Positions 1-64,000 of a DNA stretch of 64,000 bases are shown here, one piece after another (position 1 is the stretch's first letter; each line of letters starts with the position of its first letter). Origin of the DNA: Streptosporangium amethystogenes (GTDB taxonomy: Bacteria; Actinomycetota; Actinomycetes; Streptosporangiales; Streptosporangiaceae); the NCBI RefSeq assembly GCF_000721075.1, contig NZ_JOEQ01000015.1:234045-298044 (forward strand). The letters are read 5' to 3'. The translations under genes and the position numbers were made by a program. Below the pieces are notes generated by a model. It searched no databases, was not told the DNA's origin, and saw only the letters and a program-made list of their open reading frames with translations.

Positions 1-4
1 CGCG

Positions 5-1516
5 GTGGGCGCCGTGGACATGGGACAGACGTGGCTGTCGGCCCGCGTCGCGCAGCGGGTGGTGCACGGGCTACGCGCGGAGATGTTCGGCCGCCTGCAG
101 CGCATGCCGCTCACCTTCTTCGCCACGGAGCGGGGCGGCGAGATCCAGTCGCGGCTGGCCGGAGACACCACGCAGATCGAGTACGCGGTCAAGGACACCC
201 TGCCCGGCGCGCTCTCCGGCCTCATCGGATTCGTGGTCGCGGCCGGCGCGATGGTGACCCTGTCACCGGTGCTCGCGGGCGTCGCCCTGATCCTCGCGCC
301 GCTCGTCCTGCTGGTGGCCTCCCGGTCGGGGCGGGCGCTCTCGACCCTGTCGGCCGACGGCCAGCGCACCCGGGCGGAGCTCTCCTCCATCATCGCCGAA
401 CGCCTGTCGCTGGGGGGCGTCACCATGGCCAGGGTGCACGGCAGGCGTCAGGAGGAGGCCGCCGGGTTCGCCGCGGAGAGCGAACGGCTGGCACGGCTGG
501 GGGTCCGTTCCGGCTTGGTGGCCCAGCTGGTGCTGAGCGTGGGCCACGTCTTCTTCGTGCTGACCCCCTACCTGGTGTTCGTGGCGGCGGGGCTGACCGG
601 CGGGATCACTCCGGGCACCCTGGTCGCCTTCACCGTGCTGCAGGCGAGGCTCTACCAGCCCCTGTGGCAGATCCTGCACATCTCCACCGAGTTCCGCGCC
701 GCCCAAGGGGCGTTCGAGAGGGTCTTCGGCTACCTCGACCTCCAGCCGGAGCCCGAGGCGGGACAGAGTCCCGCCTCGGGCCCCGGCGCGCTCGCCGCCC
801 GCGAGGCCGGCTTCCGTTACCCGGGGACGAGTGAGGAGGACCGTCCGGCGCTGTACGGCGTGAGCCTCGACATCCCGGCCGCCTCCACCACGCTGGTGGT
901 GGGTCCGAGCGGTTCGGGCAAGACGACGCTCGGCCACCTGCTCGCCGGGCTGCACCCGCCCACCGAGGGAGCGGTCGTGATCGACGGGACGGAGTTCGGG
1001 GCGCCGCTGCCCGGACGGATCTGCATCGCCACGCAGGACCCCTTCCTCTTCCAGGGATCGGTCGCCGACAACCTCAGATACGCCGCGTCCGGCGCCACGA
1101 TGGACGATCTCGTGCGGGCCTGCCGGATCACCCGGATCCACGAGCGGATCGCGGCGCTCCCGGACGGCTACGACTCGCCGGTGGGCGAGCGGGGGGCGCT
1201 GTTCTCCGGTGGCGAGCGGCAGCGCATCGCCCTGGCCCGCGCGCTCCTGGCCGACGCGTCCGTGCTCGTGCTCGACGAGGCGACCTCCGCGCTCGATCCG
1301 CTGACCGAGCTGAAGGTCGTCGAGGCGATCCTGGCGGAACGGGCCGGACAGACGACCGTGATGATCACCCACAGGTTCGGCATGCTCGACTCCTTCGACA
1401 CCGTCGTGGCGCTGGAGGAGGGGCGGGTGGTGGAGTACGGCTCGCGCCTTGACCTGCTCGGCGACCGGTACGGGCTGTATGCCCGGATGGTCCGCGCGCA
1501 GACCGGCGCGGCGTAG
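5..1516 (+). CDS. ABC exporter, fused permease-ATPase (5' end outside window)
   Basis: This is the C-terminal part of a type I ABC exporter half-transporter, with membrane segments and ATPase on one chain. The visible part starts inside the membrane domain; the first start codon at base 5 is probably internal and the true start lies upstream of the window. Membrane helices occupy roughly residues 50-220. The nucleotide-binding domain follows, with Walker A GPSGSGKTT near residue 300, signature SGGERQR near 400, Walker B with VLVLDEATSALD near 420 and the switch histidine in ITHR near 450. Such proteins usually work as homo- or heterodimers exporting peptides, lipids or drugs. The partner gene, if there is one, would be upstream. 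The substrate cannot be judged from sequence. Confidence 0.9.
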   Translation: MGAVDMGQTWLSARVAQRVVHGLRAEMFGRLQRMPLTFFATERGGEIQSRLAGDTTQIEYAVKDTLPGALSGLIGFVVAAGAMVTLSPVLAGVALILAPLVLLVASRSGRALSTLSADGQRTRAELSSIIAERLSLGGVTMARVHGRRQEEAAGFAAESERLARLGVRSGLVAQLVLSVGHVFFVLTPYLVFVAAGLTGGITPGTLVAFTVLQARLYQPLWQILHISTEFRAAQGAFERVFGYLDLQPEPEAGQSPASGPGALAAREAGFRYPGTSEEDRPALYGVSLDIPAASTTLVVGPSGSGKTTLGHLLAGLHPPTEGAVVIDGTEFGAPLPGRICIATQDPFLFQGSVADNLRYAASGATMDDLVRACRITRIHERIAALPDGYDSPVGERGALFSGGERQRIALARALLADASVLVLDEATSALDPLTELKVVEAILAERAGQTTVMITHRFGMLDSFDTVVALEEGRVVEYGSRLDLLGDRYGLYARMVRAQTGAA

Positions 1517-1638
1517 CCTGCTCGGGTCCGCGCTCATGGAGGCGGGGGTCCGGCTCACGGGCCGGTGGCGGCCCCGCGCCCCCTGAGACCCGGCCGCCCG
1601 GCGGGCCACCGGCAGGTTCCGTCGGGTATGACTGGGGG

Positions 1639-1869
1639 ATGCTCATCTTCGGACTCCGCACCGTGACCCACCGGCTCGGCGTGCTGACGCTTCTCTGCCG
1701 CAACTGCGGCAACACGGCGGCGCAGGTGCTGTCCAGAAAGGTCACCAAGTTCAGTCTGTTCTTCGTCCCGCTGTTCCCGGTGCGGACGAAGTACGGGGTG
1801 CAGTGCACTTTCTGCGGGGCGTCCTATGACATCTCGAAGGACGAGGCGGATCGTCTGGCGGTCCGCTGA
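1639..1869 (+). CDS. Small zinc-ribbon protein
   Basis: A 76-residue protein with two cysteine pairs, CRNC near residues 20-23 and CTFC near 57-60, spaced as in a treble-clef or zinc-ribbon fold. A short hydrophobic stretch with FSLFFVPLFPV lies between them. This matches the short actinobacterial zinc-ribbon family whose members keep the VTxFSLFFVPLFP pattern; the family's function is unknown. It stands alone, 120 bp after the ABC exporter and just before a regulator relic. It ends at 1869, before the LuxR-like remnant begins. Confidence 0.8.
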   Translation: MLIFGLRTVTHRLGVLTLLCRNCGNTAAQVLSRKVTKFSLFFVPLFPVRTKYGVQCTFCGASYDISKDEADRLAVR

Positions 1870-1884
1870 GCACCGCCCACGATC

Positions 1885-2140
1885 ATCCGGCACGTCATGG
1901 AACACTTCGCCCGCGTCCCGGAACCGCTCGAACCAGACCCGCGACTTCTCACGCCGACCGAGCGAGAACGGGCGGTACCGACCAGGATCGGCCACGGGGA
2001 CACCAACGGTGAGATCACTGCGGCGCTCTTCATCAGCCCGGCGACGCACCTACGCCAGCCGTATCCTGACCAAGCTCGATGTCCGGGACCGCACGGCACA
2101 GGCCGTCATCGCCAACCGCTCCGGGTTGAGCGGCGGCGAG
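1885..2140 (+). pseudogene. LuxR-type response regulator remnant (HTH only)
   Basis: Two reading frames together spell a degraded LuxR/NarL C-terminal DNA-binding domain. The first frame gives LTPTERE, then GHGDTNGEI and AALFISPAT. After about base 2035 the match continues in another frame with SRILTKLDVRDRTAQAV. These are the usual features of the domain: LTPREREVL, a four-helix HTH with xEIAxxLxISxxTV, and RILTKLGVRDR. The receiver domain is absent and the HTH is frameshifted, so this is a dead gene fragment. Confidence 0.75.
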
Positions 2141-2268
2141 GAGGCCTGGGACCGGCGGTCGCCCGGACGACCGCCGCCGGCCCCCGCCTCTCGGACCCCC
2201 GCGGCGGTTCGGCCTCTGCGGCCAGGGGGAGACCTCTTCGAATCCTGACCGGGCCTCCCTGCCGACGT

Positions 2269-4581
<2,313 letters not shown>

Positions 4582-4626
4582 TGACCTTCTCCCTTGATAT
4601 CCTTAGGGTGTAAAGAGATGGCCCGG

Positions 4627-4639
4627 TAAAGTTAGTTTA
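4627..4639. promoter_or_regulatory. Possible TetR operator
   Basis: A short inverted repeat, TAAA-gttag-TTTA, lies in the 116-bp gap between the divergent uvrA-like and tetR genes. The location suits an operator for the neighbouring TetR protein. The arms are short, so this is only a suggestion. Confidence 0.3.
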
Positions 4640-4697
4640 TGCCGTAAGGAGTGGCAAGTTGGTCGTCTTCGCCGGACAGGGCGACGCGCGCCGTTCG

Positions 4698-5462
4698 ATG
4701 GCACTGCTGTGGCACACCCCGAGGCCGGAAGGAGGGCGTCCCGGCCCCAAGCCCGGCCTGAGCGTGGATGTGATCGTGGATACGGCCATCGCCGTCGCCG
4801 ACTCCGAGGGGATGGCCGCGCTCTCCATGCGCGCGGTGGGTGAACGGCTCGGCCGCACCGCCATGGCCCTCTACACCTACGTGCCCAGCAAGAGCGAGCT
4901 GGTCGACCTGATGTATGACCGGGCCCTCGCCGAGTTGCCCGTCGACTACGAGCTGGGGGCGGGCTGGCGGGCGGCCGTGACCTCCTGGGCCGAGGACGCC
5001 TGGGCGTTCTACCTGTGCCACCCATGGGTGCTGCAGGTCTCGCAGGCGCGTCCGGTGCTGGGCCCCAACGAGTACGTCATGCTGGAGACGGCGCTGCGGA
5101 TCCTTCGCGAGACGGGCCTTACGGCCGGGGTGCTGCGGCGCCTCGTCGGGGTGCTGTTCCACTTCGTCCGCGCGGCGGCGCAGACGGTCGCGGAGTCGCG
5201 CCAGGCTCCGGCGGCGACCGGGATGTCCGACGAGGAGTGGTGGTACGCCCGCTCGGCCCTGCTGGAGGAGGTCGCGCCGGACTTCGCCGAGCGGTTCCCG
5301 ACGCTGACCTGGCTCGACAGCGAGGGTGCCTACCAGTCCGAGGACGAGAGCGTGCCCTACCTGGAACAGGAGGCGAAGGAGACCTTCGCGGCCGGTCTCG
5401 CCGTCCTGCTGGACGGCATCGAGGCGGCGATGAACAGGGCCGGCGTCCGAGCGCTCCCGTGA
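4698..5462 (+). CDS. TetR-family transcriptional regulator
   Basis: About 254 residues with an N-terminal TetR helix-turn-helix (AAIAVADSEGMAALSMRAV through GRTAMALYTYVPSKSEL) and a C-terminal ligand-binding domain of the TetR_C_1 type common in actinomycetes. I chose the ATG at 4698; an in-frame TTG at 4659 would add 13 residues with no homology to the family. It is divergent from the UvrA-like gene and probably represses it, releasing when a DNA-active or hydrophobic compound binds. Nothing in the sequence identifies the ligand. Confidence 0.88.
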   Translation: MALLWHTPRPEGGRPGPKPGLSVDVIVDTAIAVADSEGMAALSMRAVGERLGRTAMALYTYVPSKSELVDLMYDRALAELPVDYELGAGWRAAVTSWAEDAWAFYLCHPWVLQVSQARPVLGPNEYVMLETALRILRETGLTAGVLRRLVGVLFHFVRAAAQTVAESRQAPAATGMSDEEWWYARSALLEEVAPDFAERFPTLTWLDSEGAYQSEDESVPYLEQEAKETFAAGLAVLLDGIEAAMNRAGVRALP

Positions 5463-5528
5463 TCCTCCGGGGGCGGATCCGGGGCGCGGCGCCTGACTGA
5501 TCGGGCCGCCGCCGGGCAGAGGCATCTC

Positions 5529-5696
5529 ATGAAAAGGTTCTTCAAGGTCGTGGTGGCACGCTGGCTGGCCCGTACGCCGATCGGGCTGGCGATCCTGGGA
5601 GTCGGCTGGTTCCTGGGACGGCGGCGCAGGCAGCGGGCCCAGGAGCAGGGCGGGGTGAACAGGCCCCGGAGCCGTGATTCACGCGGACGCCGATGA
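5529..5696 (+). CDS. DUF6203-like small basic protein
   Basis: A 55-residue protein starting MKRFFKVVVARWLARTP, with a hydrophobic stretch (residues 17-30), then a run of arginines (GRRRRQR) and a hydrophilic tail. The pattern resembles the short DUF6203 proteins of Streptosporangiales, of unknown function; the assignment is from memory of the family pattern. One membrane-inserted helix with a basic cytoplasmic tail is plausible. It lies 66 bp after the TetR gene and ends 36 bp before a strong hairpin. Confidence 0.55.
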   Translation: MKRFFKVVVARWLARTPIGLAILGVGWFLGRRRRQRAQEQGGVNRPRSRDSRGRR

Positions 5697-5731
5697 CCCT
5701 TCGAGTTCACCGCGCCGGTGACGTGAGACGA

Positions 5732-5767
5732 GCGGGACGGCCCGGTCAACCGGCCGGGCCGTCCCGC
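5732..5767. terminator. Bidirectional hairpin terminator
   Basis: A perfect 14-bp stem (GCGGGACGGCCCGG with its complement) around an 8-nt loop. It lies between two convergent genes, the DUF6203-like gene and the oxygenase gene. No T-run follows, as is common for GC-rich actinomycete terminators. Confidence 0.7.
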
Positions 5768-5788
5768 CATCGCCTGAGCCCCCGCGGG

Positions 5789-6556
5789 TCAGTTGAACAT
5801 CGCCTCCATGGTCTCGTGTGACTGCTCCTTCTTCGCGTCGGACTCGCTGCCCCAGCAGGTGTTGAGGATGATCCGGGTGCGGTCCTCCGACAGCGGGACC
5901 GTGCGGTGCAGCGTCGTGTCGGAGCGCAGGAAGTAGATGTCGCCGCTCTGGTGGGCGTAGGTGCTGATCGGGTAGCGGATGAGGTGGTCGTGAACCCGGG
6001 GGTCCTCCTTCACCCAGTTGGTGTGCGGAACGCACTGGAGCATGCCGCCGTACTCGCTGCTCGGCGCCTCCAGGATCCAGATGAGGGTGAAGCTGAAGTC
6101 GCCCCAGTGCCAGCCGTGGGTGTCGCCCTGCTTCTCCTGGCGGATGATGACGTACTTCTCCTCGTCCCAGGGGCAGTTGACGACGGGCTCGTTCGCCAGC
6201 CGGCCCAGGAAGCCCTTGAGGGCGGGGGAGTCGTAGAGCTCCGGGATCAGGGAGCTGTCCTGAGCGATGGACTGCTGACTGACCGTGCTCATCTTGCGCG
6301 GGGAGTTGCTGGTCTCCTTGAGGTTGATGTCGATCCGGCGCGCGTGCAGGTCGAGCAGGCGCTCCACCTCGTCCGAGACGAGATCCTTGACCTCCTCGGA
6401 GACCACGTTCCGCAGTTTGACGTAGCCGTTCCTGCGGAAATCATGGGAGAATCTGCGAATTTCCCAGGGGTCCTGAAAGGTCTTTTCGAGATGCTCCGCG
6501 ATCCGGTCGTCGAGTGAGAGCGTCCCGAGGCCGGTCTCGTAGTCATGAGTCGGCAT
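5789..6556 (-). CDS. Putative Fe(II)/2-oxoglutarate-type oxygenase
   Basis: A 255-residue protein that looks like a phytanoyl-CoA or HalD-like double-stranded beta-helix oxygenase. A candidate metal site is the HGWHWGD segment near residues 144-150, and the late histidine in TLHRTVPL near 226 is followed by an arginine (DRTRI) that could hold the co-substrate. The first motif is not a textbook HxD, so the exact iron ligands are uncertain. Start is ATG at 6556 behind GGAGGAGA. It is transcribed divergently from the B12-radical-SAM gene, and the two probably form the left edge of the NRPS cluster. A hydroxylation of an amino acid or the peptide is the likely role (inference). Confidence 0.6.
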   Translation of the reverse strand: MPTHDYETGLGTLSLDDRIAEHLEKTFQDPWEIRRFSHDFRRNGYVKLRNVVSEEVKDLVSDEVERLLDLHARRIDINLKETSNSPRKMSTVSQQSIAQDSSLIPELYDSPALKGFLGRLANEPVVNCPWDEEKYVIIRQEKQGDTHGWHWGDFSFTLIWILEAPSSEYGGMLQCVPHTNWVKEDPRVHDHLIRYPISTYAHQSGDIYFLRSDTTLHRTVPLSEDRTRIILNTCWGSESDAKKEQSHETMEAMFN

Positions 6557-6715
6557 ACGGTTTCTCCTCCGTGGTTATCGAGGTTTCCAGAACCGTAACA
6601 CGCGAGTGGTGTCCGCAATTAGTGCGCGTTGTCCGTCCGGTCCCCCTGTGAAAGCATGAGCGGATTCCATCCGATCGGCTTCAGAAATTACTCGGACTAC
6701 GCAGGGACGAGCGTC

Positions 6716-8641
6716 ATGAACACCAAAGTCACATTCGTCGAGCTGTCTGCATTCGAGGCCATCCTGCCCCTTGCCTCCGGTTACATGCAGGCTTACGCGC
6801 AGCACGATCCGGAGGTGGGGCCGCGATGTGATTTCGAGATCTTCTCCGCCCCGGTGTCCGCGGACAGAAAGGAGGTGATCGCAGAACTCCTGGAAAAGCG
6901 CAGCGACGTCTACGCCATCAGTTGCTACATCTGGAACATCGGATTCGCGCGCGCGGTGCTGGCCGCGCTGCACGAGCGGCTCCCGGCGGCCCAGTTCATC
7001 CTCGGCGGCCCCCAGGTCATGCTGCACGCCGAGGAGTACGTCGCCCCCGAGCAGGAGAACGTCGTCGTCTGCAACGGCGAGGGCGAGAAGACGATGCTGC
7101 AGTACCTGCGCCAGGTGATCGGCGACGACCCCGACTTCTCGGCCGTCGACGGGATCAGCTTCTGGCGGTCGGGGGAACTCGTCACCACCGAGGCCGCCGA
7201 GCGGGTACGCGACCTGATGGAGGTGCCCTCGCCCTTCACCTCCGGCGTCTTCGAGGAGGGCAGGTACACCACCGCCATCCTGGAGACCAACCGAGGATGC
7301 CCGTTCAGCTGCGGTTTCTGCTTCTGGGGCGCGGCGACCAACGACAAGGTCCACAAGTTCGAGGACCAGCGGGTCCGCGACGACATCACCTGGATCAGCA
7401 AGCACGACTTCGTGTCGATCTTCATCGCGGACGCCAACTGGGGCATGGCCCCGCGCGACGTGGAACTGACCCGCCACCTGGTGGAGTGCAGTGAGGAGAA
7501 CGGCTACCCGGTGATGGTCTCGATGGCCGCGGCCAAGAACAAGCCCGACCGGATGGCCGAGATCACCGAGATTCTCGTGCGGGGAGGACTGCTGACCAGC
7601 CAGCCCATCTCCCTGCAGTCGATGAGCTCCAGGACCCTGGAGCTGGTCGACCGCTCGAACATCAAGCCCGCGACCTACACCGAGCTGCAGAGAACGCTCA
7701 GGGAAAAGCGCATCAGCTCCTACATCGAGCTGATCTGGCCGCTTCCCGGAGAGACCCTGGAGTCATACAAGGAGGGAATCGCGGAACTGTGCCGGCTCCG
7801 TGCCGACACACTCATCGTCTATCCGCAACTCCTGCTGCACAACACCTCGATATATGCCAAACGGGAGCTTCTCGGAGTGCAGGTGGAGCGCGTTCCCAGT
7901 GACGTCACGGAAGCCGACGTGGTGGTCGGCACCAACTGGGTCAGCCGCGCGGAGTGCGAGCGCGGAACCTGGTTCTACTACGCTGTCCACTCGCTCTACA
8001 ACCTACGCGGCCTGTATTACCTCGCCAATTATCTGGAGAGGTCCGGAACAAGGCGGCTGGAGGATTTCTTCACCGACGCAGCGACGTATTTCGAGAGCCG
8101 CACCGACACCGAGGTCGCCAGTTTCTTCCGCGATTCCGTGCAGAAACTCTGGAACTATGACTTCCACAATTTCGGGATGGTCGCGCACCTCGTCCTGCAC
8201 TCGCACCGTGAGGAGTTCGACGGACTGCTCGTCGACTTCGCCCGCGGTCAGTCCTGGTGGCGGGACGCCGGGGCGCGGGCCGCGTTCGAGCTCGACCTGC
8301 TGGCCAGGCCCTACATCTACCTGGCCAGGCCCAAGCCGCCGGGCTACGACTTCACCGAGTTGCGCGTCGAGCCGCACGGGAAGACGGCCTCGGTCGTCGA
8401 CATGCCCGCCGACCTGGCCGCCCTCCTCATCGACCTCGACGTGACCGGCCTGGAGGCCGGCCGGGAGCCCCTCACCCGGCTGGTGCTCGACCACCCGCGC
8501 GGGCGGAAGCTGCCGTTCATGCCCGAGCGCAGCCTGGAGCACAACGCCTCCTACTGCCAGGGCATGGTGCTGCGGCTGCGGGAGTATCTGCCCACCTGGC
8601 GGCCGGAGTCCGAGGTCGCCGCGTTGCCGGGCCGCCGCTGA
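6716..8641 (+). CDS. B12-binding radical SAM enzyme
   Basis: About 641 residues. The N-terminal ~150 residues resemble a cobalamin-binding Rossmann domain (VYAISCYIWN, LGGPQV), without the DxHxxG motif, as is usual in radical SAM fusions. The radical SAM core begins near residue 195 with the [4Fe-4S] motif CPFSCGFC in the context ETNRGCPFSCGFCFWG. The C-terminal ~200 residues are unassigned and rich in aromatic residues. Members of this class methylate unactivated carbon or phosphorus centres or do other radical rearrangements in natural-product pathways. I chose the ATG at 6716, where homology begins (MNTKVTFVEL); starts at 6629 and 6656 are possible but lack a ribosome site. It is divergent from the putative oxygenase and convergent with the phenylalanine-type NRPS gene. 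Substrate unknown. Confidence 0.85.
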   Translation: MNTKVTFVELSAFEAILPLASGYMQAYAQHDPEVGPRCDFEIFSAPVSADRKEVIAELLEKRSDVYAISCYIWNIGFARAVLAALHERLPAAQFILGGPQVMLHAEEYVAPEQENVVVCNGEGEKTMLQYLRQVIGDDPDFSAVDGISFWRSGELVTTEAAERVRDLMEVPSPFTSGVFEEGRYTTAILETNRGCPFSCGFCFWGAATNDKVHKFEDQRVRDDITWISKHDFVSIFIADANWGMAPRDVELTRHLVECSEENGYPVMVSMAAAKNKPDRMAEITEILVRGGLLTSQPISLQSMSSRTLELVDRSNIKPATYTELQRTLREKRISSYIELIWPLPGETLESYKEGIAELCRLRADTLIVYPQLLLHNTSIYAKRELLGVQVERVPSDVTEADVVVGTNWVSRAECERGTWFYYAVHSLYNLRGLYYLANYLERSGTRRLEDFFTDAATYFESRTDTEVASFFRDSVQKLWNYDFHNFGMVAHLVLHSHREEFDGLLVDFARGQSWWRDAGARAAFELDLLARPYIYLARPKPPGYDFTELRVEPHGKTASVVDMPADLAALLIDLDVTGLEAGREPLTRLVLDHPRGRKLPFMPERSLEHNASYCQGMVLRLREYLPTWRPESEVAALPGRR

Positions 8642-8665
8642 GCCGCCTCGGCCGGGCCGCGAAGG

Positions 8666-8722
8666 GCCCGCGTATGACGAGGGCCGTGAGGATGATCCTC
8701 ACGGCCCTCGTCATACGCGGGC
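8666..8722. terminator. Very long perfect hairpin between convergent genes
   Basis: A 27-bp perfect inverted repeat with a 3-nt loop (tga), left arm 8666-8692 and right arm 8696-8722. It sits just after the radical SAM gene stop and before the NRPS stop on the other strand, so it can end transcription from both sides. The stem is unusually long for an actinomycete terminator. Confidence 0.8.
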
Positions 8723-8746
8723 ATCCCGCCCGGCGGGATGCCCGCG
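8716..8746. terminator. Second hairpin overlapping the first
   Basis: Arms of 15 bp (8716-8730 and 8732-8746) that share the segment CGCGGGC with the right arm of the preceding hairpin, so the two structures exclude each other at the overlap. It ends 3 bp from the NRPS stop codon. Probably part of the same bidirectional termination region. Confidence 0.65.
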
Positions 8747-8749
8747 GGC

Positions 8750-11700
8750 TCAGACCCCGGCCTTCGCCTCGGCCTTGGCCGAGGCGCCGTCCACCGCCTC
8801 GGCGAAGTCGGCGAGCACCGGGTTCTCGAACAGCACCCTGATCGGCACGTTCACGGTGAACCTCTCCCGTACCCGGGTGATCACCTGCGCGGCCACCAGG
8901 GAGTGACCGCCGATCTCCAGGAAGTCGTCCTCCCGGGCGACCCGCCTGAGCTTCAGCACCTCGGCCCAGATCCCGGCGATCGTCTGCTCCGTCGGCGTCC
9001 GCGGCGCGTCGAAGTCGTCCTCGCCGCCCCCGCCCCCGTCGCCGTCCAAGCCGCCCGAGCCGGGCTCCGGCAGTGCCTGACGGTCCACCTTGCCCGAGGA
9101 GGTCAGCGGCATCGCGTCCAGCGTCAGGTAGGAGGCGGGCAGCATGTACGCGGGCAGCGAGCCCTGCAGGAACCGGTGCAGCTCGCCGGTCAGGCCGCTG
9201 CGGTCGGCGATGATCCTGGAGGCGTCGTCGAGCACGACGTAGGCGACCAGCCGGTCGTCGCGCACGACGACCGCCGCCTCGCGGACGCCCGGGTAACGGG
9301 TGATCGCCGCCTCGATCTCGGCCGGTTCCACCCGGAAACCACGGATCTTCACCTGCGCGTCGACCCGGCCCACGTACTGCAGCCGGCCGTCGGGCAGGTA
9401 GCGGGCCAGGTCACCGGTGCGGTAGAGCCGCGCCCCCGGAGGGCCGTACGGATCGGGCATGAACGACCGCGCGGTCATACCGGGCCTGCCCCGGTAGCCG
9501 TGGGCCAGACCGGCGCCGCCGACGTACAGCTCCCCGGGCACACCGGCCGGGAGCGGGTTGAGCCGGCGGTCCAGCACGTAGGTCCTGAAGTTGGCCAGCG
9601 GCCGGCCGATCGGCGGGGCGTACGCTGCGGCGGGGTCGCACGCGCCCATCGTGGCGCACACGGTCGTCTCCGTCGGCCCGTAGGCGTTGACGAACCTGCG
9701 GCCCGGCCCCCAGGTCCGCACCAGCCCGGTCGGGCACTGCTCGCCCGCGACCACCATCAACCTGACCGTGCCCAGTTCGTCGCCCCTGAGCGTGCTGAGG
9801 AACGTCGGCGGGAAGGTGGCCGCGGTCACGCCCTGGTCGCTGATGACCTTCGCCGTCTCCTGCGGGGTCATGGCCGAGGGGTCCAGCACGCACAGCGCCG
9901 ACCCGTTCAGCAGCGCCATCGTGATCTCCCAGATCGAGGCGTCGAAGCTGAGCGAGGCGAAGAGCGCCACCCGGTCGTCGGGCGTCAGGGAGAACTCCCG
10001 CGACAGGGCCGAGGCGAGGTTGCTCACGCCGCGGTGCGGCACCTCCACCCCCTTGGGCCGGCCGGTCGATCCCGAGGTGTAGATGAGGTAGGCGGTGGCG
10101 TCGGGCGCGGGCGTCACGCCGGGGCCGGTGGCCGGCTCCGCCGCCTCGATCGCGCTCCAGCCGGTGTCCAGCTCGACCGTGCGCACCCGGCCACCGGGCA
10201 CCCGGCCGGCGTGCTCGGCCACGGTCAGGACCAGCCCGGTTCCGCTGTCGTCCAGGATGTGGCCGAGCCGGTCGGGCGGTAGCGCCGGGTCCAGCGGCAG
10301 ATAGACGCCGCCGGACTTGACGGTGCCGAGGAAGGCGACGAGCGCCTCGGCCGAGCGGCCGGTCATCGAGCCGACGACCTGGCCTGGCCGTATTCCGTCA
10401 CGGATCAGCCGGTGGGCCACCCGGTTGGCGCGCTCGTCCAGCTCACGGTAGGTCAGCCGCCGCTCGCCGCAGAGCACCGCGAGTGCGTCGGGGGCGGCGG
10501 CGGCGCGCGCCTCGAACAGCGCGCCGATGCTCGCCTGCTCGTCGAAGGGGGCCTCGGTACGGTTCCACTCGGCGACCACCAGCCGCAGTTGCTCGGCGTC
10601 CAGCAGGGACAGGCGCGAGATGGGCCGGGTGGGGTCGCCCACGGCGTCGGTCAGGAGCGTGACGTACTGCTCGGCCCTGGTTCTGGCGCCGGGCGCGTCG
10701 AACAGGTCGAGCGCGTAGCGCAGCTCGCCCTCCAGCGAGCCGGGCACCAGGACCAGCGCCAGATCCGAGGCCAGCGGGAAGCGGTCCGCCCCCAGCTCCG
10801 AGGTCCGCACGCCGGGCAGTCGCAGCGCGCTCCAGGCCGGGGCGGCCTGGTCGAACTCCGCCTGGTAGAGCGGCCGCACGCCGCTGGAGGCGTCCAGCCG
10901 CAGTTCCTCGGCGAGCCGGTGCGCAGGGTAGGAGCCGTGCGCGGCCGCCCCGTCGAGCGCGTCACGCACCCGGGCGACGACGGTGGCGAACGACGGGTCG
11001 CCCTCGCAGCCGATCCGGATCGGGAACACCGGGGCGCGGCCGTCGCCGGGCACGGGTACGCCGACCACCACCTCGTCCTGGCCCGACCAGCGGCACAGTG
11101 CGACCGCCCAGGCGGCCAGGGTGACGGCCCGGGTGTCGGTGCTGGTTTCGGCGCCGGGGGTGGCCGCCTCGGCCTGCCCCGACCAGCGCGACAGCGCCAT
11201 CGCCCGCGCGGCCTGGGCGGCGGCCCCGACGGCGGCCCCGACGGCGGCTCCGTCGCCGGTGCCGGTCTCGCGTGCGAGGGCCTCGATGCGCGCGGCCGTC
11301 TCCGGCGGGACGCCGAAGGTCACCCGGGCGCCCGTGAGGCCGGGTACGGCGGGACGGCCGCGGTCGGCGGGCAGGTCGAGGACGGGAGGCGCACCGTCGA
11401 GCCGGTCACGCCAGTAGGCGAGATCGGCGACGTCGCCGGCCTCCGGGGAGGACGCGGCGCGACCGTTCGGACCGGCGGCGCGTCCGCCGGGGGACGGGTC
11501 AGGGGAGTCGTGGCCGCTCGCGGAGACGCCGTCGCGAGCGGCGGCGGGGGAGCCGATCGCGCTCCGGTAGGCCCGGGAGATCTCCCCGGCGAGACCGGCC
11601 AGGACGCGCTCGTCGGCCACCAGTCGGTGCGCCGTCAGGACGAGCGCGTGGTCGTCGTCGGCCAGCCGGGCCAGGACGATCCGGAGCGGCGGCCCCGCTT

Positions 11701-12016
11701 CGAGGTCGAGACCGCGGTTGGCCTGCTCGGAGACCAGACGCGCCAGTGACTCCTCGCGGCGGCCCGGTTCGTGTCTGCCCAGTTCCACCGGCCGGGGAAC
11801 GGCGACGGGCACTGTGACGGGCACGGGGCCACCCGGCGGGGCCGGCCGTAGGTCCTCGCGCGCCTCCAGTACCTCCTCCAGCGCGGCGGTCAGGGCCTTC
11901 TCGTCCAGAGACCCGCGTAGCCGCGCGGCGAGGGTGACCTGGTCGGTGTGGTCACCGGCGGATTTTGCCCGGTAGGACCTCCACCAGCTCTCCTGGATCG
12001 GCGACATGTCCGGCAT
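8750..12016 (-). CDS. NRPS: X-like/inactive C - A (Phe-type) - T
   Basis: About 1088 residues. Residues 1-430 are condensation-like, but HHxxxDG reads HRLVADE (residues 130-136): the catalytic second histidine is arginine, as in glycopeptide X domains (HRxxxDD). Residues ~470-960 are a full adenylation domain: [26 protein letters not shown], and a final lysine in PLTSSGKVDR. Hand alignment to GrsA gives the pocket code DAWTVAAVCK, a phenylalanine-type code. The carrier domain near 1000-1075 has the phosphopantetheine serine in IGGHSL. I chose ATG 12016 behind GGAG; TTG 12028 is possible. It follows the P450 gene directly, so the P450 may oxidise carrier-bound Phe or a related residue (inference). 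The condensation-like domain has an alanine-rich insertion coded by tandem repeats. Confidence 0.9.
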   Translation of the reverse strand: MPDMSPIQESWWRSYRAKSAGDHTDQVTLAARLRGSLDEKALTAALEEVLEAREDLRPAPPGGPVPVTVPVAVPRPVELGRHEPGRREESLARLVSEQANRGLDLEAGPPLRIVLARLADDDHALVLTAHRLVADERVLAGLAGEISRAYRSAIGSPAAARDGVSASGHDSPDPSPGGRAAGPNGRAASSPEAGDVADLAYWRDRLDGAPPVLDLPADRGRPAVPGLTGARVTFGVPPETAARIEALARETGTGDGAAVGAAVGAAAQAARAMALSRWSGQAEAATPGAETSTDTRAVTLAAWAVALCRWSGQDEVVVGVPVPGDGRAPVFPIRIGCEGDPSFATVVARVRDALDGAAAHGSYPAHRLAEELRLDASSGVRPLYQAEFDQAAPAWSALRLPGVRTSELGADRFPLASDLALVLVPGSLEGELRYALDLFDAPGARTRAEQYVTLLTDAVGDPTRPISRLSLLDAEQLRLVVAEWNRTEAPFDEQASIGALFEARAAAAPDALAVLCGERRLTYRELDERANRVAHRLIRDGIRPGQVVGSMTGRSAEALVAFLGTVKSGGVYLPLDPALPPDRLGHILDDSGTGLVLTVAEHAGRVPGGRVRTVELDTGWSAIEAAEPATGPGVTPAPDATAYLIYTSGSTGRPKGVEVPHRGVSNLASALSREFSLTPDDRVALFASLSFDASIWEITMALLNGSALCVLDPSAMTPQETAKVISDQGVTAATFPPTFLSTLRGDELGTVRLMVVAGEQCPTGLVRTWGPGRRFVNAYGPTETTVCATMGACDPAAAYAPPIGRPLANFRTYVLDRRLNPLPAGVPGELYVGGAGLAHGYRGRPGMTARSFMPDPYGPPGARLYRTGDLARYLPDGRLQYVGRVDAQVKIRGFRVEPAEIEAAITRYPGVREAAVVVRDDRLVAYVVLDDASRIIADRSGLTGELHRFLQGSLPAYMLPASYLTLDAMPLTSSGKVDRQALPEPGSGGLDGDGGGGGEDDFDAPRTPTEQTIAGIWAEVLKLRRVAREDDFLEIGGHSLVAAQVITRVRERFTVNVPIRVLFENPVLADFAEAVDGASAKAEAKAGV
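11221..11256. repeat. 12-bp tandem repeat inside the NRPS gene
   Basis: Two perfect and one imperfect copy of cggccccgacgg, coding for repeated AVGA units in the condensation-like domain. Just next to it, ALSRWSGQ and ALCRWSGQ show a longer partial duplication. These are in frame and look like slippage in a domain under relaxed constraint. Confidence 0.75.
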
Positions 12017-12028
12017 GGGGTGCTCCAA

Positions 12029-13261
12029 TCAGTGCCCTGCGTGGTCGAGTTCGAGATGGACGGGGACGCGGTCGACGCCCCACATGAGGTTCGAGCGCAG
12101 CCGCTTGACCGGCCCGGTGAGTTCCATATGGGCCACCCGGCGGGTCAGCTCCTCCAGCAGCACGCGCAGTTCGAACCTGGCCAGCGCCGCACCGATGCAC
12201 AGGTGCCTGCCGAGACCGAACGTGAGGTGCCGGTTGGGGGTGCGGCCGACGTCGAAGCGGCGCGCGTCGGGGAAGGCGTCCTCGTCGCGGTTGACGGCCG
12301 GGTGCCACACACTGACCCGCTCACCGGCCCGGATGATCTGTTCTCCGATCCTGGTGTCGCGCAGCGCGGTGCGCATCACGTTGAGGCTGGGGGCGGTCCA
12401 GCGCAGCACCTCCTCCACGGCGGTCGGGATGAGCGAGGGGTCCTCGCGCAGCCGCCGCCACTCGCCGGGGTTCTCCACCAGGGCGATGACGGCTCCGGCC
12501 GAGGCGTGCCTGGTCGTCTCGTTGCCTCCGGTGATGAGGCCGTTGATGTTGAGCAGGATCTCCTCGTCGGTGAGGGGTGTTCCGTCGATCCGGCCGCGGA
12601 TCAGCACGCTGATCACATCGTCGCCGAGGGCGCCGCGCCGTTCGGCCAGCAGATCGGCGTAGTAGGCGAAGATGTTGGCGTTCGCCTCGGCCTTCTCCGC
12701 GTCGGAGATGACGTCGTCGGAGGTGGCGGAGCCGAACGCGGTGCGCGTCCACTGGATCATCAGGTCCCAGTCGGCACGGGGTACGCCCAGCAGCTCGCAG
12801 ATGACCGAGAGCGGTAGCCTGCCCGCCACCGTGTCGACGAAGTCGAAGGAGTCCCTGGGCGCGTTCTGCTCCAGCATCCCGCCCACCGTCTCGCGCATCG
12901 CGCCTTCGAGGCGGCGCACCACCCGGGGAGTGAGCGCGGGGTTCATCACGTCGCGCAACTGGCTGTGGCGGCCGTCGGTGACGATGAGCATCTTGCCCGC
13001 GGCGGCGCGGGCGGCGGACTCGGTCTGCCCGACCTGCATTCCCCGCTCGGAGGTGAAATTCGTCTTGTCAAGATAGACGGCCACCCCGTCGGCGTATTTG
13101 GTGAACGCCCAGAAACTCGGCCCCGTCGACCTGGAGTTCCAGAACATCGGCCGGTGCTCCTGCAGGTAATGCAGGACACCGAGGCCCGAGTCGGGTGCCG
13201 TGTAGATGTCCGGATCGGCGAGATCCAGCTCGTTCAGATCAACCGTCGTGTCCACTGTCAT
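12029..13261 (-). CDS. Cytochrome P450, probably acting on NRPS-bound amino acid
   Basis: A 410-residue bacterial P450. The haem-binding motif is FGLGRHLCIG with Cys355 as thiolate ligand. The I-helix oxygen-binding segment reads GGNETT rather than AGxxTT, and the ExxR pair starts in EEVLR. The start codon overlaps the stop of the FkbM methyltransferase gene (ATGA), and the NRPS gene begins 13 bp after its stop, so all three are co-translated. In NovI, NikQ and skyllamycin systems, P450s next to A-T modules beta-hydroxylate carrier-bound amino acids. Here the partner module has a Phe-type code and an X-like domain that could recruit the enzyme. The reaction is inferred from context only. Confidence 0.92.
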   Translation of the reverse strand: MTVDTTVDLNELDLADPDIYTAPDSGLGVLHYLQEHRPMFWNSRSTGPSFWAFTKYADGVAVYLDKTNFTSERGMQVGQTESAARAAAGKMLIVTDGRHSQLRDVMNPALTPRVVRRLEGAMRETVGGMLEQNAPRDSFDFVDTVAGRLPLSVICELLGVPRADWDLMIQWTRTAFGSATSDDVISDAEKAEANANIFAYYADLLAERRGALGDDVISVLIRGRIDGTPLTDEEILLNINGLITGGNETTRHASAGAVIALVENPGEWRRLREDPSLIPTAVEEVLRWTAPSLNVMRTALRDTRIGEQIIRAGERVSVWHPAVNRDEDAFPDARRFDVGRTPNRHLTFGLGRHLCIGAALARFELRVLLEELTRRVAHMELTGPVKRLRSNLMWGVDRVPVHLELDHAGH

Positions 13262-14067
13262 GTGGAATTCCTCCGTGCGTACACATCAAAGATGTCCGTG
13301 TTCCTCAGCAGGGGATCCTGGCCGATGTCGACCTGGAATCCACGACCGGTGAGATCGTCGCGTACGGATGCCAGCCGGCCGTCGATGTCATGGACCTGCA
13401 TGACGATTTGGTCGACCGCTTCCCAGTCAGCGGGGGCGATTCCATCCAGCACATCGCACTCGGCTTTCTCGACGTTGATTTTCAGCAGGCCTATTCGGTG
13501 CACGCCCTCGGCGGCCATCACCTCTGAGATCGTCCGTACCCGGCACTCCTGCTCCTCGGTGACGTGCCTGCCCTCGGCCATGTCCGTCACATCCTCGGGG
13601 GCGAACCCGCTGTTGGCCAGGAAAGTCCTGGTCACCTCCGCATCGTGGCCGACGTCCGCGTACATCCCGGACATCGCGGTGGTCTCCGGATAGACGGTGA
13701 GAGTCGCCGTTCCCGGGGTATGGGAGAGCGCGCAGTCGAACGCCTTGGCGTTCAGGCCGTGGGCGGCCAGATTCGCGCACAGCGCGTCGTAAAGCGGCCG
13801 GGCAGGCTCGAAGGCAAGAATTCGAGTGCCCGGACATTCCCAGTGAAACGCCAGCGCTGCGATTCCTATGTTAGCGCCCACGTCGAACACCGTCATTCCC
13901 GGCTCAAGGCGTACGTCGTGTCTGAAGTAACTTCTGTCGCCCACGATGCTGCGATACTGCAGGCTGGTCTCGGCGGGATTGAGCTGGAATACCACATGCC
14001 CGTCCGGCAGTGTCATCTGGCGTACCCGCTGATTGTTTTCCAGGGTGTCTCTCCGCTGATTTCGCAT
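13258..14067 (-). CDS. FkbM-family SAM-dependent methyltransferase
   Basis: About 269 residues. The SAM-binding motif I is FDVGANIG near residue 62, followed by LAFEPARPLYD, the FkbM signature for SAM ribose contact. The late segment IGLLKINVEKAE is also typical of the family. FkbM enzymes O-methylate hydroxyl groups on antibiotics. I chose ATG 14067, preceded by AAGGGTG; the longer frame to 14211 would run into the divergent MFS gene start at 14138. It is first in the methyltransferase-P450-NRPS operon, so a hydroxyl made by the P450 is a natural target (inference). Confidence 0.85.
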   Translation of the reverse strand: MRNQRRDTLENNQRVRQMTLPDGHVVFQLNPAETSLQYRSIVGDRSYFRHDVRLEPGMTVFDVGANIGIAALAFHWECPGTRILAFEPARPLYDALCANLAAHGLNAKAFDCALSHTPGTATLTVYPETTAMSGMYADVGHDAEVTRTFLANSGFAPEDVTDMAEGRHVTEEQECRVRTISEVMAAEGVHRIGLLKINVEKAECDVLDGIAPADWEAVDQIVMQVHDIDGRLASVRDDLTGRGFQVDIGQDPLLRNTDIFDVYARRNST

Positions 14068-14137
14068 ATCATCACCCTTAACAAAAAGCTTATTCCAGTC
14101 AACCAGAGGTGAAACCCGACAGGGACGGAATGATCTT

Positions 14138-15490
14138 ATGGACACACAGAGAACGGAAGTCAGGGAGCCGACGGAAAAGCCGCCCTCGCTCTGGCGCAAT
14201 CCCGACTTCAACCGGCTCTGGGCCGGTCAGTCGATCTCGGTCCTCGGCTCCGAGCTGACCACCCTGGCCCTGCCGCTGACCGCGATCCTCATGCTGCAGG
14301 CCAGTTCCTTCGAGGTCGGTCTGCTCAACACCATGCGCACGATCGCCGCGCTGCTGCTGACGCTGATCGCCGGTGTGCTCATCGACCGCTACCGGCGCAG
14401 ACCACTCATGGTCGGCGCCGACATCGGACGGGCCGTGGTCGTGGCCCTGATCCCGATCACGGCCTTCGCCGGGTTCATGGACATGTGGGTGCTCTATGTG
14501 GTCGCCGTGGTGGTCGGTGGTCTCTCGGTGGTCTTCGAGATCGCCTACGCCGCCTACATGCCGACGCTGCTGAGCGAGGAACAGCTGGTGGCCGGCAACA
14601 GCCGGATGGCGGCGACCGAGTCGGTGGGCGCCATCGCGGGCTCCAGCGCCGGAGGCGTGCTCATCGACCTGTTCCGGCCGGCGTACGTGATGCTGGGAGA
14701 CGCGATCTCCTTCCTGGTCTCCGCCTTCGCCCTGTCGCGCATCCGTCACGTCGAGCCGCCCGTCGAGCGCCAGGACAGCGGCGGGCGCGGCGCCGTCGCG
14801 GCGATGCTCCACGACATCAAGCACGGCCTGAGGGTCACCTACCGCAACGCCTACGCCCGCCCGCTGATCCTCAACTCCGCCGGGGCGAACTTCGGGTCGA
14901 TGATGATCCTGACCCTGTTCATCCTGTACGCGGCCAGGGAGCTCCAGCTTTCGGGCACCTGGATCGGCTTCATCTACGCGGTGGGCAGCATCGGCGGTGT
15001 CATCGGCGCCGTCTTCGCGGGCAAGCTGTTCGAGAGACTCGGCTACGGGCGCGGCATCATGACCGCCCTGATCGCGTTCCGGGTGCTGTGCCTCACACCG
15101 TTCGTGGCCGGTCCGCAGTGGCTGCAGATCACCCTGTTCTCGGTGATCTGGTTCGTCACGGTGTTCGGGGTGGTGGCCGGGAACATCGGCCAGCTCACCC
15201 TCTTCCAGTACGTGATCCCCAACCACCTGCGCGGCCGGGTCATCGGCGCGAGCCGCGCGGTCTACCTCGGCATCCTGCCGCTGGCCGCGATGCTGGCCGG
15301 GGTGCTGGGCGAGCTGATCGGGGTCAAGCCCGCCATCTACGTGGGTGCCGCGTTCCTGCTGCCCTGGATCATCCTGCTCTTCCTGTCGCCGGTGCCGAAC
15401 CTGCGCAGGCTGGAGGACGCCGAGATGCTGCAGGACATCGAGGAGCCCGCCGGGAGGCCCGGCGGGCGCGAGGACGGCAAGGACACCTGA
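14138..15490 (+). CDS. MFS exporter (EntS/MFS_3-like)
   Basis: A 450-residue integral membrane protein with 10-12 hydrophobic helices, the loop motif DRYRRRP after helix 2 and a two-fold repeated pattern. The N-terminal NPDFNRLWAGQSISVLGSELT is typical of the enterobactin-exporter-like MFS_3 group. It is divergent from the FkbM-P450-NRPS operon and convergent with the thioesterase gene; the stop codons are only 2 bp apart. Its position makes export of the peptide product likely. Confidence 0.88.
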   Translation: MDTQRTEVREPTEKPPSLWRNPDFNRLWAGQSISVLGSELTTLALPLTAILMLQASSFEVGLLNTMRTIAALLLTLIAGVLIDRYRRRPLMVGADIGRAVVVALIPITAFAGFMDMWVLYVVAVVVGGLSVVFEIAYAAYMPTLLSEEQLVAGNSRMAATESVGAIAGSSAGGVLIDLFRPAYVMLGDAISFLVSAFALSRIRHVEPPVERQDSGGRGAVAAMLHDIKHGLRVTYRNAYARPLILNSAGANFGSMMILTLFILYAARELQLSGTWIGFIYAVGSIGGVIGAVFAGKLFERLGYGRGIMTALIAFRVLCLTPFVAGPQWLQITLFSVIWFVTVFGVVAGNIGQLTLFQYVIPNHLRGRVIGASRAVYLGILPLAAMLAGVLGELIGVKPAIYVGAAFLLPWIILLFLSPVPNLRRLEDAEMLQDIEEPAGRPGGREDGKDT

Positions 15491-15492
15491 GG

Positions 15493-16248
15493 TCAACCAG
15501 GGACGCGCGCGGACATGCTCCGCGCGATCTCGTCGAGCAGGGCGGTGGGCGCCTGGAGGTAGCTCCAGTGCCCGCCGTCCAGCACGGTGTGGCGGGTCCG
15601 GCCGTAGAACTCCCAGCCGCCCATCTGCTCGGGGGGGATCTGGGTGTCCCCCGACCAGCCGATCGTGGTGATCGGGCACGGCAGCTCCACCGGGTCGGTC
15701 CGCTCGAAGCGGCCGTAGGCGGCCACGTCGGCGCGCATGACGCTCGCGGCCATCTCCACCAGTTCGGGCAGCGGCTCCGCGCCGCGGGCCCGCATGAGAT
15801 CCGACACCAGCGCGCCCACCTGTTCCTCGTCGAGCCGTAGGATGCTCGGCCACGACGCCCGGTGCGGAGGGACCATCGAGGAGGCGAACAGGTGGCTGGG
15901 CAGCGGGCCGCCGCGCTCCATGAGCAGCAGCGTCGCCTCGTAGCCGATGAAGACGGTGCCGCAGTGGCTGATGAAGCCGAACGGCCGGTCCAGGTAGGGC
16001 TCCAGGCCCTTCAGCATCTCGGCGGCGACCTCCGCGTAGCTCTCGAACGACGGCTCGCGCAGCCGGTTCTCCCTGCCGGGCAACTGCACCGGGCACAGCT
16101 CGATCCCGTCCACCTCGGCCGGCCACCCGTGGTACATCGACGCCCCGGCACCCGGGTAGGGCAGGCACCACAGCCGTGCCCTCGCCTCGGGGTCGGGGGC
16201 GCGCAGCAGCCACGTGGGGCGGCTTCTCCTCCGCCTTCTCTCGGTCAT
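15493..16248 (-). CDS. Type II thioesterase with cysteine nucleophile
   Basis: About 251 residues, the usual length of editing thioesterases of NRPS systems. The N-terminus has LWCLPYPGAGASMYHGW, typical for the family. The GHSxG nucleophile elbow reads SHCGT: counting back from the conserved YE in helix C places Cys96 at the serine position. The acid is probably in WSGDTQIPP and the histidine in DGGHWSY. Start is ATG 16248, overlapping the stop of the A-T gene by ATGA. These enzymes clear misloaded carrier proteins or, with cysteine, can release activated products. The Ser-to-Cys change is seen directly; its effect is inferred. Confidence 0.88.
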   Translation of the reverse strand: MTERRRRRSRPTWLLRAPDPEARARLWCLPYPGAGASMYHGWPAEVDGIELCPVQLPGRENRLREPSFESYAEVAAEMLKGLEPYLDRPFGFISHCGTVFIGYEATLLLMERGGPLPSHLFASSMVPPHRASWPSILRLDEEQVGALVSDLMRARGAEPLPELVEMAASVMRADVAAYGRFERTDPVELPCPITTIGWSGDTQIPPEQMGGWEFYGRTRHTVLDGGHWSYLQAPTALLDEIARSMSARVPG

Positions 16249-17984
16249 CGTGTGCTTCCTTCCGCCCTGATGGTCTGGATGAGGGTCTCGGGTGTCGGTG
16301 CCCTGAGGAACTCGCGCAGCCGGATCCGCACGCCGTAGCGGTTCCCGATCTCCTCGACGAGACGGGTGGCCGACAGGGAGTCGCCGCCGGAGCGGATGAA
16401 GTGGTCGCCCAGCGCGCCACGCGCGCCGAGTGCCCGCTCCCACAGCTCCAGCACCCCCGCCGTCACCGGGTCCGCGCTCCGCTCACGCCCGCGCGGGGAC
16501 GCCCCCCACGAGGGCGCGGGCAGGGCGCGGCGGTCCACCTTGCCGGCCGCGTTCAGCGGCAGCCGCTCCAGCGCCGTCCAGGCGGTCGGAACCATCGGCT
16601 CGGGCAGCCGGGCCGAGGCGAAGGCGCGCAGCTCCCCGATCTCGAACCGGGCGCCGTCCGCGGTACGGCTCGGAGTGCCGGCCTCCGGAGTGACGGCATG
16701 GACGAGGTAGGCGCACAGCCTCAGGTCGCCGCCGGGGCCCGGCACTCCGACGACCACGCATTCGCGCACCCCGGGGTGCCCGAGCAGCACGGCCTCCACC
16801 TCCGCGGGTTCCACCCGGTGGCCGCGGATCTTGACCTGCGCGTCGACGCGGCCGTGGTGCTCCAGCCGCCCGTCAGGCCGCTCCCTGACCAGATCACCGG
16901 TCCGGTAGACGCGGCCTCCCCCGCCGGCGGGGTCGGGCAGGAAGCGCTCGGCGGTGTGGGCCGCCTCGCCCAGGTAGCCGCGGGCCAGCTCGGGTCCTGA
17001 CACGAACAGCTCGCCGACCTCGCCCGCCGCGACCGGCCTCAGCTCCGAGGTCAGCACGCCTGCGCCGACCTCGGGCCAGGCACGTCCGATGGGGGGACGG
17101 GTCCGCCTGGCGGCCTCGTCGGCGGTGACCGAGGTACAGCGGTCCTCCAGCGGCACCAGGCAGCTGGTCACGCCGTTGGCCTCGGCGGAGCCGTACTCCA
17201 CCGCGACCTCGAAGGGCAGGTCGGGTGCGGGCCACACGCGCACCGCGTCGCTGCCGACCGTCATGAGCCGCAGCGACGTCTCGGCCGGCCACGGCAGGGC
17301 GTACAGCGGTTCGGCGAGCGGCATGTTCACGTACGCGCGGGTGATTCCCGAAGCGACCATCCAGTCGCGCAGCTCGGACGGCGAGCCCGAGGTCGCCGGG
17401 TCGGCGACGTGCACGCTCGCACCCGAGCAGAGATAGGGCCACAGCTCCACCACCGAGACCGACGAGGCCGGGGGAGCCAGCCAGCTGGAGCGGTCGGCGG
17501 GGGTGATGCGGTAGGCCTCGGTGTGGGTGGCGACCCGGTGGGCGATCGCCCGGTGGGTCACCCCGACGAGCTTGGGCCGCCCGGTCGACCCGGAGGTGTG
17601 CACCGCGTACGCGAGCTGGTCGGGGTGCGCGGGGATGCCGGGCCCTTCGTCGGAGGGGGCGGCATCCAGGGGGCCGTCGATCACCACCGGACAGCCGTCG
17701 AGCACCGGGGCGAGGCGGTCCTCGGGCCAGCCGGGGTCGAGCAGCACCGCCGTGCCGCCCGCCTTGCAGACGGCCAGCAGCGCGACGAGCAGCTCGGGGG
17801 AGCGGTCCAGCCGTAGCGGGACCGGTGTCTCGGGGCCGACACCACGGTGCAGGAGCAACCGGGCCAGGCCGTTGGCGCGGGCGTCGAGTTCCCGGTAGGT
17901 AAGCAGCACGGCCCCGGAGACCAGGGCCGTGCTGTCCGGCGTCTCGAACGCCCGCTTCTCGAACAGGGTGTGGACGACGTCCAC
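16245..17984 (-). CDS. NRPS A-T didomain with non-standard pocket
   Basis: A 579-residue adenylation-carrier protein. Core motifs include [10 protein letters not shown] (near residue 128), [20 protein letters not shown] and the final lysine in [10 protein letters not shown]. The phosphopantetheine serine lies in SGGDSL near residue 533. Hand alignment to GrsA gives a code near SVVYTGEGVK. The aspartate at position 235 that normally holds the alpha-amino group is replaced by serine, and core A5 is altered (VEYGSAEAN instead of NxYGPTE). This suggests a substrate without a standard alpha-amino group, for example a beta-amino, keto, hydroxy or aryl acid; the exact one cannot be read. It is in one operon with LmbU-like regulator (13 bp upstream) and the thioesterase. 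Confidence 0.88.
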
Positions 17985-17996
17985 CTGTCCCTCCGT

Positions 17997-18707
17997 TCAC
18001 CCGGCCTTGGCGTCGTGGATGCCGCGGACGGGGATCTCGCCGGTGGCGACCTGGTTGAGGATGAGCCTGGCCCACTCCTCCACGCTGCGGTTCATCCGGC
18101 GGGCCGCGTCACGCCACGACTGTTCCTGGTCGGCGGGCACGTCTATCTGGATCACGGCCTTCTGGCTGGCGGTCTCCGCGGTCCGGCCGGAGAGGGCGGC
18201 GGTGCGGTGTGCCTTGATCTGGCTGCGAAGACGGTTGCGGGACCAGTTGAAGCGTTCCGCGCGGTCCAGCCAGAGCGTCTGCTCGTGCTCGGGGAGCGCG
18301 GCCACCTCCGCGTGGTGCTGGAGGCTGAGCCTGTCTCGCCGGCGGGATACCGGGAAGCGCCGGGCGACCCAGGCGTAGTTGCGCAGAGTCTGGATGTCGA
18401 GGGAGCTCTCCTCGACCGCTCTCTTGTAGCGGTCGGTGTACTCGTTCTCGCCGTAGACCAGCCAGTCGCCGAGCCACCAGGCGGAGGAGTCGGCGATGAG
18501 GGAGATCTGGTGGCCGATCCGGCGCCAGGTGTCGAAGGGGAGGCTCACCGGGAGCTGGAGCCCGGTCCGCCTCGGCTTGGCGGACGCGTCCAGGGCGAGT
18601 TTGGAACCCTGGGAGGGGGTGGCGCGTGGGCTGGGGACGGGCGGCCGGTCATCACGTGGGGGCGGCGCCTGGCGGTTCGCCTCTCGGTTGGGGGAGAGCA
18701 CCTGCAT
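17997..18707 (-). CDS. LmbU-family transcriptional activator
   Basis: A 236-residue protein matching the LmbU/NovE/HrmB group found only in antibiotic clusters (lincomycin, novobiocin, hormaomycin). The conserved part runs from LPFDTWRRIG through SSAWWLGDWLVYGE, LRNYAWVARRFP and LSLQHHAEVAALP. A DNA-binding HTH has been shown for LmbU itself. The C-terminus (DVPADQEQSWRDAARRMN) resembles a short ribbon-helix-helix-like tail. Start ATG follows GAGGAAAAG. It heads the A-T/thioesterase operon and is the likely pathway-specific activator of the cluster; target sites were not identified. Confidence 0.88.
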   Translation of the reverse strand: MQVLSPNREANRQAPPPRDDRPPVPSPRATPSQGSKLALDASAKPRRTGLQLPVSLPFDTWRRIGHQISLIADSSAWWLGDWLVYGENEYTDRYKRAVEESSLDIQTLRNYAWVARRFPVSRRRDRLSLQHHAEVAALPEHEQTLWLDRAERFNWSRNRLRSQIKAHRTAALSGRTAETASQKAVIQIDVPADQEQSWRDAARRMNRSVEEWARLILNQVATGEIPVRGIHDAKAG

Positions 18708-18942
18708 GCGACTTTTCCTCCGGATTTCTGTGCATGTGGAGTGAGTCAGGTCGGTACCTTACCCACGGTTTTCGGTAGCGCACTTTCGATCATGAGTAAT
18801 TTGCAGATGCCTTTTCCGCGGTACAACGGAAAGCTGGAGTCGGGTCGATGACCAGCGGAATCTCCATTGTTCTTGGCGATTATTTTTGTTCTGTGATATG
18901 CGCGCCCAGGAAAACGCGACCTCTCGGAAACGGAATTGGCTC

Positions 18943-20388
18943 ATGACTTATCCATGGTTTCGGTCCACTGATAAGCGCACGATGCGTCATTACACGGTCG
19001 CGTACGGTCTCGCCGTCGTGCTGCCCGCCGCGCTGGCGCTGCTGATGCTGGGGTTCGACGCGGGGACGGCCACCGGCCCCGTCCCGACGCCCTCGGTGGG
19101 GGTGGGCCGGCAGCAGCAGGTGCCGGCCACGCCTCTGCTGCTGCTCTCCATCACGGTGGTCGTCGCGCTGGCCCATCTCGGCGGGGCCGTGCTGAGGCGG
19201 CTCGGCCAGCCCCGGGTGATCGGGGAGATGGCCGCCGGCATCGTGCTCGGCCCCTCCCTGCTCGGCACCGTCTGGCCCGAGGCGTACCGCGTGCTGTTCC
19301 CCGGCGCCGTCATGCCCTACCTGAACCTGCTGGCCCAGTTCGGACTGGCCTTCTTCATGTTCCTGGTCGGGCTGGAGCTCCGCGGTGACCTGCTGCGCGG
19401 ACGGGGCCGGATCGCACTGCTCTGCGGCCAGGCGAGCGTGGCCATCCCGTTCGCACTCGGGGTCGCGCTGGCCCTGCTGATCTACGCGCCGCTGGCGGCC
19501 GCGCCCGTCGAGTTCCCGGTCTTCGCGCTGTTCGTCGGCGCCGCGCTGAGCGTCACCGCCTTTCCCGTGCTGGCCAGGATCCTGCTGGAACGCGGGCTCT
19601 TCCACACCCCGACCGGGGCGCTGACCATCACCTGCGCCGCCATCGCCGACGTGACCGCGTGGTTGCTGCTGGCCGTGGCGATCACCATGGCCAGGGGCTC
19701 CTCACCCGCCGAGGCACTGCGCACGCTCGGTCTCACCGCGGCCTTCGCCGCCGTCATGGTCGGGGTGGTACGGCCGCTGCTGACCCGGTTGCTGCGCCGG
19801 GGGCTCTCCCCGGAGGCGACGCTGCCCGTCGTCATCGTGGGCCTGCTCGTCTCGGGGCTGCTGACCGAGCTGATCGGCATCCATCTGATCTTCGGCGCGT
19901 TCCTGTTCGGCGTCCTGTTCCCGCGCGACGGTGACGTGCGGCTGAGGCGGGTCCGCGAGCGCACGCAGGACTTCACCACGTCCTTCCTGCTGCCGCCCTT
20001 CTTCGCCTTCGTCGGGCTCAACACCCAGATCGGGCTGCTCGGTCAGGAGGCGGCGAGGTGGGGCTGGTGCCTGCTGATCCTCGCCGTCGCGGTGGCGGGC
20101 AAGATCGGCGGTGTGGCGGCCGTCGCCAGGCCCCTGGGCGTGCCCTGGCGGGAGGCCTCGCGGCTCGGGGTGCTGATGAACTGCCGGGGCGTGACCGAGC
20201 TGGTGATCCTGAGCATCGGCCTCGGTCTCGGCATCATCACCCAGGCGCTCTTCACCATGTTGGTGATCGTCGCGCTGGTCTCCACCGCCGCGACCGCGCC
20301 CCTGCTGGAGTTGCTGGACCGCCGGGACGCACGGCGTGACCGGAGGACAGGGGGGACGGCGGAAGTCCGGGTACGCCGGTCCGCCTGA
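18943..20388 (+). CDS. Cation/proton antiporter (CPA2/KefB-like)
   Basis: About 481 residues with 12-13 membrane helices of the monovalent cation:proton antiporter-2 family. Recognisable segments are LGQPRVIGEMAAGIVLGPS, the FMFLVGLEL helix and the FAFVGLNTQ region. Relatives of this kind occur in several antibiotic clusters and are assumed to help in self-protection or pH balance. The start is uncertain: ATG 18943 is chosen, with upstream ATG 18898 or TTG 18886 possible; none has a strong ribosome site. It is divergent from the LmbU gene. Confidence 0.8.
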   Translation: MTYPWFRSTDKRTMRHYTVAYGLAVVLPAALALLMLGFDAGTATGPVPTPSVGVGRQQQVPATPLLLLSITVVVALAHLGGAVLRRLGQPRVIGEMAAGIVLGPSLLGTVWPEAYRVLFPGAVMPYLNLLAQFGLAFFMFLVGLELRGDLLRGRGRIALLCGQASVAIPFALGVALALLIYAPLAAAPVEFPVFALFVGAALSVTAFPVLARILLERGLFHTPTGALTITCAAIADVTAWLLLAVAITMARGSSPAEALRTLGLTAAFAAVMVGVVRPLLTRLLRRGLSPEATLPVVIVGLLVSGLLTELIGIHLIFGAFLFGVLFPRDGDVRLRRVRERTQDFTTSFLLPPFFAFVGLNTQIGLLGQEAARWGWCLLILAVAVAGKIGGVAAVARPLGVPWREASRLGVLMNCRGVTELVILSIGLGLGIITQALFTMLVIVALVSTAATAPLLELLDRRDARRDRRTGGTAEVRVRRSA

Positions 20389-20395
20389 GCGGCCT

Positions 20396-21424
20396 TTAGC
20401 AGGCGCGGGGCAGCACCCGGGGCTCCGCGCCCAGCTCGCGCAGCTTGGCGCGGACCTCGCCGGGACTCTCCCCGGCGACGGTGAGCCGGGAGGTGGCGAA
20501 CACCTCGCCGTCGGCGTCGGTGATCGGGGCGCCGCTGTAGGGGACCTCGCCGCTGAAGCGGGCGGCGCAGAGGTGGTCGCGGAGCTCGGGCCTGGCGTGC
20601 AGGGAGAAGATCGGCAGCCGGGTGGCCATCGCGGCCAGCCGCATGGTGCCCGACACCCGGGGGTTGATCTCCAGCAGGTGCACCTCGCCGGCCGGGGTCA
20701 GCAGGAACTCCGCCTCCAGGTAGCCGTGCGCCTCGGCCAGATCGGCCAGCCGCTTGCCCACCGCCCGCAGCTTGCGGTCCCAGGTGCCGCCGAGCGCCGG
20801 GTCCGGGCAGAGCCGCAGCCGCTGCCACGGCGGCACCAGGTCCTGGGTGGTCGGCCCCTTCCACACCGGCGGGAAGGTCGCCGTGCCGTGCTCGTCGCGG
20901 TAGATCAGCACCGAGTACTCGACCCCGTCGACGTACAGCTCGCCCAGCTCGTTGGGGGCCAGACGGCACTCGTCCGCGCGGGCCAGCCGGGTGCCGACGC
21001 TCTGCGTCCCGTGCCGGTCCTTGATCACCACGGGGGTGTCGGGGCCGGCCTCGGGCAGCGGCTCACCGGCCCGCGCCCACGGTGGGGAGACCAGGCGGTA
21101 GCGGTCGAAGAACTCCTTCATCAGGATCTTGTCGCTGCCCAGCGAGGCGCAGAGCCGCGACTGGCACTCGGCCCGGTGGCCGAGCTCGCGGAGCCGGAAC
21201 GCGAGCAGCTGGTCGCGGCCAAGCGTCGTGTGGCTGGAATGGAAGATCACCGTCGCCCGCGGGGCCCGGCCGATCGCCTCCAGCAGCGGGGCCACGTCCA
21301 CACCGGTGTCCTCCCCGGTGAAGACGGCCCGGTCCCCGGGGGCGAGGTCGACGAAATGGCCGAACCAGCTCTCCAGACTGGTGGGGGCGACGGCGTGAAT
21401 GACGGGAAACGTCTGTCGGCTCAT
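20396..21424 (-). CDS. ATP-grasp ligase
   Basis: A 342-residue ATP-grasp protein. Features are the ATP-binding lysine in PVVIKDRHGTQSVG, the central domain, and the metal/phosphate site EAEFLL with LLEINPRVSGTMR near residue 265. The last strand matches carboxylate-amine ligases such as D-Ala-D-Ala ligase relatives and peptide ligases of natural-product clusters. It would form an amide or peptide bond from an acyl phosphate. It is the last gene of the PurF-methyltransferase-DegT-ATP-grasp operon, 40 bp after the DegT gene. The substrates are unknown; a bond not made by the NRPS proteins is a reasonable guess. Confidence 0.82.
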   Translation of the reverse strand: MSRQTFPVIHAVAPTSLESWFGHFVDLAPGDRAVFTGEDTGVDVAPLLEAIGRAPRATVIFHSSHTTLGRDQLLAFRLRELGHRAECQSRLCASLGSDKILMKEFFDRYRLVSPPWARAGEPLPEAGPDTPVVIKDRHGTQSVGTRLARADECRLAPNELGELYVDGVEYSVLIYRDEHGTATFPPVWKGPTTQDLVPPWQRLRLCPDPALGGTWDRKLRAVGKRLADLAEAHGYLEAEFLLTPAGEVHLLEINPRVSGTMRLAAMATRLPIFSLHARPELRDHLCAARFSGEVPYSGAPITDADGEVFATSRLTVAGESPGEVRAKLRELGAEPRVLPRAC

Positions 21425-21464
21425 TTGGATTACTCCGGAATCGACGCTGGAAACAGGGGCGACG

Positions 21465-22706
21465 TTACCCGGTACGGGCCATCGAGAATGCGTCGTCGAA
21501 CGCCTCCAGATACGCCTCGACCAGCGGCGAGTTCTGTTCCCAGAGGAAATTCACCGGCAATTTCATCCATCGGGCGAACAATTCCGTGGAACGCGGAAAC
21601 GGGCGGTCGTTCACCGTGGCCGCGGCCCGGACCGCGGCGGCGACCTGGGGCGACCAGTCAGGCGCGGTGCCCTGGAAGAGGGGGAAGACGTGCAGCGGCC
21701 GGGTGGCCGGGGCGCGCACCTTCAGACCGCGCTCCTGACCGGCCGCCACCAGGCCGTCCCTGCTGAACGGGCACTCCGGCGTCACCTCGACGACCCCGTC
21801 GTACCAGGCGCCCATCGTGACGCCCTCGGCGACGGGGGCGGGGCGCACCCCCGGCAGCTCGCCGAGTCCCGAGGACAGGGCCGACATGTTGGCCACCCGG
21901 TGCTCCACCAGCTCGTCCAGCCGGTCGAGGTGGCTCTGGGCCAGCACCGCGCCGGGCGTGGAGATGCGGAAGTTACCGCCGAGACCGGTCAGCAGGAACG
22001 GCCGGTAGCGGACGGCGTCGATGGTCAGGTCGGTGCGGTGCCGGAAGTTGGTCAGCAGGCAGGCGCGGGCGAAGACGTCCTCGGAGTCGGTCAGCAGCAT
22101 GCCGCCCATGCCCCCGGAGACCAGCTTCCTGCCCCCCACACTGAAGATCGCGACATCGCCCAGGGAGCCCACCGGCCGGGAACGGAAGGTGGAGCCGTGG
22201 GCGTGCGAGCAGTCCTCGACCAGGGCGAGCCCGCGCCGGGAGGCCACCGCCCGCAGGGCGTCCATGTCGCAGCTGTGGCCCCACAGATGGGTGACGACGA
22301 TCGCGACGGTACGCGGCGTGACCAGTGCCTCCACGGCCGAGGGGGCCACGTTCCCGGTGGCGTCGCCCGCGTCGCAGAGCACCGGCACCGCGCCCAGCAG
22401 GAACAGCGGTGAGGCGGTGCTGAAGAACGTGAGGTTCGGGACGATCACCTCGTCCCCGGGGCCGATGCCCAGCGCGAAGTAGGCGGCCAGCAGTCCCGCG
22501 GTACCCGAGGTGAGCGCCAGCGCGTGGGCGCGGCCGTGCCGCTCGGCGAACGACCGCTCCAGTTCGGCCAGTTCGGGCCCGTAGTCGTAGTCGAACGTGC
22601 GCCCCCGCGTCACCAGCTCGGCGACCCTGGCCGCCACGCCGTCGTCGTAGACCGGCCATTCGGGCGGGTGCGGCGGGCCCGCGAGTCCATCTTCCAGCGA
22701 GCTCAC
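21465..22706 (-). CDS. DegT/DnrJ/EryC1-family PLP aminotransferase
   Basis: A 413-residue protein of the DegT family. Motifs are the phosphate-binding LALTSGTAGL, the PLP-stacking region with VEDCSHAHGS, and the Schiff-base lysine in SVGGRKLVSGGMGG. These enzymes transaminate keto-sugars, cyclitols or keto acids, and a few act as dehydratases. The lysine is present, so aminotransferase activity is expected. GTG start at 22706 overlaps the methyltransferase stop (GTGA), so translation is coupled. It could place an amino group on a tailoring sugar or non-protein amino acid, but no other sugar genes are seen here. Confidence 0.88.
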   Translation of the reverse strand: MSSLEDGLAGPPHPPEWPVYDDGVAARVAELVTRGRTFDYDYGPELAELERSFAERHGRAHALALTSGTAGLLAAYFALGIGPGDEVIVPNLTFFSTASPLFLLGAVPVLCDAGDATGNVAPSAVEALVTPRTVAIVVTHLWGHSCDMDALRAVASRRGLALVEDCSHAHGSTFRSRPVGSLGDVAIFSVGGRKLVSGGMGGMLLTDSEDVFARACLLTNFRHRTDLTIDAVRYRPFLLTGLGGNFRISTPGAVLAQSHLDRLDELVEHRVANMSALSSGLGELPGVRPAPVAEGVTMGAWYDGVVEVTPECPFSRDGLVAAGQERGLKVRAPATRPLHVFPLFQGTAPDWSPQVAAAVRAAATVNDRPFPRSTELFARWMKLPVNFLWEQNSPLVEAYLEAFDDAFSMARTG

Positions 22707-23413
22707 CCGTCCACCCCCCGGCGCGCCACCAGCCTGGTCACCGCGTGGGTGTGCGGCTCCTCATGGCCGGTGTGGGTGTGGGTGGAGTCGGTGTCGGTGG
22801 CGCTCAGCACGGTCCACCCGTCGTACCTGGCGAGGTACCAGTCGTGGGGCAGCAGGACCGGCAGGCGCATCTCGCCGGCGGGAGGCCGATAGGCGTGGCC
22901 GCCGTTGAACATCAGCAGGGCGTTGACCCCTCCCGGGGAGGTCGCGGCCTGGAGCCTGGCGATGACGTCGGCCACCTGCCTCTCGTCCCGCAGCCAGTGC
23001 AGGACGCTGCACGCCAGCACCCCGTCGAACGAGCCGGGCGCGAGCCGGGTGGTGCGCGCGTCGCCCCGGCGCCACTCGATCCCTCCGGCCCCGCCGCCGG
23101 TACTGCCCCAGGCCCGCGCGCCGTTCTCCAGCGCGGCGGCCGACATGTCCATCGCCAGCACCCGCGCGCCCCGCTGGGCGAGCCGCACCGCGTTGCGCCC
23201 CTCGCCGCACCCCACGTCGAGCACCGTGGGCGCGCCCGCGCCAGGTGGAGCGGAGGGCGGAGCGATCTCCTCGGGTGCCGGGGGCAGCGAGAGCGCGTCC
23301 GCCAGGGTGTCGGAGATCCCGTCCGGCCTGCGCCCCCACAGGCAGGTGGTCCGGGTGTAGCGGGCGTCGCAGCCACCGTCGTCGTAGCCGTTCGTTTCTG
23401 GTTCTTGGCTCAT
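22703..23413 (-). CDS. Class I SAM-dependent methyltransferase (TehB-like)
   Basis: About 236 residues. Motif I is VLDVGCGEGRNAVRLAQRG, followed by DMSAAALE and a post-motif ACSVLHWL. The N-terminus (TTCLWGRRPD) and the central fold resemble TehB and small natural-product methyltransferases. Start is set at ATG 23413, where similarity starts; the frame runs open to 23647 but that part overlaps the PurF gene region. The C-terminus has a threonine/histidine-rich insert (TDTDSTHTHT). It lies 32 bp after the PurF stop and overlaps the DegT start. Confidence 0.85.
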   Translation of the reverse strand: MSQEPETNGYDDGGCDARYTRTTCLWGRRPDGISDTLADALSLPPAPEEIAPPSAPPGAGAPTVLDVGCGEGRNAVRLAQRGARVLAMDMSAAALENGARAWGSTGGGAGGIEWRRGDARTTRLAPGSFDGVLACSVLHWLRDERQVADVIARLQAATSPGGVNALLMFNGGHAYRPPAGEMRLPVLLPHDWYLARYDGWTVLSATDTDSTHTHTGHEEPHTHAVTRLVARRGVDG

Positions 23414-23445
23414 CTGGCGGAGGCTAGGCGCGGCCCTGAGCACCG

Positions 23446-24936
23446 TCAACGGAGGCGGGCGGCCGTCGTGCGCCGCGGGGTTCGCGCGGGTACGAGCCTC
23501 GACTTGTCGCGTGCCGAGCTCACCCGGGTGGGGTAGTGGCCGGTGATACACCCCTCGCAGAGACCCTCGCCCGCCGCGCTCCCGAGCGTGTGCCGCATGC
23601 CCGCCACCGACAGGTAGGCCAGGCTCGTCGCGCCGATGATCCGGCACACCTCCTCGCTCTCGCGCCCGGTGGCCACCAGCTCACCGGTGTCGACGAGGTC
23701 CACCCCGTAGTGGCAGGGCGCGATCAGCGGCGGCGCGGCGATCCGCACGTGCACCTCGCTCGCCCCCGACTCGCGCAGCAGCGCGACGATGCGCCGCATG
23801 GTGGACCCGCGCACCATCGAGTCGTCGACCACCACGACCCTGGCCCCGTCCACCGGCGAGCCGACCGAGAACTTGCGCCGCAGCTTGCGCTCACGCCGTC
23901 GCAGGTCGGGCTCGATGAACGTCCTGCCCACCTGCTCGTCACGGACCAGCGCCCCGGCCAGCGGCAGTCCCGCCGCCCGCGCGTACCCGCGGGCCGCCGG
24001 CACGCCGGAGGCCGGGACGGCCACGACCAGGTCGGCGTCCGCCGGGGACTCCAGCGCCAGCCGCTCGCCGAACGCCACCCGCGTCGCGCCGGTTCTGGTG
24101 CCGTCGATCCTGGAGTCCTGCCTGGTCAGGTAGAGATGCTCGAAGACGCAGAAGCTGCGCGGGGCGGGCTGGGCCACGCGGTGCGCCCCGATCTGGCGGC
24201 CGTCGCGCAGCACCAGTACCTCACCCGGTTCCACCTCCCGCTGCTCGGTGCAGCCGAGCGCGTCGAGGGTGCAGGTCTCCGAGGCGACGACCGCCCTGCC
24301 CTCGGCGAACCCCGCCACCAGGGGGCGCAGACCGTGCGGGTCCCGGAAGGCCACGAGGTGGTCGCCGACGGCGCACACCACCGAGTACGCGCCCCGCAGC
24401 ACCCGCGTGGCCCGCGCGACCCCGGCCACGATCGGGCCGGTGTCCACAAAGTGCCTGCCCGCCGGGCCGGATGTCTCGCCCGTGTCGGCGAGCAGGGCGA
24501 GGATGATCTCGGAGTCGCTGGTCGAGCGGAACCCGTACCCCTCGCGGCCGAGCCGGGCGCGCAGCTCGGCGGCGTTGGTGAGGTCCCCGTTGTGCGCCAG
24601 CGCGATGCGCCGTGCCTCGTGCACGAAGGGCTGGGAGTTCTCCGGCACCGTGGCGCCGGTGGTGGAGTACCGGGTGTGGGCGACCGCCACCCTCCCGGCT
24701 CGCCCGGCCGGCAGGCCGTCACGGGCCGGGCCATCGTGAACCGGGCCATCATGGGGCGAGTCACCACAGGCCGAGCGCGAGGCGAAACCGAGCGCCCGCC
24801 GGACCCGCACACCGCCGGGGCCGACCACCGCGATGCCCCAGGACTCCTGGCCGCGGTGCTGCAGGGTGACGAGCCCGTCGAAGGCCGGTTGCCCGGCTGT
24901 TCCCTCGATAACGGATACACCGACTATTCCGCACAT
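23446..24936 (-). CDS. purF-like: Amidophosphoribosyltransferase (PurF-type)
   Basis: About 496 residues. The protein starts MCGIVGV, so the catalytic cysteine follows the initiator Met without the propeptide of B. subtilis PurF. Other class II glutaminase residues are present (HTRYSTTG, HNGDLTN). The PRPP site is VVVDDSMVRGSTM. Cysteines in FCVFEHLY, APCHYGVD and LCEGC match the four ligands of the [4Fe-4S] form. All catalytic residues look intact, so it should make phosphoribosylamine from glutamine and PRPP. Start ATG 24936 is preceded by GAAGGGG. Its place at the head of the methyltransferase-DegT-ATP-grasp operon points to a cluster role: either a resistant copy for self-protection or a source of phosphoribosylamine. 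A displaced housekeeping gene cannot be excluded. Confidence 0.92.
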   Translation of the reverse strand: MCGIVGVSVIEGTAGQPAFDGLVTLQHRGQESWGIAVVGPGGVRVRRALGFASRSACGDSPHDGPVHDGPARDGLPAGRAGRVAVAHTRYSTTGATVPENSQPFVHEARRIALAHNGDLTNAAELRARLGREGYGFRSTSDSEIILALLADTGETSGPAGRHFVDTGPIVAGVARATRVLRGAYSVVCAVGDHLVAFRDPHGLRPLVAGFAEGRAVVASETCTLDALGCTEQREVEPGEVLVLRDGRQIGAHRVAQPAPRSFCVFEHLYLTRQDSRIDGTRTGATRVAFGERLALESPADADLVVAVPASGVPAARGYARAAGLPLAGALVRDEQVGRTFIEPDLRRRERKLRRKFSVGSPVDGARVVVVDDSMVRGSTMRRIVALLRESGASEVHVRIAAPPLIAPCHYGVDLVDTGELVATGRESEEVCRIIGATSLAYLSVAGMRHTLGSAAGEGLCEGCITGHYPTRVSSARDKSRLVPARTPRRTTAARLR

Positions 24937-25057
24937 ACGCTGCCCCTTCAAAACCCTAACATTTCCCGAAAAATGTGTTAAATCGCTTCTGTCTGGCCAT
25001 GGCATTGTTCTGATGGCAGGCCCTATCGAATGATGAATGAAGCGAAGGAGACCCGGA
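24937..25057. promoter_or_regulatory. Divergent promoter region, PurF and MbtH operons
   Basis: A 121-bp gap, more AT-rich than its surroundings, that must hold the promoters for the two major tailoring/assembly operons. AGAAGCGATTTAACACATTTTTC on the minus side and the TTCTGTCTGGCC region on the plus side are possible parts. No clear consensus boxes or palindromes were identified. Confidence 0.4.
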
Positions 25058-25261
25058 ATGGCGGAGAACGCCGAGTACACGGTGGTGCGCAATCACGAGG
25101 AGCAGTACTCCATCTGGTGGACCGACCGTGACATTCCCGAGGGCTGGCGGAGCGTCGGCCACAGCGGCACCCGTGAGGAGTGCCTGGCCCACATCGAGGA
25201 GGTCTGGACGGACATGCGCCCGCTGAGCCTGCGCCGGTGGATGGACGGCGAGCGGTCCTGA
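25058..25261 (+). CDS. MbtH-like protein
   Basis: A 67-residue MbtH-family chaperone. The family pattern is clear: [12 protein letters not shown], then [21 protein letters not shown] and the C-terminal [10 protein letters not shown]. These proteins bind NRPS adenylation domains and are needed for their solubility or activity. ATG 25058 follows GAAGGAG. It begins the operon with the A-T-MT and C-(A)-T-C proteins, 56 bp before the former. With three stand-alone adenylation domains in the cluster it may serve more than one. Confidence 0.95.
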
Positions 25262-25317
25262 CCCGCGGGCGCACCGACGAACAGTCCCGGAAGGAACGGT
25301 CCCCGAAGGAGGAGCCG

Positions 25318-27777
25318 ATGGACACGATCCAGGAGCACGACGCGCGCCTGGTCGTCGAGGAGTGGAACCGCACCGAGCTGGCCGACGAGCCGGCGACCGT
25401 CATCGAACGGTTCGCCGCCCAGGTCGCCAGGTCGCCCGCAGCCACGGCGCTGACAGACGAGGAGGGCACCACCCTCGGCTACGACGAGGTGCGCCGCGCC
25501 GCCAACCGCCTGGCCGGGCACCTGCTCGGCCTCGGCCTGCGCCCCGAGGACCGCTGCGCCATCTACCAGCGCCGTTCGGCCGGCATGGTGGTGTCCATGT
25601 TCGGCACGCTGGCCGCCGGGGGCGCCTACGTTCCGATCGACGAGGGCAACCCGCCCGAGCGGGTCGAGGCGATCCTGCGCGACGCCGGAACCGCCGTGGT
25701 GCTGGCCGACTCCACCACCGAGGCCGAGGTGCCGCCGGGGCCGTGGTGCGTGGTGAACGTCGACGACCACCCCGGGGGCGACGAGGACGACCCGGGGGTG
25801 CCGCTGCACCCGGCCAACCTCGCCTACGTCATGTACACCTCAGGCAGCACCGGGACGCCCAAGGGCGTCCTCATCGAGCACCGCGCGGTCACCGCGTTCG
25901 TCCGGGGCGCCCAGCACCTGTACGGGCTCTCGCCGCAGGACCGCCTCGTGCAGTTCTCCTCGATCGCCTTCGACGTCTCCACCTTCGACGCCTTCGGGGC
26001 GCTGCTCTCGGGGGCCGTCCTGCACGTCGCCGCCGCCGAGACCCGTACCTCCGCCGAGCGGTTCCGCGACCTGCTGCGCGAGCGGCGCATCTCCGTCTAC
26101 ATGGGCACCCCCGGCATGCTGAGACTGCTGGAGCCCGGCGACTTCCCCGATCTGCGGGTGCTCGCGGTCGGCGGCGAGAGCTACTCGGGTGACTTCACCA
26201 CCCGCTGGGCGGCCGGACGCAGGTTCGTCAACAGCTACGGGCCCACCGAGACCACGGTCGGCGTCATCACCCAGGAGTGCCGGGGAAACTGGGACACCTC
26301 ACCGCCCATCGGGCGCGCCATGCCCAACCACCGGGCCTACGCCCTGGACGAGTCGATGCGCCCGGTCCCGATCGGCACGGTCGGCGAGCTGTACGTCGGC
26401 GGTCCCGGCCTCGGCCGCGGCTACCTGGACCGTCCCGGCGCGAGCGCGCTCTCCTTCGTCCCCGACCCGTTCGCCACCACGCCGGGCGAGCGGCTCTACC
26501 GCACCGGCGACCTGGTGCGCTGGACCGCAGACGGCGAGCTGGTCTTCGCCGGGCGGGCCGACCGCCAGGTCAAGGTACGCGGTGTCCGGGTAGAGCTGGA
26601 GGAGATCGAGCAGACCCTCCGCAGGCACCCGGCGGTCGCGCACGCCGTGGTCGAGGCGGAGGCCCTCGACGACGGCGACGCCCGCCTGATCGCCTATGTC
26701 GTCTGTACGACAGGGGAGCCGCCCGGCGTGACCGAGCTGCGCGAGACCGCCGCCCAGTGGCTGACGGCCCCGCTGGTCCCCAACGAGTTCGTCCACGTCC
26801 CAAAGATTCCGCTCACCCCGGCCGGCAAGGTCGACCGCGAGGCCCTGGCCGCCGCCAGGACCTCACACGGCGGCACCGACACCGGCACCGGCACCGGCGA
26901 TGGCGATGGCGCCGACTGGACGCCGACCAGGCGCAGGGTGGCCGAGGAGATCGTGAAACCGCTGCTCGGCGTGGACTCGCTCGGCCCGCACGACCACTTC
27001 TTCGAGCTGGGCGGCACCAGCATCCAGGTCATCCAGCTTCTCGGCCGGGTCCGCACGATCTTCGGCATCGAGGTGCCGGTCGCCGACTTCTTCGACCGGC
27101 CGACCATCGCCGGGGTCGCCGACGCCGTCGACTCCGAGGTCCGCTCCGATCTCAAGGACATCGTCCGCGAGGGCTGGGACGACATCGCCGACCGCTACGC
27201 CGCCTTCCAGTCGGAGTTCTCCGACGGCCCCCGTACGGAGTGGACCGGCCACCTGCTCGCGATGCTGCCCGAAGGCGGTTCGGTGCTGGAGCTGGGCGTC
27301 GGCAGCGGCCACGAGTCCTCGCGCCGCCTGGCCGAGGCGCACGCCCTCACCGCCGTCGACATCTCCGCCGAGCAGCTCAAACTCGCCGAGAGGACACTGC
27401 CCGGCGCCACGCTCGTGCAGGCCGACATGGCCCAGGTGCGCTTCCCCGACGCCTCCTTCGACGCCGTCGTGTCCATCTACACCCTCACCCACCTGCCGCG
27501 CGAGGAACTGCCCGGCCTGCTGGGCGGCATCGCCCGCTGGCTGAAGCCGGGCGGCCTGCTGCTCGCCACCCTGATGACCGAGGACATCCCCGGCGCGATC
27601 GAGGAGTGGTTCGGCTCGACCATGTTCTTCTCCGGCTTCCCCGCCGAGGAGAACCTTCAGCTGCTGCGCGCGGCGGGCCTGGTACCCGAGCGCGAGGAGG
27701 TCGTGGCGCAGCGGACACCGCTCGGGGAGTCGCGCTTCCTGTGGGTGATCGCCAGGAGGACGGAGACCGCGTCGTGA
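25318..27777 (+). CDS. NRPS: A-T-methyltransferase
   Basis: About 819 residues. The adenylation domain (roughly 25-520) has YTSGSTGTPKG, NSYGPTETT, YRTGDL, GRADRQVKVRG and the catalytic lysine in PLTPAGKVDR. Hand alignment to GrsA gives the code DVFMAGSVGK: Asp235 is kept, so an alpha-amino acid is expected, but the code matches none I know. The carrier domain has its serine in ELGGTSI near residue 565. A C-terminal class I methyltransferase follows (motif VLELGVGSGHE near 655), placed after the carrier and not inside the adenylation domain. It may methylate the carrier-bound residue. ATG 25318 follows GAAGGAGG; the stop overlaps the next gene's GTG start. A run of TG repeats marks the A-T linker. 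Confidence 0.9.
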   Translation: MDTIQEHDARLVVEEWNRTELADEPATVIERFAAQVARSPAATALTDEEGTTLGYDEVRRAANRLAGHLLGLGLRPEDRCAIYQRRSAGMVVSMFGTLAAGGAYVPIDEGNPPERVEAILRDAGTAVVLADSTTEAEVPPGPWCVVNVDDHPGGDEDDPGVPLHPANLAYVMYTSGSTGTPKGVLIEHRAVTAFVRGAQHLYGLSPQDRLVQFSSIAFDVSTFDAFGALLSGAVLHVAAAETRTSAERFRDLLRERRISVYMGTPGMLRLLEPGDFPDLRVLAVGGESYSGDFTTRWAAGRRFVNSYGPTETTVGVITQECRGNWDTSPPIGRAMPNHRAYALDESMRPVPIGTVGELYVGGPGLGRGYLDRPGASALSFVPDPFATTPGERLYRTGDLVRWTADGELVFAGRADRQVKVRGVRVELEEIEQTLRRHPAVAHAVVEAEALDDGDARLIAYVVCTTGEPPGVTELRETAAQWLTAPLVPNEFVHVPKIPLTPAGKVDREALAAARTSHGGTDTGTGTGDGDGADWTPTRRRVAEEIVKPLLGVDSLGPHDHFFELGGTSIQVIQLLGRVRTIFGIEVPVADFFDRPTIAGVADAVDSEVRSDLKDIVREGWDDIADRYAAFQSEFSDGPRTEWTGHLLAMLPEGGSVLELGVGSGHESSRRLAEAHALTAVDISAEQLKLAERTLPGATLVQADMAQVRFPDASFDAVVSIYTLTHLPREELPGLLGGIARWLKPGGLLLATLMTEDIPGAIEEWFGSTMFFSGFPAEENLQLLRAAGLVPEREEVVAQRTPLGESRFLWVIARRTETAS

Positions 27778-30700
27778 CCGGTCTGCCCGACCGCACCGCC
27801 CCGCTCTCCTACCTGCAGGAGCAGCTCTGGTTCGTCGAGCAGGACGATCCCGGCAACGGCTCGTACAACGAGCTGAAGGTGCTCGTCCTGGACGGCACGC
27901 TGGACGCGGCCCGGCTGGGCCGGGCGCTGGACGAGGTGGTGGCCCGGCACGACGTGCTGCGCACCACCTTCGTCTACCAGGGAACCGAACCGGTCCAGGC
28001 GATCTGGGCGCGGGGCCCCGTACTGCGTGAGGCGTCCGCCGGCGGCGAGCAGGCGCTCATGGAGTACGCCCGCGAGGTCGCCGAGGCCCCCTACGACCTG
28101 GCCGCCGGGCCGCTGCTGCGCGCCTCGCTCGTCACGCTCGGCTCGGAGCGGCAGGCGCTGGTGCTCGGGGTGCACCACATCATCAGCGACGGATTCTCGA
28201 TGAACCTGCTGCTCGACGAGCTGGACGCGGCCTACCGGGGCGAGCCGGCGAAGGGCGCGCCCGCCCAGTACGGCGACTTCGCCCGCTGGCAGCGCGAGCG
28301 GCTCGCCGGTGGCCGCCTGGCCGCCGACGTCGACCACTGGCGGCGGACGCTCGACGGCGCGCCCACCGTGCTGGAGCTGCCCGCGGACCGGCCCCGGCCG
28401 CGCCGGCGGGCCGGCGCCGGCAGGCGCGATCGATTCCCGCTCGACCCCGGCCTGACCGGCCCGCTCGGCGAGGTCGCCGAGCGGGTCGGCGGCACCCTCT
28501 TCACCGTGCTGCTCTCGGCCTTCGCCGCCACCCTCTACCGCTACACCGGACGCGGCGACATGGTGCTGGGCACCGGTGCCCCCGGCCGTCCCGGGCGCGA
28601 GTTCGACGGCACGCTCGGTTTCTTCGCCAACATCGTGCCGGTACGGTTGCGCCCGGCGGGCGAGACCCCCTTCACCGAGCTGGCCGACGCGGTCAGCGAG
28701 GCCGCCTTCGACGCCTTCGACCACCAGTACGTACCGTTCGAGAAGCTCGTGGAGTTCCTGCAGCCCGAGCGTGACGCCGGGCACACCCCGCTGGTGCAGG
28801 TCGTCTTCACCATGTGGGACGCGGGCGCGGCCGAACGCTCCATCGGCGGCGTGCCCGCCACCGAGATCGAGGTGACGCGCGGCCGGTCCCGCTTCGACGT
28901 GGCGGTCGAGGCGGTACGGCGGGGCGAGCGGGTCGACTTCTTCGTCGAGTACGACGACGCCCTCTTCGACGAGGTCACGATCGCCCGCCTGATGCGCCAC
29001 CACGAGCGGGTGCTGCGGGCGGTCGCCGCCGATCCCGCCCGGCCCCTGTCGGAGATCCCGATGATCTCCCCGCAGGAGTGGGCCACCCTCACCCAGGGCG
29101 ACGTGACCGTGCTCGACCCGGACGGCAACGTGCTGCCCGCCGGGGCCGTCGGCCAGCTGGTCCGTCACTCCGGCCGGCACGGACCCACCGGCCGCCTGGC
29201 CGTCCGCAGGCCCGACGGGCGGGTGGTCGAGCGCGGGCGCGAGGACCGGCTGGTCGGGTTCGGCCCCTTCCAGGTGCAGCTGGAGGACGTCGAGGAGGTC
29301 CTGCGCGCCCACCCCGCCGTACGCGACGCCGCGGTCATCGCGGTCGAGGGCGGCGCGGGACGCGAGCTGATCGGCTACGCCGTCGCAGGGCAACCGCCCG
29401 ACGCGCTGCGCGCCACCCTCGTCGAGCGGCTGCCGAACTACATGGTGCCCGCCGTCATCGTGGTGGTGCGGGAGATCCCGCGCGACGAGGAGGGCCGGGT
29501 CAGGACCGCCCTGCTGCCCGAAGCGGCCGAACTCGGCGAGCGGAGCGAACTGCCCGCTCTGGAGGCCGCGCTCTGCGCCATCTGGGCACGCGTCATGAAC
29601 CTCGACGTGGTGGAGCCCGACGACGACTTCTTCGCGCTGGGCGGCCACTCGATGCTGGCGGCCCGGCTGGTACGCGAGCTCGCCTCGGTGCTCGCCGTAC
29701 GTGTCCCGCTGACGGCCCTCTTCGAGCACTGCACCCCCGCCGACCTGGCCGACTACCTGGCCGCCAGGCACCCCGCGCTGGAGCACACGCTCGCCGGCGC
29801 GAGCCGCGCCGATCGCGCGGGGCGGCCCGAGCCGGAGCCCGAGCCGGAGTGGGCGCCCGCCGGGCGGGCCGTACCGGACGGCACGGAGCCGGACGGCTGC
29901 GCGCTGTCCACCGCGCAGCTGCAGATCTGGATCAACGAGCGGCTCGCGGGCGGCGACGCCCGGGACTTCATCGCCGCCGTCACCTACCGGATACGCGGCC
30001 CGCTCGACGTGGACGCCCTGCGCGGCGCCCTCGACGCGCTCGTCGCCCGGCACGAGAACCTGCGCGCCCGGGTGGCGCTGGTGGGCGACGTGCCGGTGCT
30101 GCGTTTCGACGCCGATGCCCGCGTCGAGCTGCCCGTCGAGGACCTCACCGGCCTGCCCGAGGCGGGGCGGGCGGCGGAGGCGGCCCGCCGCACGGCCCGC
30201 GACGCCGAGCGCGGCTTCGACCTGTCCGTCGCCCCCCTGGTGCGGGCCGGCCTCTACCGTCTCGGCGACGGCGACCACGTCCTCGCGCTGGTCCAGCACC
30301 ACCTGGTCACCGACGGCGTCTCGATGGGCCTGCTGATCGGCGAGCTCGGCCGCCTGTACTCCGACCGCGACACCGTGCCCGCCGCACCGCACCTGCGCTT
30401 CTCCGACTACGTGGCCTGGGAGCGGGCCTGGCTCGGCGGACCCGAGGCCGCCGCCTCGGAGCGGTTCTGGCGGGAACGGCTGCGTGGGGCCCCCGAGCTG
30501 GTCCTGCCCAGGACGCGCGAGGGACGGCGGGAGAGCCGCGACACCGAGATGATCGCCCATCAGCTGCCGCCCGCGGACTCACGCCGGCTGCTCGGGCTGG
30601 CCAGGCGGAGCAGGACCACGCCCTACATGCTGGTGACCGCCGCCTTCGCGGCGATGCTGGCCCAGTGGAGCGGCCAGGACGACGTGGTGATCGGCACCAC

Positions 30701-31190
30701 CGCCGACAACCGCCCGCTGCCCGGCCTGGAAGGCGTGGTCGGCTGCTTCGTCAACATGGTGGCGCTCCGCCTCGACTGCGGCGGCGACCCCACCTTCACC
30801 GAGCTGGCCGGGCGGGTGCGCCGGACCGTCCTGGAGGCGTACGCGCACCAGAGCACCCCGTTCAACGAGGTGGTACGGGCGCTGAGGATCCACCCCGACC
30901 CGCGCAGGATGCCGCTCTTCCAGGTCACCTCCGACTGGGCGGGCGACGGCCCCGCGGTGCCGGAACTGGCCGGCTGCGAGGTCGGCTTCGACTACGTGCA
31001 CACCAGGGCCAACCGCTACGAGCTGGAGATGTACGCCGGGATGGCGGGGGAGCGGGTGGTGCTCGACCTGGAGTACGCCGTCGAACTCTGGGACCGCAAG
31101 GAGGCCGAGGACCGCCTGGCCAGAGTGGCCGCGCTGCTCACCCGTGCGGTGCTGGCCCCGGACACGAAGCTCTCGGCACTGCTCAGCTGA
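27774..31190 (+). CDS. NRPS: C - truncated A - T - C
   Basis: About 1138 residues, starting with GTG at 27774 coupled to the previous stop. Domain 1 is an intact condensation domain (HHIISDG, residues 134-140). Residues ~440-595 match only the C-terminal subdomain of an adenylation domain (FQVQLEDVEEVLRAHPAVRDA, LPNYMVPA, then RVRTALLPE where the catalytic lysine should be). The whole N-terminal subdomain with A1-A6 is missing and the lysine is replaced, so it cannot activate a substrate. A carrier domain follows with serine in ALGGHSM, then a second intact condensation domain (QHHLVTDG) at the C-terminus. The carrier must be loaded in trans, probably by one of the stand-alone A domains. The last C domain may release the chain onto an amine. 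Confidence 0.93.
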   Translation: MTGLPDRTAPLSYLQEQLWFVEQDDPGNGSYNELKVLVLDGTLDAARLGRALDEVVARHDVLRTTFVYQGTEPVQAIWARGPVLREASAGGEQALMEYAREVAEAPYDLAAGPLLRASLVTLGSERQALVLGVHHIISDGFSMNLLLDELDAAYRGEPAKGAPAQYGDFARWQRERLAGGRLAADVDHWRRTLDGAPTVLELPADRPRPRRRAGAGRRDRFPLDPGLTGPLGEVAERVGGTLFTVLLSAFAATLYRYTGRGDMVLGTGAPGRPGREFDGTLGFFANIVPVRLRPAGETPFTELADAVSEAAFDAFDHQYVPFEKLVEFLQPERDAGHTPLVQVVFTMWDAGAAERSIGGVPATEIEVTRGRSRFDVAVEAVRRGERVDFFVEYDDALFDEVTIARLMRHHERVLRAVAADPARPLSEIPMISPQEWATLTQGDVTVLDPDGNVLPAGAVGQLVRHSGRHGPTGRLAVRRPDGRVVERGREDRLVGFGPFQVQLEDVEEVLRAHPAVRDAAVIAVEGGAGRELIGYAVAGQPPDALRATLVERLPNYMVPAVIVVVREIPRDEEGRVRTALLPEAAELGERSELPALEAALCAIWARVMNLDVVEPDDDFFALGGHSMLAARLVRELASVLAVRVPLTALFEHCTPADLADYLAARHPALEHTLAGASRADRAGRPEPEPEPEWAPAGRAVPDGTEPDGCALSTAQLQIWINERLAGGDARDFIAAVTYRIRGPLDVDALRGALDALVARHENLRARVALVGDVPVLRFDADARVELPVEDLTGLPEAGRAAEAARRTARDAERGFDLSVAPLVRAGLYRLGDGDHVLALVQHHLVTDGVSMGLLIGELGRLYSDRDTVPAAPHLRFSDYVAWERAWLGGPEAAASERFWRERLRGAPELVLPRTREGRRESRDTEMIAHQLPPADSRRLLGLARRSRTTPYMLVTAAFAAMLAQWSGQDDVVIGTTADNRPLPGLEGVVGCFVNMVALRLDCGGDPTFTELAGRVRRTVLEAYAHQSTPFNEVVRALRIHPDPRRMPLFQVTSDWAGDGPAVPELAGCEVGFDYVHTRANRYELEMYAGMAGERVVLDLEYAVELWDRKEAEDRLARVAALLTRAVLAPDTKLSALLS

Positions 31191-31201
31191 GCAGTGCCCC
31201 C

Positions 31202-31240
31202 CGGTGAGACGACCTCCCGCGAGGCAGGGGCGTCTCACCG
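31202..31240. terminator. Hairpin terminator after NRPS operon
   Basis: Arms CGGTGAGACG and CGTCTCACCG (10 bp, perfect) enclose a 19-nt loop that contains its own small stem CCTC/GAGG. It lies 11 bp after the NRPS stop and faces the convergent IclR gene, marking the right edge of the cluster. Confidence 0.65.
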
Positions 31241-31323
31241 ATCCCGCCACCGGTGCTCACCGGGCCCCCGCGGCACCGGCCCATCCGGGACGGGGCCGGC
31301 GATGGTGATCCGCAGTGCAGGAC

Positions 31324-32106
31324 TCACGAGCGGGTGCGGGGGAGGTCGGCACCTCGCACCTCCTCCTCGATGTCGCGGGCGGTCAGGGCCAGGGCGCTGA
31401 CCAGGTCCGGAAGGCGATCCCGGGAGAAGCGGCTGGTGGGCATCGACACCGAGACGGCTGCCTGGGCGCGGCCGTCCTCGCCGCGTACGGCTCGGCCGAT
31501 GGCGGTGACGCCCTTTTCGGTCCGGCCGGCGTTGATGGCGAAACCCCGGTCGCGGACGGTTCGCAGCTCGCGACGGAGCGTCGCGAGGTTGGGGCGCTGG
31601 TCCAGGCGATCGGCCCATTTCGCCTCGCTGTACAGTGCGTCGAGCCGCTCGGGCGGCAGGTCGGCGAGCATGACCTTGCCACCGGAGGCCAGATGCGCGG
31701 GGAAGACCATGCCCTCGCGGTTGCCGACCCGCAGCGCCTGGGTGCACTCCACCGATCCGATGAACCGTACGTGGTCACCGCCCAGGATCTGCAGGTTGGC
31801 GCTCTCCCGGATCCGCTCGACCAGGCCGGCCAGGTGCGGCATGGCGACCGAGCGCAGCAGCGCGGTACGCGACTGGGAGCTCCCGCCCAGCGAGAGGACC
31901 GGTCCGGCCGCGTACCGGTGATCTTCGCGCCGGATCGCGAAGTCCCGGTAGACGAGCATGGCCAGCAGCCGGTGCGCGGTGGAGGGCGCCACCCCGAGAC
32001 GCTCGGCGGCCTCGCCCACGCCGAATGGACCCTCGACCTGGAGCATGACCGCGAGCTGGAGCGCGTGGTCGACGCTGCGCACGGAGTAGTTCGGTGGATT
32101 CTTCAT
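31324..32106 (-). CDS. IclR-family regulator of gentisate genes
   Basis: A 260-residue IclR protein: N-terminal winged helix (VRSVDHALQLAVML, LGVAPSTAHRLLAML) and a C-terminal ligand-sensing domain (HVRFIGSVECTQALRV through VSVSMPTSR). Start ATG 32106. It is divergent from the gentisate dioxygenase gene with a 100-bp gap, the usual layout for IclR regulators of aromatic catabolism. The ligand is probably gentisate or 3-hydroxybenzoate (inference). Confidence 0.9.
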   Translation of the reverse strand: MKNPPNYSVRSVDHALQLAVMLQVEGPFGVGEAAERLGVAPSTAHRLLAMLVYRDFAIRREDHRYAAGPVLSLGGSSQSRTALLRSVAMPHLAGLVERIRESANLQILGGDHVRFIGSVECTQALRVGNREGMVFPAHLASGGKVMLADLPPERLDALYSEAKWADRLDQRPNLATLRRELRTVRDRGFAINAGRTEKGVTAIGRAVRGEDGRAQAAVSVSMPTSRFSRDRLPDLVSALALTARDIEEEVRGADLPRTRS

Positions 32107-32206
32107 AGCAGAATCTCCTGTTCTTCTCTGGCACTCAGGATACAAGCTGGCAACACGGCGAGACCGGCGACCACCGCCGTGCCACGCCACGTTGAAGGAG
32201 CCAGAG

Positions 32207-33355
32207 ATGACCGAGACCGCGAACTCCCCGGTTCGCCTCGCCGTGGTCGACTCGCCGGACCAGCCGACGCCGTCGGTGGCGTTGGAGGAGTTGTACCGCG
32301 GCTTCGAGAAGGAGCTGCTGGTCCCGCTGTGGACCGAGATCGGCGACCTGATGCCGCCGCACCCGCGGTCCAAGGCGGCACCGCACCTGTGGCGGTGGGA
32401 GAGCCTGCTGGCCCTGGCGGACCGGGCGGGGCATCTGGTGCCGGTCGGGCGGGGCGGGGAACGGCGGGCGATCGCGCTGGCGAACCCGGCGCTGGGCGGC
32501 CGGCCGTTCGCGACGCCGACGCTGTGGGCGGCGATCCAGTACCTGATGCCGGGTGAGGACGCCCCGGAGCACCGGCACACCCAGCACGCGTTCCGCTTCG
32601 TCGTCGAGGGCGAGGGGGTGTGGACCGTGGTCGGCCGCGATCCGGTGCCGATGCGCCGCGGGGACTTCCTGCCCCAGGCGGGCTGGAACTGGCACGCCCA
32701 CCACAACGCGACCGACAAGCCCATGGCCTGGATCGACGGTCTGGACATCCCCTTCCAGTACGTCACCGAGTCGCAGTTCTTCGAGTTCGGCCGTGACGAG
32801 ATCAGCGCGGCCGAACGCACCACCCCCGAACGTTCCCGCTCGGAGCGGCTCTGGGGTCACCCCGGCCTGCGCCCGGTGTCGGCTCCCGGCGCTCAGCCCA
32901 GCACCCCGTTGCTGGCCTACCGGTGGGTCGACACCGACCGCGCGCTGGCGGACCAGCTCAATCTGGAGGCCGAGGGCCATGCCGGAACGGTCGAGCCCGG
33001 CCACGCGGCGGTGCGTTACACCAACCCCACCACCGGAGGCGATGTGCTGCCGACCATCCGGGCGGAGATGCACCGGATCCGCAGCGGCGCCGAGACCTCG
33101 CCCCGCCGGGAGACCGGCTCCTCGGTGTACCAGGTCTTCGACGGTAGCGGTCGCGTCACGGTCGGCGACGCGTCCTGGTCGGTCACCCGAGGTGATCTGT
33201 TCGTCGTCCCGTCCTGGGTGCCGTTCTCGGCGAGGTCCGAGGCCTCGGCGTCCGACTCCGACTCGGGCGCCCTCGATCTCTTCACATTCAGCGACGGACC
33301 AATTTTCGAGGCGCTGCACCTGGACCGCGCCCACGTGGAAGGACGAAACGCATGA
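32207..33355 (+). CDS. Gentisate 1,2-dioxygenase
   Basis: About 382 residues with two cupin domains. The N-terminal cupin holds the iron-binding histidines in PEHRHTQHAFRFVVEG, and later WNWHAHHN; the C-terminal cupin (VYQVFDGSGRVTVGD) lacks a full metal site, as in known gentisate dioxygenases. It cleaves gentisate to maleylpyruvate. ATG 32207 follows GAAGGAG. It is first in the four-gene catabolic operon, and its stop overlaps the next start (ATGA). 1-Hydroxy-2-naphthoate dioxygenase is the main alternative but does not fit the neighbours. Confidence 0.9.
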   Translation: MTETANSPVRLAVVDSPDQPTPSVALEELYRGFEKELLVPLWTEIGDLMPPHPRSKAAPHLWRWESLLALADRAGHLVPVGRGGERRAIALANPALGGRPFATPTLWAAIQYLMPGEDAPEHRHTQHAFRFVVEGEGVWTVVGRDPVPMRRGDFLPQAGWNWHAHHNATDKPMAWIDGLDIPFQYVTESQFFEFGRDEISAAERTTPERSRSERLWGHPGLRPVSAPGAQPSTPLLAYRWVDTDRALADQLNLEAEGHAGTVEPGHAAVRYTNPTTGGDVLPTIRAEMHRIRSGAETSPRRETGSSVYQVFDGSGRVTVGDASWSVTRGDLFVVPSWVPFSARSEASASDSDSGALDLFTFSDGPIFEALHLDRAHVEGRNA

Positions 33356-34188
33356 AGCTCGCCACCATCCGCACCGCCGACGGCGCCACCCGGGCCGTAC
33401 GCGTGGAGGGGGAGACCCTGGTCGACCTCGGTCTCGCCGACGTCGGTGAGCTGCTGGCCCAGCCGGACTGGGCGGAGCGCGCGGCCCGGACGCGGGGAAG
33501 TGCGGTCGCGGGCGTCGGCTACGCGCCGGTGGTCCCCCGCCCCGGCAAGATCATCTGTGTGGGCCTGAACTACCGCAACCACATCCTCGAAATGGGGCGG
33601 GAGCTGCCGCGGTACCCGACGTTGTTCGCCAAGTACCCCGAGGCGCTCATCGGAGCCAACGACGAGATCCAGCTCCCGCCGGAGTCCGAGCAGGTGGACT
33701 GGGAGGCCGAGCTCGCGATCGTCATCGGTAAGACCGTGCGGCGGGCCACCGAGGCCGACGCCGCCGAGGCCATCGCCGGGTTCGCCGTCCTCAACGACGT
33801 CACCGCGCGCGACTGGCAGTACCGCTCCCCGATGTGGCTGCAGGGCAAGACCTGGGAGGGCAGCACGCCGTTCGGCCCCTACCTGGTCACCCCGGACGAG
33901 CTGCCCGGTGGCAGCCGGCCCTCGCTCACCCTGACCGGATCCGTCGACGGCGAGGTGGTGCAGCAGGCCGACACCTCGGACCTCGTGTTCGACCCCGTCG
34001 CCCTGGTGCGGTACATCTCCACGATCCTCACGCTCAGCCCGGGTGACGTGATCGCCTCCGGCACCCCCGGCGGGGTGGGCCACGCCCGCAAGCCCGCCCG
34101 GTACCTCGCCGACGGCGGCGTCCTGGCCACCGAGATCACCGGGCTGGGCCGGTCCGAGGCCAAGGCCGTCGCCGAGTCGGTCGCCTGA
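33352..34188 (+). CDS. Fumarylacetoacetate hydrolase family: fumarylpyruvate hydrolase
   Basis: A 278-residue FAH-family hydrolase. The catalytic and metal-binding segments are present: CVGLNYRNH, then DWEAELAIVIGK for the acidic metal ligands, GFAVLNDVTARDWQ, and TPGGVGHAR near the end. In this pathway it would split fumarylpyruvate to fumarate and pyruvate. Starts inside the dioxygenase stop and shares its last base with the next gene, so translation is coupled. FAH proteins vary in substrate; the call rests on the operon. Confidence 0.88.
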   Translation: MKLATIRTADGATRAVRVEGETLVDLGLADVGELLAQPDWAERAARTRGSAVAGVGYAPVVPRPGKIICVGLNYRNHILEMGRELPRYPTLFAKYPEALIGANDEIQLPPESEQVDWEAELAIVIGKTVRRATEADAAEAIAGFAVLNDVTARDWQYRSPMWLQGKTWEGSTPFGPYLVTPDELPGGSRPSLTLTGSVDGEVVQQADTSDLVFDPVALVRYISTILTLSPGDVIASGTPGGVGHARKPARYLADGGVLATEITGLGRSEAKAVAESVA

Positions 34189-34910
34189 TGGCGGCCGACA
34201 GGAGCCGTGCCGACGCCCTGCGCTGGATGGCCCAGGGCACCGGGACCTTCTTCGGCGCCCTGATCACGCTGCCGGACGACCGGCTGGCCCGGCCGACGGC
34301 GCTCGACGGCTGGACCGGCGGGCACCTGCTGGCCCACGTCGCCGCCAACGCCGACGCGCTGGTCAACCTGGCCCATTGGGCGCGCACCGGCGAGGAGACG
34401 CCGATGTACTCCTCTCCGACGCAGCGGGACGCCGACATCGAGGCCGGTGCCGCGCGGCCGGCGGCCGGGCTGCGCGCCTGGGCCGCACAGGCCGCCGAGA
34501 GCCTGGAGGCACGGCTCGCCGAGCTGGACGAGCGACAGTGGACCCGCCAGGTTCGCACCGCCCAGGGCCGCCACGTCCCCGCCGAGGAGATCCCCTGGAT
34601 GCGCGCACGCGAGGTCATGGTGCACGCCGTCGACCTCGGCGCCGGGGTGGGCTTCGACGATCTCCCGGCCGACTTCCTCGCCGCCCTGATCGACGACATC
34701 ACCGCCAAACGCTCCGGCGACGGCACCGGACCCGCGCTCACCCTCACGGCCACCGGCCACAACGGCACATGGACCGTCTCCGGCACCGGAGACCCCACTC
34801 CGGTGACCGGCACCCTGGCCGGCCTCACGGCCTACCTCTCCGGCCGCCGGACGGACGGCGTCACCGGCGCGGAAGGCCGGCCGGCACCCGAACTTCCGCG
34901 GTGGCTCTAG
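34188..34910 (+). CDS. Mycothiol-dependent maleylpyruvate isomerase
   Basis: A 240-residue protein with a DinB-like four-helix N-terminal domain and a small C-terminal domain. The zinc ligands expected from the C. glutamicum enzyme are visible: His in GGHLLAHVAANAD and Glu/His in WMRAREVMVHAVD. It isomerises maleylpyruvate to fumarylpyruvate with mycothiol as cofactor, fitting an actinomycete. It overlaps the hydrolase gene by 1 bp. Confidence 0.88.
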   Translation: MAADRSRADALRWMAQGTGTFFGALITLPDDRLARPTALDGWTGGHLLAHVAANADALVNLAHWARTGEETPMYSSPTQRDADIEAGAARPAAGLRAWAAQAAESLEARLAELDERQWTRQVRTAQGRHVPAEEIPWMRAREVMVHAVDLGAGVGFDDLPADFLAALIDDITAKRSGDGTGPALTLTATGHNGTWTVSGTGDPTPVTGTLAGLTAYLSGRRTDGVTGAEGRPAPELPRWL

Positions 34911-34942
34911 CCCGGCGCGACGCCTTGAAAGGAACGACAGAC

Positions 34943-36226
34943 ATGGCTGAAGACGGCAACGACGTCGACGTTGTGGTGGTGGGCGGAGGCATCGGCGGTC
35001 TGGCCAACGCCCTCGCACTCACCCGGAAGGGCCTGCGGGTGCGGGTGCTGGAGCAGGCCTCCCAGTTCGGTGAGGTCGGCGCCGGTCTGCAGATCGCGCC
35101 CAACTGCACCCGCATCCTGAGCCACTGGGGTCTGCTCGACGAGGTCAAGTCGCTCGGCGTGCTCCCCGAGAGCATCGTCATGAAGGACGCCGTCGACGCC
35201 GACGTCCTCACCAGGCTCGACCTGCACGACGTGGAGCGGCGCTACGGCTTTCCGTACATGGTGATCCATCGCAGCGATCTGCACGGCACGCTGCTGCGCG
35301 CCTGCCGGCGGGCGGGGGTGGATCTCGTCAACGACGTCGCGGTGACCGGGTACGAGCAGGCCGAGGGGGGCGCTGTCGCCGTGCACGACGGAGGGCGCGA
35401 GTTCGGTGAGATCGTCATCGCCGCCGACGGCCTCCACTCCGTGGCCCGCGGGATCCTGAGCGACGACCGGCCGGTCAGCTCGGCGTACGTCGCCTACCGG
35501 GGCGCCATGCCGATCGAGAAGGTCGCCGATCTCGACGTGCACGTCAAGGACGTGGTCGTCTACGTCGGCCCCAGATGCCATTTCGTCCAGTACTCGCTGC
35601 GCCACGGCGAGATGTTCAACCAGGTCGCGGTGTTCGAGTCGCCGAAGGCGCTGGCCGGCGAGGAGGACTGGGGCACGCCCGACGAGCTGGACGGAGCCTT
35701 CGAGGCCACCTGCGCCCAGGTGCAGGCCGGTCTGCCGCTGATGTGGCGCGACCGCCGGTGGCGGATGTTCGATCGCGAGCCGATCATGGACTGGGTGCGG
35801 GGCCGGATCGCCCTCTCCGGGGACGCCGCCCACCCGCCGCTGCAGTATCTCGCGCAGGGCGCGGTCATGGCCATCGAGGACGCGTGGGTGCTGGCCGAGC
35901 ACGTGGGCGCGCAGGGTGTGACGGGCTCCGCGGCCGCGGGGACCCCGACGGGCGTCGACTGGGACGCCGCCCTGGCGGCCTACAACGCCGTCCGCCCGGA
36001 GCACTGCCGTCGCGTGCTGACCACGGCGCGGGCCTGGGGAAACCTGTGGCACCACGACGGGGAGAAGCGGGCGTGGCGCAACGAGGTGCTCCGTGACCGC
36101 GACATCTACGACTACGACTACGTGGACTGGCTCTTCGGGCCGACCGCTCTCACGCCCGGGCAACTGCCGCCGATGTTCCCGGCACACGCCACCGGAGGCA
36201 CGGTCCGGGACCGGTCGCGGGGGTGA
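34943..36226 (+). CDS. FAD monooxygenase, probable 3-hydroxybenzoate 6-hydroxylase
   Basis: About 427 residues of the group A flavoprotein monooxygenase family. FAD-binding GGGIGGLANALAL is near the N-terminus, the DG motif reads VIAADGLHSVAR, and the second FAD motif is ALSGDAAHPPLQYLAQGA. It matches 3-hydroxybenzoate 6-hydroxylase or salicylate hydroxylase types. The downstream enzymes use gentisate, so 3-hydroxybenzoate (or salicylate 5-) hydroxylation is the sensible call. ATG 34943 follows GAAAGGA, 32 bp after the isomerase gene. Confidence 0.85.
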   Translation: MAEDGNDVDVVVVGGGIGGLANALALTRKGLRVRVLEQASQFGEVGAGLQIAPNCTRILSHWGLLDEVKSLGVLPESIVMKDAVDADVLTRLDLHDVERRYGFPYMVIHRSDLHGTLLRACRRAGVDLVNDVAVTGYEQAEGGAVAVHDGGREFGEIVIAADGLHSVARGILSDDRPVSSAYVAYRGAMPIEKVADLDVHVKDVVVYVGPRCHFVQYSLRHGEMFNQVAVFESPKALAGEEDWGTPDELDGAFEATCAQVQAGLPLMWRDRRWRMFDREPIMDWVRGRIALSGDAAHPPLQYLAQGAVMAIEDAWVLAEHVGAQGVTGSAAAGTPTGVDWDAALAAYNAVRPEHCRRVLTTARAWGNLWHHDGEKRAWRNEVLRDRDIYDYDYVDWLFGPTALTPGQLPPMFPAHATGGTVRDRSRG

Positions 36227-36352
36227 CGCGCCGGGCTGCGCCCGGAGGACCGGACGGGCCGGCAACGCACCCGGCAGCGTGCGCTTTGAGACAAGGCCGC
36301 GTGGTCAGTGGCCGTGGTGGGGTCTTCGCCACCAGGATCTGGGTGGAGCCCC

Positions 36353-36478
36353 GATGAGTTGGCCGCGCCCGTCATCATGTCGATCTACACCAACGGCAGG
36401 GCCGCGGACGCCGTCCTCGACGACCAGGTGATCGCGGACACCGCGACGATCCTCGCCCGAGGCCTCGGCAAGCTCTGA
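36353..36478 (+). pseudogene. Possible C-terminal remnant of a regulator
   Basis: A 41-codon open stretch without its own start reads DELAAPVIM, then AADAVLDDQVIADTATILARGLGKL to a stop. The ending looks like the last helix of a TetR-family regulator. The upstream part is not readable in any frame. It is a plausible gene fragment, not a functional gene. Confidence 0.35.
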
Positions 36479-36567
36479 GGCGCCCGGTGGGGTGACCACC
36501 CACGGGCCGCCGGGGCCAGCAAAGACGGTATCGAGCGCGTCGGCCGGGCGATCATGTCCCCCCCCGG

Positions 36568-36677
36568 TCGAGCACGGATCTTTCTCCTGGTCCGGCAGGG
36601 TGAATTGATCAAGGCCCTGGGGCGGCGTCGGCAGCACCGGCTCGGGGCCGTCTGTCTTTCTCCGGGCGACCGGCTCG
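36568..36677. repeat. Dispersed repeat, copy 1
   Basis: About 110 bp that closely match 63533-63646 (shared first 24 bases, then scattered differences). On the minus strand it contains a nested hairpin (outer GGCCC/GGGCC, inner CGGTG/CGCCG) followed by CCAGGAGAAAG, a ribosome-site-like string, and GTG CTC GAC. The inner stem differs from copy 2 in a way that keeps pairing through a G-U pair. Here no intact gene follows on the minus strand, so this copy looks orphaned. Confidence 0.8.
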
Positions 36678-36757
36678 CGCCGGACGGAGAAGTCCGTACC
36701 CCCACGGGTGGGTGCTGTTCGGTGAACAGCGCAGGTGGTCACGGCCGCCACGTGTGA

Positions 36758-38266
<1,509 letters not shown>

Positions 38267-38328
38267 ACCGCCGACGTCTACCGCACCTCTGAAACGACGC
38301 GACTCCGGAGACCGGCTTCCGGAGCACA

Positions 38329-38361
38329 CCGGCGGCCCCCGATCGGCCTCAGGGCCGCCGG
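38329..38361. terminator. Hairpin terminator after argG
   Basis: Arms CCGGCGGCCC and GGGCCGCCGG (10 bp, perfect) with a 13-nt loop. A smaller stem CTCCGGA/TCCGGAG lies just upstream at 38303-38324. No T-run follows. Confidence 0.65.
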
Positions 38362-38553
38362 GGGCCGGCTCACCGTTGACAGATCGTGACGGCCGGGCTC
38401 GCCTCGTCGGCGAACGTGGCCTGTTCGCTCCTGTGTGGCCGTGACTCGCCGCCGTCCGAGATGCCGCTGGAGGCGGTACTCGACGGGCCGGCCGAAGGTC
38501 GCGCCAGGTTCGGGATCCGGAGCCGGGTACTGCTCGGCCGCTCCGTACGGCGT

Positions 38554-38599
38554 CCTGGAAAGTATTTGACGATATGGAAACTAGAAAGTACTTTCCAGG
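38554..38599 (+). promoter_or_regulatory. Promoter inside an 11-bp perfect inverted repeat
   Basis: CCTGGAAAGTA (38554-38564) and TACTTTCCAGG (38589-38599) form a perfect inverted repeat. Between and overlapping them are a -35 TTGACG (38566-38571), a 17-bp spacer and a -10 TACTTT (38589-38594), so the right arm contains the -10 box. GAAGGAGG and ATG follow at 38623. This is a strong candidate operator for the winged-helix protein coded by the second gene of the operon. Confidence 0.75.
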
Positions 38600-38622
38600 T
38601 AGGAAAGAAGGAGGGCCGACCC

Positions 38623-39108
38623 ATGGACGTCACCCCCGAGGAAGCCGCGCGGTCGCTGGCTCAGGTCCACGAGACGCAGCACAGGGTCCTGCGCGCCGCA
38701 CCGCCGATGTTCCCCGCCTGGTATCCGGTGGCGGTCTGGACCTTCGTCACCGGAATGCAGTTCGTCACCGAGATCACACCCGCCTGGTGGTTCTGGATCG
38801 CCGTGACGGCCCTGTCGGCCGGTCTCGCCGTCGCCGTCCTCAAGTTCGTGAGCGACGTCAGGAACGCGAACCTGCGCCCGCACTCCTCCATGACGGATCC
38901 ATGGGCATGGGTCGGCTTCACCGCCTGGGTGATCATCACCGGTCTCGCGGGCGCCGTGCTGGCGTTGTGGTTCAAGGAACTCGGCCTCGCCTACCCGCGC
39001 ACCGTGATGGGTGTGATCATGACCGTGGTCGTGGCGGTCACCGCGCCGCTGCTGGCCCGGTGGATGTCCGCGCGGACCGCTCGGCGGGCGGAGACGCCGA
39101 AGCGATGA
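38623..39108 (+). CDS. Small membrane protein of an autoregulated pair
   Basis: A 161-residue protein with a hydrophilic N-terminus (EEAARSLAQVHETQHRVLRA) and four hydrophobic segments (roughly 35-52, 55-75, 95-115 and 125-145). It ends in a basic tail. ATG 38623 follows GAAGGAGG. The stop overlaps the start of the winged-helix gene (ATGA). Membrane protein plus small regulator pairs like this are common in actinomycetes; the function is unknown. Confidence 0.8.
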   Translation: MDVTPEEAARSLAQVHETQHRVLRAAPPMFPAWYPVAVWTFVTGMQFVTEITPAWWFWIAVTALSAGLAVAVLKFVSDVRNANLRPHSSMTDPWAWVGFTAWVIITGLAGAVLALWFKELGLAYPRTVMGVIMTVVVAVTAPLLARWMSARTARRAETPKR

Positions 39109-39413
39109 CGTCGCGACTCGACCCGGCGATCCACGCGCCGACCCGGCTGCGGATCGTCTCCCTGCTGGCCGCTGCCGAGGAGGCCGAGTTCGCCTTCGTA
39201 CGCGACAACCTGGGCGTCAGTGACTCGGTGCTGTCCAAACACGCGAGTGCCCTGGAGGCGGCGGGCTATGTGAAGATCCGCAAGGGATACGTCGGCAAGC
39301 GCCCCAGGACGTGGTTCAGCCTCACCCGCGAAGGACGCGCGGCCTACACCGGTCATGTCGCCGCGCTCCAGGCCATCGTCGCCCGGTCAGGTCTCTCGGT
39401 CCTTCCCGACTGA
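39105..39413 (+). CDS. Winged-helix DNA-binding protein (MarR/ArsR-like)
   Basis: A 102-residue protein that is just a winged-helix domain. LRIVSLLAAAEEAEF leads to LGVSDSVLSKHASALEAAGYVKI (recognition helix) and the wing GKRPRTWFSLTREGR. This is the family pattern of transcriptional regulators near the PadR/MarR border (HTH_27/HTH_20). Its gene is coupled to the membrane protein gene. Self-repression at the 38554-38599 palindrome is likely. Confidence 0.85.
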   Translation: MTSRLDPAIHAPTRLRIVSLLAAAEEAEFAFVRDNLGVSDSVLSKHASALEAAGYVKIRKGYVGKRPRTWFSLTREGRAAYTGHVAALQAIVARSGLSVLPD

Positions 39414-39722
39414 GGAGGAACTCGCGGGGGCCGGGTTGCCGAATGCGGCCCCGGTAAGGGGTCCCGAGAGCAGTGGGCGGGTTGTCGATCGCTGTCGGAT
39501 GTGCCAGGTCTCCACGAGTGATCTCCCAAGTCTTGACGAAGGCCGCTTCTGCGGGACCACGTTGGGTTGGGCTCGCCCGACACGGTCTTCCGGTCGTGCC
39601 CGATGTCAAGTGAACGGCCTGGTCGCAGGGCGGTGAGGCGCGATGAGTTGGCTTGTTGTTCTTGGTCAGCGGCGGCCCGGGAGGTTGCGTCCACGGAGGT
39701 GGTGTACGAGTTTCCCCGGCTC
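39414..39722. other. Intergenic, no gene seen
   Basis: About 310 bp between convergent genes. Short open frames exist but none has a ribosome site or a recognisable product. No hairpin or repeat was found. Confidence 0.5.
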
Positions 39723-40367
39723 CTAGCCGGCTGAGCGGTGAGTGTCCGCCTGCTCGGATGGTGCTGTGGCTGCGCCGATGCCGCTGTCCAGGATGTCCAG
39801 TGCCCGCCCGACCGTGTCGGTCAGGGTCACGGCGATCTGCTCCGGCGTGCGGCCCTCGCTCCGTAGTCGTGTCGCCTCGTTGATCATGGCGGTGACGGTG
39901 GTCAGGATGAAGGCGGCGATCGCGCGCGCCGCAACGGGTCCCAGATGCGCGGGCACCCGGTCGGACAGGATCGCCGCCAGGTCCTCCTGGTAACGGCTGC
40001 CGCGTAGCTGCAGCGCGTCCAGCAGCGCGGGACTGTTCCGGATGATGGCACCGACGCCGGCGAGTCGCTCGTCAACCGCGGTCCGTGGATCTTCGTGGTC
40101 CGGCGCCTCCGGTACCTCGGACAGTCCGGCGAGCATGCGCGGCAGCTCGTCCTTGAGGAATTCCGGCAGTGGAGTGCTCAGGGGGAGTTGGTCGATCATG
40201 TCGATCAGGTCGGCCTCCACCGGGCGGTGCCAGGCCAGGAGGAGGTCCTCTGGCAGGCGATCAAGGTAAGTGTCGGGCGGGTCCGCCCCATTACCTCGGC
40301 CTTTCCCTTCATTCCTCGGCTGACGGCAAGCCGGTCCAGGAGGCCGCCGGGTGTCGTGTTTTGACAC
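39723..40367 (-). pseudogene. TetR-family gene lacking its DNA-binding domain
   Basis: From about residue 38 the translation follows a normal TetR protein: EDLLLAWHRPVEADLI, as after the HTH (xKEDLLxA), then a typical C-terminal domain with long helices ending TDTVGRALDILDSG. The first 37 residues have no HTH; they are proline/arginine-rich and unlike the family. The HTH-coding part has been lost or replaced right at the divergent padR promoter. The product could not bind DNA as a normal TetR. I treat it as a pseudogene. Confidence 0.65.
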
Positions 40368-40389
40368 CTCTTATGGGTAACCGCTATCT
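40361..40389 (+). promoter_or_regulatory. padR-ABC operon promoter
   Basis: TTGACA (40361-40366), a 17-bp spacer and CTATCT (40384-40389) form a good sigma-70-type promoter 25 bp before the padR start. The segment is AT-rich compared with flanks. Confidence 0.6.
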
Positions 40390-40413
40390 ATTAGCCAACC
40401 GTTAGGGGGCGAC

Positions 40414-40947
40414 ATGCAGGACGCGGTGCTGGCGATGCTCGCCAAGGAGCCGTCGCACGGGTACCACTTGCACGCTCGGCTGCGGCGCAGTCTCGGCCCG
40501 CTGGGCGAGTCGATGAACCGCGGCCAGATCTATGTGACATTGGCCCGGTTGGAGCGAGCGGGGCTCGTTGTCTGCGAACGGGCCGACGGCCTGCCCGAAC
40601 GGCCGGAGCGCAAGGTCTATGCGCTGACACCGGCCGGGCAGCAGCGGGTGGCCGCCTGGCTGGCCGAGGTGGGCTGGCCGAAACCAGACCTGGCGGAATT
40701 CCATCTCAAGCTCGCCGCTGCCGCCGCGGCCCGGCTGGCCGACCCGGTGGAGCTGGTGGCGGCGCAGCGCCGTGAATTGCTGCGCCGCTTGCGTGAGGCG
40801 CAGCGGGCGGCGCTGGCCGAGCCGGTGGGGTCGGGCGCCGGCCTGCTGCTGGAAGGGGTCGTGCTGCGGTTGCAGGCGGACCTGCGCTGGCTGGATGCCT
40901 GTGAGCGGGCCTGGTCCAAGGTCGATGACGAAGTTGAGGGTGGATGA
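40414..40947 (+). CDS. PadR-family transcriptional regulator
   Basis: A 177-residue PadR protein: winged helix (AVLAMLAKEPSHGYHLHARL, MNRGQIYVTLARLERAGLV, RKVYALTPAGQQ) and a C-terminal dimerisation helix pair of the Vir_act_alpha_C type. The stop overlaps the next gene start, so regulator and ABC transporter are co-translated. It probably represses the operon until a toxic compound is present. Confidence 0.9.
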   Translation: MQDAVLAMLAKEPSHGYHLHARLRRSLGPLGESMNRGQIYVTLARLERAGLVVCERADGLPERPERKVYALTPAGQQRVAAWLAEVGWPKPDLAEFHLKLAAAAAARLADPVELVAAQRRELLRRLREAQRAALAEPVGSGAGLLLEGVVLRLQADLRWLDACERAWSKVDDEVEGG

Positions 40948-41684
40948 ACGTGTCGAGCGCCGCGGTCCGGGCCTGTGGCCTGGTGAAGACGCATGGTCAG
41001 GGGCAGAGTCGGGTCCGCGCGGTGGACGAGGTCGACCTGGAGGTGCCTCAGGGACAGATGCTGGCGGTGATGGGGCCCAGCGGCTGCGGGAAATCCACTC
41101 TGCTGCATCTGCTCGGTGGCCTGGAGCGGCCCACCGATGGAGAGGTGTGGGTGGCCGGGCGGCGGATCGACCCGCTGAGCGAGCGAGCTCTGGCGCGCAT
41201 GCGGCGCCGGTCGGTGGGGTTCATCTTCCAGGCCTTCCATCTGGTGGAGGAGTTGTCGGCGGCCGAGAACGTGGAACTGCCCGCGCTGCTGGCCGGGCGC
41301 TCGCGCCGCCAGGCCAGGCGGCGCGCGAGCCTGCTGCTGGAACGGGTCGGGCTCGCCGACCGCGCCCGGCACCTGCCGTCGCAACTGTCGGGCGGGCAGC
41401 GTCAGCGGGTCGCCATCGCCCGTGCGCTGGCCAACGACCCGCTGGTCGTCCTGGCCGACGAGCCGACCGGCAACCTCGACACCACGGCGACCCTCGACGT
41501 GCTGCGGATCTTCGAAGAGCTGCGTGCCGCGGGGCAGACCCTCGTGATCGTCACGCACGACGAGCGGGTCGCGGCCACCGCGGACCGGCTGATCTCGATG
41601 CGCGACGGGATGTTCGTCGACGACACCCGGCTGGCCGGCACCGGCACCGGATGGCTCGGCGACCTGATCGGGCTGGAGGGCTGA
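40944..41684 (+). CDS. ABC transporter ATP-binding protein (LolD/MacB type)
   Basis: A 246-residue ATPase. Walker A is GPSGCGKST, the signature LSGGQRQR, Walker B VVLADEPTGNLD and switch TVTHDE-like (IVTHDERV). The sequence around FIFQAFHLVEELSAAENV is typical of the MacB/LolD/FtsE group. It works with the FtsX-type permease encoded next. Confidence 0.93.
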   Translation: MNVSSAAVRACGLVKTHGQGQSRVRAVDEVDLEVPQGQMLAVMGPSGCGKSTLLHLLGGLERPTDGEVWVAGRRIDPLSERALARMRRRSVGFIFQAFHLVEELSAAENVELPALLAGRSRRQARRRASLLLERVGLADRARHLPSQLSGGQRQRVAIARALANDPLVVLADEPTGNLDTTATLDVLRIFEELRAAGQTLVIVTHDERVAATADRLISMRDGMFVDDTRLAGTGTGWLGDLIGLEG

Positions 41685-41689
41685 ACGTC

Positions 41690-43480
41690 ATGGGCTCCGT
41701 CATGCTCGTCGTGCGACTGGTGCTGGCTGACGTGCGCCGGCACAAGGTCCAGGCCGCGATGCTCCTGCTCGCGGTCACCGCGGCAACCGCCACCCTGGCG
41801 TTGGGCCTGTCCCTGCGCGGCGTGAGCGACGCGCTGTACGAGCAGACCCGCGCGGCCACCGCCGGGCCGGACGTGGTGGCACTCTCCCCCGCCTCCGGCC
41901 CGGCCGTGACCCCGGCCCTGACCTCACTGGCGAACGAGCCCGAAGTCATCGCCCACCATGGCCCCTATCGCATCGTCTACGCCGACCTCACCACGCGCGA
42001 CTCCACCTCGTCCTCAGTGGTGGTGCAGGGCTTCGCCGAGACGCCCGGCGCGGTCAACCGGCCGCTGGTGACCTCGGGTCGTTGGGTACGCTCCGGCGGC
42101 ACGGTCCTCGAACGCGGTTTCGCCACCGCGCTGGGCGTCGGCGTCGGCGACCACGTCACCATCGCCGGCCGGTCGTACCCTGTCGTCGGGATCGCTGTCA
42201 CCGCGGCCACCTCCATCTACCCCTGGGCGGCGCAGATCGGCCCGTACGGCGGCGGGAGCGACTACAGCGGCCTGGCCTGGATGACCCGAGCGGACACCCG
42301 GACACTGGCATCGTCCCAAGATCTCCCGGTGACCATGGCCCTGGACCTCAAGCTACGCGACCCCGCCGCCACCGAGGCCTTCCGCGACGCCCACCGCGAC
42401 TCCACCATCTGGATCAACTTCCACTCCTGGCAGTTCACGGCCGAACAGGACATGGTCATCCTCAAGGACAGCCGGCCGATCCTGGTCGTCGGCAGCTGGC
42501 TGCTCAGTTTCCTGGCCGTCACCGGAGTGGCGGCGCTGGCCGCGGGACGCGCCGTCGAGCAGACGCGCCGGGCCGGGCTGCTCAAGGCCGTCGGCGCCGC
42601 CCCGGGTCTGATCGCCGCCGTCCTGCTCACCGAGTACCTGGCGCTGGCGCTGGCCGGCGATGCGCTGGGGCTGGTGATCGCCCGCCTGGCCGTGCCCGCC
42701 ATCGCCAGCCCCACCGCCAGCCGGATCGGCGACGCGGCCGGGGTGACCGCCGCCACCGTCGCGGCGGCGACCGTCCTCGCCGTGGCGGTGGCGGTGCTGT
42801 CCACGCTGCGTCCCACGCTGCGGGCCAGTCGTACCGCGACCGTCACGGCGCTGACCACCACCGCGCACCAGCCCCGTCACCGACCCTGGCTCACCGCGCT
42901 GTCCGCGCTGCTGCCCACGCCGTTCCTGCTCGGGCTGCGGCTGACCGCCCGCCGGCCCGGCCGGGCCGTGCTGCAGGCGTGCTCCACCGCCACCACAGTG
43001 ATCGCGATCGTCGCCCTGCTGACCCTCTACGCCCAGCAGGAGAGGGGCTACGGCCTGGATGGCTCGTCCACCCTGCCCAACCTGCGCGGCGAGCACGACC
43101 GCCGGCTGATGCTCGCCGTCACCATCCTGCTGATCGCCCTCGCCGTCGTGAACACCATCACGCTCACCTGGACCACGGCCATGGAGGCCCGGGCGAACAT
43201 GGCCATCGCACGTACGCTCGGCGCCACCCCAGGGCAGATCACCGCGGGACTGTCCACCGCCCAGCTCCTGCCCGCGCTGGCCGGCGCCGTCATCGGCGTC
43301 CCTCTGGGCATCGGCCTGCTCTCGCTCTTCGCCGCCAGGAATGCGGCGGAACCCCCCTCCTCCTGGCTGCTCGGCGCCGCACTCGCGACTCTCCTGGCGA
43401 CGGCGGCACTCACCGCCCTGCCCGCGCGCCTGGCGGCCCGCCGGTCCGTGGCACAGACCCTCAGCGCCGAAACGGCGTGA
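41690..43480 (+). CDS. FtsX-like ABC permease
   Basis: About 596 residues. One N-terminal membrane helix (residues 20-40), a ~200-residue extracytoplasmic domain, three helices, a linker, and four more helices near the C-terminus: the double FtsX layout with fused halves. A conserved RTLGATPGQI loop follows the late helix pair. Start ATG 41690 lies 5 bp after the ATPase stop. Likely roles are antimicrobial peptide or lipid export, or bacitracin-type resistance. Confidence 0.9.
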   Translation: MGSVMLVVRLVLADVRRHKVQAAMLLLAVTAATATLALGLSLRGVSDALYEQTRAATAGPDVVALSPASGPAVTPALTSLANEPEVIAHHGPYRIVYADLTTRDSTSSSVVVQGFAETPGAVNRPLVTSGRWVRSGGTVLERGFATALGVGVGDHVTIAGRSYPVVGIAVTAATSIYPWAAQIGPYGGGSDYSGLAWMTRADTRTLASSQDLPVTMALDLKLRDPAATEAFRDAHRDSTIWINFHSWQFTAEQDMVILKDSRPILVVGSWLLSFLAVTGVAALAAGRAVEQTRRAGLLKAVGAAPGLIAAVLLTEYLALALAGDALGLVIARLAVPAIASPTASRIGDAAGVTAATVAAATVLAVAVAVLSTLRPTLRASRTATVTALTTTAHQPRHRPWLTALSALLPTPFLLGLRLTARRPGRAVLQACSTATTVIAIVALLTLYAQQERGYGLDGSSTLPNLRGEHDRRLMLAVTILLIALAVVNTITLTWTTAMEARANMAIARTLGATPGQITAGLSTAQLLPALAGAVIGVPLGIGLLSLFAARNAAEPPSSWLLGAALATLLATAALTALPARLAARRSVAQTLSAETA

Positions 43481-43574
43481 TCAGCCCCGCCCGGCAGGCG
43501 TCGGCAGCACCCATGGCCGGTATTGAGTCGACGCCTGGAACCTGACGGCTCCCCGTCCGGCCGGTTGGATGCGC

Positions 43575-44249
43575 TCATGTGTTCGGTCGGACAGCCCCTG
43601 CCTGGGCTTTGCGGGCGAGCAGGTGAATCTCCTGGAACTGCCGCCGGTCGGTGGGCTGAGGCTCGCGAACCATCCGGGCCACCTCGGCCAACCCGGACTC
43701 GCGCAGCATCGCGGCGAGGTGATCAGGCCACCACCGATAGGCCGGCGCGACTGCGTGATCGAAGACCTGCGTCGGGTGAGACGGGTCATCGCTTGCCGAA
43801 AAGCCGACCAGAAGGTGGCCGCCGGGTGCCAGCACACGATGGAACTCCGCCAGGATGACGGGGAGTTCCTGCGGCGGAGTGTGGATGATGGACCAACGTG
43901 AGAGTACGCCGCCCAGCACGCCGTCGGCGATGTTCAAAGCGGTCATCGAACCCACGTCGAACCGCAGGCCCGGATAGGCCTGCCGAGCCAACTCGATCAT
44001 CGCAGGAGAGGCGTCGACACCAAACGCCGCCAGCCCCAACTCCTCTAGACAAGCGGTGATATGGCCAGGCCCGCACCCCAGGTCCGCGACCTGACCGTCC
44101 CCACTCGCACGTACGACCTCGGCGAAGGCACCCAAGATCGCGCGGTCCAGGGGCCTGTCACGCAGCTCGTCGCGGAACAGTTGCGCATAGGTGGGGGCAA
44201 CGGCGTCGTAAGCCTCGAGGGTGGCACTGAGGGCATCGTGTTCGACCAT
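43575..44249 (-). CDS. Class I SAM-dependent methyltransferase
   Basis: A 224-residue protein with motif I VADLGCGPGHIT near residue 55, FGVDASPAMIELAR (motif II) and LSRWSIIHTPPQEL then FHRVLAPGGHLLVGF. This is the methyltransferase-11 type common in actinomycetes. The substrate is unknown. It stands alone, convergent with the permease operon, next to gene debris. Confidence 0.88.
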   Translation of the reverse strand: MVEHDALSATLEAYDAVAPTYAQLFRDELRDRPLDRAILGAFAEVVRASGDGQVADLGCGPGHITACLEELGLAAFGVDASPAMIELARQAYPGLRFDVGSMTALNIADGVLGGVLSRWSIIHTPPQELPVILAEFHRVLAPGGHLLVGFSASDDPSHPTQVFDHAVAPAYRWWPDHLAAMLRESGLAEVARMVREPQPTDRRQFQEIHLLARKAQAGAVRPNT

Positions 44250-44334
44250 GCTCGCGACAGTAGTTCCTGGCGCCGAGGTGAGCCGAGAGAATCACGATCC
44301 TCCCTCCCGTCCGTTCGCCCGGGCTATCGCCGGT

Positions 44335-44490
44335 TCAGGGAAAGCTGCGGTCGCTGCCCACTTCTTCGAGTTGATCCAGTTCGGCGGTCGCCCAACGTCC
44401 CTCGATGAGGGCCAAACGCCCGCTGGTGCGCAGCAGGCTCATCCATCGGCGCAGCGCCTCCTTGGGGTCGGGCAAGGTCCACTGCCTGCT
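44335..44490 (-). pseudogene. Methyltransferase remnant
   Basis: The translation WTLPDPKEALRRWMSLLR followed by SGRLALIEGRW matches the motif III region of class I methyltransferases (xLPDPxxALRRWxxLLRPGGRLVLIEG). Nothing upstream or downstream completes the fold. It is a fragment on the same strand as the intact methyltransferase next to it. Confidence 0.6.
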
Positions 44491-44655
44491 CATGCGGTGC
44501 GAGTCGCGACGACGCGGTTCTTGGGCAACCGGCGGGCGATGCGTCCGCCCTGCTCTCAGCCGCTCCTGGGCGACGCGGTGGTCTCGGCGTGGCCAGGGAG
44601 GCCGACGGCTCCTCACGTCCGTGACAGGAGCGCGCCGTAGCTTGAGCGGATGGCA

Positions 44656-45309
44656 TCAGAGGCCGAACATCGGGCGGCAATCTGTCATCCCGTCAACCCT
44701 TACCGGCTGCCGGTTCTGCTGAGTCCATTTCTGCCTGGTGAGCCGTAGACGATCGGACATGACGACCTCGTCACCGCGGGCATCGACTGAGACGCCGTCG
44801 TGCTCGTAGCCGAGCTTGCGGGACACGCCCTGAGAGGCATGGTTGTCCTGGAATACCTCGGTACGCGCAGCATGTGCGTCGAGGTGGTCGAAGGCCAGGG
44901 TGAGCAGACCGACCCGAGCCTCGGTTCCGTAGCCCTTGCCCTGGTGTTCGATGCCCAGCCACGCGGACGTTGTGACCTCCCGGACGACCAGGAAATCGCG
45001 CGCTCGAAGCGTGACCACGCCAAGCGGTCGGCCGTGGCGGAAGACCCCGAGTCCGAGCCGCCACGCTGCCACGCTCCATCCTGCGAGCTGGCTCCAGTGT
45101 TCCTGGAGCACAGACCGTGCTCGATCCTCGGGACCGCCGTCGGTCCACGGGGTCAGGAACGGGCGCTCGTCTGCCCGGTGCACGCCCTTGCCTGCGAGAT
45201 TTGCGAGTGCCGCCAGTTCTTCCTCGCGCGGCAGGCGGAGTTCAAGTCGTGGTGTGAAGATGCTCAGGCCGTATTGGGGCCACAGGTCAGCAAGCACAGG
45301 CCAGATCAT
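44656..45309 (-). CDS. GNAT-family N-acetyltransferase (RimJ/RimL-like)
   Basis: A 217-residue acetyltransferase. The first strand LSIFTPRLELRLPREEE and the acetyl-CoA-binding loop around IEHQGKGYGTEARVGLL are typical, and EVFQDNHASQGVSRKLGYEHDG is the usual C-terminal half. RimJ/RimL relatives acetylate protein N-termini, amino acids or antibiotics. No close context. The ORF runs to its ATG without a strong ribosome site. Confidence 0.88.
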   Translation of the reverse strand: MIWPVLADLWPQYGLSIFTPRLELRLPREEELAALANLAGKGVHRADERPFLTPWTDGGPEDRARSVLQEHWSQLAGWSVAAWRLGLGVFRHGRPLGVVTLRARDFLVVREVTTSAWLGIEHQGKGYGTEARVGLLTLAFDHLDAHAARTEVFQDNHASQGVSRKLGYEHDGVSVDARGDEVVMSDRLRLTRQKWTQQNRQPVRVDGMTDCRPMFGL

Positions 45310-45379
45310 TACGACTCAGTCCATGCCATACAACTGAATTACTGTCGAGATCGGGATTGTCATCGGCATGTCAGCGCAT

Positions 45380-45560
45380 CGCCACTGTGCGCGACCTTGC
45401 CCGGTCGAGCCGCGGCAGGCCGTTGGTGTTCTTGTTGGAGCCGCGTTGCCATGGGTGGCCGGGGCGCAGAAGTAGACGGGCATGTCGGCGGCGGCGGAGA
45501 ACCCGCGGTGGCGGCCCACATCGCTGCCGGCGTGTGGCGACTCGATCAGATGGCCCTTTA
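45380..45560 (-). mobile_element. IS30-family transposase relic
   Basis: In the minus strand one frame gives ADMPVYFCAP, and the next frame continues HPWQRGSNKNTNGL. Together they match the hallmark of IS30-type transposases ([24 protein letters not shown]). Stops and the frameshift show it is dead, and no terminal repeats or the rest of the gene are present. It marks an old insertion just before the PLP-decarboxylase operon. Confidence 0.75.
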
Positions 45561-45589
45561 GTGCCGACGTGCCGGTAAAGACCGACACG

Positions 45590-46288
45590 TCATCTCATCA
45601 AGCCTTCTGTCGAGTTTTTGTGAGTAAAACCATATGTAGTAAGAATGTCATGTTAGTAGGCTCGCCGGCCGAGGTGGCAGCCTCGAATTCCGGGCTTAGT
45701 CCAAGTTTGCGAGAAAAACTCATAAGCCTCAAAACAGCTGAGAACCGCCCAAAATCTTCCATCTCAATCGCCGTGCGCGAGTAACTGTGGCCGGAATCTG
45801 TCACTCCACCTGCATTCGAGGTCTTGCGCCCCCCTGGCATCAATGATTAGCTCACTTACATGACAGGCGCGCCAACGTGTATGGCGAGTGAAATTCAGGT
45901 TGAATTAATCGCGATTCGTCCACGCTAGGTCTGATCCAGATCCTGATCATCGGCGACGTCGCCGCCGGACTGATCTGAACTGCTCGAACAAGGCGTGAAC
46001 AGGGGGCAATGAGGCCCTCTCATGCCATCTCCCACCTCATCGGTCGACATTCCCTCTCGAAATTGGACCGTTCCAACCTGTCGGAACAGATCAACGGCGG
46101 CATGAATGCCGCCCCGTGCCCCCGCATGTCGAGGATCCCTTTCCCGCTCGACGCAGCACCGCAGATCGCGCGTTTATTAACGAGAACCTTCATGTGACCG
46201 CCTGGGAATTCAATGCACCACGTCTGAATTCTCGTCCAAGCGCGACCACATGGACGTTTTCGACGTCGGATCATTTGGAGGCTCCTCC
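45590..46288. promoter_or_regulatory. Long AT-rich upstream region of the PixA operon
   Basis: About 700 bp clearly richer in A/T than the rest of the window. Short open frames occur on both strands (one on the plus strand ends SLREKLISLKTAENRPKSS) but none is convincing. The region should contain the promoter of the decarboxylase operon. Two GAATTC-containing segments near 46207 and 46227 were seen; no clear operator. Confidence 0.45.
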
Positions 46289-47863
46289 GTGACGAGTTCG
46301 CTTTCCGATGTCCAAAGTTCCCTTCCAGAGCCGACGACCGGCGAAGGCTCCCGGTCACCCACGCCGGGCCTCACCGCGGCCTTCGACCCCGAACGTTTCC
46401 ACGACGGCGCCGTGGACATCGTCAGCCGCCTGACGACGTACCTGGGGGACCGGTCGGTCCGGGGACTCGACCTCCTCGATCCGGCGGTGCTGCTGAAGGC
46501 CGCCCGGGAACTGATGACCCCGGAACGGCAGCGCATCGCCGACTTCGACGCCGACCGGGTGAACCAGATCGTCGACCTGTACACGGGGACCGGCATCCCG
46601 GTCTACTCACCCGGCTACCTGGGACGGCAGTTCTCCGGCGTGGTGCCGCTGGCCAGCCTTATCGACCTGGTCGGCTCGGTGGTCAACCAGCCCTCCTCCT
46701 TCTATGAGGCCGGGCAGCTCCCCAGCGTCGCCGAGCGGCTCATGGCCGAGGAGCTCAACCGTTTCATCGGCTGGGACCGCGACCGGTTCGCCATGGTGAC
46801 GACCTCGGGGGGCTCCCTGGCCAACCTGACCGCGCTGCTGGCCGCCCGCAACCGCGCCTTCCCGCACATCTGGACGCGCGGCGCCGCCGGCATGTCGGGG
46901 CCCCCGGCCATCGCGGTCAGCGAGGAGGTCCACTACAGCGTGGCCCGGGCGGCCGGGGTGCTCGGCATCGGGGAACGGCAGATCGTCCGGCTCCCGGTCG
47001 ACCGGGCCGGGCGGATCCGCTCCGATCTGGCCGGCCCGGTACTGGACGAGGCGTACCGGCGCGGTCTGCGCCCGTTCTGCCTGGTGGCCTCGGCCGGGAC
47101 CACGTCGATGGGCGCCTTCGACCCGCTGGAGGAGCTCGCGGCCGTGGCACGCCGGTACGGGCTCTGGCTCCATGTGGACGGGGCGCACGGGGCGAGCCTG
47201 CTGCTGTCGGACCGGCACCGGGACAGGCTGCGCGGCATCGAGCAGGCTGACTCGCTGACCTGGGACGCCCACAAGATGCTGTTCATGCCGGCGCCGTGCA
47301 CGCTGCTCTTCTACCGCGACGGTACGGCGGCGCGCGGCGCGTTCCGGCAGCGCGCCAGCTACGTCTTCGACGAGGAACCGGACGTCTACAGCGCCTACGA
47401 CAGCGCGGACAAGAACTTCGAGTGCACGAAACGCCCGATGATCATGCCGCTCTGGACGGTCTGGTCGGTCTACGGCCCGGCGCTGTTCGCGCAGAAGATC
47501 GACCGGCTGTGCGCGATGGCCCGGCAGGCGTACCGGATGCTCGCCGCCGAGCCGGACTTCGCCGTGGCGCACGAGCCGGAGTCCAACATCCTGTGCTTCC
47601 GGTACCGGCCGGACGGCCTGGAGGAGGCGACCGTGCACCGGCTGCAGCTGGAGATCCGCAACCGGATCCGGGGCGGCGGGCGCTTCTTCATCTCCAAGGT
47701 CGACATCGACGGGGTGGCGGCGCTGCGAATGGTGGTGATGAACCACCTGATCGACGCCGACCACCTGGCCATGCTCATCGCCGAGATCAGGGACATCGGG
47801 CAACGGGTGCTGCGCGCGAGCGCCACGGCCCGGCACGACCAGCGGAATGGGAGTCATTCATGA
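46289..47863 (+). CDS. PLP-dependent decarboxylase (group II)
   Basis: About 524 residues of the glutamate/DABA/aromatic amino acid decarboxylase family. The PLP lysine lies in SLTWDAHKML; the phosphate and aspartate contacts are in TTSGGSLANL and LWLHVDGAHGAS. Most likely substrates are glutamate, 2,4-diaminobutyrate, aspartate or an aromatic amino acid; the sequence does not decide. I chose GTG 46289, which follows GGAGG by 7 bp, over ATG 46250. The stop overlaps the next start (ATGA). As first gene of the PixA operon it may supply an amine to the next enzyme (inference). Confidence 0.88.
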   Translation: MTSSLSDVQSSLPEPTTGEGSRSPTPGLTAAFDPERFHDGAVDIVSRLTTYLGDRSVRGLDLLDPAVLLKAARELMTPERQRIADFDADRVNQIVDLYTGTGIPVYSPGYLGRQFSGVVPLASLIDLVGSVVNQPSSFYEAGQLPSVAERLMAEELNRFIGWDRDRFAMVTTSGGSLANLTALLAARNRAFPHIWTRGAAGMSGPPAIAVSEEVHYSVARAAGVLGIGERQIVRLPVDRAGRIRSDLAGPVLDEAYRRGLRPFCLVASAGTTSMGAFDPLEELAAVARRYGLWLHVDGAHGASLLLSDRHRDRLRGIEQADSLTWDAHKMLFMPAPCTLLFYRDGTAARGAFRQRASYVFDEEPDVYSAYDSADKNFECTKRPMIMPLWTVWSVYGPALFAQKIDRLCAMARQAYRMLAAEPDFAVAHEPESNILCFRYRPDGLEEATVHRLQLEIRNRIRGGGRFFISKVDIDGVAALRMVVMNHLIDADHLAMLIAEIRDIGQRVLRASATARHDQRNGSHS

Positions 47864-49401
47864 CCATGACGGATGTGGACATCGCCGCCTCGATGGAGCT
47901 GGCGGCACGGCTGATCCCCGAGGAGGAGCTGCGGCCCCACTCGGTGGACGACGTCACCCGGCTGCCGTCGTTCGCGGAGAAGCTGGAGGAGTGCGGGCGG
48001 CTCACCGGAGTCCCGTACTGCGAGTCCCCGCTCGACCTCCAGAACGCGCTGGTGTTCCGCCGGCTTCAGCAGCTCGTCGGCATCGCCCTGCTCAACCCGC
48101 TGTGGCGCGAGCGGCTGCACTACTTCGGGATCCGCAGCGCCCCCGCCGACATGTCCGAGTGGGAGCGGATCCCTCTCTCGGACAAGACCGTACAGCGGGA
48201 CATGTTCATGGGCGCGCGGGCCGGGATGGTCGTGCCGCTCGGCCACGGTGGGTTCGAGGTGGTGGCCAGTGGCGGCACCGGTGACGGCATGCCCCTGGAG
48301 ATCGTGTACTCCCTGCGGGAGCTGCGCGACACCTACCGCATCGCCGGGGCGTTCATGGGCGCCTACCAGCTCGGCCGCTACCTGCGCGGCCCCGCGCCGC
48401 GCTGGCTGTTCACCACCCTGGCCGACTACCAGATGTGGAGCAGCGGGACCATGGTCGGCGGCGTCCTATCCCACGTCCCGGGGGTCAACTACATCGGCGC
48501 GGGACCGGTGAGCGCGCCGGTGCTGGAGCACATGTTCTCCTACCCGGGCCCCAAGGCGCTGATGGGCATCACCGCCGGCATCGCGCTCCTGCCCGAGCTG
48601 GGCGCGGGCCTGCCCCAGCACGCCAGGGCGAGCTTCCGGGTCGCCATGTACGGCAGCGGCTCCCTGCCGCAGCGCAAGCGCGACGAGCTGCAGGCCTTCT
48701 TCCCCAACGTGTCGATCCTCAGTTACTTCGCCGCGACCCAGGCCGAGTGCGTCGGGCTCCAGCTCGACCACACCTCGCCGGCGCTCTCCGCCGTGCCCGG
48801 GCTGCACCTGGTGGAGATCGTGGACGAGCACGGCCGTGCCGTCGCCGAAGGCGAGGAGGGCGAGCTGGTCGTCACCCGGCTGCACGCCGACGAGACGCCG
48901 CTGCTCCGGCTCAAACTCGGCGATCGGATGATCCGCCGCCCCGCCCTGAACGGGCCCGGGCTGCGCACCGAGCGGTTCGAGTTCGCCGGGCGCACCGCCG
49001 ACGTGCTGCACCTCAACGACAGCCAGTATTCGGCGACGCTGGCCTACGCGGCGCTGCGCGGGCGGCTGCGCTCGACGGCCGGCGTCGACCTGGACCTGGT
49101 CGCGCACGAGGTCCAGTTCCACAACCACCGTGAGGACCGGACCCTCACCCTGCTGGCGGCGGTGGACGACGCCGAGGGCACGGCCGCGGCCGTCGAGCAG
49201 TCCCTCGGCCCGAGCGGGACGCGGCAGCTGTTCACCCAGGCGCTGCCGAGCTCCCTGTCGCTCTTCAACGACCGGGAGGCCAACGCGGCGGCCATCGAGC
49301 AGACCGGATACGGGTTCCGGCTGGTGTTCGTGCCACCCTCCTCACCGCAGATCGAGCGGACCACCGTCGGCAAGACGCCGCTGGTCAGGGACCGGGGCTG
49401 A
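47860..49401 (+). CDS. PaaK-like adenylate-forming enzyme
   Basis: A 513-residue protein resembling phenylacetate-CoA ligase and related adenylating enzymes. The P-loop region reads ASGGTGDGMPLEIVYS (family SSGTTGKP); the nucleotide motif is SYFAATQAE where YGSTE is usual; GELVVTRLHADETPLLRLKLGDR matches the hinge-side motif; and TTVGKTPLV near the C-terminus may hold the catalytic lysine. The P-loop lysine is missing, so activity is likely but altered. It may activate a carboxylate for transfer to a thiol or amine. Translation is coupled to the decarboxylase gene. Confidence 0.72.
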   Translation: MTMTDVDIAASMELAARLIPEEELRPHSVDDVTRLPSFAEKLEECGRLTGVPYCESPLDLQNALVFRRLQQLVGIALLNPLWRERLHYFGIRSAPADMSEWERIPLSDKTVQRDMFMGARAGMVVPLGHGGFEVVASGGTGDGMPLEIVYSLRELRDTYRIAGAFMGAYQLGRYLRGPAPRWLFTTLADYQMWSSGTMVGGVLSHVPGVNYIGAGPVSAPVLEHMFSYPGPKALMGITAGIALLPELGAGLPQHARASFRVAMYGSGSLPQRKRDELQAFFPNVSILSYFAATQAECVGLQLDHTSPALSAVPGLHLVEIVDEHGRAVAEGEEGELVVTRLHADETPLLRLKLGDRMIRRPALNGPGLRTERFEFAGRTADVLHLNDSQYSATLAYAALRGRLRSTAGVDLDLVAHEVQFHNHREDRTLTLLAAVDDAEGTAAAVEQSLGPSGTRQLFTQALPSSLSLFNDREANAAAIEQTGYGFRLVFVPPSSPQIERTTVGKTPLVRDRG

Positions 49402-49449
49402 GCACCTGACGGCCCGTATGCCCGAATGACATCCGACAAGGGAGGATCG

Positions 49450-49950
49450 ATGAAGGACAGGATCAGCATCGTCGTGATGGTCGACGCCGTCGGGGCGTTG
49501 TCCGACCGGACGCTGCACAACGGCAACCTCTCACTGGTCGACGACAGCTCGGCGGGGAGCAGGCACCAGGGGACCCCCGACCTCGTCACGGTGGTGGTCC
49601 CGGGACAGGTCGTCCAATGGACGCCCATCCACGTGGACGTGCAGACTCCGGTCGAGATCAAGGCCATCGAGTTCCTGTCCGGTGCGGCCGCCCAGCCCCC
49701 GGCTGACCAGACTGTGCCGGCGTACCCGGTGGAGCCCTCCACCGTTCCGGCACCCGCCGCCGTGTCCGGGGAGGGGGTCGACGCCACGGGTTCCAACGGG
49801 CACGAGAACTACGACCTCCTGGTGTGGGAGGGCGTCGTGCCCTACGACATGACGCCCGGTGTCCCGTACCGGTACCGGATCTCCCTCCAGCTCCACGAAG
49901 GACCCAACAGCGTGCTGCACATCGACTCGCCCGCGCTGCTGCGCGTGTGA
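49450..49950 (+). CDS. PixA/AidA-like inclusion-body family protein, paralog 1
   Basis: A 166-residue protein with the AidA/PixA pattern: a first strand ending in VMVDAVGAL, then GNLSLVDDSSAGSRHQGT, a GQVVQW turn and a late VWEGVV-containing strand followed by YRYRISLQL. PixA is a Xenorhabdus inclusion-body protein and AidA a quorum-regulated Burkholderia/Ralstonia protein; neither function is well understood. ATG 49450 follows AAGGGAGG. A proline-rich insert separates the two halves. First of four paralogs in tandem. Confidence 0.6.
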   Translation: MKDRISIVVMVDAVGALSDRTLHNGNLSLVDDSSAGSRHQGTPDLVTVVVPGQVVQWTPIHVDVQTPVEIKAIEFLSGAAAQPPADQTVPAYPVEPSTVPAPAAVSGEGVDATGSNGHENYDLLVWEGVVPYDMTPGVPYRYRISLQLHEGPNSVLHIDSPALLRV

Positions 49951-49975
49951 GCCACGTTCTGCGAAAGGCGGTTTC

Positions 49976-50758
49976 ATGGCCCAGCAACACGGGATCATCG
50001 TGCTCTTCGACGTCGAGAACGCGCTCCGGACGCGGTCGCTCGACGGCAACACGTACTGGTTCGACAACATGAAGTTGCTCGGCTCGGTCGGGGTGGGCAC
50101 CGAGCAGCTGGTGACGATCGTGCCCGGCACCCATTTCCTCGACGGGTCGCAGGCGACCGAGCAGGTGCTGAACTGGTTGCCCGCGGCGCTGGGGTCGATC
50201 CCCCCGACGGTGCCGCGCAACTACCTGGCCGAGCAGGAACGCGCCGACGACCGGCGCACGCTGGAGGAACTGGCCGCGCTCGGCAGCGCGGGCAGCGTGA
50301 GCGACGCCGATCTCAAGCGGCTGCAGCGGCGGGTCGGCAAGCGCGCCCGCAAGTCGGGCAGCGGGCGCGGCCTCACCGAGGCCAAGCTGCTGGACGTCAC
50401 CGGCAAGACCACGACCAGCCCCGGCGCGTACAACTATCCGGCTCCGGTGATCACCGATATCACCGGCCAGGCCGTCAGCGAGAAGATCATGTACCCGGCC
50501 CAGTACGGGTCGCCCGACATGATCTACGACGGCTGGTACTGGGCCGCGACCGTGGACACGAGCCGGCCCGGGGTCTACCCGTACACCATGCACGTCCAGC
50601 TGCACGAGCTGGTCGAGCAGGACGACGAGCTGGTCTGGCAGTCCGTGGACCTGACCTGTCAGTCCAGTCTCAAGATCATCAACGATCCGAAGCGCAACGG
50701 GTTCACCGGCGCCGGACTGGGCGTGCTCCCTCTCCCGTCCGTCCCGGCCGCCGGCTGA
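49976..50758 (+). CDS. PixA/AidA-like family protein, paralog 2 (with insert)
   Basis: About 260 residues, longer than its three sisters. The N-terminal family pattern is clear (IIVLFDVENALRTRSLDGNTYWFDN, GSVGVGTEQLVTI) and the C-terminal half resumes with DGWYWAATVD and PYTMHVQLHEL. In between is a ~90-residue charged, helical insert (ERADDRRTLEEL, RRVGKRARKSG) not found in the others. The insert could be a partner-binding or assembly segment. ATG 49976 follows GAAAGG weakly. Confidence 0.6.
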   Translation: MAQQHGIIVLFDVENALRTRSLDGNTYWFDNMKLLGSVGVGTEQLVTIVPGTHFLDGSQATEQVLNWLPAALGSIPPTVPRNYLAEQERADDRRTLEELAALGSAGSVSDADLKRLQRRVGKRARKSGSGRGLTEAKLLDVTGKTTTSPGAYNYPAPVITDITGQAVSEKIMYPAQYGSPDMIYDGWYWAATVDTSRPGVYPYTMHVQLHELVEQDDELVWQSVDLTCQSSLKIINDPKRNGFTGAGLGVLPLPSVPAAG

Positions 50759-50797
50759 CCCGGCCCGAGCCGGAGCATTCTCGACTGGAGGAGCAGC

Positions 50798-51265
50798 ATG
50801 CCCCCGAGGAACAGACAGTCCGAACGCCAGCCCGCCCGGCCCGTCCGGCCCGTGACGATCACCGCGGTGGTCGACCCCGTGGCCGCGCTGGCGTCGGAGA
50901 ACCTGGACGACAACCTCTACTTCTATGACACCAACAAGGCCGCGGGATCCACCGGTTTCGGCACCCCCGAGCTGCACAGCCGGGTTCGCAAGGGCGACAC
51001 CCTGCTGTGGAACGTGATCCCGCTGGAGTGCGAGACCTACGTGGCCCTCGCCGACATCGAGATCGACCCGCGGATCGCCGAGCCCACGCGGAAGGTGTAT
51101 CCCGGCACCGACATCGTGTTCTGGACCGCCGAGGTCAAGCAGGACCTCACCGAACCGGTCCCGTACCGGCTTTCGTTCCTGCTCGGCACCGTCGGCACAC
51201 CGTTCACCCCCACCGCCCGACCGGCCCTGGCCGGTCCCGCCAACGAGGGAAAGGGAGGCCGATGA
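50798..51265 (+). CDS. PixA/AidA-like family protein, paralog 3
   Basis: A 155-residue protein. Basic N-terminal tail, then the family core: ITAVVDPVAALASENLDDNLYFYDTN, GSTGFGTPELHSR, and VFWTAEVKQDL with PYRLSFLLG. It has the shortest C-terminus of the four. ATG follows GGAGGAG. Its stop overlaps the start of paralog 4 (ATGA), so the two are made together. Confidence 0.6.
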   Translation: MPPRNRQSERQPARPVRPVTITAVVDPVAALASENLDDNLYFYDTNKAAGSTGFGTPELHSRVRKGDTLLWNVIPLECETYVALADIEIDPRIAEPTRKVYPGTDIVFWTAEVKQDLTEPVPYRLSFLLGTVGTPFTPTARPALAGPANEGKGGR

Positions 51266-51810
51266 CCCAGGAATACGCGGCTGCGGACTTCGCCGATCGT
51301 GGTCAGCTCAACTCCGTCCAGCTGAACGTGGTGACCCTCGTCGACATGGAGAAGGCCGCCGCGACGAAGTCCCTGGACGGCTGCCTCTACATGATGGACA
51401 ACAGCGTCGGCGGGGTCGGGCAGGGCACCGACCAGCTGGAGACCATCTGCAAGCAGGGGCAGGTGATCAACTGGATCATCCGCCCGATCGACATGCACCG
51501 CCGTACGGACGGCACCTGGCCCCCGATGCCGAAGATCAACAACCTGGTCTTCCTCGACATCGAGAAGGGTGACGAGGACGACGTCGCCGAACGCCGGATC
51601 ATGACCGAGCTCAAGATCTACGGCGCTCCCGACCGGATGCGCGACCAGTACACCGCCGTCTACTACTACTGGGCCGGGGCGGTGATAAGCGAGGCCCGGC
51701 CGGGGCTCTACCGCTATCGGTTCGTCCTGGAGCTGGAGAAGGAACACGGCACCGACAAGCTGTACCTGAACTCGGCCCACTATCCCGCCCTGCGGGTGAT
51801 GCCCGTCTGA
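51262..51810 (+). CDS. PixA/AidA-like family protein, paralog 4
   Basis: A 182-residue protein with the best family pattern: NVVTLVDMEKAAATKSLDGCLYMMDNSVGG, GQGTDQLETI, GQVINWII and the final YYYWAGAVI, RPGLYRYRFVLEL. No signal peptide is seen on any of the four, so they are cytoplasmic or released with lysis or as inclusions. It is the last gene before a strong hairpin. Confidence 0.62.
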   Translation: MTQEYAAADFADRGQLNSVQLNVVTLVDMEKAAATKSLDGCLYMMDNSVGGVGQGTDQLETICKQGQVINWIIRPIDMHRRTDGTWPPMPKINNLVFLDIEKGDEDDVAERRIMTELKIYGAPDRMRDQYTAVYYYWAGAVISEARPGLYRYRFVLELEKEHGTDKLYLNSAHYPALRVMPV

Positions 51811-51849
51811 CGGTCTTCGAGGCCGCGAGCGTGGTGAGGTGAAAACGGA

Positions 51850-51882
51850 GGTCATGGTCGCCACCCGATGGCGACCATGACC
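51850..51882. terminator. Strong hairpin terminator of PixA operon
   Basis: A perfect 14-bp stem, GGTCATGGTCGCCA with its complement, around a 5-nt loop. A second smaller stem (GGCCTTCC/GGAAGGCC, 51988-52008) lies further on. The region 51883-52178 has no gene. Confidence 0.75.
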
Positions 51883-52178
51883 GACCGGTACGCGCAAGAC
51901 GGTCGTCATCGGTGCGGGGGAGCCGGGACCAGCGCCGGTCCCGGGGCAGCACGGGTCCGGCGTGTCCGGGACATGCCGGACCCCGGCGGCCTTCCGGCCA
52001 GGAAGGCCGGAGCACCAGGCGGTGTGCTCGACCGGGAGCGTCCCGTTCTCCGTACGTCGCAGGTCGGTATTTGATCCAGTGCATAGGGTAATCGCCGCAC
52101 GTCAATCGGGGGCATGCGCGGATCGCCGGGCTAGCATGATCCAGACGATACCCGACCGCGCAGCGAACGGATCCGCCC

Positions 52179-52946
52179 ATGACGACCACCATCACCGTGA
52201 TCGGCGGCCCGACGGCCCTGCTGGAACTCGGCGGGCTGCGCATCCTCACCGATCCGACCTTCGATCCGCCGGGAGACCACCCCGCCGGGCCGCTCACGCT
52301 CACCAAGACCATCGGCCCGGCGCTCTCCCCGGCCGACATCGGCCGGGTGGACCTGGTACTGCTCAGCCACGACCAGCACCCCGACAACCTGGACAGGCTG
52401 GGCCGCCAGATGATGTCCGCCGTGCCGCTGACCCTGAGCACGCCCGAGGCCGCCGCGCGCATCGGGGTCACCCCGATGCACCCCTGGCAGCACCACGACG
52501 TCGGCCGGGTGCGCGTCACCGCCGTTCCCGCCCTGCACGGCCCACCGGGATGCGAGCCCATCGTCGGCCAGGTCACCGGCTTCGTGCTCACCGGTGACGG
52601 GCTGCCCACCGTCTACGTCAGCGGGGACAACGCCTCGCTGGAGTACGTGGAGCTCATCGCCGGGCGGTTCCCGGTCGTCGACATCGCGCTGCTGTTCGGC
52701 GGCGCCGTCCGTACGCCCATGATCGACGAGCGGCTCACCTTGAACGCCGCCGAGATGGTGATCGCCGCGCGCCTGCTGAAAGCCCGGCAGGTCGTGCCGC
52801 TCCATGTCGAGGGCTGGAGCCACTTCACCGAGAGCCAGACGGACGTGCACGCCGCCTTCTCCGAAGCCGGCCTCGACCACCTGCTCGTTTCCGCCACTCC
52901 GGGACGGCAGGTCCCCCTGGGACCCGCACGGTCAGGTGCCCGGTGA
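52179..52946 (+). CDS. MBL-fold metal-dependent hydrolase (UlaG-like)
   Basis: A 255-residue metallo-beta-lactamase-fold protein. The metal motif appears as LLSHDQHPDNLD, where the usual HxHxDH reads SHDQHPDN, so one zinc ligand may be lost. TDPTFDPPG, VYVSGDN and VPLHVEGWSHF provide further family ligands. Start ATG 52179. UlaG-like proteins include phosphodiesterases and lactonases; the substrate is unknown. Confidence 0.82.
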   Translation: MTTTITVIGGPTALLELGGLRILTDPTFDPPGDHPAGPLTLTKTIGPALSPADIGRVDLVLLSHDQHPDNLDRLGRQMMSAVPLTLSTPEAAARIGVTPMHPWQHHDVGRVRVTAVPALHGPPGCEPIVGQVTGFVLTGDGLPTVYVSGDNASLEYVELIAGRFPVVDIALLFGGAVRTPMIDERLTLNAAEMVIAARLLKARQVVPLHVEGWSHFTESQTDVHAAFSEAGLDHLLVSATPGRQVPLGPARSGAR

Positions 52947-52960
52947 TGCCGCCGTTCGTA

Positions 52961-53080
52961 TGTGCCCGGCGCCTCCGCTGAGCTGAAGGTGCACGAGCCG
53001 GGCCGGGTGACTTCTGGCAGCTGCACCGGTGGAGCGCTCACCGCGGCCAGGTGCGGGCCGCGTTCACCACGCACCCGTAG
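52961..53080 (+). pseudogene. Collapsed copy of the 61.3-kb phosphotransferase gene
   Basis: The left part (52961-53010) matches DNA upstream of the intact gene at 61251-61296 (tgcccggcg, ccgctgagctga, ggtgcacgagcc). The right part matches its 3' end, including gacttctggcag and ggagcgctcaccgcg...gtgcgggccgcgttcaccacgcacccgtag. The ~900 bp in between are missing. It is an internal-deletion relic of a duplicated gene. Confidence 0.8.
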
Positions 53081-53378
53081 GCCCGGTACCGGCTACGGGC
53101 GGATGATTCCGGCTGCGGCGAGTTCGGGCAGGCGATAGCGGGTCATCGGCGCGGTTGATGCTCCGTTCCTCGGCGGAGGTTGCGAATGCTCGGTCCTGCC
53201 TTCCTGATGCCAGGACCGAGGTGGATCTGGGAACATCGTATTAGGCGCCTGACCTGGAGCTACTTCGAACTCGCGGGTGAGGTGGCATAGGCTTCCAGAG
53301 CCTGATGGATCAAGCCGGTCCCGTTCACCGTCGTGGCGCCTGTGGTAGGGCCACAGGGCGCTGCGGGAGGAGGTGTCG

Positions 53379-54392
53379 ATGTCCGATCCGGTGCCGTGGC
53401 CGTTCAGGCTGCCGGTCGTGCAGGCTCCCATGGCCGGTGGGGCGTCCACGTCCGAACTGGCCGCCGCCGTGTCCGAAGCCGGCGGTCTGGGGTTTCTCGC
53501 GGCCGGCTACAAGACGACCACGCAGATGCGCCAGGAGATCAAGCGGACGCGTGAACTCACGTCCCGTCCGTTCGGGGTGAATGTGTTCATGCCTACGGCC
53601 GACGACGTCGATCAGGCTGAGCTCGACGCCTATGCGCGGGTCATCGAGGGGGAGGCGCGGCGGCTGAGCACCACGTTGGGAGTCCCGCGCGGGGGCGATG
53701 ACGATTTCACCGCCAAGGTCGCGGATCTGCTGACGGATCCGCCTGCGCTGGTGGGTTTCACGTTCGGTTGTCCGGAGGACGAGCTGATCCAGGCGTTCCG
53801 CCACAGGGGGACCACCGTGGTGGTCACGGTGACGTCGGCGGCCGAGGCGCGGCTGGCTTCGGCGGCAGATGTACTGTGCGTCCAAGGTGAGGAGGCGGGA
53901 GGCCACCGCGGGTCGTTCACCAATGCGGACGTCGAGGCAATGAGCTTGGAGCGCCTGCTGTCCCGGGTACGGGAGGTGTCACGGCTGCCCCTCATCGCGG
54001 CCGGCGGTTTCGCCTCGGCCGCCGACGTCTCCCGGGTCCTGTCCGCGGGAGCGGTCGCGGCCGTGGCGGGCACTGCTTTCCTGCTCTGTCCCGAGAGCGG
54101 CACCGGTGTGGTCCACCGTGCGGCGCTGACCGACCCCGGCTTCACCCGCACCGCCGTTACCAGGGCCTTCACCGGACGTCCGGCGCGCGGCCTGGTCAAC
54201 CGATTCATGACGGAGTACTCCAGCCGGGCACCCGCGGCCTATCCGCAGGTGCACCACCTGACGGCACCGCTGCGGCGCGCCGCAGCGGTCCGCGGGGACG
54301 CCGAGACGCTGCACCTGTGGGCCGGGACCTCCTGGAACCGGGCACGGAACACACCGGCGGCGAACATCACCGCGGACCTGGCCGCGATATGA
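53379..54392 (+). CDS. Nitronate monooxygenase family protein
   Basis: A 337-residue FMN-dependent TIM-barrel protein of the 2-nitropropane dioxygenase/NMO family. The N-terminus LPVVQAPMAGGASTSELAAAVSEAGGLGFLAAG is classic; VQGEEAGGHRGSF places the catalytic histidine; LIAAGGFASAADVSRVLSAGAVAAVAGTAFLL binds the FMN phosphate. It oxidises alkyl nitronates or propionate-3-nitronate. ATG 53379 follows GGGAGGAGG; GTG 53373 is less likely. It is convergent with the CHAT gene. Confidence 0.9.
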   Translation: MSDPVPWPFRLPVVQAPMAGGASTSELAAAVSEAGGLGFLAAGYKTTTQMRQEIKRTRELTSRPFGVNVFMPTADDVDQAELDAYARVIEGEARRLSTTLGVPRGGDDDFTAKVADLLTDPPALVGFTFGCPEDELIQAFRHRGTTVVVTVTSAAEARLASAADVLCVQGEEAGGHRGSFTNADVEAMSLERLLSRVREVSRLPLIAAGGFASAADVSRVLSAGAVAAVAGTAFLLCPESGTGVVHRAALTDPGFTRTAVTRAFTGRPARGLVNRFMTEYSSRAPAAYPQVHHLTAPLRRAAAVRGDAETLHLWAGTSWNRARNTPAANITADLAAI

Positions 54393-54423
54393 CGATGAGG
54401 AGACCAGGGCAATGAGTTCCGGG

Positions 54424-57400
54424 TCACGCCCCCGAGTGCAGGAACGCCGCCCAGGCCGACGGCTGCCCTGGCCGGGCCGCGCGCATGCGGCGGGTGGCCG
54501 TGTGCAGCGCGAGCGCGCCGGGGATCCGGACCTGCGCCTCGACGGTCAGGCGGACCTCGCGATGGAAGTCGGCAGCCATCGCCGCCGCGACCTGGTCGCC
54601 GATCTCCCACAGCGTGGCCACGGCCTGGGCGTAGCCGGCCAGTTGAAAGGCGGAGGCCAGGTGGATCGCCTCGTCGGCCAGCCTGGCGCCGCCGCGTGCG
54701 GTCGCGCAGGCCGAGAGGTAGGCCAGCTCGGCGTCGTCGAGGTCGAGCCGGCTGATCTCGGTGACGCTCAGGGGCCCGTCGTGTAACAGTAGGCGGCTCG
54801 CCGACGGGTCGTACGGGTCACTGCCGGCATGACAGGCGAAATGCGCGACGGTTGCCTCGGGCAGCGCGGCCAGCACGGCGGCGCGCGATGCCTGCGCGCC
54901 GATCAGCGCCAGGCCCCGGAGCCCGGCGGTGACCTCGACGGCCTCGCCCGCCGTCTCCGGCAGCGCGGCATGGCCGGGGGTCTGCGGCATGGCCACGGTC
55001 AGGCCGGCGCGGCGGGCCGGCACGGGACGGGAACGGCTGTGCAGCAGGGCCCGCAGGGTCGGCGTGTACGAGGACACCACCCGATCGAGGACCGACGCGC
55101 CCGCGATCGTGTGATGCCCGGCCGCGTGCAGCGGAAGGGAGTTGAGCGGCCCCGTCGGCGACCACCACAGGCGGGGCCACACCCCGCCCTCGGGCGACCC
55201 GGTGAGACCCAGCTCCGTCAGCACCGGTTCGGCCAGCACGTCCCACAACCAGCCGAGGGTGTCGAGCAGCACCTGCTGTGCCTGCCTGCTCAGCGGACCG
55301 GGACCGGCCTGCACGGTGGCGATCGCGGCGTGGAACGCCTCGGCCTGCTCGACGAGCTCGGCGGCACGCAAGCCCGGTAGCGGCACCAGGCGCACGCCGT
55401 CGGCGCACAGGGCCAGCGCGTCGCAGCGGCGCGGATTGACATTGACGGTCACCACCGGCCCTTCGGCGGCGACTGGCCTCAGAGCGGGCATGCCCAGCGG
55501 CAGCGGCATCAGGAACCGCCCGAACTCGGGCAGAGCCTGGATCCGGCCGGCCAGCTCGCTCGATTCCCCGGCCAGGTCACGCAGACGCGCGAATTCTTCC
55601 GGCGTCGGCTCATGGCCTGGGTCGGAGGCCACTGCGCGTATCCGCTCGCGCAGGGCGACGAAACGCTCGGCCAGATCGGAGTCGGCCGCCCGCAGGTTCG
55701 CCAGCTCCCTGCGGGCGTTGATCGCGCTGGAGAGCAGCAGCGCGCGGCCGTCCTCGAGCGCTTCGAGCGCCGCCGGCACGTCGTTTCGGGCGATCGCGGA
55801 TATGACGTTGTCCGAGGAGAGGCGGGCCAGGCCGCTCGGCCGCAGGTCGTCCTCGTCCGGGGAGACCATCCCTGCCGCCGTGGCCCGTAACCGCGCCGCT
55901 ATCCCCCACGCCATCATGAGCCGCGCGGCCTGTCCGGGATCCGCAGAGACGACGCGGCGGGTCAGGTCGGCGGCCTCCTGATAGGCCGTTTCGTCGTGAG
56001 CGAGTTGGTACTGCTGGAACAGCGTGTGGGCGAGGGTCTTCAGCGTCGCCGTGTGCTCCGGGTGCCCCTCCGGCAGGGCGGCGAGCCGCTCACGGTTGCG
56101 TTTCAGGGTGTCCTCGATCAGCGCGAGGAGCTCGAACGGGGACAGCAGCGTGTTGCTCAGCGTGAACATGTCGGCCGCTGCTCTGGCGGGCAGGTGGAGC
56201 GTGCTCGTCAACGACGGCAACATCTCCATCGTCTGGGAGAGCAGGGTGATGATCTCCTCGACCTGCCCGGGCCCGCTCGGCTCGCCGAGCCGGGGCCGCA
56301 GCAGGGCGAGCCGCGTCATGGTCTGGTGCAGCATCAGCGCGGAGCGTTCGGGACTGTCGTCCGGCAGCTCCCGCAGCACGCGTTCGTGCAGTTCGAGAAG
56401 CTCGTCGAGACTCGCCGTATCCACGGGCGTCTGCGGTGACTCGGCCGGGGCGAGGATTTGCGTCAGCATCGCGTCGAGCCGATCGTCGGGGGCCAGGTGA
56501 CGGGATCGCCGCTGTACCAGCTCGAAAGCCGTTTTATCCAGGTCGGTGCCGGAGGGATCGCGCAGGAAACTCGCCATGAGGTCCATGAGCTGTGCGAAGT
56601 GGTCTTGCCCGTGGGACGGGGCGACGCCGATCATCCGGGTGGTGACGGCGAGCCAGTTGTCGGGTTCGTCTGAGGCGTCGCCGCTGGTGGCCGGGATCAC
56701 CCGCCGGAACAGGTCGGTTATTTCGGTCATGCGGCGCCACGCCTCCGGGCTGAGAGCGACGGTGGGGGCGGGGACGGGCTTCGGCCTCCGCATCAGCTCG
56801 GCCCTGGCCAGCAGTCGCAGCCGGGCGCGCCGTTCGGCGGTGTGCCCGGGCGTCTCCTGTACGGCTCTGCCGATGGCGGCGACGGCCTCGTCGAGTACAG
56901 CGGGATCGGCCTCGCCGGTGAAGTCCATCTGAAGCAGCAGAGAGGAGCCCAGATCGGTGAGGACCTGCGGAAGATTCTCGGCCGCCCCCGTCGCCGTCTC
57001 CACGGCGAGCCGGAACAGGTCGATGGCCTCGGTCAGCATGGCCGTGTCCCGAGACGCGATGGCCTTGGCCCGCACCGCCAGGGCCAGGCCGTTGGCGCAG
57101 CGGGCGTGGTTCCGGTGCTCCCGGGGAGTGCCCTGGAACGACTGCCTGAGCACCGCGACGGCCTCGTCGATGTTCGGCGGCTCGGGGCTCTCCTCCTCCG
57201 GTACCAGCGAGTCGTTCAGCAGGAGCGCGTACCCGAGATTGCACAGGACCAGCGCGTGGGAAGGGTGATCGGGTGGAAGGTCGTGGGCGGCCCGGCGCAG
57301 CAGCCCGACCGCGGTCTCGCCGTCGAGGCGGTGCTGGAACCGGGTGAAACGTTCGAGTAGGAACATGGCAAGGTTCGACAGCGCCTCGGCGAACGCGTGC

Positions 57401-57747
57401 GCCCGCTCTTCCCCCACCGGCTCGTTCGTGCCGAACGCTTCGGTGAACGAGGCCCGCACCTGGTCAGGCAGGGCGTCCGGCCCGGCCAGGTAGATGGGCG
57501 TCAGCAGGACCACCGCCCGGCCCCACGCCTCCTGGCCCGGTGCGCCGGGCAGGACTGCCGCGCGCAGCCAGTGCAGCAGGCCGACTGCGTACAGCACCTC
57601 CTGGTCCGCGCCCTCCGGCGTGGCGAGGAATTCGAGCAGCCGCTCGGCCTCGGCCAGGGCCTCGGGGTCGAGGACGCCGGCGGCGTCACGGACGCCCGAC
57701 ACCGAGGCGAACCGGGCGCGAAGGGCACTGAGTAGTTGGTCACGCAT
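54424..57747 (-). CDS. CHAT-domain protease with TPR repeats
   Basis: About 1107 residues. The long N-terminal part is helical with TPR-like repeats (such as AEALSNLAMFLLERF, LVLCNLGYALLLND). The C-terminal ~330 residues are a CHAT (caspase-like) domain: the catalytic histidine lies in VAHFACHAGSDP near residue 972 and the cysteine in AYLSACATARGGARL near 1010; both are intact. CHAT-TPR proteins are effectors in bacterial conflict and defence systems. I set the start at ATG 57747; the frame is open to 57864 but overlaps the membrane protein gene. It is the last of three genes on this strand. Confidence 0.88.
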   Translation of the reverse strand: MRDQLLSALRARFASVSGVRDAAGVLDPEALAEAERLLEFLATPEGADQEVLYAVGLLHWLRAAVLPGAPGQEAWGRAVVLLTPIYLAGPDALPDQVRASFTEAFGTNEPVGEERAHAFAEALSNLAMFLLERFTRFQHRLDGETAVGLLRRAAHDLPPDHPSHALVLCNLGYALLLNDSLVPEEESPEPPNIDEAVAVLRQSFQGTPREHRNHARCANGLALAVRAKAIASRDTAMLTEAIDLFRLAVETATGAAENLPQVLTDLGSSLLLQMDFTGEADPAVLDEAVAAIGRAVQETPGHTAERRARLRLLARAELMRRPKPVPAPTVALSPEAWRRMTEITDLFRRVIPATSGDASDEPDNWLAVTTRMIGVAPSHGQDHFAQLMDLMASFLRDPSGTDLDKTAFELVQRRSRHLAPDDRLDAMLTQILAPAESPQTPVDTASLDELLELHERVLRELPDDSPERSALMLHQTMTRLALLRPRLGEPSGPGQVEEIITLLSQTMEMLPSLTSTLHLPARAAADMFTLSNTLLSPFELLALIEDTLKRNRERLAALPEGHPEHTATLKTLAHTLFQQYQLAHDETAYQEAADLTRRVVSADPGQAARLMMAWGIAARLRATAAGMVSPDEDDLRPSGLARLSSDNVISAIARNDVPAALEALEDGRALLLSSAINARRELANLRAADSDLAERFVALRERIRAVASDPGHEPTPEEFARLRDLAGESSELAGRIQALPEFGRFLMPLPLGMPALRPVAAEGPVVTVNVNPRRCDALALCADGVRLVPLPGLRAAELVEQAEAFHAAIATVQAGPGPLSRQAQQVLLDTLGWLWDVLAEPVLTELGLTGSPEGGVWPRLWWSPTGPLNSLPLHAAGHHTIAGASVLDRVVSSYTPTLRALLHSRSRPVPARRAGLTVAMPQTPGHAALPETAGEAVEVTAGLRGLALIGAQASRAAVLAALPEATVAHFACHAGSDPYDPSASRLLLHDGPLSVTEISRLDLDDAELAYLSACATARGGARLADEAIHLASAFQLAGYAQAVATLWEIGDQVAAAMAADFHREVRLTVEAQVRIPGALALHTATRRMRAARPGQPSAWAAFLHSGA

Positions 57748-57760
57748 CGTCGCCTCGCAA

Positions 57761-58645
57761 TCAGGTGGCCTTTCTGAACCTCTCGCTGACCGTCTTTCCG
57801 CGTCCCGGCCGGATCGGCCGGGTCTCGTCGTCGAACCGCTCCAGCAGGTCGTCCAGGTAGACATCCACGGTGGCCTCGACCAGTTCGGTGTACACCTCGG
57901 CGGCCACCCTCGCCCGCCGCCACGCGACGAGCCCGGTGCACAGCCCGACGATCACGCTCGGCCACCACACCATGCCGAGTGCGGCATACAGCGCGGCCCA
58001 CCCGCCCAGGGCGGTCGCCTCGTCGAAACGCTGCCTGCTCTCCGTGAGCGGCTCGCGCGCCGAGTCGGGCAGCAGCAGCCACAGTCGCGGCCAAGCGGCG
58101 GCCAGGTCCACGCCATACTGCTTGCGCACCCTCGTCGCGGGGGCGTGCAACCGGTCGCCGATCCAGGTCGGCCGGCGTGGCTCGGTGAGCGCGACCGCGT
58201 TCCTGGCCTCGGCGAGTTCACCGAGGCGGCCGTGCTCACCCTCCTCCTTGGCGTCCCGGTACTCCTGCCTGAGCTTGTTCCAGGCCCGCTTCCGCCGCTC
58301 GGTGAGCGCCCTCGCCAGCGGGCGCGCGAAGACCGGCCACCGCCCGGTCAGCAGGTGCTCGACGGGCGTGCCGAGCGCTCGCGCGACGAATCCGGCCGCC
58401 GCTGACACGGCGAGCAGGGCGGCCAGCAGCACCATGGTCCGTGCCAGGTCGGACTGCTGCCGGTCGCCGAGCAACGCGGTGAACTCGATCGACTTGCGCC
58501 ACAGCAGTCCGGGGTCCGCCCAACTCCGGTGCCCGAGCACCACCGCCGTCGTGGCGACGGCCGTGAACACCAGTCCGGGCAGTACGAGCAGCGCGACCCA
58601 CCGCTCCGCGACCTTTTTGCCGAGTTCGGCGAGAAAGCCCGTCAT
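57761..58645 (-). CDS. Membrane protein of CHAT system
   Basis: A 294-residue protein with helices near residues 18-38 and 68-90, a long cytoplasmic helical region (ERRKRAWNKLRQEYRDAKEE), and two helices near 205-240, with a C-terminal charged tail. No known domain was recognised. It starts 13 bp upstream of the CHAT gene and 9 bp after the small zinc protein gene stop, so the three form one operon. A membrane anchor or pore regulated by the CHAT protease is possible. Confidence 0.75.
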   Translation of the reverse strand: MTGFLAELGKKVAERWVALLVLPGLVFTAVATTAVVLGHRSWADPGLLWRKSIEFTALLGDRQQSDLARTMVLLAALLAVSAAAGFVARALGTPVEHLLTGRWPVFARPLARALTERRKRAWNKLRQEYRDAKEEGEHGRLGELAEARNAVALTEPRRPTWIGDRLHAPATRVRKQYGVDLAAAWPRLWLLLPDSAREPLTESRQRFDEATALGGWAALYAALGMVWWPSVIVGLCTGLVAWRRARVAAEVYTELVEATVDVYLDDLLERFDDETRPIRPGRGKTVSERFRKAT

Positions 58646-58654
58646 GCCGCGATC

Positions 58655-59071
58655 TCAGTCCCCGGCCGAGAAACGCAGGGCCTGCTCGTGGATCTCGCAG
58701 TTGGGCAGTTCGGCGTCGGCTTCGCGGCGTTCGACGCGGGCGCAGGTGCCCATGGGGCACACGTAGCCGCCGACGACCAGGCTTCGCTCGGAGTCCAGCG
58801 GCGTGGGCAGCGTGGAGCGGTTGGATCCGCGCTCTTCCGGCTCAGGTCCGGCCCCGATGCCCAACTGAGGCAGGAACCGGTCGATCGGCTCGCCGCGACG
58901 GGCGGCCTGCAACGTCCGCGCCACGACCGCGCGGCGCTCGCTCGACGCGGGGCCGCGCAGCAGTATGCGTAATTGCGGCAGGGCGGCGCAGAACACGGCC
59001 AGCGCCTCCTGGTCAGGCTCAACCGTCACGGTTACCTTCCCGATGCGACCCTCGACTACGAGAAAGATCAT
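58655..59071 (-). CDS. Small zinc-ribbon protein of CHAT system
   Basis: A 138-residue protein (152 from ATG 59113). The first half is a compact helical domain (VTVEPDQEALAVFCAALPQLRILLRG). The end has YVCPMGTCARVERREADAELPNCEIHEQAL, a C-x4-C...C-x2-H zinc ribbon like those in actinobacterial CHAT/TPR conflict operons. Start unclear as neither ATG has a ribosome site. It is first in the operon and may be a sensor or adaptor for the CHAT protease. Confidence 0.7.
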   Translation of the reverse strand: MIFLVVEGRIGKVTVTVEPDQEALAVFCAALPQLRILLRGPASSERRAVVARTLQAARRGEPIDRFLPQLGIGAGPEPEERGSNRSTLPTPLDSERSLVVGGYVCPMGTCARVERREADAELPNCEIHEQALRFSAGD

Positions 59072-59510
59072 AACCGGGTGGGGCGACGTTATTGGATATT
59101 TTAAAGGTGACATTTACGGACATAGTGATACAAAGAAGTAAGTCGCGGCATTATCTGACGCTTTCAATCCGTAGGTTCCTACTGCCAACGGCCAAATGCG
59201 TATGGCTCAGGCATAAAGTGTGTGAGACATCCACGGATGGCGATAGAGGGCTATGTCCGGGACTGATCGCGATCGAGTGACGGTACGCGTACGAATTCGG
59301 CCGCTCGATGAGCGATCAAGGACAAGGCGCCGGCGCCTGCGTGTCGAGCAGTGCCACCAGGTCGTCGGCGGACTGGCCGATCGGCTGGGACGGGTCCCGG
59401 CCAAGAAGAACGGCAAGCTCAAGGGCGAGCAACCCAAACTTCCCGAGCCCGCCGAACGCCGGATCCGTAGTATTTGGGATCTGGCTGGATGCTTAGGCAA
59501 GCTGGTTGCC
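59072..59510. other. AT-rich intergenic region
   Basis: About 440 bp between the divergent CHAT operon and the HicA-like gene. The first 150 bp are AT-rich and probably carry the CHAT operon promoter. Overlapping short frames at 59250-59560 have no clear product; one contains SIWDLAGCLGKLVALMLATALT. No inverted repeat was seen. Confidence 0.4.
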
Positions 59511-59539
59511 TTGATGCTGGCAACCGCTTTGACTATGCT
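59511..59539 (+). promoter_or_regulatory. Promoter of HicA/HicB-like pair
   Basis: TTGATG (59511-59516), a 17-bp spacer and TATGCT (59534-59539). The predicted start lies at or just past the GTG 59542, so the message would be leaderless or use ATG 59569. Confidence 0.5.
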
Positions 59540-59541
59540 GA

Positions 59542-59790
59542 GTGAAACGGAACGAGCTGCTTAGCCGGATGGCTCGCGTGGCCAAGCGGTACGGCTTCGA
59601 GTTCTCGAAGACGCCCGATGTGCATGGTGGCAGTCATGACAAGTGGTATGTCCGAGGAGATGCGGTCATCGTGCCGCGTCATGCTGAAGTCAACGAGTTG
59701 ACGGCCAAGGGCATTCTCAAGGAGTGGGACACACTACTCGCCGAAGCTCACCAGGACATGAGCAAGGATGACGAGGAGGAGGCCAGGTGA
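59542..59790 (+). CDS. HicA-like mRNA interferase toxin
   Basis: An 82-residue protein with the HicA pattern: KRNELLSRMARVAKRYG, then the double-stranded RNA-binding-like core with the catalytic histidine in HGGSHDKWYV and IVPRHAEVNELTAKGIL. It is a little longer than usual at the C-terminus (acidic tail). GTG start at 59542 or ATG 59569. It overlaps the next gene (GTGA), as in type II toxin-antitoxin pairs. Confidence 0.78.
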   Translation: MKRNELLSRMARVAKRYGFEFSKTPDVHGGSHDKWYVRGDAVIVPRHAEVNELTAKGILKEWDTLLAEAHQDMSKDDEEEAR

Positions 59791-60182
59791 ACGAGTTCCG
59801 GGTCACGGCCCAGCGGTCCGGTGGCTGGTGGGCGCTGGAGATCGAAGGGCCGGGGTTGCGGCGTCCGGCGCATACTCAGGTGCGGCGGCTCGATCAGGCC
59901 GAGGAGACGGTACGCGATCTACTGGCCCTTCGCTTCGACGTCGACGACCCGGCCGTGACCGCTTGGCAGATCACGGTGGTTCCCGTCCTGGGGGAGGAAC
60001 TCGCCGCGGAGGTCGCGCGGACCAGGGAGATCCGCCGGGAGGCGGACCGGTTGCGTGACGACGCGGTCAGTCGTTCACGCGAGGCCGCGCGCCGTCTGCA
60101 CGAGCAGGGGCTTCCCCATCGGGACATCGGCTTGCTACTCGGCGTGTCCCACCAGGCGGTCAGCAAGCTCCTCGCCGGTTAG
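59787..60182 (+). CDS. HicB-like antitoxin with C-terminal HTH
   Basis: A 131-residue protein. The N-terminal half has the HicB partial RNase H fold pattern (FRVTAQRSGGWWALEIEGPGLRRPAHTQVRRLDQAEETVRDL), the C-terminal half a coiled region and an HTH (HEQGLPHRDIGLLLGVSHQAVSKLLAG). It should neutralise the toxin and repress the operon. The order toxin then antitoxin matches HicAB. Confidence 0.75.
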   Translation: MNEFRVTAQRSGGWWALEIEGPGLRRPAHTQVRRLDQAEETVRDLLALRFDVDDPAVTAWQITVVPVLGEELAAEVARTREIRREADRLRDDAVSRSREAARRLHEQGLPHRDIGLLLGVSHQAVSKLLAG

Positions 60183-60360
60183 ATCGACACTCACGAGCCA
60201 GAACCGACGGATGCCTTCCGGTGTTCGACAGGATGACGGGAAGGACGCCGGGAGAGCGGGTTCCGGGTCACCTGGCTCGCCGGTGTCCAGGAGATTTTCA
60301 GCAACGGCGCCCGCTGCCCGGCCGGTGCTGGGAGAGGTGGGTCGAGATCGACCGGGGCGT

Positions 60361-60987
60361 TCAACCGGTCTCGGTTGGAGTCGGGTGGTGGTCGGTCCAC
60401 TCGCGCAGGCGGGCCAGGCCGGGGCGGAGGTCGGGGAGGGGTGGGAAGGTCAGGCGGGTGCCCGTGGGGGTGGGCAGGGCGAAGGCGACGGCCTTGCCGG
60501 GGGTGGCGGTGGTGTGGATCGTGGTGGCGTAGACGTGACAGTGGCCGTGTGAGAGCCGGTGGGCCAGCAGCAGGCCGCGGCCGTTCTCGGCGAGGAGTGG
60601 CAGGCCGATCTCGGTCACCGAGTTCAGCAGGTTGAGGATGATGATGATCTCGTGCGGGTCGGGGTCGCTGTCGACGATCTCGCACCAGGTGGGGACGCCG
60701 TCCAGGTGGTGGATCCGTAGTTCGTACGGCGGGCGGGCGTGTTTTTCGGCGTTGGCGGCGAGTTCGGCCACGATGAGTTCGGCGGAGTCGATGTCGTCGC
60801 CGGGCAGGTCGGCGTTCTGGAGCACCTCCCGGACGACGGCGCGGGCGCGGCGCGAGGCGGAGCCGGGCCGCAGGACTTTCACCAGCGCGTGGAGGTCTCC
60901 GCCGCCGTATTCGTGGTCCGCCGATGAGGCCGGGTTTTTGGCGGGGTGGCCGCCGGCACTTAGGGGGAGGCCGCCGAATGGCTGCAT
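60361..60987 (-). CDS. Anti-sigma-like histidine-kinase-type ATPase
   Basis: About 208 residues. The HATPase_c_2 domain of the RsbW/SpoIIAB group is visible: N-box AELIVAELAANAEKHA, D/G region CEIVDSDPDP and G-box ENGRGLLLAHRLSHG. Such proteins bind sigma factors or act as switch kinases; actinomycetes have many orphans. I chose ATG 60987 behind GGAGCG rather than ATG 61086. No sigma or anti-anti-sigma gene is next to it. Confidence 0.8.
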   Translation of the reverse strand: MQPFGGLPLSAGGHPAKNPASSADHEYGGGDLHALVKVLRPGSASRRARAVVREVLQNADLPGDDIDSAELIVAELAANAEKHARPPYELRIHHLDGVPTWCEIVDSDPDPHEIIIILNLLNSVTEIGLPLLAENGRGLLLAHRLSHGHCHVYATTIHTTATPGKAVAFALPTPTGTRLTFPPLPDLRPGLARLREWTDHHPTPTETG

Positions 60988-61343
60988 GGGCACGCTCCGT
61001 TCATTGTTGATGACCGTGAGCGGTAGAGAACACGACGGAGGGCGGGAGGTGGAATCCGTCCCGCCCTCGTTTGGTACGACGGCCAAAGATCATGGCCGCG
61101 CTGGTCGGCACCTGGTCGTTTCCCGAGGCCTTCGGTATCACGATGAGTCCACTGTGGAGCTTCCCGGCCGGCGTGGGTGACGGGCCTTCCGCGTCTACGA
61201 GGCCAAGGGGATGGCTGTTGTCGCCGGCGCTGATGTCACCGCGTCGCATGTGCCCGGCGCACCTCCGCTGAGCTGATGGTGCACGAGCCGTAGCTGGGGG
61301 AACGGGCCGGACGATCTCATGATGATGCCGTAGCCTCCTGGGC
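60988..61343. other. Intergenic; holds source sequence of the 53-kb relic
   Basis: About 356 bp between divergent genes. Segment 61251-61296 recurs at 52970-53011. A short open frame at 61071-61271 has no ribosome site or match. No clear promoter or hairpin. Confidence 0.5.
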
Positions 61344-62399
61344 GTGACTGATGAGGCCGTGCAGGGACAGGTGCTCGTACAGGGAAGGATCACCGGCAGC
61401 GAGCTCGAACAGGTCGTGAAGGCGTTCGGCCTGGGGCAAGCCCACCGGGTGATGTTTCTGCCCTCGGGGATGATGAACCGCAACTGGTGCCTGGAGACCT
61501 CGGAGGGCGTGTTCGCCCTCAAAGAGATCGCCGATGTACCGGTGCCGAAAGCCCGCCGGAGCCTCAACGTCCTCCAGGCGCTCGCGGCCGGCGGCTTACC
61601 GGTCTGTGCCCCGCACCTCACCGCGTCCGCGGACACCGTGGCCGAGATCGACGGCCGCAGCTATTGCCTGCTGCCCTGGGCTGTGGGAAGTCACCGCGCC
61701 GGCACCGAGCTGGACGTGGGAGAAGCAGCCGAGCTCGGGGCGCTCCTCGGGCGGATCCACCGTGAGTTGGCCGCGCCCGGCACGGGTTTGGAACCGGTAG
61801 TCGAGCGACCCCGAGCGAAGGTGACCCGGCCGGAGGCCGCAACAGCCGAAGCCGACCGGTTTCTGTGTGCGATCGTCGGACTGGAGGTGCCGGAGCCGTT
61901 CGACATTGCCGCAGCCGAGGCGCTGGAGCGACGCAAGGCGCTGATCGCCGCTCATGCCGCGCAACGGCCTGTGGACGAGGTACCACGGGGGCCGTTGGGT
62001 TGGACCCACGGCGACTTCCAGCCGCTCAACGTGCTGTGGGAGGCCGGGAGGGTCACGGCGGTGCTCGACTGGGACCGGCTTGCCGTTCGCCCTTACGCCG
62101 AGGAGGTCGTCCGTACCGTCCAGGTGCAGTTCACCGTCGACGACGGCCGATTGGACCTGGAGCGGGTGTCGGCGTTCACCGCCGGGTACCGGAGCGTGGT
62201 GTCCATCGCCGATGAGGATCTGGAGGATGGCGTCGAGCGGCTGTGGTGGAAGCGCATGACCGACTTCTGGCAGTTGCAGTGGCACTACGACAAGAATGAT
62301 CACGGGCCTGATCGGCTGTGGGTGTCGGGCGAGCGGCTACTGCATTGGTGGAGCGCTCACCGCGACCAGGTGCGGGCCGCGTTCACCACGCACCCGTAG
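61344..62399 (+). CDS. Aminoglycoside phosphotransferase-family kinase
   Basis: A 351-residue protein of the APH/choline kinase fold. The catalytic loop is GWTHGDFQPLNVLW and the metal-binding aspartate is in AVLDWDRLAV; FALKEIADV near residue 60 holds the ATP lysine. Substrates in this family range from antibiotics to homoserine and sugars. GTG start at 61344, with CTCCTGGGC ahead and no good ribosome site. A collapsed copy of the gene is at 53 kb. Confidence 0.85.
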   Translation: MTDEAVQGQVLVQGRITGSELEQVVKAFGLGQAHRVMFLPSGMMNRNWCLETSEGVFALKEIADVPVPKARRSLNVLQALAAGGLPVCAPHLTASADTVAEIDGRSYCLLPWAVGSHRAGTELDVGEAAELGALLGRIHRELAAPGTGLEPVVERPRAKVTRPEAATAEADRFLCAIVGLEVPEPFDIAAAEALERRKALIAAHAAQRPVDEVPRGPLGWTHGDFQPLNVLWEAGRVTAVLDWDRLAVRPYAEEVVRTVQVQFTVDDGRLDLERVSAFTAGYRSVVSIADEDLEDGVERLWWKRMTDFWQLQWHYDKNDHGPDRLWVSGERLLHWWSAHRDQVRAAFTTHP

Positions 62400-62440
62400 G
62401 CGCGGTCCTGTCTTTATACCGCTGTCCCTTCGCGGGTCGT

Positions 62441-63454
62441 TCAAGCGGCGAATGTATGACTTGATGCCAGGGGTTCTCCCGTTTCCACGCCGGCCGAGGG
62501 CTCCGAGGATGGGCCCCAGCCGGGTAGGGCTTCCGTACCCGCCGCTTTCGCTTCGCGGAGCGGATGCGGGGGAACCACGGGGCCTGGCCGGGCGGGGGTA
62601 TCTCTTACCTGCGCGTCGCAGAACGGATGGCGGGGGTCGTGTCCGCAGCCGGGGCAGGCGGTGCCGTCGGTGATGTCGGCGGCCAGCTTTCTGAGTACGT
62701 CGTCGAAGCGGCGTAGATGCTCGTAGTCGCCGAAGGTGGGGTCGCCGACGAACTTGGCGCAGTAGTCGGCGATGGCCAGTGGGGCGTGCCGGGTGAGGGC
62801 TTCGGCGATTCTTTTCAGTAGCCGGGAGCGTAGCCAGGCTGGGGCGCGGCGGTAGTGGTCGGGCAGCTTGCCGAGGAGTTCGGCGGCCATTCGGGACAAT
62901 TCTTCCGGGTTCGCCGCAGGCGTCGGTGCGGTGCCCGGCCCCTTACGGTCCGTAGGCTCGCCTACGGCGAGAAGAGGTGGGTTTTCGTTGATCTTCTTGG
63001 GGTTCTGGTCTTCTTGCTTTGCTGGTCTTCTTATGCGGGTGGGTTTCCCCGCGTTGGTTTTCCCGTCGTAGGTCGTGACCTGGGGGTTTACGGTGTTCGT
63101 GCTGGTCGGGGCCAAGGGCGGGTTTTCCGGCGTGGGCTGGTCGAGGGTGAGTCGTGGTGACCAGGGGTCGCAGATGATGTAGGTGACGTCGCCGAGTCTG
63201 CCGTCGCGGCCCCGTTCGCGTTCGCGCACCAGGTAGCCGTAGGTCTCCAGTTCGCCGATGGCGGTCCGGGCTGAGTCTCGGCCGTCGGGGGCGGCGCAGA
63301 CGATGGTCTTCTCCGAGACGCGGAAGCCGGTCGCGTGTGAGGTCAGCCAGGCCAGCAGGCCGCGTGCCTTCCATGACAGCCGCAGGTCACGGATCCAGAG
63401 GTTGGATATCTGGGTGAATCGGTCGGAGGGTGGCTTCGCCTGCCGGATGCTCAT
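62441..63454 (-). CDS. Helix-turn-helix protein of plasmid/ICE type
   Basis: About 337 residues. The N-terminal half has a phage/plasmid-type winged HTH (FTQISNLWIRDLRLSWKARGLLAWL, FRVSEKTIVCA, RDSARTAIGELETYGYLVRE). A long charged linker follows, then a helical C-terminal domain (LSRMAAELLGKLPDHYR, APAWLRSRLLKRIAEAL) and a possible zinc site (CPGCGHDPRHPFCDAQ). Proteins like this occur in many copies in actinomycetes, often with integrative elements. ATG 63454 overlaps the stop of a short upstream frame (ATGA). The dispersed repeat lies directly upstream. Confidence 0.75.
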   Translation of the reverse strand: MSIRQAKPPSDRFTQISNLWIRDLRLSWKARGLLAWLTSHATGFRVSEKTIVCAAPDGRDSARTAIGELETYGYLVRERERGRDGRLGDVTYIICDPWSPRLTLDQPTPENPPLAPTSTNTVNPQVTTYDGKTNAGKPTRIRRPAKQEDQNPKKINENPPLLAVGEPTDRKGPGTAPTPAANPEELSRMAAELLGKLPDHYRRAPAWLRSRLLKRIAEALTRHAPLAIADYCAKFVGDPTFGDYEHLRRFDDVLRKLAADITDGTACPGCGHDPRHPFCDAQVRDTPARPGPVVPPHPLREAKAAGTEALPGWGPSSEPSAGVETGEPLASSHTFAA

Positions 63455-63540
63455 CGTCCGCCCTCCGAGACCGAGGAGACGATCGCCTGGCGGGGGAGGG
63501 TGTTTGATATGGGCGCGGGCGCGCGGGTACAGTCGAGCAC
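63451..63540 (-). CDS. Possible 29-residue leader peptide
   Basis: A GTG at 63540 follows CCAGGAGAAAGATCC and opens a 29-codon frame (VLDCTRAPAPISN...VSSVSEGGR) whose TGA overlaps the HTH gene start as ATGA. The ribosome site and coupling suggest translation of a leader that passes ribosomes to the HTH gene. Copy 1 of the repeat keeps the ribosome site and the first codons VLD. Composition alone does not prove coding. Confidence 0.4.
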   Translation of the reverse strand: MLDCTRAPAPISNTLPRQAIVSSVSEGGR

Positions 63541-63646
63541 GGATCTTTCTCCTGGTGAAGCAGGGTGGATGGATCAAGGCCCTGAGACGGTGTTGGTAGC
63601 ACCGACTTGGGGCCGTCTTTTTTCTTCGGGTGACCGGTTCGCTCGC
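63533..63646. repeat. Dispersed repeat, copy 2, upstream of the HTH gene
   Basis: Matches 36568-36677. Contains the nested hairpin at 63578-63614 (outer GGCCC/GGGCC, inner CGGTG/CACCG) and, on the minus strand, the ribosome-site string CCAGGAGAAAGATCCGTGC. In the minus direction it is the 5' untranslated region of the HTH gene. Confidence 0.8.
63578..63624 (+). terminator. Hairpin plus T-run, plus strand reading
   Basis: Read on the plus strand, the nested hairpin is followed by GTCTTTTTTC, a rho-independent terminator form. The T-run is broken in copy 1 (tctgtctttct). It may end transcripts coming from the left or act within the HTH gene's leader when read on the other strand. Confidence 0.45.
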
Positions 63647-64000
63647 GACCTTCCGGGCATCGTGGCACGGTTTGTCGTTCGGGCTCGCCGATTTTTCGGC
63701 AATCCCCAATGAGCTGGGCCGACGCGCCTTTTTTAGCACACAGCACTCCGACGTTTCCGCTGCTCTTGGAACATCTCCGAGTGTTGTATCCGGCACCCGC
63801 CGTCCAGCGCTTGGCCGGCCCGCGCTGGAGCGGGGTGTTCGGCTGAGGTTCGTCGTTTCATGGGTGGGGTTGTTCGGTCTACTCGTGGAGCCGGGCCGGT
63901 AGGGGCTGCGGCCGTTCTTGGCGAGTGGTGGCCGGCCGATATGAGGTCGCTGTGCCGGTGAAGCCGCAGGGGTGGCTGGGGTGGTCGTTTGGTGGTCGTT
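63647..64000. other. End of window, no supported gene
   Basis: About 350 bp with short open frames on both strands, none convincing. The minus-strand promoter for the HTH gene should lie here. The final bases carry a small direct repeat (ggtcgtttggtggtcgtt) cut by the window end. Confidence 0.4.

Follow-up and report, generated by a model that had tools for sequence, protein, structure and literature searches.

In the window, the 64,000-nucleotide stretch of Streptosporangium amethystogenes DNA analysed here, genes for a decarboxylase and an adenylate-forming enzyme lie directly beside four paralogous genes. What could two nameable enzymes be doing next to four versions of a puzzling protein fold? 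The open reading frame list and its translations show six plus-strand frames between positions 46289 and 51810, confirming the same-strand set that a preliminary description had proposed:

46289..47863, + strand: dec, the leading gene, encoding a group II PLP-dependent decarboxylase of 524 aa (Pyridoxal_deC, 2.8e-56)
47860..49401, + strand: PaaK-like adenylate-forming enzyme of 513 aa whose P-loop is altered yet invariant (weak PaaK-family models, predicted fold)
49450..49950 (alternative start 49426), + strand: m1, MakC/MakD-family paralog with its own tree group (NF049870, 2.2e-10 for the longer frame)
49976..50758, + strand: m2, paralog with a variable insert (NF049870, 4.5e-9)
50798..51265, + strand: m3, paralog nearest MakC by sequence (NF049870, 6.1e-15)
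51262..51810, + strand: m4, paralog with 186 homologs (NF049870, 5e-14)
51850..51882, no strand assigned: hairpin whose 14-base stem is perfectly paired, some 40 bases 3′ of m4, a possible operon end

The dec gene starts with GTG, preceded by a GGAGG site. Two junctions are ATGA overlaps: the start of the PaaK-like gene overlaps the end of dec by 4 bases, and the start of m4 overlaps the end of m3. The hairpin was scored by a terminator scan on the minus strand only, and its plus strand has no T run; at 27 of 70 related loci, the best stem found after m4 is better than that of every one of 30 shuffles, and at the other 43 it is not.

Recurrence of the cassette

Genome comparison shows that the six genes stay together far beyond this strain. 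Among 73 loci, 72 carry dec-PaaK-m1-m2-m3-m4 in constant order and strand, and in the remaining one (L054) dec is cut by a contig end; the earlier expectation that a neighbourhood survey would find the set in other genomes is thus clearly borne out. The hosts include Actinomycetota, Pseudomonadota, Bacteroidota and Acidobacteriota, together with metagenome-assembled contigs labelled Chloroflexi and Aminicenantes. Since the loci were fetched through the PaaK-like gene, paralog sets lacking it could be missed, a bias that two further surveys reduce without removing. In the first, covering the genomes of 100 relatives with the window's own among them, the 12 that have the PaaK-like enzyme (E below 1e-280) are also the 12 that have the paralogs. 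In the second, 2 of 345 actinomycete genomes hold a lone true MakCD gene without the PaaK-like enzyme, and the MakCD fold family therefore needs no such enzymes in general. In 20 cassette genomes, all three to four hits to the MakCD model (E 0.001) cluster on a single contig, inside a span of about 2.4 kb, and the NF049870 cut-off is exceeded in none of them. This fixed-order travel of six genes through distant bacteria suggests one undescribed machine or pathway.

The two enzymes are linked more closely still. In a Kordia locus (L064), dec and the PaaK-like enzyme are fused in a single open frame of 1046 aa, and four flavobacterial loci (L063, L064, L070 and L074) carry a second dec-PaaK pair upstream, which argues that the two act as a pair.

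The enzyme pair

The call of a PLP decarboxylase holds, since dec contains the Pyridoxal_deC domain and the PLP lysine, K329, of a group II enzyme. In the alignment, K329, H215, D297 and H300 are present in 73 of 74 sequences, and Y358 and R480 in all 74. The nearest solved structures are GAD67/GAD65, GADL1 and CSAD, and against PDB sequences the acidic-amino-acid enzyme GAD1 (208 bits) outscores the diamino-acid enzyme 2qma (126.5 bits). In NCBIfam, PanP and diaminobutyrate decarboxylase score about equally, both far below cut-off. Searches of the six proteins with PADLOC anti-phage models returned SspA alone, for dec at E 0.0047, and nothing for the other five, so that membership of such a system was not found.

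The second enzyme had been described as an adenylating enzyme with a damaged P-loop. The first part stands on weak sequence matches to PaaK-family models and a predicted PaaK-type fold along its length, best matched by BT_0428 and PaaK1 (model pLDDT 69.9). The second part does not. The loop reads SGGTxxGxPxE, with one insertion when aligned to BT_0428, and departs from the canonical PaaK-type phosphate-binding loop; its residues S137, G138, G139, T140, G143 and E147 are nevertheless kept in all 73 sequences, making it an altered but invariant variant with no decay. E296, D355, R378 and K505 are equally invariant (73 of 73), the last three being the A7 aspartate, A8 arginine and A10 lysine of a PaaK-type ANL enzyme. 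With an invariant loop variant and its other catalytic residues conserved, the protein is probably a working enzyme.

Half of the streptomycete-type loci (11 of 22) have a TTA codon near the start of dec, compared with 8 among 115 frames in the flanks (Fisher p 5e-6, for related loci and a post hoc comparison), and response regulators adjoin some cassettes. These features suggest that the cassette is probably expressed late and under regulation; the window's own cassette genes contain no TTA codon.

Four paralogs and their kin

The pattern common to the four tandem proteins, noted in the preliminary description, is not a chance resemblance, since the single NCBIfam model NF049870 (MakCD) matches all four and every one of the six pairwise profile alignments reaches a probability of 98.1-99.9%, those with m2 covering only 47-62 columns. 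The NF049870 scores, 36.4-55.4 bits, lie below the curated 110-bit cut-off. The m3 profile (A6) finds MakC (8rqy) at 4.1e-20 and MakD (6tct) at 4.8e-15, and significant homology to MakC/MakD extends to 26 of 26 m3 members and 24 of 27 m2 members. With an E limit of 1e-3, m4 has 186 homologs, of which the best 120 were listed.

A tree was built from 116 sequences, taken from the window and from 28 loci spread over several phyla; in it, each of m1 to m4 forms one side of one branch, with supports of 97/83, 100/100, 100/99 and 95/97. Because each paralog clusters with its own kind across phyla, m1-m4 are, on this phylogeny, four distinct parts, apparently fixed once and then spread. The charged insert of about 90 residues reported for one paralog is found in m2, at residues 72-157 or so, and keeps its position in m2 orthologs; its length, by contrast, varies, and it is largely missing in L052.

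Kinship with PixA/AidA, proposed earlier, survives in part. The predicted model of m2 has the MakC/MakD/PixA fold, including the PixA beta-sandwich, whereas PF12306 (PixA) matches none of the four window paralogs; of the two outcomes named beforehand as telling against the idea, a failed profile match to PixA/AidA has thus come about by half, and non-recurrence has not. The same model matches 0 of 27 m4 sequences and 2 of 26 m3 sequences (best E 0.039). It also finds nothing in the window's own genome or the 20 cassette genomes, and equally nothing in any control genome, leaving the sensitivity of that search unproven. The sequence relatives of m1-m4 are thus MakC and MakD, with PixA kinship visible at the fold level, in m2.

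What the paralogs may do

Several roles can be weighed for the four proteins. PixA proteins are described as inclusion-body proteins of the stationary phase (PMC9060813), and the PixA fold of m2, together with the hint of late expression from TTA in dec, would fit co-assembly of m1-m4 into cytosolic inclusions, formed in stationary phase, in which the two enzymes, or what they make, are enclosed or stored. Against this, MakC and MakD are seen mainly in the cytosol (PMC11484084), no sign of crystallisation appears in the sequences, and a storage body seems to need fewer than four strictly kept paralogs; this role is unlikely. A catalytic role, in which m1-m4 tailor the adenylate or use it in a condensation, as part of a short pathway to an amide-type signal or specialised metabolite, appears quite unlikely, given that no catalytic motif shared by the four is apparent and that the available portions of the literature on MakC/MakD, PixA and AidA report no activity for the fold family.

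The paralogs might also be the substrate, with an acid activated by the PaaK-like enzyme, or an amine supplied by dec, coupled to side chains that are conserved in them. Some acidic or amide residues are indeed invariant (for example D63 and Q65 in m1, E77 and E79 in m3, all 73 of 73), and no acceptor or carrier gene stands out as constant beside the cassette among the 60 largest clusters and the 25 of 135 families listed. However, these residues are not the same across paralogs, and no such enzymes are reported for MakC/MakD in the part of PMC11484084 consulted, so a protein-modification system is very unlikely. Finally, MakC and MakD, the nearest sequence relatives, are thought to act as regulators or chaperones of another gene product, and m1-m4 could do likewise, with the enzymes as loosely linked metabolism. 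This is most improbable: no client family recurs in the flanks across phyla among the 60 largest clusters, and enzymes and paralogs occur together in all 72 uncut loci, albeit loci fetched by the enzyme.

A tentative reading, which we place somewhat below an even chance, is that the six genes form a single functional module, inherited and transferred en bloc, in which the enzyme pair feeds a four-part protein assembly. It draws on the fixed set, order and strand, the four lastingly distinct paralogs, the conserved catalytic residues and the one dec-PaaK fusion. Dec would decarboxylate an amino acid, or an adduct of one. The PaaK-like enzyme would then adenylate a carboxylate that is part of the dec product or joined to it, and an amide or ester would result. 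The paralogs may pair up as MakC and MakD do in their dimers and build a cytosolic hetero-oligomer from these pairs; this assembly would bind, store or present the product, or would hold the enzymes, with expression presumably late and regulated.

The earlier idea of a small molecule plus a protein assembly remains a reasonable conjecture. A bolder version, possible though doubtful, starts from a small molecule produced by the decarboxylase-adenylase pair. Four MakC/PixA-fold subunits would form an obligate complex that incorporates this molecule, carries it or requires it for assembly; the whole unit would be mobile across phyla, be switched on late in growth and represent an undescribed class of system. 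If true, the four-subunit reading would give the PixA/AidA/MakC family its first biochemical role. The available sections of PMC11484084, PMC9060813 and PMC2753556 give no molecular job for PixA, AidA or MakC/MakD. By tying four members of this family, all four in each of the 72 uncut loci, to two nameable enzymes, the cassette opens the question to direct test: once the metabolite is found, one can ask which protein binds it.

Comparison with known systems

The component families are known, and a counterpart of the whole system was not found. Dec shares a long match and the PLP lysine with GAD, CSAD, PanP and diaminobutyrate-type group II decarboxylases; it differs at C379, T380, K381 and R382 (all 74 sequences) and P383 (73), where glutamate decarboxylase 1 has CGRHV. 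The PaaK-like enzyme has the overall fold and A7/A8/A10-type motifs of PaaK, BT_0428, NatL2, AjiA1 and ClxA, yet its P-loop is one residue longer and identity is 13-18% among the structure matches listed.

PixA/AidA proteins (PF12306; structures 4lzk, 4pib and 4q52) belong to a Pfam model that matches neither the m3 and m4 sets above cut-off nor the window paralogs. AidA is under strong quorum regulation (PMC2753556), and the aidA operon described in PMC9060813 has two genes, compared with six in the cassette. MakC and MakD, which form dimers in crystals (PMC11484084), are accessory proteins of the mak operon, where two paralogs occur rather than four. No alpha-pore-forming toxin family was seen near the cassettes among 25 of 135 families listed (general family search, 81 of 126 flanking proteins). 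In the mak operon a tripartite toxin accompanies MakC and MakD; in the cassette, the companions of the paralogs are enzymes.

Conservation and layout of the six-gene cassette

The cassette encodes a group II PLP decarboxylase (dec), a PaaK-like adenylate-forming enzyme and four diverged MakC/MakD-family paralogs (m1 to m4). Scanning genome contigs with an alignment of the PaaK-like enzyme yielded 73 loci, in which cassette genes were called using each window protein as a query (E 1e-4) and gene order was read by script. In 72 of the 73, dec, PaaK-like, m1, m2, m3 and m4 follow one another in this order on one strand; in the last (L077), the contig stops within the PaaK-like gene. The contig start truncates dec in L054, and m1 of L041 and m2 of L069 each lie in two frames, kept as found. 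Because the 47 loci from named actinomycetes include many close kin, the evidence for recurrence rests chiefly on the other 26. These come from Pseudomonadota, Bacteroidota, Granulicella and contigs labelled Actinobacteria, Chloroflexi, Aminicenantes or uncultured bacterium, the labels of MAG contigs carrying a binning risk. Paralog identity to the window falls to 28-33% in this group.

In L063, L064, L070 and L074, all flavobacterial, a second and diverged dec-PaaK pair lies directly upstream of the cassette, at about 4200-7350. The pair adjoining m1 in L064 is a single 1046-aa frame matching both queries. Additionally, a 1.3-kb gap between the PaaK-like gene and m1 in L047, L049 and L050 contains an aminotransferase-like gene (Pfam check in L047).

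In the window, the following features define the cassette:

46289-51810, + strand: six cassette genes, as open frames
51850-51882, 3' of m4: hairpin with a 14-base perfect stem, from a terminator scan

Four-base ATGA overlaps join dec to the PaaK-like gene and m3 to m4. Only on the - strand does the hairpin receive a terminator-like score; it may be where the operon ends, and in 27 of 70 related loci a stem 3' of m4 beats the best of 30 shuffles. Farther downstream lie a metallo-hydrolase-like gene (52179-52946, +) and a 1146-aa repeat-rich protein with a C-terminal CHAT-type-like domain (54424-57864, -), both named by eye.

The decarboxylase and the PaaK-like enzyme

Profile matching assigns dec to the group II PLP decarboxylases. 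Its closest solved structures are glutamate decarboxylases, followed by 4rit (an unnamed bacterial decarboxylase), GADL1 and cysteine sulfinic acid decarboxylase; desferrioxamine- and diaminobutyrate-type enzymes rank lower. Among NCBIfam models, PanP (171 bits) and diaminobutyrate decarboxylase (167 bits) both score far under cut-off. K329, the PLP lysine by the residue roles of the GAD family, is present with H215, D297 and H300 in 73 of 74 sequences, and Y358 and R480 are present in all 74.

The nearest relatives of the window's PaaK-like enzyme are in Streptosporangium and Sphaerisporangium (89-96% identity). PaaK and FlxY sequence profiles match it weakly, and its predicted fold, from a middling model (pLDDT 69.9), resembles BT_0428 and PaaK1 over the greater part of the chain (TM by query 0.48-0.62); NatL2, AjiA1 and ClxA are lower-ranked matches. 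The P-loop, SGGTxxGxPxE, is one residue longer than that of BT_0428. The preliminary description had called this loop damaged, a view at odds with the invariance of S137, G138, G139, T140, G143 and E147 in all 73 sequences and of P145 in 72. Given this conservation, the loop looks like a variant under selection rather than decay. E296, D355, R378 and K505 are likewise present in all 73.

Distribution and history

In a tree of 116 sequences from the window and 28 loci, m1, m2, m3 and m4 each form one side of a supported branch. The four-way split is well supported, although the long m2 and m3 branches, which drew a tool warning, make the duplication order unreliable. Phyla are intermixed in the PaaK-like tree (33 rows): Granulicella and a Chloroflexi MAG contig group with alphaproteobacteria, with support, and Bacteroidota form one group. 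Pseudomonadota require at least three changes by starred branches, a count that, by the tool's own remark, is no proof of transfer.

Among 100 genomes, comprising the own genome and relatives, the PaaK-like enzyme (E <1e-280) and the MakCD model NF049870 (1e-5) match the same 12. At E 0.001 the PaaK-like profile reaches 28 genomes; since matches beyond the strong 12 cover only parts of the profile (best 5.8e-14), they are taken for other ANL enzymes. A class-wide set of 345, which takes in the own genome, contains 4 genomes with the PaaK-like enzyme (1e-60), all within the 6 with MakCD matches (1e-5). The other two each hold a single lone gene above the MakCD cut-off, without the PaaK-like enzyme; these actinomycete genes score about 161 bits (G214:C57:635-997 and G345:C3:2444-2806). 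In the phylum of the L058 genome, the enzyme occurs in 1 of 296 genomes, L058's own. MakCD matches at E 0.001 number 3-4 per genome in 20 cassette genomes, all in one stretch. The patchy distribution (12/100, 4/345, 1/296) fits horizontal passing of the block, and the simplest reading is that the four paralog roles were set early and the whole block then spread horizontally.

Expression and flanking genes

In streptomycetes, TTA codons rely on the bldA tRNA for their translation and are a mark of late genes. The window's own cassette genes contain none. In 22 streptomycete-type loci, dec holds 14, against 3 in the other five genes combined. At least one occurs in dec in 11 of the 22, against 8 of 115 flanking frames (p 5e-6, for a comparison chosen after the pattern was noticed and uncorrected for kinship); among other actinomycete loci the figure is 3 of 25 (L017, L020, L044). 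Nearly all the streptomycete-type codons fall at aligned positions 22-28, L048 having a further one at 55. A start codon precedes the dec TTA in 10 of the 11 loci, L048 excepted, within the stretch inspected, and a TTG start candidate follows it shortly in L026, L045 and L048 (read in the loci other than L031 and L033). The described relative AidA is late or density-controlled (PMC2753556; PMC9060813). A Jeongeupia "inclusion body family protein", which may not come from a cassette, increases on chitin (PMC10455584).

Flanking families were counted in 81 of the 126 listed flanking proteins, from the 26 loci beyond named actinomycetes. Among matches listed, response regulators are commonest (7), followed by isochorismatase-type hydrolases (5) and LytTR domains (4). 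The hydrolases follow the cassette in unrelated hosts:

L047, 14142-14741: isochorismatase-type hydrolase
L056, 12961-13509: isochorismatase-type hydrolase
L057, 12875-13441: isochorismatase-type hydrolase
L073, 13025-13573: isochorismatase-type hydrolase
L076, 12928-13470: isochorismatase-type hydrolase

By clustering alone, this family also takes in reverse-strand frames of L040, L041, L044 and L048. Reverse-strand frames of 217-246 aa downstream of m4 in L023, L026, L031, L032 and L033 cluster with the response regulator of L052, itself confirmed by Pfam; the ~385-aa frames beside them may encode a partner sensor kinase.

Proposed function and comparison with known systems

The L064 fusion and the pair duplication suggest that dec and the PaaK-like enzyme would work successively along one substrate line. 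A parallel is the omega-amino acid released by an aspartate-type decarboxylase and then adenylated. The role proposed for m1 to m4 is that of a joint complex that would bind, hold or present what the two enzymes make. That every one of the 72 uncut loci has all four paralogs as separate proteins argues for four jobs, or four positions within one complex. Hetero-assembly is plausible by analogy, since MakC and MakD dimerise in crystals through one sheet and MakC joins large complexes in the cell (PMC11484084). The literature searched gave no account of this six-gene set; as far as that literature goes, the novelty is the six-part combination, built from component families that are already known.
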